Origin: Clostridia bacterium
Lineage (GTDB): Bacteria > Bacillota > Clostridia > Oscillospirales > CAG-272
Length of the DNA: 32,495 nucleotides
NCBI GenBank assembly: GCA_017396225.1
Contig: JAFQMP010000020.1
Span: forward strand, 1 to 32,495
Reading direction: 5' to 3'
Shown here piece by piece: positions 1 to 32,495 of the stretch. Below the pieces are notes generated by a model that worked only from the letters and a program-made list of their open reading frames with translations, searched no databases and had not been told where the DNA came from. The translations under genes were made by a program, and so were the position numbers. How positions within the stretch are numbered: the first letter of the stretch is position 1; every line of letters begins with the position of its first letter.

Positions 1-176
1 AGACCCGAATGGGTTCCGGTAAGGGCTCTCCCGAGTACTGGGTAGCAGTCGTCAAGCCCGGCAGAATTATGTTCGAGATGGACGGCGTTGCCGAGGATGT
101 CGCAAGAGAAGCAATGCGTCTTGCAGGCCATAAGCTGCCTATCAAGACCAAGTTCATTAAGAAAGAGGAGGGTTAA
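1..176 (+). CDS. rplP: 50S ribosomal protein L16, 3' end only
   Basis: Only the last 57 codons are present, read in frame from base 3; the 5' end lies outside the window. The visible part carries the conserved L16 stretch [18 protein letters not shown] and ends KFIKKEEG. L16 sits on the 50S subunit near the A site and the central protuberance. The next gene (L29) starts four bases after the stop, the usual L16-L29-S17 order, which supports the assignment. Confidence 0.95.
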
Positions 177-179
177 GCA

Positions 180-368
180 ATGAAGGCAGCAGAACTTGCA
201 AAGCTCAGCGTCGAAGAGCTTAACGCAAAGCTCAAGGAACTTAAGGGAGAGCTTTTCACCCTCCGCTTCCAGCACGCAATCAACCAGCTTGAGAACCCCC
301 ACAAGCTTGTGGAGGTCAAGAAGGACATCGCTCGCGTGATGACCGTTCTCAGCCAGAAGAATGCATAA
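180..368 (+). CDS. rpmC: 50S ribosomal protein L29
   Basis: 62 residues, the normal size. It has the L29 helical hairpin pattern: [20 protein letters not shown] at the start and the conserved [19 protein letters not shown] in the middle. L29 lies at the peptide exit tunnel and helps form the docking site for trigger factor and SRP. The gene sits between L16 and S17 with short spacers, so it is translated from the common operon mRNA. A GAGGAGGG motif at the end of rplP serves as its ribosome binding site. Confidence 0.97.
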
Positions 369-382
369 GGAGGAGTACAGTC

Positions 383-643
383 ATGACTGAAGAAAGAGCA
401 CTCAGAAAAACGAGAGTCGGCATCGTTGTCAGCACCAAGATGGACAAGACTGTTGTCGTTGCCATCGAGGACAACGTAAAGCACCCCGTTTACAGCAAAA
501 TTATTAAGCACACGCTCAAGATTCACGCACACGACGAGAAGAACGAGTGCGGCGTTGGCGACCGTGTTGCAGTAATGGAGACCCGCCCCCTTTCCAAGAC
601 GAAGAGATGGCGCGTCACCGAAATCATCGAGAAGGCGAAGTAA
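383..643 (+). CDS. rpsQ: 30S ribosomal protein S17
   Basis: 86 residues with the OB-fold S17 core: [20 protein letters not shown] at the start, the [20 protein letters not shown] strand region, and the [13 protein letters not shown] signature near the end. S17 is a primary binder of 16S rRNA. An AAGGAGGAG ribosome binding site lies about 10 bases before the ATG. A 68-base spacer without recognisable signals separates it from rplN. Confidence 0.97.
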
Positions 644-711
644 TTCGCACACAACAAGAATTCTAATAGTAAGTACGTCGAAGCGTACTGAAACAGTAGG
701 AGGAAAGAAAA

Positions 712-1080
712 GTGATTCAGCAACAGACACTGATGAAGGTTGCCGATAACACCGGTGCGAAGGAACTGATGTGCATTCGCGTTCTTGGTGGCTCCGGCCG
801 CCGCTACGCAAACATCGGTGACGTCGTGGTTGCAGCTGTGAAGAAGGCTGCTCCCGGCGGCATGGTGAAGAAGGGCGACGTTGTAAAGGCAGTTATCGTA
901 AGAAGCGTACACGGCCTGAAGCGCGCTGATGGTTCTTACATCAAATTTGATGAGAACGCAGCAGTAATTATCAAAGAAGACAAGACGCCTCGCGGCACTC
1001 GTATTTTTGGCCCCGTGGCACGTGAGCTTCGTGACAAGGATTATCTGAAGATCCTGTCCCTCGCTCCCGAAGTACTGTAA
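712..1080 (+). CDS. rplN: 50S ribosomal protein L14
   Basis: 122 residues, exactly the typical length, with a GTG start preceded by AGGAGG. It carries the L14 signature ([20 protein letters not shown] at the N-terminus, [20 protein letters not shown] near the end). L14 contacts S12 and 16S rRNA across the subunit interface and is the binding site of the silencing factor RsfS. The GTG start places the conserved I2-Q3-Q4 directly after the initiator, so no other start fits. Confidence 0.97.
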
Positions 1081-1096
1081 TGGAGGTAGCTGGCAA

Positions 1097-1411
1097 ATGA
1101 AAAATCTTCATATTAAGACCGGTGATACCGTTATCGTGCTCTCCGGCGACGACAAGGGTGTGAAGGGCGAGGTTATCGCCGTTTCCCCCGCAGAAGGTAA
1201 GGTTATTGTGAAGGGTGCAAACATCATTCACAAGCACGTTAAGCCCCGCAGACAGGGCGAAACCGGCGGCATCGTTGATGCTGAGGGCGCTATTTACGCC
1301 AGCAAGGTTGCTCTTTTCTGCGAAAAGTGTGGCAAGGGTGTCCGTTCCAAGGTTGAAATCGTGGACGGAGAGAAGACCCGCGTATGCGCCAAGTGCGGCG
1401 CAAAGCTGTGA
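1097..1411 (+). CDS. rplX: 50S ribosomal protein L24, zinc-ribbon form
   Basis: 104 residues. An N-terminal KOW motif (about residues 6-35, GDTVIVLSGDDKGVKGEV) is followed by the conserved HVKPRRQGETGGI. The C-terminal third carries two cysteine knuckles, CEKC and CAKC, so this is the zinc-binding (C+) form of L24. L24 is an assembly initiator that binds the 5' part of 23S rRNA. GGAGGTAG precedes the ATG by a short distance. Confidence 0.96.
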   Translation: MKNLHIKTGDTVIVLSGDDKGVKGEVIAVSPAEGKVIVKGANIIHKHVKPRRQGETGGIVDAEGAIYASKVALFCEKCGKGVRSKVEIVDGEKTRVCAKCGAKL

Positions 1412-1427
1412 GAGGAGGTAGAGTAGC

Positions 1428-1967
1428 ATGGCAAGATTACACGATATGTACCGCGAGCAGGTTGCTCCCGCCCTCATGAAAAAGTTTGAGTACAAGAGCG
1501 TGATGGAGATTCCGAAGTTTGATAAGATTGTTATCAATATCGGTGCAGGCGATGCCAAGGAGAACTCCAAGGTTATCGAGAACATCATCAAGGACCTCAC
1601 CATCATCGCCGGCCAGAAGGCTGTACCCACCGTTGCAAAGAAGTCCGTTGCAAACTTCAAGCTCCGTCAGGGCATGAAGATTGGCGCAAAGGTTACTCTG
1701 CGCGGCGCTCGTATGTACGAGTTTATGGATCGTCTCTTCAACTTCGCTCTTCCCCGCGTGCGTGACTTCAAGGGTATCAACCCCAACGCATTTGACGGCC
1801 GTGGTAACTACTCTCTCGGCCTCAAGGAGCAGCTGATTTTCCCCGAAATCGAGTACGACAAGGTCGAAAAGATTCGCGGCATGGACATCTGCTTCGTCAC
1901 CACCGCTAAGACCGATGCTGAGGCAAGAGAGCTGCTCCGTCTGATGGGCGCTCCCTTCGCACAATAA
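1428..1967 (+). CDS. rplE: 50S ribosomal protein L5
   Basis: 179 residues, the standard length. It contains the L5 signatures [17 protein letters not shown], the [20 protein letters not shown] block and the [20 protein letters not shown] loop. L5 binds 5S rRNA with L18 and forms the bridge from the central protuberance to S13. AGAGGAGGT lies just before the ATG. In enterobacteria the S8 repressor acts near the L5 start; I see no obvious copy of that helix here. Confidence 0.97.
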
Positions 1968-1984
1968 GTAGGAGGTAGTTGAAA

Positions 1985-2170
1985 ATGGCAAAGAAATCCA
2001 TGATTCTGAAGCAGCAGAAGGAGCAGAAGTACTCCACGCGCGCTTACACCAGATGCAAGATTTGCGGCCGCCCCCACTCTTACATGCGTAAGTTTGGTAT
2101 CTGCCGTATCTGCTTCCGTAACCTCGCTTACAAGGGCGAGATTCCAGGTGTCAGAAAGGCGTCCTGGTAA
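1985..2170 (+). CDS. rpsN: 30S ribosomal protein S14, type Z (zinc)
   Basis: 61 residues when begun at the ATG at 1985 ([12 protein letters not shown]), which follows GGAGGTAG at a good distance. An in-frame TTG at 1979 would add two residues but lies too close to the ribosome binding site. The short length and the four cysteines (CKIC and CRIC knuckles) mark the zinc-binding type Z S14 common in Firmicutes. S14 is assembled late into the 30S head. Confidence 0.96.
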
Positions 2171-2177
2171 TTCCAAG

Positions 2178-2303
2178 TTTTATTTTGAGCTGTGCTCAAA
2201 TAAATAAAACCCCCAACATTCGGTAGGAAATCAGACCAACCTTTGAAGATAAAAAGGAGTTCGATTTAACCCCCGATTGGCCGCCGACCGTCAAACGGTC
2301 GGC
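2178..2303 (+). other. Hairpin-bearing spacer inside the spc operon
   Basis: The 173-base gap between rpsN and rpsH is far longer than its neighbours. It contains two inverted repeats. The first is TTTGAGC-tgt-GCTCAAA flanked by A/T runs, around 2183-2199. The second is a perfect 9-bp stem GCCGACCGT-caa-ACGGTCGGC at 2283-2303. The second stem is followed by AGCAAGAAAAAA rather than a T run, so it is not a normal terminator. No open frame with a ribosome binding site is seen. Function unknown: mRNA processing site, internal regulatory element or remnant of a small inserted repeat are all possible. Confidence 0.6.
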
Positions 2304-2343
2304 AGCAAGAAAAAATGTACTTGCATAAAGGAGGATTATTACT

Positions 2344-2742
2344 ATGCAAATGTCTGACGTTATTGCCGATATGCTCACGCGTATTCGCAACGCTAGCGAT
2401 GCAAAGCACGCTACCGTTGACATTCCGGCATCTAACATGAAGAAGTCCATCGCTGACATTCTCGTCGCTGAAGGCTACGTTAAGGGCTATCAGGTGATTG
2501 AGGACGGTAAGCAGGGCACTATTCGCGTAACGCTGAAGTACACCGCAAGCAAGCAGAAGGTTATCCGTGGCCTGCGTCGTGTATCCAAGCCCGGTCTGCG
2601 TATTTACGCCGGCTACGAGGATATGCCCAAGGTTATGAACGGCCTTGGCATCGCAATCGTTTCCACCTCTAAGGGTCTTATGACCGACAAGAAGGCTCGC
2701 GAGCTGAAGATCGGCGGCGAAGTCCTCGCGTTTGTTTGGTAA
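2344..2742 (+). CDS. rpsH: 30S ribosomal protein S8
   Basis: 132 residues, typical. It begins [17 protein letters not shown] and contains the C-terminal RNA-binding block ([20 protein letters not shown], then [13 protein letters not shown]). S8 is a primary binder of the 16S central domain and, in E. coli, the translational repressor of the spc operon. AAAGGAGG ends about 10 bases before the ATG at 2344; a second in-frame ATG two codons later is possible. Confidence 0.97.
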
Positions 2743-2755
2743 GGAGGGTTGACAG

Positions 2756-3316
2756 ATGTCTAGAATTGGTAGAATGCCCGTTGCAATCCCTGCCGGTGTT
2801 ACCGTTACCGTAGGAGAGGGCAACCTGGTTACCGTTAAGGGCCCCCTCGGCACCCTGTCCGAGCAGTTCGCATCTATCCTGACCATCGCTGTTGAGGGTA
2901 ATGAGGCAATCGTTACTCGTCCTAACGATGAGAAGGAGGTAAGAAGCCTTCACGGCCTGACCCGTGCGCTTCTGAATAACATGGTCGTGGGTGTTACCCA
3001 GGGCTATTCCAAGACCCTTGAGATTGTAGGCGTTGGCTACAAGGTCGTAAAGCAGGGCAAGACCCTTCAGCTTTTCCTTGGCCAGTCTCTCGTAAAGGGC
3101 CTGCCCCAGGCTTCCTTGCAGATTAGCGAGCCTGATGGCATCACTTTTGAGGTTCCCAACCCCAACACCATTGTTGTCAAGGGTATCAACAAGCAGGAAG
3201 TTGGCCAGATCGCAGCCGTGATCCGCAGCAAGCGTCCGCCTGAGCCCTACCATGGCAAGGGTGTTAAGTACAGCGACGAGCACATTCGCCGCAAAGCCGG
3301 TAAGGCCGGTAAATAA
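2756..3316 (+). CDS. rplF: 50S ribosomal protein L6
   Basis: 186 residues made of the two related L6 domains. It starts MSRIGRMPVAIPAGVTVTV and ends with the highly conserved RSKRPPEPYHGKGVKYSDEH block. L6 binds near the sarcin-ricin loop and the factor-binding region of 23S rRNA. AAGGAGGGT precedes the start and the gap from rpsH is 13 bases. Confidence 0.97.
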   Translation: MSRIGRMPVAIPAGVTVTVGEGNLVTVKGPLGTLSEQFASILTIAVEGNEAIVTRPNDEKEVRSLHGLTRALLNNMVVGVTQGYSKTLEIVGVGYKVVKQGKTLQLFLGQSLVKGLPQASLQISEPDGITFEVPNPNTIVVKGINKQEVGQIAAVIRSKRPPEPYHGKGVKYSDEHIRRKAGKAGK

Positions 3317-3334
3317 TGAAAGGAGTGGAGTAAA

Positions 3335-3694
3335 ATGGTATCTAGAAAAGACAGCAATCAGGCTCGCCTTAAGAGACATAAGAGAGTCAGAGCAAAGATC
3401 TCCGGCACCGCAGCGCGTCCGCGTCTTTGCGTGTATCGCTCCAATGCAAACATCAGCGCACAGATTATCGATGATGTTGCAGGCGTTACTTTGGTTTCCG
3501 CTTCCACTCTGGAAAAGGCCTTTGAGGGAATCGGCAGCAACAAGGCAGCAGCAAGAATCGTTGGCAAGAACATTGCCGAGCGTGCAGCTGCAAAGGGTAT
3601 TACCGAAGTCGTATTCGACCGTGGCGGCTATCTTTATCACGGACGTGTATCGGAGCTGGCTGAAGGCGCTCGCGAGGGCGGCCTGAAGTTCTGA
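3335..3694 (+). CDS. rplR: 50S ribosomal protein L18
   Basis: 119 residues. The basic N-terminus ([19 protein letters not shown]) is followed by the [18 protein letters not shown] core and ends in the conserved [12 protein letters not shown] and [13 protein letters not shown]18 carries 5S rRNA to the 50S central protuberance. The ATG follows AAAGGAGTGG. Confidence 0.97.
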
Positions 3695-3747
3695 GTCCGG
3701 TTTGTACACTGCTTAACAACAGTTGAGCAAATTTTAGGAGGATTAAC

Positions 3748-4251
3748 ATGGCTTACAACAGAAATCCTGGTGAGCAGGAATTTAAGGAGCAGCTTATTGC
3801 GCTCAACCGTGTTTCCAAGACCGTTAAAGGTGGTCGTATCGCCCGCTTTGCCGCTATTATGGCAGTAGGCGACGGCAAAGGCCGTATCGGTGTAGGTCTC
3901 GGTAAGGCAGCTGAGGTACCGGAAGCAATCCGCAAGGGTATCGAAGATGCAAAGAAGAATATGATTACTGTATCCCTGAAGGGTACGACCATTCCTCACG
4001 AGGTTATCGGTGAGTTTGGTGCAGGCAAGGTGCTTCTGAAGCCCGCCGCACCCGGTACCGGTATCATCGCAGGTGGCGGCGTTCGTTTCGTGCTGGAGCT
4101 TGCCGGTATCAAGAATATCCGTGCAAAGTGCCTGCGCTCCAACAACCCCGCTAACGTGGTTAAGGCTACCATTGAGGGTCTTAAGGCTCTGCGCACTGCA
4201 GAAGAGGTTGCGAAGCTTCGTGACCTTGACGTTGCGCAGATTAAGGGTTAA
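3748..4251 (+). CDS. rpsE: 30S ribosomal protein S5
   Basis: 167 residues, with the N-terminal double-stranded-RNA-like domain ([20 protein letters not shown], then [15 protein letters not shown]) and the C-terminal domain ([20 protein letters not shown], then [17 protein letters not shown]). S5 shapes the mRNA entry site and translational accuracy. It follows a 53-base spacer containing a weak inverted repeat (GCTTAAC/GTTGAGC) and a TTTTAGGAGG ribosome binding site. Confidence 0.97.
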
Positions 4252-4263
4252 GGAGGGTTCACC

Positions 4264-4437
4264 ATGAAGAAAGTAACTCTCATTAAGAGCACCATCGGTG
4301 CAAAGCCCGCTCAGAAGGCGACTGCAGAGTCCCTCGGGCTTAAGAAGATCGGCGATTTCATCCTTCACGAGGATAACGCTACGCTTGCCGGCAAGGTGAA
4401 GGTTATTTCCCACCTTGTTAAGGTAGAAAACGCTTGA
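4264..4437 (+). CDS. rpmD: 50S ribosomal protein L30
   Basis: 57 residues, the usual L30 size. It begins MKKVTLIKSTIGAKPAQKAT and has the L30 pattern of a first strand with K-S-IG, then SLGLKKIGDF, and ends VISHLVKVENA. It lies 12 bases after rpsE, with AAGGAGGGTTCACC just before the ATG, and before rplO, exactly where L30 is expected. L30 binds 23S rRNA near the 5S region. Confidence 0.96.
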   Translation: MKKVTLIKSTIGAKPAQKATAESLGLKKIGDFILHEDNATLAGKVKVISHLVKVENA

Positions 4438-4452
4438 AGGAGGTAAGCTGAT

Positions 4453-4896
4453 ATGAAACTTCATGAACTGAAACCCGCAGAAGGCTCTGCCAAGGCTGCT
4501 TGGCGCAAGGGCCGCGGCGCAGGCTCCGGCAACGGCAAGACTGCCGGCAAGGGCCACAAGGGTCAGAACGCTCGCTCCGGCGGCGGTGTCCGTCCCGGCT
4601 TTGAGGGCGGCCAGCTTCCCCTGTACCGTAAGCTTCCCAAGCGCGGCTTCAACAACTACAGATTTGCTAAGGTTTACGCAATTGTCAACGTCGCAGCACT
4701 TAACGTGTTCGAGGACGGCGCTGTTGTAGACGCAGCAGCTCTGCTGGAGAAGAAGATTATCCGCAAGGAGCTTGACGGTCTCAAGGTTCTTGGCAACGGT
4801 GAGCTCACCAAGAAGCTTACTGTTAAGGCATCTGTCTTTTCTGCCTCCGCTAAGGAGAAGATTGAAGCAGCAGGTGGAAAGATCGAGGTGGCATAA
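4453..4896 (+). CDS. rplO: 50S ribosomal protein L15
   Basis: 147 residues. The long basic, glycine-rich N-terminal extension (residues 10-60: [20 protein letters not shown], then [21 protein letters not shown]) is the L15 signature, followed by the globular C-terminal domain. L15 is a late-assembly 50S protein threaded through 23S rRNA. Its stop is two bases before the secY ATG, so the two are probably translationally coupled. Confidence 0.97.
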
Positions 4897-4898
4897 GG

Positions 4899-6242
4899 AT
4901 GTTTAAGACGTTAAAGAACGCATGGAAGACACCTGAACTTCAAAAGAAGATGCTCTTCACGTTGTTCATCGTCCTCCTTTATCGCCTTGGTGCTTGCATT
5001 TTTGTTCCCTACGTTACCCCCAACCTGGCGGATCAGTTTTCGACCGCCTTCGGTTCCTCCGTGCTTGGCCTGATGAGCATTATGTCGGGTGGCGCACTTG
5101 AGCAGGCAACGCTGTTTGCTCTTTCCGTGAGCCCCTACATCACCGCTTCTATCGTCATTCAGCTCCTGACCATTGCCATTCCCGCGCTTGAGCGTATGGC
5201 AAAGGACGGCGCTGAGGGACAGAAGAAGATTGCTGCCATCACGCGCATTGTGACTATCGCACTTGCACTGATTACCAGCTTTGGTTACAGCATGCTGCTG
5301 AAGAACTACAACTGGCTTGCACGTGACGACTGGTTCGCGCTGCTTGTCATCAACGCAGCCTTCTGCGCCGGTGCAGCACTTGTGATGTGGCTTGCTGAGC
5401 TCATCAATGAGAAGGGTATTGGCAACGGTATTTCGATTATCCTGTTTGCTAACATCATTTCCCGTCTGCCCAGCATGGCAACCACGGTTTGGGACGGCGT
5501 TATCCTGAATGGCTATGTGGAAAGCAAGGGCTGGTCGATTGTGATTGGCATTGTGATTGCACTCGCTATTCTTGCACTCGTTGTTGCAACCGTCGGCTTT
5601 GTTGTTTGGGTCACCAACTCCGAGCGCCGTATTCCGATTAACTATGCCAAGCGCGTGGTTGGCCGTAAGATGTATGGCGGTCAGAACACCAACCTGCCGA
5701 TTAAGCTGAATATGACCGGCGTTATGCCGATCATCTTTGCAAGCTCCATCGTGTCTATCCCTGCAACCATTGCAGCCTTTGTAAAGGAAGACAGCGGTTT
5801 TGCCAAGTTTGTCAATAATTTCTTTGACCCCACGACCTGGCTCTACCTCGTCCTTTACCTGATCCTGATCGTTGCGTTCTCCTACTTCTACGTGTTGATT
5901 TCCTTCAACCCTGTTGAGGTATCGAACAATATCGCAGCGAACGGCGGCTCGGTCCGCGGCATTCGCCCCGGCTACCCCACCGTGCAGTATATTCAGAAGA
6001 TTCTCAAGCGCGTGACCCTCATCGGTGCATTTTTCCTTTGCATCGTGGCAGGCCTGCCTATGCTGGTTACCGTTATCACGACCGCTGTTGAGAACCTGAA
6101 TCCCGGTGCAAACCTTCCCAATCTCAGCGTGCTGACCTTTGGTGGTTCTTCCTTGCTGATTGTTGTCGGTGTTGCACTTGAAACTGTTCGCGATCTGGAG
6201 GCACAGATCAGCCTGCGCACCAGCAAGGGCTTCCTGAACTGA
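4899..6242 (+). CDS. secY: Protein translocase subunit SecY
   Basis: 447 residues, slightly longer than the usual ~430, with ten predicted membrane helices. The first helix is about residues 19-37. The plug and second helix region lies about 62-88, and the signature GIGNGISIILFANII is at about 173-187. SecY forms the protein-conducting channel with SecE and SecG and works with SecA. It directly follows L15, and a GGAT-only weak ribosome binding site suggests coupling to rplO. Conserved cytoplasmic loop residues (SNNIAANGGSVRGIRPG) are present. Confidence 0.97.
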   Translation: MFKTLKNAWKTPELQKKMLFTLFIVLLYRLGACIFVPYVTPNLADQFSTAFGSSVLGLMSIMSGGALEQATLFALSVSPYITASIVIQLLTIAIPALERMAKDGAEGQKKIAAITRIVTIALALITSFGYSMLLKNYNWLARDDWFALLVINAAFCAGAALVMWLAELINEKGIGNGISIILFANIISRLPSMATTVWDGVILNGYVESKGWSIVIGIVIALAILALVVATVGFVVWVTNSERRIPINYAKRVVGRKMYGGQNTNLPIKLNMTGVMPIIFASSIVSIPATIAAFVKEDSGFAKFVNNFFDPTTWLYLVLYLILIVAFSYFYVLISFNPVEVSNNIAANGGSVRGIRPGYPTVQYIQKILKRVTLIGAFFLCIVAGLPMLVTVITTAVENLNPGANLPNLSVLTFGGSSLLIVVGVALETVRDLEAQISLRTSKGFLN

Positions 6243-6271
6243 TTTCCCATAACCGAATAACGGAGGAGATT

Positions 6272-6910
6272 ATGAATTTAATTCTGATGGGTGCTCCGGG
6301 CGCGGGCAAAGGCACGCAGTCCGAGAAAATTTCAGAAAAATGGGGTATCCCCGCGATTGCAACGGGTGATATTCTGCGCGCCGCTATCAAGGCAGGCACT
6401 GCGCTCGGTAAAACGGCGAAGTCCTATATTGATGACGGCAAGCTTGTCCCCGACGAGATTGTAATCGGTATCATTCAGGAGTATCTGACGTCCGATGCCT
6501 GCAAGAATGGCTTCATTCTTGACGGCTTTCCTCGCTCGATTCCTCAGGCAGAGGCACTCGATGCGATGGGTGTCAGAATTGATGCGGTCCTCGCACTCGA
6601 GGTCGCAGATGAGAAAATCATCAAACGCATGAGCGGACGCCGCGTATGCACTTGCGGCGCATCTTACCATGTAGACTATAAGCCTTCCCGTACGGAGGGT
6701 ATTTGCGACAAATGCGGTGCAGCACTTTACGTCCGTCAGGACGATGCACCCGAAACGGTGACCAAGCGTCTCACCACCTACCATGCACAGACAGAGCCCC
6801 TCAAGGCGTATTACGCTGCCAAGGGTCTGCTGGTGACGGTAGAGGGCCAGGAGGAGGTTACCGATACCACGCGCCTTGTTTTTGAGGCGCTCGCGAAATT
6901 CACGGTATGA
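6272..6910 (+). CDS. adk: Adenylate kinase, zinc-type LID
   Basis: 212 residues, long-form adenylate kinase converting ATP + AMP to 2 ADP. The P-loop GAPGAGKGT is at residues 7-15, the AMP-binding stretch is TGDILRAAI (31-39), and the DGFPRS motif is at 84-89. The LID carries four cysteines (126, 128, 145, 148), as in zinc-binding Gram-positive enzymes. The first knuckle is C-T-C rather than the usual C-x-x-C. Its stop overlaps the map start as ATGA, so map is translationally coupled. Confidence 0.97.
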   Translation: MNLILMGAPGAGKGTQSEKISEKWGIPAIATGDILRAAIKAGTALGKTAKSYIDDGKLVPDEIVIGIIQEYLTSDACKNGFILDGFPRSIPQAEALDAMGVRIDAVLALEVADEKIIKRMSGRRVCTCGASYHVDYKPSRTEGICDKCGAALYVRQDDAPETVTKRLTTYHAQTEPLKAYYAAKGLLVTVEGQEEVTDTTRLVFEALAKFTV

Positions 6911-7668
6911 TTCAGATTAAAAATTCAGGGCAAATTGCACTGATGCGAGAGGCCGGTCGGATTACGGGTGAGGCTTTGATTGTCGCCCGTGACCACATTC
7001 GCGAGGGTGTCAGCACCAAATACCTCGATACGCTGATTCGTCAGCATATCGAGGGGCGCGGTGCGAAGCCTTCCTTCCTGGGGCTTTACGGCTTCCCGGG
7101 CTCGGCTTGTATCAGTATCAATGACGAGGTCATTCACGGTATTCCCTCAGAGCACCGTGTGCTCCACGAGGGTGATATTGTGAAGATTGACGTTGGCGCC
7201 TTTTATCAGGGCTATCACGGTGATAGCGCCCGTACCTTTGCGGTCGGACGCGTGAGCGACGAGGCGGCTGCCCTCATCGCTGCCACCAAGCAAAGCTTTT
7301 ACGAGGGGCTTGCCGCCATGCAGGTCGGCAACCGCATCGGTGACATCGGTCATGCGATTGAAAGCTACGTAAAGGGCTTTGGCTTCAGCGCGGTGCGCAA
7401 GTATGTTGGGCACGGCGTTGGCAGGGCGGTGCATGAAGCACCCGATGTGCCAAATTACGGTACCCCGGGACGCGGTCCGCGTCTTTGCGAGGGTATGGTG
7501 CTGGCCATTGAGCCTATGATTAACCAAGGCACCTTTGAGGTGCGGGAGCTTTCTGACGGTTGGACCGTCAAAACCGCAGACGGCGCGCTCTCAGCCCACT
7601 ATGAGAATACCGTTGCACTCACGAGTGACGGTGTCATCAATTTAACTGAGGTTGAAATCGGAGAATAA
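6907..7668 (+). CDS. map: Methionine aminopeptidase type I
   Basis: 253 residues. It removes the initiator Met from nascent proteins as they leave the ribosome. The five metal ligands of the pita-bread fold are visible: D in IDVGAFYQGYHGD (two Asp), H in YVGHGVGRAVHE, E in LAIEPMI, and the C-terminal E in HYENTVALT. The start overlaps the adk stop by four bases. There is no N-terminal SH3-like or zinc extension, so it is the short type Ia. Confidence 0.97.
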   Translation: MIQIKNSGQIALMREAGRITGEALIVARDHIREGVSTKYLDTLIRQHIEGRGAKPSFLGLYGFPGSACISINDEVIHGIPSEHRVLHEGDIVKIDVGAFYQGYHGDSARTFAVGRVSDEAAALIAATKQSFYEGLAAMQVGNRIGDIGHAIESYVKGFGFSAVRKYVGHGVGRAVHEAPDVPNYGTPGRGPRLCEGMVLAIEPMINQGTFEVRELSDGWTVKTADGALSAHYENTVALTSDGVINLTEVEIGE

Positions 7669-7713
7669 GCGAAGCTTCGCAAATACTGACTACAATTTAG
7701 GGAGGAAAAACTC

Positions 7714-7932
7714 GTGGCTAAAGATGATGTGATTGAATTTGAGGGTACTGTTGTTGAGGCGCTGCCGAACGCGACCTTCAAGGTCAAGCTGCCGAACGGT
7801 CATATTGTGACCGCACATATTTCCGGCAAATTGCGTATGAACTATATTCGAATTCTGCCCGGTGACCGCGTTACCGTTGAGGTTTCTGTTTACGACCTCA
7901 CCAAGGGACGTATTACCTGGCGTGCAAAGTGA
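7714..7932 (+). CDS. infA: Translation initiation factor IF-1
   Basis: 72 residues with a GTG start after GGGAGGAAAA. The single OB-fold of IF-1 is complete: [20 protein letters not shown], then [20 protein letters not shown] and [22 protein letters not shown]-1 occupies the A site of the 30S during initiation. In many Clostridia a small KOW-domain gene lies between map and infA; here the 45-base gap contains none. Confidence 0.97.
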
Positions 7933-7975
7933 TCGCTTTGATCAAACATTTTAGATGAAAGGAATGGTGTGACAA

Positions 7976-8089
7976 ATGAAAGTAAAGCCTTCCGTTAAAA
8001 AGATCTGCGAAAAGTGCAAGATTATCAAGAGAGGCGGCCGCGTAATGGTCATCTGTGAGAATCCCAAGCACAAGCAGAGACAGGGCTAA
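7976..8089 (+). CDS. rpmJ: 50S ribosomal protein L36, zinc form
   Basis: 37 residues: [20 protein letters not shown] then [17 protein letters not shown]. Three cysteines and one histidine (C11, C14, C27, H32) form the zinc ribbon of C+ L36. GAAAGGAATGG precedes the ATG. It sits between infA and rpsM as in most Firmicutes. Confidence 0.95.
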
Positions 8090-8119
8090 TCCCCACACTG
8101 AAGAAAGAGGTAAAATACT

Positions 8120-8488
8120 ATGGCTCGTATTGCAGGTGTTGATATTCCCAACCAAAAGAGAGTGGAAATTGCACTGACCTATATCTACGGCATTGGCCGT
8201 AAGAGCGCAAACGATATCCTCGCCAAGACCGGTATCAACCCTGATACCCGTGCAAAGGATCTGACCGAGGATGAGGTTGCAAAGCTGCGTGACGTCATTG
8301 AGAGCTCCTACACTGTAGAGGGTGACCTTCGTCGCGACGTAGCACTCAACATCAAGCGTCTGGTCGAAATCAACTGCTATCGTGGCATTCGTCACAGAAA
8401 GGGTCTCCCCGTTCGTGGCCAGAGAACCAAGACCAACGCAAGAACTCGCAAGGGTCCCGCAAAGACCATTGCAAACAAGAAGAAGTAA
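8120..8488 (+). CDS. rpsM: 30S ribosomal protein S13
   Basis: 122 residues. The helix-two-turn-helix region starts [20 protein letters not shown] with [14 protein letters not shown], and the basic C-terminal tail ([20 protein letters not shown], then [15 protein letters not shown]) reaches the tRNAs. S13 in the 30S head bridges to L5 and contacts P-site tRNA. The gene follows rpmJ by 30 bases with AAAGAGGT as ribosome binding site. Confidence 0.97.
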
Positions 8489-8506
8489 TAAAGGAGTGGC
8501 ATAAAA

Positions 8507-8902
8507 ATGGCTAGTGTTTCTAAAAAAGTCGTAAAGAAACGTCGCGAGCGCAAGAATATTGAAAAAGGCGCCGTCCACATCAGTGCGACTTTCAACAATA
8601 CCATTATCACCGTAACCGATGTTGCAGGCAACGCAATTTCCTGGGCATCTGCTGGTGAGCTTGGTTTCAAGGGCTCCCGTAAATCCACTCCCTTCGCAGC
8701 ACAGTCCGCAGCTGAGCAGGCTGCTAAACTTGCGATGGAGCACGGCCTCAAGTCCGTTGAGGTTTATGTAAAGGGTCCCGGTTCCGGACGTGAATCCGCT
8801 ATCCGTGCACTTGAGACCGTTGGTCTTCAGGTCACCATGATTAAAGATGTAACTCCGATTCCCCACAACGGCTGCCGTCCGCCTAAGCGCCGCCGCGTCT
8901 GA
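8507..8902 (+). CDS. rpsK: 30S ribosomal protein S11
   Basis: 131 residues with the S11 signature [20 protein letters not shown], the [20 protein letters not shown] loop and the C-terminal [19 protein letters not shown]11 lies on the 30S platform near the E site. AAAGGAGTGG precedes the ATG, 18 bases after rpsM. Confidence 0.97.
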
Positions 8903-8925
8903 TTATTTACAGGAGGTAATCGAAA

Positions 8926-9552
8926 ATGGCAAGATATACTGGTCCCGTATGTCGTCTTTGCCGCCGTGAGGGCACGAAGCTGTTCCTCAAGGGCGAGCGT
9001 TGCATGACTGGGAAATGCGCACTTGACCGCAGAAGCACTGCTCCCGGTCAGCATGGCGCAGCAAATAAGAAGGTCAGAGAGTATGGTATGCAGCTTCGCG
9101 AGAAGCAGAAGACCAAGAGATACTACGGTGTCCTTGAGAAGCCCTTTGCAAACTACTACGCAGAGGCTGAGCGCAAGGCCGGCATGACCGGTGAGAACCT
9201 GCTCATTCTTCTTGAGAGACGTCTTGACAACACTGTGTACCGCATGGGTCTGGCTAACAGCCGCAAGGAGGCTCGTCAGCTCGTTCTTCACGGTCACTTC
9301 ACCCTCAACGGCAAGAAGGTAACCATTCCCTCTATTTCCGTGAAGGTTGGCGATGTTATCGCTGTGAAGGAAGCAAGCCGCGACCTCACCGTTATCAAGG
9401 CTCTCATCGAGGGTGCAGCTTCCAAGCTTACCCCCAAGTGGCTCGAGGTGAATAAGGAGAATGCTACCGCTAAGGTTGTGGCTCTGCCCGCCCGCGATGA
9501 CATCGACTTTGATTTCAACGAGCAGCTTATCGTCGAGCTTTACTCCAAATAA
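8926..9552 (+). CDS. rpsD: 30S ribosomal protein S4, zinc form
   Basis: 208 residues. Four N-terminal cysteines at positions 9, 12, 26 and 31 match the zinc-binding S4 arrangement described in Thermus. The S4 RNA-binding domain follows ([20 protein letters not shown], then [15 protein letters not shown]). S4 nucleates 30S assembly and, in proteobacteria, represses the alpha operon. Here it is inside the alpha operon, unlike B. subtilis where rpsD is a separate gene. Confidence 0.97.
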
Positions 9553-9663
9553 TCCGTTTCCCGTTTTTTTCGGTGGCGACGGAGTGCGCTGCCGAGCGTT
9601 GACACGAAGCAACACAATTTGCCGCATTGCGGCAGAAACACACAGAAGGAGGGTTTATTGGAA

Positions 9664-10635
9664 ATGCTTGAAATTGAAAAGCCGAATATTACAATAGACA
9701 AATTGAGCGCAGATGGTACCTATGGTGTCTTCGTAGTTGAGCCCCTTGAGCGCGGTTATGCAATCACGCTGGGCAACTCGTTGCGCAGAATTATGCTGAG
9801 CTCCTTGCAGGGCGTCGCCGTTACCAACATCAAGATTGACGGCGTGCTTCACGAGGTTTCCACCGTTCCCGGTGTAAAGGAGGCAGTCAATGAGATTGTT
9901 CTCAATGTAAAGGGCATTATTGCAAAGCTTCACAGCACCACCGCTAAGACCGTTGTGATCGACGTAACCGGTCCTTGCGACGTGACGGCAGGTGACATTC
10001 AGGCAGATGCTGACCTTGAGATTCTCAACCCCGAACATCACATCGCTACTGTTGCTGACAACAAGCGCTTTTACATGGAGCTTTGCTTCGACCGCGGTCG
10101 TGGCTATGTTACCCAGGAGCGCAATAAGCAGTTGGCAATGATGAGCTCGGTTGGCGTTTCCGTACCGCTTGGCACAATCTTTACCGATTCCATCTACACC
10201 CCTGTCTATAAGGTGAACTTCTCTGCGGAGAGTACCCGTGTCGGTAGCAACACCGACCTTGACAAACTGACCATCGAGGTTCTTACTAACGGAGCCGTGA
10301 CGGCCAAAGAAGCGATCTCTCTTGGTGCCAAGATCCTCAACGAGCATCTCAACCTCTTTGTAAACCTCACCGATGAGGCAAAGAAGGCAGAGATTATGGT
10401 GGAGCGTGAAGAAACCATCAAAGAGAAGGTCCTTGAGATGACCATTGAAGAGCTTGACATGTCGGTACGTAGCTTCAACTGCTTGAAGCGCGCCGGCATT
10501 GACACGGTTGAGGATTTGATCAGCCGTACCGAGGAGGACATGATTAAGGTCCGCAACCTTGGCAAGAAATCGCTTGAAGAAGTTATTCAGAAACTGCGCT
10601 CGCTCGGCCTCGACCTGAAAAGGGAAGAGGAGTAA
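9664..10635 (+). CDS. rpoA: RNA polymerase alpha subunit
   Basis: 323 residues from the ATG at 9664, which lies about 10 bases after AAGGAGGG. An in-frame TTG two codons earlier is too close, and a longer upstream in-frame extension lacks a ribosome binding site. The N-terminal dimerisation domain (about 1-230) has [20 protein letters not shown] linker rich in E/K (250-270) leads to the C-terminal domain with [18 protein letters not shown] and [13 protein letters not shown], which binds UP elements and activators. The 111-base gap upstream holds a 7-bp inverted repeat (TGCCGCA/TGCGGCA at 9620-9634). Confidence 0.96.
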
Positions 10636-10671
10636 GCGAGAGCTATCAGCAAAAAATAGGAGGGAAATACA

Positions 10672-11016
10672 ATGCCCGGAAAACTTGGCAGACCTACCGA
10701 GCATCGCAATGCTATGCTCCGCGGTCTTGTAACTTACCTGCTTGAGAACGGCTCGATTGAGACGACGCTCGCTCGCGCTAAGCAGGTTCGTTCCATGGCA
10801 GAAAAAATGATTACGCTTGGCAAGAAAAATACCCTTGCCAGCCGTCGTGCCGCTCTTGCATATATTACCAAGGAGGACGTTGTCACCAAGGTGTTCAACG
10901 AAATCGCTCCCAAGTACGCTAACCGTAACGGTGGTTACACCCAGATTTTCAAGATGGGTCCCCGCCGCGGTGACGCAGCAGAGATGGCGCTGATTCGTCT
11001 GGTTGACGAGGACTGA
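10672..11016 (+). CDS. rplQ: 50S ribosomal protein L17
   Basis: 114 residues: the L17 start [20 protein letters not shown], then the [20 protein letters not shown] segment and the C-terminal [20 protein letters not shown] block. L17 sits near the tunnel exit. It is the last gene of the alpha operon; a terminator follows 21 bases later, and no ECF-transporter or truA genes follow as they do in many Firmicutes. Confidence 0.97.
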
Positions 11017-11037
11017 TGCGTCCTTGCAATCACATAT

Positions 11038-11068
11038 AAAAAACGGAGGCTACGGCCTCCGTTTTTTT
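11038..11068. terminator. Bidirectional intrinsic terminator after rplQ
   Basis: A perfect stem ACGGAGGC/GCCTCCGT with a TACG loop is flanked by six A on the left and seven T on the right, so it can stop transcription in both directions. It ends the ribosomal operon on the + strand and overlaps the stop codon of the converging cysteine desulfurase gene on the - strand. Confidence 0.93.
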
Positions 11069-12191
11069 ATATTTCATGCAGTATGCGAAGGAGAGTATCA
11101 AGCTCGGTTTCGCTGTTCCGGTAGGAAAAGCTGAGACGTACGCCCCCTTCAGTTCCTGTGCGAAGTGCTTGATGCGCCAGTGGCGCGCAGTGCAGTCCCG
11201 CGCGTACTGCGATGCCGTTTTCGGAGAGCTTGCGTGCCACTGCTACTGCGCTGGCACGCGTGTGGCGAAAGAGCAGCACAGGGCCTACGGCATCGCGTGC
11301 GATGACCTCGTATTGAGGCAGGCCCTCTATGCGTTCTCTTGCCGCCAAAAACAGCCCGTTTTCGTGACTTTGCAGCGCGCATGGGTCGATGCTTTCTAAA
11401 AAGGAAAGACCGCCAAGAAGCCCTGCGATCGCGGGCAGAGGCAGGGTGCCGGCCTCCAGGCGCTCAGGCAGCTCGTCGGGCATTTGCGCGGCGCGCGAAT
11501 TGACACCGCTGCCCCCCTCCAAAAGCGGCTTGGGAAGCAATCGCTTGCCAAGTGCAAGCGCGCCGCAGCCGGGGATTCCGTAAAGCCCCTTGTGTGCGGG
11601 TAAGGCGAGTGCATCAATGCACATCGCTTCCATATCAATGGGCAGATGCCCTGCGGATTGTGCGGCATCAACAATGAAAAACAGCCCTTTTGCGCGGCAA
11701 AATGCGCCGATTTCGGCAATTGGCAGTGTGACGGAGCAGATGTTTGACATTTGCGTGCATACAATTGCACGCGTGCTTTTCTTTACCCGTTTGGCTACTT
11801 CTTGCAAAATTTTTTCCTTGGAAAGCCCGACAACGGGGAAGGTGTCAACCGTGATACGCCCCTCTCGCCTGAGCGCTTGCAGGGGACGCCAGACAGCATT
11901 GTGCTCAAGCTCTGAGCAGAGCACGTGGTCGCCTGCACGTAGCGTGCCTTTAATGGCGATGTTAAGGGCGGCGGTTGCGCCTCCCGTAAACACGATGCGC
12001 GTGGGGTCGGACAATCCGACAAACAGTGCAAGCTTTTCTCGGCAAGTGTAAACACGGTCAGCCGCCTTGAGCGAGAGCGTGTGTGCGCCCCGACCGGGGT
12101 TTCCGCACCAGTTTTCAATGCAGTCAAGCACCGCATCACGTACGGCGGTGGGCTTTGGAAATGTGGTTGCGGCGTTGTCAAAATAAATCAC
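11067..12191 (-). CDS. PLP-dependent cysteine desulfurase family protein (class V aminotransferase)
   Basis: 374 residues from a GTG start that overlaps the stop of the upstream DUF3343 gene (GTGA). It has the NifS/SufS-like fold: IYFDNAATTFPKP at the start, FTGGATAALN (68-77), the PLP-contacting VDAAQSAGH (174-182), the PLP lysine K201 in LPAHKGLYG, and an active-site-like cysteine C335 in RAGLHCAPLAH. It resembles the EF2568-type branch of the family that is often found beside DUF3343 and, in some bacteria, near selD and selenium-dependent molybdenum hydroxylase genes; none of those is in this window. Likely reaction: release of S (or Se) from cysteine (or selenocysteine), leaving alanine. 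The substrate is not decided by sequence. No IscU/SufU partner is adjacent. Confidence 0.85.
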   Translation of the reverse strand: MIYFDNAATTFPKPTAVRDAVLDCIENWCGNPGRGAHTLSLKAADRVYTCREKLALFVGLSDPTRIVFTGGATAALNIAIKGTLRAGDHVLCSELEHNAVWRPLQALRREGRITVDTFPVVGLSKEKILQEVAKRVKKSTRAIVCTQMSNICSVTLPIAEIGAFCRAKGLFFIVDAAQSAGHLPIDMEAMCIDALALPAHKGLYGIPGCGALALGKRLLPKPLLEGGSGVNSRAAQMPDELPERLEAGTLPLPAIAGLLGGLSFLESIDPCALQSHENGLFLAARERIEGLPQYEVIARDAVGPVLLFRHTRASAVAVARKLSENGIAVRAGLHCAPLAHQALRTGTEGGVRLSFSYRNSETELDTLLRILHEI

Positions 12192-12439
12192 GTGTTACCC
12201 CTTTTGAAATATTGCGATACCGAAACACGCGCTGCGCGCAGTGTGGCGCGTACGCGTGGCTCGTCAGTGCAGGCAAATTCAATGCCGAAGGCGCAGCCCC
12301 GCTTGGTTTCGTTGGGGGCGAGTGCCACCACCTCTGCATTGATGCCTACTGCTTGCAGGGCGCGCACTGCGCGCAGGGCGGCAGAGGTGGGACCCAGGGC
12401 GGCGCGGCATCTTGCCGACGAAAAATCCGTGATATGCAT
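12188..12439 (-). CDS. DUF3343 family small protein
   Basis: 83 residues from the ATG at 12439, preceded by AAGGAGG eight bases upstream. An in-frame GTG three codons earlier falls next to the ribosome binding site and is less likely. It carries the DUF3343 pattern: a short alpha/beta domain with a conserved glycine-cysteine (RGCAFGIEFAC; cysteines at 11, 49 and 57). The function of the family is unknown; its regular pairing with cysteine desulfurase-like enzymes suggests a sulfur or selenium carrier or accessory role, which is inference. It overlaps the downstream desulfurase by four bases, so the two are coupled. Confidence 0.75.
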   Translation of the reverse strand: MHITDFSSARCRAALGPTSAALRAVRALQAVGINAEVVALAPNETKRGCAFGIEFACTDEPRVRATLRAARVSVSQYFKRGNT

Positions 12440-12523
12440 GATGCACACCTCCTTCAAGAACAGTATATGAAGAAAACGTGCGCGCGCTCCCAAAAGAAGG
12501 CAGTGGCTTTTTTCGGCATAAGG

Positions 12524-12552
12524 TTGACAAAGCATAGATAATATTATAAAAT
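12524..12552 (+). promoter_or_regulatory. Sigma-A type promoter for the DUF1538 operon
   Basis: TTGACA at 12524-12529 and TAAAAT at 12547-12552 with a 17-base spacer, in an AT-rich stretch. It lies about 40 bases before the chosen ATG at 12593, so an in-frame ATG at 12554 would be at or before the transcription start and is rejected. No convincing promoter for the divergent DUF3343 gene was found in this 153-base intergenic region. Confidence 0.7.
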
Positions 12553-12592
12553 AATGTATATACTTACGCGCCATGCGGGAAGGGAGAATCGT

Positions 12593-14119
12593 ATGCTGAA
12601 GATATTGCTGCACAAGTGCAGGGAAGCGCTGATTTCGGTGCTGCCCGTCACGTTGATTGTGCTTTTGCTGCACCTGACACCGCTTGTTTCTCTGACCTCG
12701 CGTGAGCTGATTGCCTTCCTTGTTTCCGCGCTTTTGCTGGTGGTCGGCATCGGGCTTTTCAATCTGGGTGCCGATATTGCCATGACGCCGATGGGCGTAC
12801 AGGTGGGCTCGGGTCTTTCCAAATCCCGTAAAATGGGTCTGCTGCTCTCGGTCAGCTTTCTCCTTGGTCTGCTGATTACGGTTGCCGAGCCTGACCTTTC
12901 GGTGCTTGCGGCGCAGGTCGCCGCCGCTGTGAACGGCACGGCGTTGATTTTGGCTGTCGGTATCGGCGTCGGCATTTTTTTGGTGCTGGCGATTCTCCGC
13001 ATCGTCACCAAAACGGGGCTTTCGCAGATGCTGCTTATCTTTTATATGCTGATTTTTGCGTTCGCTGCGCTGCTTCTGGAGCGCGGAAACGGTGCGATGC
13101 TCGCCCTTTCCTTTGATTCGGGCGGCGTGACAACGGGGCCGATTACCGTGCCCTTTATCATGGCACTTGGTGCGGGTATTGCCGCAACGCTCGGTGGTAA
13201 AAACGCGGGCGAAAACAGCTTTGGTCTGGTCGCGCTTTGCTCAATCGGCCCTGTGCTTGCGGTGCTTGCGATTGGTCTGCTTGCCAATGGCGACATTATT
13301 TACGAGCTGCCCGATTATTCGGTCGAGGCAAATCTCGGGGCAGCCCTTCCTGCCGTTATCCTGAAGACGGTGCGCGAGGTTGGTGCGGCGCTGCTGCTGC
13401 TTGTCGCATTTTTTGCAATGATTCAGTTTGTGCTGCTCCGCTTGCCAAGGCAGCGCCTGGTGCGCATTGGCGTCGGTATTATATATACCTTCCTCGGTCT
13501 TGTTATCTTCCTGGTGGCGGTGACGGTTGGCTTTATGCCCGTCGGTTACCGCATCGGCTATGACCTTGCTGCAGCAAACAAGCCCTTCCTTGTCATTATG
13601 GGATTTGTGCTTGGATTAGTGGTTGTTCTTGCAGAGCCCGCCATTCACGTCTTGAAAGGACAGGTGGAAGAAATTACCAACGGCTCGGTCAGCAAGCGCG
13701 CGATGATGCTGGCGCTCTCTATCGGTGTCGGTGTATCTATCGGGCTTTCGATGCTGCGCATTATTCTGGGATTCAGTATTCTTTACTATCTGATTCCGGG
13801 TTACTTTATCTCGCTGGGACTTTCCTTCTTTGTTCCGCGTCTGTATACCGCCATCGCCTTCGATTCGGGCGGCGTTGCCAGCGGTCCCCTGACCTCAAGC
13901 TTTATTCTGCCGCTTGCCATTGGCGCCTGTGTGTCGCTTTCGGGCGCATCGGCGGTGCTTGAAAATGCCTTTGGCATTGTGGCAATGGTTGCGATGACGC
14001 CCCTGATTACCATTCAGGTCATGGGCTTCCGTGCCATTGTGGCGGGCAAGATGCGTGACAGCATTATGATGAAGCATATTCTTGATGCTGATGATGAGGC
14101 GATTATTGATTTTATGTAA
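12593..14119 (+). CDS. DUF1538 family polytopic membrane protein, putative transporter
   Basis: 508 residues from the ATG at 12593, which follows GGGAAGGGAG. Very hydrophobic, about 12 membrane helices. The protein is an internal duplication: AEP at 98-100 and 348-350, FDSGGV-x-x-GP at 174-183 and 423-432, and ENSFGLVA/ENAFGIVA at 207-214 and 457-464, each offset by about 250 residues. The acidic FDSGGV motif in a membrane setting suggests a conserved ion- or substrate-binding site in each half. DUF1538 is uncharacterised as far as I know. The two PII-like genes directly downstream suggest a transporter controlled by PII-type proteins, as with AmtB-GlnK or SbtA-SbtB. The substrate is unknown. 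Confidence 0.85.
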   Translation: MLKILLHKCREALISVLPVTLIVLLLHLTPLVSLTSRELIAFLVSALLLVVGIGLFNLGADIAMTPMGVQVGSGLSKSRKMGLLLSVSFLLGLLITVAEPDLSVLAAQVAAAVNGTALILAVGIGVGIFLVLAILRIVTKTGLSQMLLIFYMLIFAFAALLLERGNGAMLALSFDSGGVTTGPITVPFIMALGAGIAATLGGKNAGENSFGLVALCSIGPVLAVLAIGLLANGDIIYELPDYSVEANLGAALPAVILKTVREVGAALLLLVAFFAMIQFVLLRLPRQRLVRIGVGIIYTFLGLVIFLVAVTVGFMPVGYRIGYDLAAANKPFLVIMGFVLGLVVVLAEPAIHVLKGQVEEITNGSVSKRAMMLALSIGVGVSIGLSMLRIILGFSILYYLIPGYFISLGLSFFVPRLYTAIAFDSGGVASGPLTSSFILPLAIGACVSLSGASAVLENAFGIVAMVAMTPLITIQVMGFRAIVAGKMRDSIMMKHILDADDEAIIDFM

Positions 14120-14131
14120 GGAGGTGCACTG

Positions 14132-14569
14132 ATGCCAACGACAGCAACCAAAAAGCCGCGCGCAGGCGCGGTGCGCCGCGCCGCACCCAAAAGCGAGGTG
14201 CCCGCAGGGCATAAAAAGGCACCGCAGAAATTAAAGCTGCTCGTCACCGTCGTGCCGCGCCGAAAGACCGAATATTTTATGGATTTGATTCAATCCTTTG
14301 ACGTCAATATGCAGTTTTGCTCTGCCGCGCGCGGCACGGCAAATTCGGATATTCTCGCGATGATGGGTCTTGAGGACAATGAAAAGCGCGTGATTTTCAG
14401 TGTCATCGGTGAGGAACGCGCACCGCAGGCGCTGGCTGCACTCGGCGAGAAATTCCGCACCATTAAAAACGCGAAGGGGATTGCTATGACTGTGCCCCTC
14501 ACGGGCGTGATTGGTGTATCAATCTATCAATTTTTAGCAAATCACCGTAAAGGAGGAAAGGCAACATGA
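14132..14569 (+). CDS. PII-like protein with basic N-terminal extension
   Basis: 145 residues; the ATG follows AAGGAGGTG. Residues 1-32 are a basic, Ala/Pro/Lys-rich, probably disordered extension. Residues 33-135 look like a ferredoxin-like PII domain: a first strand LKLLVTVVPRRK, ARGTANSD at 66-73, a strand KRVIFSVIGEE, and the C-terminal AKGIAMTVPLTGVIGVS. It shares the RGTAN and GIAM-x-x-P-x-x-GV-x-G motifs with the next gene. The canonical PII T-loop with the uridylylated tyrosine is not seen. Likely a regulatory subunit binding the DUF1538 protein or a nucleotide; inferred from context. Its stop overlaps the next start as ATGA. Confidence 0.7.
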   Translation: MPTTATKKPRAGAVRRAAPKSEVPAGHKKAPQKLKLLVTVVPRRKTEYFMDLIQSFDVNMQFCSAARGTANSDILAMMGLEDNEKRVIFSVIGEERAPQALAALGEKFRTIKNAKGIAMTVPLTGVIGVSIYQFLANHRKGGKAT

Positions 14570-14886
14570 GCTTTGACTATGAGCTGATTGTATGTATCGT
14601 GAATGCGGGCTTTTCCGATGCCGTTATGGAGGCTGCCCGCGCCTGCGGCGCAGGTGGCGGTACCGTCATTCATGCACGCGGTACGGCCAACAAGGAGGCA
14701 GAAACCTTCTTCAAAATCACCATTCAGCCCGAAAAGGAGGCTGTGATGATTCTGGTCCCCACCGATATCAAGGACGATGTATTGCACGCCCTTTATCAGA
14801 AGGTCGGCTTGCAGACCCCGGGACAGGGGATTGCCATGTCGCTCCCCGTGGACGGTGTTGTTGGCCTGCCCGGAGAGAACACATAA
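14566..14886 (+). CDS. PII-like protein, compact
   Basis: 106 residues, about the size of a PII monomer. Pattern: first strand YELIVCIVNAGFSDAVMEAA, then the GAGGGTVIHARGTANKEAE segment, strand FFKITIQPEKEAVMILVP, helix DDVLHALYQKVG, then PGQGIAMSLPVDGVVGL. This follows the PII order, where the GxGxIxxxPV block contributes to the nucleotide site. It has no standard T-loop tyrosine and is shorter there. AAAGGAGG lies before the start, within the end of the previous gene. A heteromeric pair with that protein is plausible but unproven. Confidence 0.75.
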   Translation: MSFDYELIVCIVNAGFSDAVMEAARACGAGGGTVIHARGTANKEAETFFKITIQPEKEAVMILVPTDIKDDVLHALYQKVGLQTPGQGIAMSLPVDGVVGLPGENT

Positions 14887-14893
14887 AGAGAAA

Positions 14894-14919
14894 AGCGCCG
14901 CAGCCTTGGCTGCGGCGCT
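14894..14919 (+). terminator. Hairpin ending the DUF1538/PII operon
   Basis: A perfect 12-bp inverted repeat AGCGCCGCAGCC-tt-GGCTGCGGCGCT lies eight bases after the last stop codon. The T run that should follow is weak (TTCATTTTA), so termination may be partial, although the stem is very GC-rich. Confidence 0.7.
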
Positions 14920-14963
14920 CGCGTTCATTTTATGAAGGTTAGATGACTTTTTTGAAATAACTC

Positions 14964-15004
14964 TTGCATTTGTCGGTAAAATTTGTTAATATAATCTATA
15001 TAAT
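14964..15004 (+). promoter_or_regulatory. Possible promoter for the DUF5685 operon
   Basis: The stretch is strongly AT-rich, with TTGCAT at 14964-14969 and overlapping -10-like boxes: TTAATA at 14986 with a 16-base spacer, and TATAAT at 14990 and 14999. Which -10 is used cannot be decided by eye. It is the only promoter-like stretch between the upstream terminator and the next gene. Confidence 0.45.
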
Positions 15005-15036
15005 TATAACGGATATGGGAAAGCAAGGTGACGCAC

Positions 15037-15900
15037 GTGTTTGGCTATGTTAAAATTCAGAAAAGCGAGCTGCGCGTGCGCGAATATGAGTATTACCGTG
15101 CCGCTTATTGCGGACTTTGCCGCAGCATGGGCAAATGTACGGGACAGTGCTCAAGGCTTACCCTTTCTTATGATTTTGCCTTCCTTGCATTGATGCGTAT
15201 GACCCTGTCGGGTGTCGCGCCCACCTTCAAAAAGCGCCGTTGCCTGGTGCATTTGTTTCACAAGCGTATGATGATGGAGCCAAACGAGGCGCTTGCCTTT
15301 GCAGCAGATGCTGCTGCGCTGCTGGCATACGAAAAGTGCCTGGACGATGTTGCGGACGGCGGCTTTTTCGGTCGTATTTCCGCCCGTCTGCGTTGCCTGC
15401 TTCTGCACGCGGCGTATCGCCGCGCGCGCAAGCGTCACAAGGCGCTTGCTGTCACACTGCGCACAGAGCTTGCGGAGCTTTCTCGGATTGAAGGGGAAAA
15501 GCGCCCCACCGTTGACGAGCCTGCCGCCGTCTTTGGCAGATTGCTTGCGGCGCTGATGGCAGAGGGGCTTTCGGATAACGCTGCACGGATTGCACGCGTG
15601 ATAGGCGATAAGGTCGGCCGATTTATCTATATTGTCGATGCGATTGACGATTTGGCGCGCGATGCCAAGGCAGGGAATTACAACCCCATTCTGCTTGCCT
15701 TTGGCGAAAGCCCCGATGCCGCCGCGCGCGAAACACTGCGTGATGCGCTTCTGGTGTCGCTTGATGACGTCAGCGCCGCACTTGACCTTATACCCGAAGA
15801 TAACGACGGTACACGCCGCGCGATTTTAGAAAATATTGTATATCTTGGCATGCCTGCCACCGCAAAGCAGGTCTTGTCGAAGGAGGATAGAAGTGAGTAA
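15037..15900 (+). CDS. DUF5685 family protein, possibly with an isoprenyl-synthase-like fold
   Basis: 287 residues from the GTG at 15037 ([20 protein letters not shown]); an in-frame GTG three codons earlier overlaps the AAGGTG that serves as ribosome binding site. It is predicted almost entirely helical and soluble. The N-terminus has four cysteines (25, 28, 34, 38; CGLC then CTGQC) that could bind metal. Two acidic motifs stand out: DDVAD at 103-107, a DDxxD pattern, and [17 protein letters not shown] at 201-217. The second resembles the second aspartate motif of squalene/phytoene synthases (D-x-x-x-D-A-x-x-G-x-x-Y-x-P). I know of no characterised member. The next gene, a J-domain protein, overlaps its end by eight bases. 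Confidence 0.75.
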
Positions 15901-16591
15901 TAACCCTTATAAGGTGCTCGGTGTATCGCCCGATGCAGATGATGAGGCGATTAAAAAGGCCTACCGCGAGCTTGCACGCAAGTATCACCCCGACCGTTAT
16001 ACCGATACCGACCTTGCAGACCTTGCAAGTGAAAAAATGAAGGAAATCAACGCCGCTTACGAGGAGATTACCCGTATGCGTGAGGCCGGGGCTGCCCCCG
16101 GGGGCGGTGCATCGTATGCTGACCCCCACGATGCTGCGGGCGGATACGCGCACGGCGGCGCGCAGGGCACCTACAGCGACGTGGGCGGCGGTACCAATTA
16201 CCGCCAGCAGAATTATTCTGCCGATGCCAAGAGCAAATTCACCCTGATTCGCAACTGCATCAACAGCGGCAATATCGGTGAGGCTGAGCGCCTGCTTGGC
16301 GAGGTTGACCCTGCTGACCGCGGTGCGGAGTGGGTGTTCCTCACGGGCTGCGTGCAGCTGCACAAGGGCTTTTATGTTGATGCGCAGCGCTCCTTTGAGC
16401 AGGCATACCGTATGGAGCCGACCAACAATGAGTATTGGCAGTTCAAGGAGCGTATGCACCAGCGTGCGGGCAACTTTGGTCAGGGCTACCAGACCTCGCA
16501 GGGCGGCGGTGCCTGCGATATGTGCAGCACCCTGATTTGTGCCGATTGCTGCTGCGAATGTATGGGCGGCGACCTGATTCCGTGCTGCTGA
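15893..16591 (+). CDS. J-domain protein with TPR-like segment and cysteine-rich tail
   Basis: 232 residues from the GTG at 15893 after AAGGAGGAT; a longer frame reaching back to 15836 lacks a ribosome binding site. Residues 4-64 are a J domain ([20 protein letters not shown] with HPD at 32-34), which would stimulate an Hsp70 such as DnaK. A Gly/Tyr/Ala-rich linker (66-108) leads to a TPR-like helical segment (112-185, [20 protein letters not shown] and [17 protein letters not shown]). The C-terminal 25 residues (208-232) hold nine cysteines ([17 protein letters not shown] ending CC). It lacks the zinc-finger and substrate domains of DnaJ, so it is a specialised co-chaperone. Its start overlaps the DUF5685 end, arguing for a joint job. 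Confidence 0.85.
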
Positions 16592-16592
16592 T

Positions 16593-17141
16593 ATGGCTAC
16601 GAGAAGAAGGAAGGAAACGGGACGTCTGACAGCAGCCGCTGTCCTGGTGGCGCTCTCTGTCGTGCTGCTTGCCGTAGGCTCGCTTGTGGAGGTGCTTGAC
16701 CTTTCCATGGCGGCAATTGCCTCGCTTGCAGTGGTGTTTGCCGTGATTGAGCTGCGGGGAAAGTACCCCTATCTGGTTTTTGTCGCAACGGCGGCTCTGG
16801 CAATTCTGCTTTTACCCAATAAAACACCGGCGCTTGTGTATGCGCTGTTTGCGGGCTATTATCCACTCCTGAAGGTGGTGTTTGAAAAGCACTTTTCGCG
16901 CCCCGTTGCCTGGGCTTTTAAGCTTTTATCCTTTTTTGTGTCGGCGGTGCTGATTGCTTTCATCGCGATAAAGCTTTTTACGGTGGCACCGCTGCAGGTA
17001 CTGCCGTATCCGTGGCTTTACGGTCTTGCAGGGCTATTGCTTGTCGCCGTTTTCGTGATATACGATATTGCCCTGACGCGCCTGATTACCTTCTACCTGT
17101 GGCGGCTGCAGCGGCATTTCCGCTTTTTGCATAAGGATTAA
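16593..17141 (+). CDS. Small polytopic membrane protein, function unknown
   Basis: 182 residues with a basic N-terminus (MATRRRKETGR) and about six hydrophobic segments: residues 12-31, 36-53, 58-75, 79-94, 108-128 and 139-166. The small size, the positive N-terminus and the run LPNKTPALVYALFAGYYPLL recall substrate-binding (S) components of ECF transporters or DUF2232-like proteins, but I cannot assign it to either. It starts one base after the J-protein stop, so it is the third member of the DUF5685 operon. Confidence 0.7.
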   Translation: MATRRRKETGRLTAAAVLVALSVVLLAVGSLVEVLDLSMAAIASLAVVFAVIELRGKYPYLVFVATAALAILLLPNKTPALVYALFAGYYPLLKVVFEKHFSRPVAWAFKLLSFFVSAVLIAFIAIKLFTVAPLQVLPYPWLYGLAGLLLVAVFVIYDIALTRLITFYLWRLQRHFRFLHKD

Positions 17142-17150
17142 AATTTGACA

Positions 17151-17180
17151 AAAGCAACGCCCGCGGGCGTTGCTTTTTTT
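17151..17180 (+). terminator. Intrinsic terminator after the DUF5685 operon
   Basis: A perfect palindromic stem AGCAACGCCC/GGGCGTTGCT is followed by seven T and preceded by A. It lies ten bases after the stop of the membrane protein gene. Confidence 0.92.
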
Positions 17181-17185
17181 GCAGA

Positions 17186-17203
17186 TTGCCAAATTTTTGG
17201 CAA
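17186..17203. promoter_or_regulatory. Palindrome next to the serC promoter, possible operator
   Basis: TTGCCAAATTTTTGGCAA is a perfect 8-bp inverted repeat around a two-base centre. It lies six bases upstream of the serC -35 box. The position fits an operator or activator site. Overlap with the preceding terminator's tail is limited, so it is probably not part of that stem. Confidence 0.45.
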
Positions 17204-17208
17204 AGCCC

Positions 17209-17237
17209 TTGACAGTGCGCGCACGAAGGTATATAAT
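17209..17237 (+). promoter_or_regulatory. Consensus sigma-A promoter of serC-serA
   Basis: TTGACA at 17209-17214 and TATAAT at 17232-17237 with a 17-base spacer: perfect boxes. The leader to the serC ATG is about 43 bases and contains no T-box motif. Confidence 0.9.
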
Positions 17238-17286
17238 TATTTCTAATCTTTATTTTTTGGGTGTACGCGCACCCTTGGAGGTTTTT

Positions 17287-18378
17287 ATGAACAGAGTTTT
17301 TAATTTTTCGGCAGGCCCCTCCATGCTGCCCCTGCCTGTGCTTGAAAAGGCTGCGGCAGAGCTTGTTACCTACGGCACCTCGGGTATGTCCGTTATGGAA
17401 ATGTCCCACCGTTCTCCCGATTATGAGGCAATTATTACCGAGGCTGATGCACTGCTCCGCCGCCTGATGAATATTCCCGATAACTACAAGGTGCTCTTCC
17501 TGCAGGGTGGCGCCTCCACGCAGTTTGCTGCAATTCCCCTTAACCTGATTGGTCGCACCGGCAAGGCTGACTACGTTGTGTCGGGTCAGTTCTCGGGCAA
17601 GGCGTTCAAGGAAGCACAGAAAATGGGCTACGATGTTGTCTGCGCCGCTACCACCAAGGAGGATAATTTTGACCATATCCCCACGCTGACGCGCGAGATG
17701 TTCCGCCCCGACGCAGCCTACGTACATATCTGCTACAACAACACCATTTACGGCACCAAGTACGCTGATATTCCCGATACGGGCGATATTCCGCTGGTTG
17801 CCGATATGTCCTCTTGTATTCTTTCCGAGCCCGTGGACGTCAGCCGCTTTGGCGTAATCTACGCAGGTGCGCAGAAGAATATGGCTCCCGCAGGTCTGAC
17901 GATTGTGATTGTCCGCGAGGATTTGCTTGACTATGCTGACCCCAAGATGCCCACTATGCTGGAATGGAAGACCATGGCAGAGAACGGCTCAATGTACAAC
18001 ACGCCCCCCTGCTACACCATTTACATTGCCAAGCTGGTTTACGAGTGGCTCCTCTCGATTGGCGGTCTTGCCGAGATGAAGAAGTACAACGAGGCAAAGG
18101 CAGCCGTGCTTTATGACTATCTTGACAGCCAGAGCTATTACCTCGCCCCTGTCAAGAAGGGCAGTCGCTCGATGATGAACGTCACCTTCGTGACGGGCGA
18201 CAGTGAGCTTGATAAGCTCTTTGCCAAGGAGGCAGGCGCACGCGGTCTCAAAAACCTCAAGGGTCATCGTTCTGTCGGCGGTATGCGTGCTTCGATTTAC
18301 AATGCAATGCCCGCAGAGGGTGTTGAGGCACTGGTAGCCTTTATGAAGGAATTTGCCCTGGCTCACCCCAAGGCTTGA
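17287..18378 (+). CDS. serC: Phosphoserine aminotransferase
   Basis: 363 residues from the ATG after TTGGAGG; an upstream in-frame extension lies over the promoter and is rejected. Class V aminotransferase fold: VFNFSAGPSMLPLPVLEKA at the start, EMSHRSPDY (38-46), FLQGGASTQF (71-80), VADMSS (171-176) and the PLP lysine K197 in YAGAQKNMAPAG. It converts 3-phosphohydroxypyruvate and glutamate to O-phosphoserine and 2-oxoglutarate, the second step of serine synthesis. serA follows after 11 bases, so the operon encodes steps two and one; no serB is present here. Confidence 0.96.
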   Translation: MNRVFNFSAGPSMLPLPVLEKAAAELVTYGTSGMSVMEMSHRSPDYEAIITEADALLRRLMNIPDNYKVLFLQGGASTQFAAIPLNLIGRTGKADYVVSGQFSGKAFKEAQKMGYDVVCAATTKEDNFDHIPTLTREMFRPDAAYVHICYNNTIYGTKYADIPDTGDIPLVADMSSCILSEPVDVSRFGVIYAGAQKNMAPAGLTIVIVREDLLDYADPKMPTMLEWKTMAENGSMYNTPPCYTIYIAKLVYEWLLSIGGLAEMKKYNEAKAAVLYDYLDSQSYYLAPVKKGSRSMMNVTFVTGDSELDKLFAKEAGARGLKNLKGHRSVGGMRASIYNAMPAEGVEALVAFMKEFALAHPKA

Positions 18379-18389
18379 AAGGATTTACG

Positions 18390-19559
18390 ATGAACAATAT
18401 TCTCTTACTCAATAAAATCGCCAAAATCGGCACCGACCGTCTTGACCCTGCGCGCTATACCTGCGGCACCGATGTTGCGGCTCCCGTGGGCATTATGGTG
18501 CGCTCCGCCAAGCTGCACGATATGACCTTTAACCCCGAGCTGCTTGCGATTGCACGTGCGGGCGCAGGCGTCAACAACATTCCCGTGGCACGCTGTGCCG
18601 AGGAGGGTATTGTGGTATTTAATACCCCCGGCGCAAATGCAAACGGTGTGAAGGAGCTTGCAATCTGTGCGCTTTTCCTTGCCTCCCGCGACATTGTGGG
18701 TGGTGTCAATTGGGCACGCTCCCTTGCGGGCACTGCTGACGTTGCCAAGCAGGTTGAGGCAGGCAAGTCTAAATTCGGTGGTTCTGAAATCAAGGGGAAA
18801 ACCCTGGGTGTCATTGGTCTTGGTGCAATCGGCGGTCTGGTTGCCAACGCTGCGATTAAGCTTGGTATGAAGGTCATCGGCTGTGACCCCTACCTTTCCG
18901 TGGCAGGTGCATGGAATCTTGACCACCATATCGAGAAGGCCGCTACCTACGAGGAGGTCTTTGCAAAGGCTGATTACATCACCCTGCACGTCCCTGCGAC
19001 CGAAACCACGACCGGTATGATTCACAAGGACGCGATTGCCACGATGAAGGACGGCGTTAAGATTATCAATCTTGCACGCGCCGAGCTTGTCAATGCCGCC
19101 GACCTTGCCGAGGCAATGGAAAGCGGTAAGATTTCCGCATACGTCACCGATTTCCCGACTGAGGAAACTGTTGCAATCCCCGGTGTGATTGTCATTCCGC
19201 ACCTGGGCGGCTCTACCGAGGAGTCCGAGGAAAACTGCGCGGTGATGGCTGCCGATGAGCTTGATGAGTATATCCGCTACGGTAACATCAAGAATAGCGT
19301 GAACTATCCCGCCACATCAATGCCTGTTTCTGCGATTGCTCGCGTTTGTGTGCTGCACGCCAATATCCCTGCTGTGCTGGCGAATATTTCCACGGTTATT
19401 TCTCAGAAGGGCATTAATATTGAGAATATGCTCAATAAGTCCAAGGGCGAGAATGCATACACCATTCTGGACGTTTGCTGCCCTGTCACCGAGGAGATTG
19501 AAAAGGAGCTTGCCGCACTTGAGGGTGTGCGCCGCGTCCGTGCCATTCACTTTAACTGA
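18390..19559 (+). CDS. serA: D-3-phosphoglycerate dehydrogenase with ACT domain
   Basis: 389 residues from the ATG at 18390, preceded by GAAAGGAT. The D-2-hydroxyacid dehydrogenase fold has the NAD motif GLGAIG at 143-148 and catalytic residues R230 (NLARAEL), E258 or E259 (PTEE) and H271 (PHLGGS). An ACT domain (about 318-389, RVCVLHANIPAVLANISTVI) gives likely serine feedback control; the extra ASB domain of long forms is absent. The reaction is 3-phosphoglycerate + NAD to 3-phosphohydroxypyruvate. It is co-transcribed with serC. Confidence 0.96.
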   Translation: MNNILLLNKIAKIGTDRLDPARYTCGTDVAAPVGIMVRSAKLHDMTFNPELLAIARAGAGVNNIPVARCAEEGIVVFNTPGANANGVKELAICALFLASRDIVGGVNWARSLAGTADVAKQVEAGKSKFGGSEIKGKTLGVIGLGAIGGLVANAAIKLGMKVIGCDPYLSVAGAWNLDHHIEKAATYEEVFAKADYITLHVPATETTTGMIHKDAIATMKDGVKIINLARAELVNAADLAEAMESGKISAYVTDFPTEETVAIPGVIVIPHLGGSTEESEENCAVMAADELDEYIRYGNIKNSVNYPATSMPVSAIARVCVLHANIPAVLANISTVISQKGINIENMLNKSKGENAYTILDVCCPVTEEIEKELAALEGVRRVRAIHFN

Positions 19560-19561
19560 TG

Positions 19562-19590
19562 AAAAAGAGCCACGTGCGTGGCTCTTTTTT
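19562..19590. terminator. Intrinsic terminator after serA
   Basis: The stem AAAAAGAGCCAC/GTGGCTCTTTTT with a four-base loop starts two bases after the serA stop. The A run before and T run after make it a strong terminator. Confidence 0.93.
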
Positions 19591-19614
19591 GCCGCGAAAT
19601 TTTGTATCCCCCCC

Positions 19615-19643
19615 TTGTAAAAACGGGAAAAACATGGTATAAT
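19615..19643 (+). promoter_or_regulatory. Promoter of prfB
   Basis: TTGTAA at 19615-19620 and TATAAT at 19638-19643 with a 17-base spacer, about 55 bases before the prfB start. Confidence 0.75.
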
Positions 19644-19698
19644 TATTTAGGATTACGATATATGCAGAAGCGCCGTGTCGGCGTGTAGGAGGTACCCC

Positions 19699-20805
19699 TT
19701 GATTATCGCACTGGAAAATGCAAGACGAGAATTGATTGATATGCGTGAAAAGCTCGCCGATTTGGGGAGCGCTTTGCGCGTAGAGGATTTGGCTGCCCGC
19801 GTTGCTGAGCTTGAGCAAAAGACGGCTGACCCCTCCTTCTGGTCTGACCCCAATTCCTCAAAGGTTTTGCAGGAATTGAAGCAAAGCAAGGATACCATTG
19901 CAGATTATGAGGCGCTTTGCGCCCGCCTTGAGGACGCTGTTGCGCTTGCCGATATTGCCATTGAGGCAGAGGACGAGAGCTGTGTCCCCGAGGTGGAGGC
20001 TGAGCTTGCCGATATCCGCGCCACCGAGGACGCGCAGCGTATGGCGGTTCTCCTGAACGGCGAATACGACAAGAGCAACGCCATTGTTTCCTTTCACCCC
20101 GGCGCAGGCGGTACCGAGGCACAGGACTGGGCGCAGATGCTTTACCGTATGATTACCCGCTGGGCTGAGCGCAGGGGCTTTAAGTACAAGCTCATTGACT
20201 GGCTCGACGGCGATATGGCGGGTCTGAAGAGTGCCACCATTATGGTGGAGGGTATGAACGCCTATGGCTATCTCAAGAGTGAGAATGGCGTGCACCGCCT
20301 GGTGCGTGTCTCTCCCTTTGATGCCGCCGGCAGACGACAGACCTCCTTTGCATCTATCGAGGTTATGCCCGAGTTTGATGATGTAGATGCCGTGGAAATC
20401 CGCGATGAGGATATTGAGGTCACTGCCCACCGTTCCAGTGGCGCAGGCGGTCAGCACATCAACAAAACCGACTCTGCTATCCGTATTCTGCACAAGCCCA
20501 CAGGCATTGTGGTTGGCTGCCAGACCGAGCGCAGCCAGCTGCAGAATAAGGAAACGGCAATGAAGATGCTGAAGGCAAAGCTGATGGAAATCAAGCTGCG
20601 TGAGCGTCTTGACACCATTGAGGAAATTCAGGGCAACAAGGTGAATATTGAGTGGGGCAGCCAGATTCGCTCCTACGTATTTATGCCCTACACGCTGGCA
20701 AAGGATACCAGAACGGGCTTTGAAAGCGGCAATATCGGCGCTGTTATGGACGGTGATATTGACGGCTTTATCAATGCTTATCTGAAAATGAACGCAGGTC
20801 AGTAA
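19699..20805 (+). CDS. prfB: Peptide chain release factor 2
   Basis: 368 residues from a TTG start at 19699. TTG is chosen because AGGAGGT ends five bases upstream and the resulting N-terminus (coiled ALENARRELIDMREKLADLG) fits RF2. A frame extending to 19675 would begin inside the leader. The SPF tripeptide that reads UGA/UAA is at 205-207 and the catalytic GGQ is at 250-252 (SSGAGGQHINKTD). The usual in-frame UGA and +1 frameshift site near codon 25 is absent: the gene is one uninterrupted frame, so the classic autoregulation by frameshifting does not apply. Confidence 0.95.
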   Translation: MIIALENARRELIDMREKLADLGSALRVEDLAARVAELEQKTADPSFWSDPNSSKVLQELKQSKDTIADYEALCARLEDAVALADIAIEAEDESCVPEVEAELADIRATEDAQRMAVLLNGEYDKSNAIVSFHPGAGGTEAQDWAQMLYRMITRWAERRGFKYKLIDWLDGDMAGLKSATIMVEGMNAYGYLKSENGVHRLVRVSPFDAAGRRQTSFASIEVMPEFDDVDAVEIRDEDIEVTAHRSSGAGGQHINKTDSAIRILHKPTGIVVGCQTERSQLQNKETAMKMLKAKLMEIKLRERLDTIEEIQGNKVNIEWGSQIRSYVFMPYTLAKDTRTGFESGNIGAVMDGDIDGFINAYLKMNAGQ

Positions 20806-20826
20806 TCCTGCGGAAGGGAGGTTACC

Positions 20827-21111
20827 ATGAGGTTTAACGAGAAAGAACGCGATGCTTTGAAGGTCGCTGCACTGGCAACGGTTGCTACTGTGGCCTCAAT
20901 GGGCCTTGCGCTGCATAAGAAGCGCTTATTGCCGGCACTCCTGGCAGTTGGCAGTGCCTGCTGTGCCGCAGGGGCAATTTCCTATCTGGACGGCGCTTAC
21001 CGTGTGGCAGAGGCAACTGAGGTGACAGACGATGCCGAGGAGCTTTTCGACGCGGCAGAATGTGCGGAGGCGGAAAGTCGCCTTGCCGCGCTCGATGAGA
21101 ATGATGATTGA
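20827..21111 (+). CDS. Small hypothetical membrane protein with acidic tail
   Basis: 94 residues after GGAAGGGAGG. Two hydrophobic segments (about 11-29 and 33-54, separated by HKKR) form a likely membrane hairpin. Residues 60-94 are strongly acidic (EATEVTDDAEELFDAAE and LDENDD). I recognise no family. It starts 21 bases after prfB and precedes a shared terminator, so it is the second gene of the prfB unit. Confidence 0.7.
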   Translation: MRFNEKERDALKVAALATVATVASMGLALHKKRLLPALLAVGSACCAAGAISYLDGAYRVAEATEVTDDAEELFDAAECAEAESRLAALDENDD

Positions 21112-21139
21112 AAAAGGGGACGCGTAGCGTCCCCTTTTT
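21111..21139. terminator. Intrinsic terminator after the prfB unit
   Basis: A perfect 13-bp inverted repeat AAAAAGGGGACGC-gta-GCGTCCCCTTTTT directly follows the stop codon of the small membrane protein. More T follow it. Confidence 0.93.
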
Positions 21140-21152
21140 CTTTTTTCGCAGG

Positions 21153-21181
21153 TTGACAAGGCGCGAAAAACAAGCTATAAT
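21153..21181 (+). promoter_or_regulatory. Consensus promoter of the transglutaminase-like gene
   Basis: TTGACA at 21153-21158 and TATAAT at 21176-21181 with a 17-base spacer: perfect boxes, 43 bases before the GTG start. Confidence 0.9.
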
Positions 21182-21223
21182 GAATACGGAAAACATTTGA
21201 TTTGTCGGGAAAGGAGGGTGAAC

Positions 21224-22582
21224 GTGAAGCGCTTACTTTGTGTCCTGTTGATATTGCTGCTTGTTTGCTTGCTGGCGTTTTTTTTGCTTTGGCGCTTTGA
21301 TAAGCTGTCGGGGATTACCGATTTCACCGACTCTCTCTTTGCCGGGTGGGAGGAATTCTGGCAGCGGCTCAGGTCGGAGGAGCCTGCGGAAGATGTGCCG
21401 TCCTTCGTCAACCCGACAGAGTTTCCCGTATATCACCCGGAGCAGCCTGTCAATGCCGCGCTGAAGGAAACGATATGCGATGCGCTTCTTGCTATGGAAA
21501 GTGAGGTCAACCTCAAGGATTACGGCATCAGCAAAGCCGAGCTTGAGGCGGTGATAGCGGATATCATTTATTCGGAGCCCGCACTTTTCTATGTGGATTC
21601 CTCTTATTCTTATACCTCAAATGCGGGGCAGCGGATTCTCAAGCTGATGCCGACCTATACGCACACTCCCACCGAGGTGGCGGCTATGCGCACGGAATAT
21701 GAGGCTGCACTTGCGGAGATTGTGGCAAACGCCCCACAGACGGGGAGTGATTTTGATAAAATTCTTTATCTGCACGACTATTTTGTGCGGAATTATTCCT
21801 ATGATAAAACGCTTGCCATTCACGATGTGTATACCTTTTTTACGCAAAAAACGGGTGTGTGCCAGGCCTATATGCTGGCACTGATTGCCGCGGCTGAGGC
21901 ATTGGGGCTCGAATCCTTACCTGTCACAAGTGATGCGATGAAGCACGCATGGAATCTGGTGAAGATTGACGGTGCTTGGTATCACGTGGATATCACGTGG
22001 GACGATACCAATACGCTTCCTACACGCATCTCCTATGATTATTTTCTGCAAAGTGACGCGGGACTTATTGCCATTGATGCGGGTAAAAATACCGCCCATC
22101 GTCATTACGATTGGCACGCGACTGAGGCGGCTACCGATACAAGATATGATGCGGCGCTTTTCCGTACGGCGAATACGGGTATCGTGCGCTATGGGGCGCG
22201 GTATTATGTGGCGCTGACGGCAGAGGGCGCGGGAAACAATGTGCGCGGCACTGTTTACAGCGGCAGTGACCCCCTGTCACTCACCAAATTCAAGGATATT
22301 ACAGGCGGCGCATTCCTGGCAGGGACAGAGGGCTATTATCCCGACTGTTATTGCGATTTGTACCTCGTGGACAGTGTGCTTTATTACCATTCGGGCAATT
22401 CGGTTGGTTATGTTGATTTGTCTTTTGAGGTGCCGCAGTTCCGCACGCTTTCTCTTTCAGGGCTTGGCGTGGGGGAGAGTGTATATGGCTTTCTCGGCAA
22501 GCAGGAGGGCTCTCTGACTTTGGTGATTGCCACCTCACCCGTGGCGGAAGCATATCGCACGATGACCGTGCAGATTCCGTAA
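21224..22582 (+). CDS. Membrane-anchored transglutaminase-like protein
   Basis: 452 residues from the GTG at 21224, six bases after AAGGAGG; GTG at 21218 overlaps the ribosome binding site. Residues 2-23 (KRLLCVLLILLLVCLLAFFL) are a signal anchor, so the rest faces outside. A helical region (75-200) precedes the transglutaminase/protease core with the Cys-His-Asp triad C213 (TGVCQAYM), H241 (MKHAWNLV) and D256 (YHVDITWDD). The C-terminal part (290-452) looks beta-rich, with repeated YYV/VLYYHSG strands. It is probably a surface peptidase or cross-linking enzyme; the substrate is unknown. It is a single-gene unit with its own promoter and terminator. Confidence 0.85.
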   Translation: MKRLLCVLLILLLVCLLAFFLLWRFDKLSGITDFTDSLFAGWEEFWQRLRSEEPAEDVPSFVNPTEFPVYHPEQPVNAALKETICDALLAMESEVNLKDYGISKAELEAVIADIIYSEPALFYVDSSYSYTSNAGQRILKLMPTYTHTPTEVAAMRTEYEAALAEIVANAPQTGSDFDKILYLHDYFVRNYSYDKTLAIHDVYTFFTQKTGVCQAYMLALIAAAEALGLESLPVTSDAMKHAWNLVKIDGAWYHVDITWDDTNTLPTRISYDYFLQSDAGLIAIDAGKNTAHRHYDWHATEAATDTRYDAALFRTANTGIVRYGARYYVALTAEGAGNNVRGTVYSGSDPLSLTKFKDITGGAFLAGTEGYYPDCYCDLYLVDSVLYYHSGNSVGYVDLSFEVPQFRTLSLSGLGVGESVYGFLGKQEGSLTLVIATSPVAEAYRTMTVQIP

Positions 22583-22617
22583 AAAAGGCCGATGCCCTAC
22601 TGGGCATCGGCCTTTTT
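22582..22617. terminator. Bidirectional terminator between the transglutaminase-like gene and tyrS
   Basis: A perfect 16-bp stem AAAAAGGCCGATGCCC/GGGCATCGGCCTTTTT with a TACT loop. It lies between two converging genes and has A and T runs on both sides, so it serves both. Confidence 0.95.
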
Positions 22618-22620
22618 GCC

Positions 22621-23835
22621 TTATTTCAGAATGACGCGGCGGTAGTTCTTCTTGCCGCGCTTGATGAGCAGACCGTCAGCGAGGTCTGTCGCGGTAAAGG
22701 TGCGGCGAATGTCGGTAATCTTCTCGCCCTCTACGGTGACACCGCCCTGCTCCACGTTGCGGCGTGCCTCGGATTTGGAGGCGCAAAGCTCGCACCTGAC
22801 AAGCAGCGAGAGCATGTCAATCGTACCGTCCACGAGGTCAGCGGCGGAAAGCTCGGTGGTGGGAGCCTCTGCACCGGAGCCTGCACCGAACAGTGCCTTG
22901 GCAGCAGCCTCGGCGCGGGCTGCCTCCTCCTCGCCGTGCACCAGCTTGGTGAGCTCAAAGGCAAGAATTTCCTTGGCGCGGTTCAGCTGCTCGCCCTCCC
23001 ACGCGTCCATTTTGTCAATCTCCTCAACAGGGAGGAAGGTCAGCATACGAATACATTTGAGGACGTCCGCATCGCCCACGTTGCGCCAGTACTGGTAGAA
23101 ATCGTAGGGCGTGGTCTTGGCGGGGTCAAGCCATACGGCACCGCTTGCGGTCTTGCCCATTTTCTTGCCCTCGGAATTGAGGAGCAGGGTAATGGTCATG
23201 GCGTACGCGTCCTTGCCGAGCTTTTTGCGAATCAGCTCGGTGCCGCCCAGCATATTCGACCACTGGTCGTCACCGCCGAACTGCATATTGCAGTTGTAGG
23301 TCTTGAAAAGGTGGTAGAAGTCGTAGGACTGCATAATCATATAGTTGAATTCGAGGAAGGAAAGGCCCTTCTCCATGCGCTGCTTGTAGCACTCGGCAGA
23401 AAGCATTTTGTTGACAGAGAAGCAAGCACCCACATCACGCAGCACCTCAACATAGTTGAGGTCAAGGAGCCAGTCTGCGTTATTTACAAGAATGGCGTTG
23501 TCAAAGTCGATAAAGCGAGCCATCTGCTTTTTGAAGCATTCGACGTTGTGGTCAATGGTTTCGCGCGTCATCATCTGGCGCATATCGGTGCGGCCTGAGG
23601 GGTCGCCAATCATTGCCGTGCCGCCGCCAATCAGCACCACGGGCTTGTTGCCTGCCATTTGCAGGCGCTTCATCAGGCAAAGTGCCATAAAGTGGCCGAC
23701 GTGCAGGGAGTCTGCCGTCGGGTCAAAGCCAATGTAGAAGGTTGCCTTGCCCTCGTTGATGAGGTCGCGGATTTCTGCCTCGTCGGTGACCTGTGCAATC
23801 AGGCCGCGCGCGATAAGCTCGTCGTAAAGTTTCAT
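22621..23835 (-). CDS. tyrS: Tyrosyl-tRNA synthetase
   Basis: 404 residues. Class I synthetase: HVGH at 45-48 (the HIGH motif), the tyrosine-specific [14 protein letters not shown] and the [10 protein letters not shown] block (185-194), and KMGKT at 225-229 for KMSKS. A C-terminal S4 RNA-binding domain (about 340-404, [20 protein letters not shown]) holds the tRNA. It charges tRNA-Tyr. AAAGGAGA precedes the ATG. Expression is controlled by the T-box leader immediately upstream. Confidence 0.97.
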
Positions 23836-23860
23836 AGTCTATCTCCTTTTTTAACGTACA

Positions 23861-24108
23861 AAATAAAAAACACCCCTTGCCAAAGCAAGAGGGCGAGCGG
23901 GGTCGCGGTACCACCTCTGTTCGTTGCCCGCAGGCAACCTCAAAGCTCGCGTAACGGGCGACACCGTCACAGCCTACAAGGGTGTTGTCACCCCTTCGGT
24001 GTGCAACTCGCGAAGGTATTCGGCAGCAGCCCCCTCCGTCTTTCACCAACCGACGGCTCTCTGTGCGCGGCGTATTCTGCTTACTCTTTTCGGTCACAGT
24101 CTTTACAG
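23861..24108 (-). promoter_or_regulatory. T-box riboswitch leader of tyrS (tyrosine)
   Basis: Read on the minus strand, the leader has a stem I with the distal motif AGAGAGCC and GGTTGGTGAAAGACGG, an AGTA followed by GAATAC giving the specifier TAC (Tyr; plus-strand bases 24072-24074), and the T-box core GAGGTGGTACCGCG (23904-23917) that binds the uncharged tRNA acceptor end. A terminator stem (CCCTCTTGC with GCAAGGGG) and a T-rich run (plus-strand 23861-23870) follow. Uncharged tRNA-Tyr should favour the antiterminator and raise tyrS expression. Confidence 0.93.
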
Positions 24109-24114
24109 GTTAGT

Positions 24115-24143
24115 ATTATAGCATAAATTCGCCCTTTTGTCAA
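24115..24143 (-). promoter_or_regulatory. Promoter of the tyrS T-box leader
   Basis: On the minus strand, TTGACA (24143-24138) and TATAAT (24120-24115) have a 17-base spacer. This perfect promoter sets the leader start near 24108. Confidence 0.9.
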
Positions 24144-24187
24144 GCCTTGAGAAAAAAGAATCGGCGGTTGACGGCCCTGCTCGGTAC

Positions 24188-24216
24188 TTGACTTTTTTTA
24201 AGATATAATGTATAAT
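24188..24216 (+). promoter_or_regulatory. Promoter of the rpiR-led operon
   Basis: TTGACT at 24188-24193 and TATAAT at 24211-24216 with a 17-base spacer. Another TATAAT at 24204 is too close to the -35. It is divergent from the tyrS promoter, with about 45 bases between the two -35 boxes. Confidence 0.75.
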
Positions 24217-24263
24217 AATAGATTGATAATGCGTGTATTCCCATGCACGTGACGGAGGTAACT

Positions 24264-25127
24264 ATGAAACAGAATCTGCTCCAGCGCATCACCGCGCAAA
24301 TGCCTGAGTTTTCCAAGGGACAGCGCTCAATTGCGCAGTACATTTTGGCGCATTATGACCGCGCCGCCTATATGACGGCATCAAAGCTTGGTGCACTGGT
24401 TGAGGTGTCTGAGTCCACGGTTGTGCGCTTTGCCAATGAGCTTGGCTTTGAGGGATATCCCGAGATGCAGCGTGCCCTGCAGGAGCTGACACGCACCAAC
24501 CTGACTGCCGCCCAGCGTATGGAGGTTGCGGGGAATCTTTTTGACCGCGACACCGTGCTTGATAAGGTGCTTTTGGGTGATGCCGATAAAATCCGTCACA
24601 CGCTGGAGGGGATTGACCGCGCCGCGTTTGCCACTGCGGTGGAGCGCATTGTTGCCGCCCGCAATATTTATATTCTCGGTGTGCGCTCCTCTGCCTTTCT
24701 TGCCGATTTCCTGACCTTTAATTTCCGTATGATTTGTGATAATGTCCGTGCCGTGGAGGGCACGTCGGGCACCGAGATTTTTGAGCAGATTCTCGATATC
24801 GGTCCTGCGGACGTGCTGATTGCAATCAGCTTTCCCCGTTATTCGACCCGCACCGTCCGTGCCGTGGAGTTTGCCAAGCGCGCAGGGGCTGACGTGGTTG
24901 CCATTACCGACAGCGTAACCTCGCCGCTTGCGGCGGGTGCCGACCAGCTTCTCACGGCACGCAGCGATATGGCGTCCTTTGTCGATTCGCTTGTGGCCCC
25001 TCTCAGCATCATCAATGCGATGCTTGCCGCCGTGTCCCTTGCCAAGCCCGATGAGGTTGCAGCACGCCTGCACCGTCTGGAGGGTATCTGGGACGAGTAC
25101 GAGGTCTACGATAAAAACAGCGTATGA
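24264..25127 (+). CDS. MurR/RpiR family transcriptional regulator
   Basis: 287 residues from the ATG that follows CGGAGGTAACT. The N-terminal helix-turn-helix domain (1-77) has the typical FSKGQRSIAQYILAHYDRAA and ALVEVSESTVVRFANELGFE. A SIS domain (about 125-260) that senses phosphosugars has IYILGVRSSAFLADFLTFNF and the LIAISFPRYSTRTV segment. The ligand is not predictable. It starts an operon with a flavoprotein and lipid, nucleotide and isoprenoid genes, not a sugar catabolic cluster. Its stop overlaps the next start (ATGA). Confidence 0.9.
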   Translation: MKQNLLQRITAQMPEFSKGQRSIAQYILAHYDRAAYMTASKLGALVEVSESTVVRFANELGFEGYPEMQRALQELTRTNLTAAQRMEVAGNLFDRDTVLDKVLLGDADKIRHTLEGIDRAAFATAVERIVAARNIYILGVRSSAFLADFLTFNFRMICDNVRAVEGTSGTEIFEQILDIGPADVLIAISFPRYSTRTVRAVEFAKRAGADVVAITDSVTSPLAAGADQLLTARSDMASFVDSLVAPLSIINAMLAAVSLAKPDEVAARLHRLEGIWDEYEVYDKNSV

Positions 25128-26365
25128 GTGAAATTGCAATTGTAGGTGGCGGTGCCGCAGGCCTGATGGCGGCGATTCACGCCGCAAGGCTCGGTGCCAC
25201 CGTCACGGTTTTTGAAAAAAACGAGCACCCTGCCCGTAAGCTTCGCATCACGGGTAAGGGGCGCTGTAATGTAACAAATCATTGCACGCGCGATGTGTTT
25301 TTTGCCAATATTACGGGTAATGCCCGCTTTCTTTATTCGGCGTGGGACCGCTTTTCCGCTGAGGATACCGAGGCCTTTTTTGAGGCGCTGGGTGTGCCCC
25401 TCAAGGTGGAGCGCGGCAACCGCGTTTTCCCTGTGTCCGATAAGGCAACCGATATTGTTGATGCCCTGGTAAAGGAGTGCCGCACGCGCGGTGTGCAGAT
25501 TCGCCGTCAGGCGGTCAAGGCGCTGCTCATTGAGGACGGTGTTGCCGTTGGCGTCGTGCTTCCCACAGGCGAGGCACGCTTTGATGCCGTTATTGTTGCC
25601 ACGGGCGGTCTTTCTTACCCCAAAACAGGCTCTACGGGTGACGGCCTGCGCTTTGCGCGCGCAGCGGGCCTTGCCGTAACGCCCACCGTGCCCTCGCTGG
25701 TGCCGCTGATGGAGGAGGGCAGGTTTTGCGCCTCCGTGCAGGGGCTTTCGCTCCGTAACGTGCGCCTGACTGCGCGCGATACGCGGACAGGGAAAACAGT
25801 TTTTACCGACTTCGGTGAAATGCTTTTTACCCATTATGGCTTGTCAGGCCCCCTGGTGCTTTCCGCCTCGGCACATCTTGCCGATATGGAGGCGGGGCGC
25901 TACGAGCTGCTGATTGACCTTAAGCCTGCGTTGGACGAAAAAACGCTTGATGCGCGGTTGCTTTCGGATTTTGCCAAGTATCAGAACAGGGATTTTGCAA
26001 ACGCCCTCTCTGACTTGCTGCCCCAAAAGCTGATAGCACCCCTGATTGCCAAATCAGGCATTGACCCACACAAAAAGGTGAATGCTATTACGAGAGAGGA
26101 GCGTGCAAGGCTTCTCGCGCTTTTCAAGGCGCTGCCCATAGTCGTGCGCGGTTTCCGTCCGATTGATGAGGCAATTATCACCAAGGGTGGTGTTGCACTC
26201 TCCGAAATCACGCCGAGCACCATGGGTGCCAAGCGTGTGAAGGGCCTGTATTTTGCAGGCGAGGTGCTTGACCTTGATGCCTATACGGGGGGCTTTAATC
26301 TTCAGATTGCATTTTCTACCGCAGTGCTTGCGGGTGAGAGCGCGGCGTGTGCGCTCAATTCATAA
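25124..26365 (+). CDS. NAD(P)/FAD-dependent oxidoreductase, HI0933/BaiN-like
   Basis: 413 residues. The Rossmann FAD motif GGGAAG is at 8-13 (IAIVGGGAAGLMAA), followed by KLRITGKGRCNVTN, the family signature. The C-terminal FAD-contacting block GLYFAGEVLDLDAYTGGFNL completes the HI0933-like pattern. The family includes BaiN, a proposed bile-acid oxidoreductase, but most members are housekeeping genes of unknown substrate that often lie next to cmk in Clostridia, as here. I would not infer bile acid activity. It overlaps rpiR by four bases and lies 16 bases before cmk. Confidence 0.88.
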   Translation: MSEIAIVGGGAAGLMAAIHAARLGATVTVFEKNEHPARKLRITGKGRCNVTNHCTRDVFFANITGNARFLYSAWDRFSAEDTEAFFEALGVPLKVERGNRVFPVSDKATDIVDALVKECRTRGVQIRRQAVKALLIEDGVAVGVVLPTGEARFDAVIVATGGLSYPKTGSTGDGLRFARAAGLAVTPTVPSLVPLMEEGRFCASVQGLSLRNVRLTARDTRTGKTVFTDFGEMLFTHYGLSGPLVLSASAHLADMEAGRYELLIDLKPALDEKTLDARLLSDFAKYQNRDFANALSDLLPQKLIAPLIAKSGIDPHKKVNAITREERARLLALFKALPIVVRGFRPIDEAIITKGGVALSEITPSTMGAKRVKGLYFAGEVLDLDAYTGGFNLQIAFSTAVLAGESAACALNS

Positions 26366-26381
26366 TCAGAAGGAGTATGTT

Positions 26382-27056
26382 ATGATTCAGATTGCCATTG
26401 ACGGTCCCAGCGGTGCGGGAAAAAGCAGTATTGCCAAGGCAGTTGCCGCAAAGCTTGGTATCGTTTACGTGGATACGGGTGCACTTTACCGCACTGTCGG
26501 CTACTATGTAAGAGGCAAGGGGATTGCCCGTACCGATGCGGAGGGGACGATTGCCTGTCTGCCCGATATTAAAATTGAGGTGCGTTACGAGAACGGCGCA
26601 CAGCATGTTTATCTCAACGGTGAGGACCTCGGTGACCGCATTCGCGAGCCTGAGATTTCGATGTACGCCTCTGCTGTTTCTGCCGTGCCCGCCGTGCGTG
26701 CATTTCTGCTTGACACACAGCGCGATATCGCTGCCAAAAGCAGCGTGATTATGGACGGTCGCGACATCGGCACGGTGATTTTGCCAAACGCCGATGTAAA
26801 AATCTTTATGACCGCATCGAATGAGGCGCGCGCCGCGCGCCGCACCAAGGAGCTTCTTGCCAAGGGCATTGACGCAAACTATGAGGACGTGCTGCGCGAG
26901 ATGATTGAGCGCGACACGAATGACCGCAATCGCGCGGTCGCGCCCGCTGTTGCTGCCCCCGATGCCATTTATCTTGATAATTCTCTGATGAGCATCGAGG
27001 AGAATGTGCAGGCAGTGCTCGACATTATCTATGAAAAAACAGGTGTAACGGTATGA
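26382..27056 (+). CDS. cmk: Cytidylate kinase
   Basis: 224 residues from the ATG after AAGGAGTATGTT; an in-frame extension upstream lies inside the preceding gene. P-loop GPSGAGKSS at 8-16, VDTGALYR for the CMP site, and the MDGRDIGTVILPNADVKIF block. It phosphorylates CMP and dCMP with ATP. Its stop overlaps the plsC start as ATGA. Confidence 0.96.
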   Translation: MIQIAIDGPSGAGKSSIAKAVAAKLGIVYVDTGALYRTVGYYVRGKGIARTDAEGTIACLPDIKIEVRYENGAQHVYLNGEDLGDRIREPEISMYASAVSAVPAVRAFLLDTQRDIAAKSSVIMDGRDIGTVILPNADVKIFMTASNEARAARRTKELLAKGIDANYEDVLREMIERDTNDRNRAVAPAVAAPDAIYLDNSLMSIEENVQAVLDIIYEKTGVTV

Positions 27057-27682
27057 AAAGCCTTGTTTATCGCATCGTCCGCTTTATCGTCTGGCTGCCT
27101 GTTAAGCTTCTGTTTCGTGTGCATTGGCAGGACCGCGGAAACGAGCCCTTGCCCGAGTCGGGCCCCTATCTTGTCTGTGCCAATCACCAGACCGCGCTTG
27201 ACGTGATTTTTCTGGCGACTGTTTTGCGCCGTCAGCAGCCGCACTTTATGGCGAAGGCAGAGCTTTTCAAGGTGCCCGTGCTCGGGTGGCTTATCAGAAA
27301 GCTCGGTGCCTTTCCCGTGGCGCGCGGCAAGGGTGACGTGGGTGCCATTAAGCACGCCATTAAGCTTCTCGAGGGCGGTCGCTCCGTGGGCGTATTTCCG
27401 CAGGGCACGCGTATGCCGGGGCGCGAGCTGCGCGATTGCAGCGTGAAGGCGGGCGCAGGTATGATTGCCGCCCGTGCGGGTGCGCAGGTGCTGCCTGTCT
27501 ATATCAAAATGAAAAAGCGCAGCTGGCGCTTCCTTCGCCGTGTTGACGTGATTGTCGGCAAGCCCATTCCCTTTGCCGATTTTCACTACAATCCCGCGGC
27601 ATCGGGAGAATATGCACGTATTACGGGTGAAATCTATGAGCAGATTTGCCTGCTTGACGAGGCGGACAGATGCCAGAGGTAA
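27053..27682 (+). CDS. plsC: 1-acyl-sn-glycerol-3-phosphate acyltransferase
   Basis: 209 residues with an N-terminal hydrophobic segment (5-23) that attaches it to the membrane. The acyltransferase motifs are visible: NHQTALD with H45 and D50 (HX4D), and FPQGTRMPG at 115-123. The second motif normally reads FPEGTR; here Gln replaces Glu. It makes phosphatidic acid from lysophosphatidic acid. It is sandwiched between cmk (4-base overlap) and ispH-rpsA (13-base overlap). Confidence 0.92.
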   Translation: MKSLVYRIVRFIVWLPVKLLFRVHWQDRGNEPLPESGPYLVCANHQTALDVIFLATVLRRQQPHFMAKAELFKVPVLGWLIRKLGAFPVARGKGDVGAIKHAIKLLEGGRSVGVFPQGTRMPGRELRDCSVKAGAGMIAARAGAQVLPVYIKMKKRSWRFLRRVDVIVGKPIPFADFHYNPAASGEYARITGEIYEQICLLDEADRCQR

Positions 27683-29697
27683 TGATTGCAAAAAATGCGG
27701 GCTTTTGCCCCGGTGTCAAGGCGGCGACCGACCGTCTGGAGCGCGTCATTCTCGCGCGCCGTGCGGGGGAACGTATTTTCACCCTGGGATATCTGATTCA
27801 CAATGAGGAGTATAACGAGGGACTTGCCGCACGCGGCGTTGTCGCCGTTTCGGTTGATGAGATTGATGCGCTGGCTGCGGAGGCTACCGAGCAAGCCCCC
27901 GTCACGCTCCTGATTCGTGCCCACGGTGTCAGACGTGAGGTGAGCGAGGCGCTCGCGCGCTATGCTGCCGCAAACCCCGCCTTTACGGTCATTGATTGCA
28001 CCTGTCCCTTTGTGACAAAAATTCACCGCATCGCGACCGACCTTTCGGAGAAAGGGGCGGATACTCACGTGTTTATCTGCATCGGAAATGAGAAGCACCC
28101 CGAGGTGGAGGGCTTTATGAGCTGCTTTGCGGGTGAAAAGTATGTGTTTGTCGATGCACAGGCGCTGGAAAAGGCGCTTCAAGGCTGGCTTTTCCCCCTT
28201 ATTTCGGCAAAAATTCCCGCAATTGTCGCGCAAACGACGCAGAATCTGATTGAATGGAAAAAATGTCAAAAACTTTTCAAAAAGGTCTGTACAAATGCGT
28301 TAATTTTTGATACAATATGTAATGTTACCGATGTGAGACAGACTGAGGCGGCTACGCTTGCCGCAGCGTGTGACGGTATGGTTGTCATCGGCGGTGTCAG
28401 AAGCTCCAATACTGCAAAGCTTTATGATATCTGTCGCGCGCACTGCGCCGACACCCTGCGCGTGACCGACAGCTCGCAGCTGTCCGCCGCACATTCGTAT
28501 TCATTAACCCATCGCAAAGTGGGTATAGTGGCGGGTGCATCGACCCCGCGAGAAATCATTGAGGAGGTATATAGAACAATGACTGAAGCAGAAAACTTTG
28601 CGAAAATGCTTGAAGAGACTGAAGTCAAAAATTTACATACAGGAGCAATCGTTACCGGTACCGTGTCCCACGTTTCGGACACTGAGCTGCAGCTGGACCT
28701 TGGCGCCGGCGTGACCGGCTACATCAAGGCCGACCGCGTAACCGACGACCCCTCTGTAAAGCTGACTGAGGCCTTCAAGGTAGGTGACGTTATCGAGGCG
28801 AAGGTAATTCGCGTCAGCGACATCGAGGGTGTTGCTGAGCTTGACAAGCGTCGTGTTGACTCCGGCAAGAACTGGGAGAAGATTGTTGCAGCGAAGGAGG
28901 AGGGTGCCGTGCTTGAGGCAACCGTTTCCGATGTTGTAAAGGGCGGCGTTACCGTATTTGTTTACGGCGTTCGCGTATTCATTCCCGCTTCTCAGACCGG
29001 TGTGCCGAAGGACGGCGACCTCGCTCCCCTGAAGGGTCAGACCGTCAAGTTCAAGGTTATCGAGACCAAGGAGCAGGGCCACAAGGCTATCGGTTCTATC
29101 CGTGTTGTGCTGCGTGAGGAGCGCCGCGCGGCTGAGGACGCCTTCTGGGGCGAGATTGAGGAGGGCAAGACCTACACCGGTGTTGTCAAGAGCATGACCT
29201 CTTACGGTGCATTTGTTGACCTTGGCGGCGTAGACGGCATGGTTCACACCACCGAGCTTTCCTGGAAGCACATCAAGTCCCCCGCAGAGGTTGTTTCCGT
29301 TGGCGAGACCATCACGGTATTCGTGAAGTCCTTCGACCGCGAGAAGCGCCGCATCTCCCTTGGCTACAAGACCGAGGAGTCGAACCCCTGGTTCATCTTC
29401 ACCGGCAAGTACCAGGTAGGTGACGTTGTTCCCGTAAAGATTGTCAGCATGATGCCCTTCGGTGCATTTGCGGAAATCGTTGACGGTGTAGATGGTCTGA
29501 TTCACATTTCCCAGATTGCCATGACCCGCATCGGCAAGCCCGAGGATGTGCTGGAAATCGGCCAGAGCATTGACGCAAAAATCATTGAGATTGACAGCGA
29601 GCGCGAGAAGGTCAGCCTTTCTATCCGTGCCCTGCTGGAGGAGGTTGCTGCCGAGGCTGCCGAGGAAGCAGCAGAGGCACCTGCTACCGAGGAATAA
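27670..29697 (+). CDS. ispH-rpsA: Fusion of 4-hydroxy-3-methylbut-2-enyl diphosphate reductase (IspH) and ribosomal protein S1
   Basis: 675 residues. Residues 1-300 are IspH, the last enzyme of the MEP pathway, with 4Fe-4S ligands C13 (GFCPGVK), C112 (CTCPFVTK) and C217 (TICNVT), plus H44, H143 and E145 (HPEVEG). Residues 304-675 are an S1-like protein with four S1 domains (about 318-384, 402-470, 487-557, 572-642) and an acidic tail. This fusion is known in Clostridia. The start at 27670 overlaps plsC and has GAGG seven bases upstream. Codon use changes near 28580: the S1 half uses the ribosomal-gene style while the IspH half does not. GGAGG and an ATG at 28579 could start S1 separately. Confidence 0.95.
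   Translation: MPEVMIAKNAGFCPGVKAATDRLERVILARRAGERIFTLGYLIHNEEYNEGLAARGVVAVSVDEIDALAAEATEQAPVTLLIRAHGVRREVSEALARYAAANPAFTVIDCTCPFVTKIHRIATDLSEKGADTHVFICIGNEKHPEVEGFMSCFAGEKYVFVDAQALEKALQGWLFPLISAKIPAIVAQTTQNLIEWKKCQKLFKKVCTNALIFDTICNVTDVRQTEAATLAAACDGMVVIGGVRSSNTAKLYDICRAHCADTLRVTDSSQLSAAHSYSLTHRKVGIVAGASTPREIIEEVYRTMTEAENFAKMLEETEVKNLHTGAIVTGTVSHVSDTELQLDLGAGVTGYIKADRVTDDPSVKLTEAFKVGDVIEAKVIRVSDIEGVAELDKRRVDSGKNWEKIVAAKEEGAVLEATVSDVVKGGVTVFVYGVRVFIPASQTGVPKDGDLAPLKGQTVKFKVIETKEQGHKAIGSIRVVLREERRAAEDAFWGEIEEGKTYTGVVKSMTSYGAFVDLGGVDGMVHTTELSWKHIKSPAEVVSVGETITVFVKSFDREKRRISLGYKTEESNPWFIFTGKYQVGDVVPVKIVSMMPFGAFAEIVDGVDGLIHISQIAMTRIGKPEDVLEIGQSIDAKIIEIDSEREKVSLSIRALLEEVAAEAAEEAAEAPATEE
28288..28316 (+). 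promoter_or_regulatory. Possible internal promoter within the IspH coding part
   Basis: TGTACA at 28288-28293 and TACAAT at 28311-28316 with a 17-base spacer, lying in an unusually AT-rich patch (about 28256-28330) of an otherwise GC-rich coding region. If active it would give an mRNA for the S1 half with a leader of about 260 bases. Confidence 0.35.
28561..28581 (+). promoter_or_regulatory. Internal ribosome binding site and ATG at the S1 junction
   Basis: GAGGAGG at 28561-28567 is followed after 11 bases by an in-frame ATG at 28579, exactly at the border of the IspH and S1 parts. Starting there gives MTEAENFAKMLEE and a free 372-residue S1 protein. The same bases encode IIEEVYRTM in the fusion, so the signal may be partly due to coding. 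Confidence 0.5.
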
Positions 29698-29710
29698 TAT
29701 TTGATTTGTC

Positions 29711-29743
29711 AAAAAATCCCGCGCTACGGCGCGGGATTTTTTT
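29711..29743. terminator. Intrinsic terminator after ispH-rpsA
   Basis: A perfect stem ATCCCGCGC/GCGCGGGAT with a TACG loop, six A before and seven T after, thirteen bases after the stop codon. It ends the operon that starts at rpiR. Confidence 0.93.
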
Positions 29744-29752
29744 GCAAATTCA

Positions 29753-29782
29753 TTGACATAGCGCGCGGAATTGTGCTATAAT
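29753..29782 (+). promoter_or_regulatory. Promoter of the MgsA-like gene (and probably thrS)
   Basis: TTGACA at 29753-29758 and TATAAT at 29777-29782, spacer 18. The start of transcription would be near 29790, just before the MgsA-like gene. Confidence 0.85.
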
Positions 29783-29834
29783 ATATAAGAATAGAAGGTT
29801 TTCTATGATTGACAGTGAAGGGAAGGTGTACGAA

Positions 29835-30260
29835 ATGGAAATAGCCATTATCGCGGCTGACGTCAAAAAAGAGCTGATGACACAGCTTTGTATTGCTTAC
29901 TGCGGTATTTTAAGTAAGCATAACCTTTGTGCCACCAACATCACAGCCAAGTATATTTCTGAGGCAACAGGCCTTCAGATTGAAAGATTGCTCACAGGTG
30001 AGCAGGGCGGCGAGCAGCAGATTGCCACGCGCGTTGCTTACAATGAGATTGATATTCTGCTTTATTTCCGCGACACGCGCCCTGATGCACCCTACGATAA
30101 GGAGGGGGAGGAGCTGCTGCTTGCGTGTGACCGTTATAATATCCCCGTTGCGACCAATATCGCCTCTGCCGAGGTGTTGATTACCGCACTTGACCGCGGC
30201 GACCTTGATTGGCGCAATTTCCTCAATCCGCGCAGCGAATATAACCGCAAGCGCAAATAA
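29835..30260 (+). CDS. Methylglyoxal synthase-like protein with altered active site
   Basis: 141 residues from the ATG at 29835, which gives the family-like start MEIAIIAADVKKELM and has AAGGTG upstream; an in-frame ATG at 29805 with its own AAGGTT is also possible. It aligns along its whole length with MgsA: AYCGILSKHNLCATNITAKY, ISEATGLQIERLLTGEQGGE, YFRDTRPDAPYDKE and the C-terminal NIPVATNIASAEVLI. Most key residues of the E. coli enzyme differ: H19 is Ala8, D71 is Glu60, H98 is Tyr87 and D101 is Glu90. The phosphate loop ATGTTG reads ATNITA. D20 and D91 are kept (Asp9, Asp80). It therefore probably does not make methylglyoxal from dihydroxyacetone phosphate; a binding or regulatory role is possible. 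thrS follows after a T-box. Confidence 0.8.
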   Translation: MEIAIIAADVKKELMTQLCIAYCGILSKHNLCATNITAKYISEATGLQIERLLTGEQGGEQQIATRVAYNEIDILLYFRDTRPDAPYDKEGEELLLACDRYNIPVATNIASAEVLITALDRGDLDWRNFLNPRSEYNRKRK

Positions 30261-30456
30261 CGTGCTTGGAACAAGCCTGACGGCAGACCCGTACAGAGAG
30301 AGAATCCTTGGCTGTAAGATTCTTCGGTGACACCGTGTCAGGTACCGCCCAAGTGCCATTCTTTATACGTATTTGAGTAAAATTACGGGTGGAACCGTGT
30401 AATTGGTATCAATTGCACCCCGATAAGGCCTTTTGCCTTGTCGGGGTGTATTTTTT
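30261..30456 (+). promoter_or_regulatory. T-box riboswitch leader of thrS (threonine)
   Basis: Stem I is formed by GCTTGG...CCAAG and CCTGAC/GTCAGG, with the specifier loop between them reading GGTACCGCC, so the specifier is ACC (Thr) at 30344-30346. The distal part has AGAGAGAATC, CTTGGCTGTAA and GATTC. The T-box core is GGGTGGAACCGTGT at 30387-30400, a variant of the usual GGTGGNACCGCG. A 14-bp terminator stem (30416-30429 with 30435-30448, one G-T pair) and TTTTTT follow. The leader begins right after the MgsA-like stop and no separate promoter is seen, so the upstream promoter at 29753 probably drives it. Confidence 0.93.
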
Positions 30457-30495
30457 ATAAAATTCATCAGATAATTCTTTAAGGAGTGTTTTGAT

Positions 30496-32433
30496 ATGTT
30501 TCAGGTAAAATTTGCCGAAAAAACAATGAGCTTTGATGCACCGCTTTCGGTTTTTGATGCGGCCAAGGCTGCCGAGCTTGTCAGCCGCGCACATCTCGCC
30601 GCGGAGGTGGACGGCGTACTGGTGGCGATGACGCATCAGCTTTCCGCCGATTGCGAGGTCAAGCTGCTGACCTATGCCGATGAGGGCGGCAAGCGCGTAT
30701 TCAATCATACCGCCGCACACGTGCTGGCACAGGCGGTCAAACGCCTGTATCCCGCCTGCAAGCTGACGATTGGCCCTGCAATCGAGGGCGGCTTTTATTA
30801 CGACTTTGACAGCGACACCCCCTTCTCCGCAGAGGTGCTTTCCGCACTGGAGGGTGAGATGAAGAAGATTGTCAAGGAAAATCTCCTGATTGAGCGCTTT
30901 GAGCTGCCCCGCGCAGAGGCGGTTGCACTGATGGAGGAGCGCGCCGAGCCCTACAAGGTACAGCTTATCAATGAGCTGCCTGCGGACGCTGTTATCAGCT
31001 TTTACCGTCAGGGTGAGTTCGTTGACCTCTGCGCAGGCCCTCACCTCTTTGCCACGGGTGCCGTGAAGGCATTCAAGCTGACGCAGTGTACCGGTGCCTA
31101 CTGGAAGGGCGACCAGAGCAACAAGATGCTGCAGCGCGTTTACGGCGTGGCCTTCCCCTCTAAGGACGAGCTGAAGGCGCATTTGGAGGCGCTGGAGGAG
31201 GCAAGACGCCGCGACCATAACAAGATTGGCCGTGAGCTGGAGTATTTCACTACCGTTGAGTCGATTGGTCAGGGTCTGCCGATTCTGCTGCCCAAGGGCG
31301 CACGCACCGTACAGATTCTGCAGCGCTGGATTGAGGACGAGGAGCAGAAGCGCGGCTATCTGCTGACCAAGACCCCCCTGATGGCAAAGCGCGACCTTTA
31401 TCGCATTTCGGGTCACTGGGACCATTACCGTGACGGTATGTTCATTCTGGGCGATGCCGAGGACGAAACCAAGGAATGCTTTGCCCTTCGCCCTATGACC
31501 TGCCCCTTCCAGTATCAGGTCTTCCTCAATAAAAAGCGCTCCTACCGCGAGCTGCCGATGCGCCTTGGCGAAACCTCCACGCTCTTCCGCAACGAGGATT
31601 CGGGTGAGATGCACGGCCTGATTCGCGTGCGTCAGTTCACGATTTCCGAGGGTCACCTTATCCTGCGCCCCGAGCAGCTGGAGGAGGAGTTCCGCGGCTG
31701 TCTGGAGCTTGCCAAGTACGTGCTTGACACCGTTGGTATGCTGGAAAACTGCAGCTTCCGCTTTTCGCAGTGGGACCCTGCCCGCGCAGGCATCAAGTAC
31801 GAGGGCACGGCAGAGCAGTGGGAGCACGCGCAGACTGTTATGGGTACTATCCTTGATAACCTCGGCGTGACCTATGAAATCGGCATTGATGAGGCTGCCT
31901 TCTATGGCCCCAAGCTGGATATCCAGTATAAGAACGTGTTTGGTAAAGAGGATACTATCGTGACCATTCAGATTGATATGCTGCTTGCCGAGAAGTTCGG
32001 TATGGAGTACGTCGATTCCGACGGTCAGATGAAGACCCCCTACATCATTCACCGCACCTCGCTTGGCTGCTACGAGCGCACTCTTGCTTACCTGATTGAG
32101 CGCTACGCAGGCGCACTGCCCACCTGGATGTCGCCTGAACAGGTACGTATTCTGCCTATCGGTGAGGAGCATATTGACTATGCGTATGCCGTGAGGAAGG
32201 CGCTTGCCGCAAGGGGTGTCCGAGTAGAGGTCGATGACCGCAATGAAACCATTGGTAAGAAGATTCGCACCGCCCAGCTCGAAAAGCTGCCCTATATGCT
32301 GGTTATCGGTGAAAACGAGATGACCGCAGGCACGGTTGCCGTGCGTTCCCGTAAGGCGGGCGATATGGGCGTGATGAGCGTGGACGATTTCGCCACCGCC
32401 ATTCTTGCCGAGATTGCCGAAAAGAGAAGATAA
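30496..32433 (+). CDS. thrS: Threonyl-tRNA synthetase
   Basis: 645 residues, the full class II enzyme. TGS domain 1-60; editing domain with H71, H75 (NHTAAHVLAQ), C179 and H183 (DLCAGPHL), which removes Ser from tRNA-Thr; catalytic core with zinc ligands C336 (MTCPFQ), H387 (SEGHLIL) and H519 (IIHRTS); and an anticodon-binding domain from about 545. The motif 3 region reads HRTSLGCYERTLAYLIE, as in many clostridial enzymes, rather than the E. coli HRAILGSMERF. AAGGAG lies ten bases before the ATG. It is regulated by the Thr T-box just upstream. Confidence 0.97.
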   Translation: MFQVKFAEKTMSFDAPLSVFDAAKAAELVSRAHLAAEVDGVLVAMTHQLSADCEVKLLTYADEGGKRVFNHTAAHVLAQAVKRLYPACKLTIGPAIEGGFYYDFDSDTPFSAEVLSALEGEMKKIVKENLLIERFELPRAEAVALMEERAEPYKVQLINELPADAVISFYRQGEFVDLCAGPHLFATGAVKAFKLTQCTGAYWKGDQSNKMLQRVYGVAFPSKDELKAHLEALEEARRRDHNKIGRELEYFTTVESIGQGLPILLPKGARTVQILQRWIEDEEQKRGYLLTKTPLMAKRDLYRISGHWDHYRDGMFILGDAEDETKECFALRPMTCPFQYQVFLNKKRSYRELPMRLGETSTLFRNEDSGEMHGLIRVRQFTISEGHLILRPEQLEEEFRGCLELAKYVLDTVGMLENCSFRFSQWDPARAGIKYEGTAEQWEHAQTVMGTILDNLGVTYEIGIDEAAFYGPKLDIQYKNVFGKEDTIVTIQIDMLLAEKFGMEYVDSDGQMKTPYIIHRTSLGCYERTLAYLIERYAGALPTWMSPEQVRILPIGEEHIDYAYAVRKALAARGVRVEVDDRNETIGKKIRTAQLEKLPYMLVIGENEMTAGTVAVRSRKAGDMGVMSVDDFATAILAEIAEKRR

Positions 32434-32448
32434 TTTTCAATAAAAAAC

Positions 32449-32495
32449 AGACCTCTTTGCGTGTTCTCCGCTAAGGAAAACACGCTAAGAGGTCT
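32449..32495 (+). terminator. Long imperfect hairpin after thrS, cut by the window end
   Basis: Arms AGACCTCTT/AAGAGGTCT and GCGTGTT/AACACGC, with a single T:T mismatch between them and a weak inner TCC/GGA, form a stem of about 17 pairs preceded by AAAAAAC. The window ends at the base of the stem, so the expected T run is not visible. Confidence 0.7.

Follow-up and report, generated by a model that had tools for sequence, protein, structure and literature searches.

Introduction

PII proteins are known chiefly from the control of ammonium and carbon, and in the AmtB-GlnK and SbtA-SbtB systems the gene for a PII-type protein lies next to that of the membrane transporter to which the protein is dedicated. 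Other arrangements have also been described. PII-NG adjoins CzcABC, a proton/cation antiporter (PMC7726332), and NifI1 and NifI2, two different PII proteins encoded side by side, are both required to switch a single target (PMC9765008). A separate line of work concerns the membrane protein family DUF1538, whose members UmpA and UmpB from Halomonas zhaodongensis form a Na+(Li+,K+)/H+ antiporter with the preference Na+ > K+ > Li+; UmpAB works as a heterodimer in which both halves are needed, and the subclone that complemented E. coli held umpA and umpB only (PMC5484666). The terms searched for PII and for antiparallel topology gave no match in that paper, and no paper linking DUF1538 to PII turned up in the open-access literature searched. 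In another family, DUF606, dual-topology single genes have given rise to opposite pairs and then to fusions (PMC3962082).

Here we describe a gut bacterium operon from a 32,495-nucleotide stretch of Clostridia DNA (the window), in which a membrane protein of two DUF1538 domains is followed by two PII-like proteins, P1 and P2. The operon resembles AmtB-GlnK and SbtA-SbtB in that PII-type proteins are encoded beside a transporter to which they appear dedicated, but the transporter belongs to another family, for which the PDB offers no clear fold match, the PII-like proteins are two rather than one, and there is no sign of a nitrogen or bicarbonate context. It shares with PII-NG/CzcABC a PII-like protein adjoining a putative proton/cation antiporter, although CzcABC is a metal pump of another family, acts on divalent metals and has one PII protein. 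Like NifI1/NifI2, the two PII-like proteins are adjacent and different; however, the NifI target is nitrogenase rather than a transporter, and its control is reversed by 2-oxoglutarate. UmpAB belongs to the same Pfam family and likewise consists of paired homologous halves, but in the window the halves are fused and accompanied by two PII-like proteins. Both DUF606 and the SMR family (EmrE) include a single dual-topology gene and an opposite pair within one family, and DUF606 also includes a fused protein (PMC3962082), but these are other families, and DUF1538 has in addition a PII-like partner whose copy number tracks the duplication.

Organization of the operon and its surroundings

Three open reading frames on the plus strand, all present in the window, make up the operon. 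Upstream of them on the same strand lies a sigma-70-like promoter, TTGACA-17-TAAAAT at 12524-12552, which agrees with the consensus at 11 of 12 positions and which, by consensus match only, bears out the promoter proposed in an earlier sequence-only reading of this DNA. The membrane protein had been listed as an open reading frame from 12554, a start that is unlikely because only 1 nt separates that ATG from the end of the -10 box (12547-12552). Its start is probably the ATG at 12593, giving a product of 508 aa encoded by 12593-14119, since GGGAG stands 6 nt upstream and the resulting N-terminus agrees with the DUF1538 family consensus. P1 (14132-14569, plus strand) and P2 (14566-14886, plus strand) are each preceded by a strong Shine-Dalgarno sequence, and they do overlap by ATGA, at 14566-14569, as had been pointed out. 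The 12-pair G+C-rich stem at 14893-14920, assigned to no strand, had been taken for a terminator, but it is weak in that role for this operon because its T-run lies on the minus-strand side. An Rfam search gave no credible RNA leader in the window.

The identified neighbours encode ribosomal proteins, SecY, adenylate kinase, RpoA, a class-V aminotransferase, a Se/S-carrier-like protein, DUF5685, DnaJ and others. None of them has a functional link to the operon, and none is a nitrogen-assimilation gene, in agreement with the earlier remark that such genes are absent nearby. At 27670-29697 the window also encodes S1 RNA-binding domains fused to LytB (IspH).

P1 and P2 as PII-like proteins

The proposal that both small proteins are of PII type is supported by profile searches for P2 and by the predicted fold and the relatives for P1. 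Against the Pfam P-II profile, P2 scores 23.1 bits (E 9.5e-5), under the gathering score of 25, and all 36 of its aligned relatives match (best 3.3e-8). A P2 profile also picks out PII chains among PDB entries (best 1.7e-6), and it is by this match, rather than by a model of its own, that P2 is placed in the PII superfamily. P1 alone gives no match to Pfam P-II, while 25 of its 41 relatives do (best 2e-5). The AlphaFold model of P1 (pLDDT 78) has the bab-bab ferredoxin-like fold of the superfamily, with the T-loop between strands 2 and 3, and its best 50 PDB fold matches are PII, PII-like or CutA proteins, with a few titled only 'unknown function'. The nearest folds include those of CPII, TTHA0516, PstA, SbtB, PotN and GlnK, and solved c-di-AMP complexes exist for two of these, SbtB and PstA. 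Ahead of its PII fold, P1 carries an N-terminal tail (residues 1-33, window 14132-14230) that is K/R-rich and varies in length.

P2 retains GAxGGT, RGT, an invariant Lys and PGxGIAF and resembles the single PII-like protein of loci with a single DUF1538 domain; its most conserved segments are those that in PII proteins line the pocket and contact the ligand. In P1, GAxGGT and the Glu that follows RGT are gone, GT and GIAF remain, and the two proteins carry different residues at most pocket positions. In canonical PII proteins the B-loop Lys and a C-terminal RxR belong to the ATP/2-oxoglutarate site. In P2 the Lys is aligned to an Ile and the C-terminal Arg residues are missing, which sets P2 apart from canonical GlnB/GlnK; because of these losses, canonical ATP/2-oxoglutarate binding should not be assumed for it.

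The DUF1538 membrane protein and the orientation of its halves

That the membrane protein is a duplicated DUF1538 protein is well borne out: PF07556 matches it in two stretches with 407.8 bits against a gathering score of 22.6 (E 9.5e-123). The NCBIfam models for UmpA (E 3.5e-42, 144.4 of 490 bits) and UmpB (E 5.2e-35, 121.1 of 500 bits) also match, below their equivalog cut-offs, so that by sequence the protein is related to both UmpA and UmpB but is not called an equivalog of either. Its substrate had been called unknown; since the Halomonas pair of the same family is a Na+(Li+,K+)/H+ antiporter (PMC5484666), it is not wholly so. The AF2 model of the protein is of good quality by its own scores (pLDDT 82.8, pTM 0.84), and searches of the PDB by sequence, Foldseek (best E 0.012) and VIA-align (Z <=4.0) gave no clear fold match, which is not proof of a new fold.

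Charge bias, counted as K+R in alternating loops mapped on window domain 1, is opposite in the two halves. The UmpA-like domain 1 (12596-13288) has a bias of +6 in the window copy, indicating an N-in/C-out orientation, and the UmpB-like domain 2 (13403-14041) has -5, indicating N-out/C-in. Among fused proteins, domain 1 gives +6.4 and is positive in 70 of 70, and domain 2 gives -7.0 and is negative in 99 of 99; separate pairs show +3.1 and -5.1, and single-domain members 0.09 with a spread from -5 to 3 (n=11). We infer that the two halves sit oppositely in the membrane, and together with the near-zero bias of single-domain members this suggests a series from dual-topology proteins to pairs to fusions. 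In a tree of the domains, the UmpA type stands apart from the UmpB type, and most single-domain members form a clade of their own. One locus, L144, has three DUF1538 domains scored in one open reading frame.

Pairing of DUF1538 with PII-like proteins across genomes

DUF1538 is present in 101 of 299 genomes of the phylum, and the PII-like family, at 1e-6, in 109. Both occur together in 100 genomes, DUF1538 occurs alone in 1, and at E<=1e-25 none of the 299 has the PII-like family without DUF1538, so the genomic pairing is near-obligate. The genes of the two families are adjacent at nearly every locus. With D for DUF1538, p for a PII-like domain and a hyphen for fusion, the architectures are D-D p-p (50 loci), D-D p p (23), D D p-p (14), D D p (9), D p (9), D D p p (5) and a few odd cases. 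Another 87 loci, mostly from near relatives, have D-D p p in 72, the rest being mostly at contig edges or on plasmids, and about 29 more mostly agree with the same architectures. A repeated search of the phylum gave mostly what the first had given. Copy numbers thus run in parallel: a single D goes with one p, a fused D-D with two, and separate D D with one or two, and the two p of fused D-D loci are often fused to each other. Two PII-like partners, which had been regarded as a variation, are therefore the usual state for fused DUF1538. Exceptions to the rule are L146 and L214, both cut by contig ends, L184, with one PII domain only, L029, with a partial DUF1538 frame, and L101 (genome G275), where the DUF1538 pair has no adjacent PII and a PII pair lies on contig C77.

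The three-gene order recurs outside this genome, in the 29 relatives first examined, across the phylum, and on alphaproteobacterial plasmids. Evidence from Pseudomonadota rests on plasmid records, those of Methylocystis and Chelativorans having D D p; plasmids of several Clostridia have D-D p-p. In the plasmid records the small proteins are automatically annotated 'P-II family nitrogen regulator'.

Some loci have further features. L263 has a D p set beside a D-D p-p set, and an RNase P RNA gene lies near the DUF1538 operon in L075, L082, L130, L138 and L147. L159, L161, L162, L195 and others are titled Bacteroidales, Bacteroidia or Fibrobacter while their operons share about 70% identity with Clostridia operons, and these record titles are probably wrong.

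Discussion

The reading that we favour, and consider reasonably probable from comparative sequence evidence, is that P1 and P2 form a hetero-oligomer which, responding to an adenine nucleotide, gates a cation/proton antiporter. The operon would encode a UmpAB-type monovalent-cation/proton antiporter, one chain with two DUF1538 domains inserted oppositely as their charge suggests, together with its own cytosolic regulator. P1 and P2, translated from one coupled message, would most likely form a joint assembly that binds the antiporter from the cytosolic side and lowers or switches transport. The ligand would be an adenine nucleotide (ATP, ADP, AMP or c-di-AMP) bound mainly by P2, and P1, in which the pocket is incomplete, seems to be a partner with a structural or specialised role. 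The PII component is more likely a regulator, acting as an inhibitor or tuner, than a needed subunit, given that in E. coli the Halomonas antiporter was active with no PII co-cloned. The function would lie in Na+/K+/pH homeostasis, not nitrogen. Much of the sequence-only reading is kept in this proposal, namely the PII-like pair, the conserved order and the heteromer, while two of its points are revised by the antiport activity known for the family and by two PII proteins being usual for fused DUF1538.

It is conceivable, but in our view unlikely, that P1 and P2, instead of gating the transporter, diffuse from it and signal cation, pH or energy state to other targets, for which GlnK, sequestered by AmtB, offers an analogue. 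PII proteins often have several targets, and with no other PII detected in the genome this one could serve several; however, the strictness with which P1 and P2 accompany DUF1538, and their matching copy number, point to the transporter as the relevant partner. We give a similarly low probability to P1 and P2 being separate homo-oligomers with two ligands that act independently on the same transporter. Both are PII-like and they differ at most pocket positions, as such a division would have it, but natural P1-P2 fusions in many relatives suggest that P1 and P2 touch or assemble together, which lends support to the heteromer that had been raised earlier, and the ATGA coupling likewise favours one complex. 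Moreover, in the NifI1 and NifI2 pair a single switch requires both proteins (PMC9765008).

Far less probable still is nitrogen regulation, in which the substrate of the membrane protein would be a nitrogen compound and 2-oxoglutarate would be the signal for P1 and P2. The automatic annotation as nitrogen regulators speaks for it, but the single tested activity of the family is cation/proton antiport, the canonical B-loop Lys and C-terminal Arg residues are absent, and no nitrogen-assimilation gene is among the identified neighbours. Because neither AmtB nor a canonical PII was detected in the genome, an 89% complete draft, nitrogen control is unlikely and we rejected it as the main reading. 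A strong canonical PII occurs in 1 of 21 genomes of the genus. This only strong match (G007:C63:19168-19482) falls within an open frame of 588 aa that is possibly an AmtB-GlnK fusion.

For the signal in the favoured reading, gating by P1-P2, there is a hint that the leading candidate is an adenine nucleotide, which may be c-di-AMP. The genome encodes a c-di-AMP cyclase. This nucleotide has ties to potassium homeostasis, and in Bacillus it is bound by the PII-like DarA (PMC7857571). Further, a c-di-AMP riboswitch stands immediately upstream on the same strand in two of about 135 loci scanned, which belong to different families: in L090 it spans 4598-4471, with a clear terminator after it and the open reading frame starting at 4452, and in L137 it spans 4696-4549, before 4498. 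These riboswitches hint at K+/osmotic control. One in L068 was not counted as operon control; it lies after the operon, before an open reading frame that by sequence is asparagine-synthase-like.

Several observations count against gating by a P1-P2 complex. PII proteins are usually trimers and the antiporter would be a pseudo-dimer, so that the stoichiometry of a complex does not follow directly. No DUF1538-PII fusion was seen in the surveyed loci, P2 lacks the canonical ATP-site residues, the genome is a draft, and the c-di-AMP riboswitch is absent from the window and found in so few of the loci scanned.

A broader proposal would take DUF1538 proteins in general as antiparallel antiporters with a near-obligate PII lid that has been duplicated and fused along with them, and the asymmetric P1-P2 as gating by c-di-AMP or adenylate charge; this we put forward tentatively, regarding it as possible rather than probable. 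On the sequence evidence, PII proteins probably also gate ion antiporters. If this is true, PII control reaches beyond the uptake of ammonium and bicarbonate to Na+/K+/pH homeostasis, and does so in bacteria where a nitrogen-type PII may be lacking altogether. The one-copy, two-copy and fused states of both partners would offer a natural series for the co-evolution of an antiparallel transporter with its regulator, and a probable function would be gained for many proteins that at present carry the annotation 'P-II family nitrogen regulator'.
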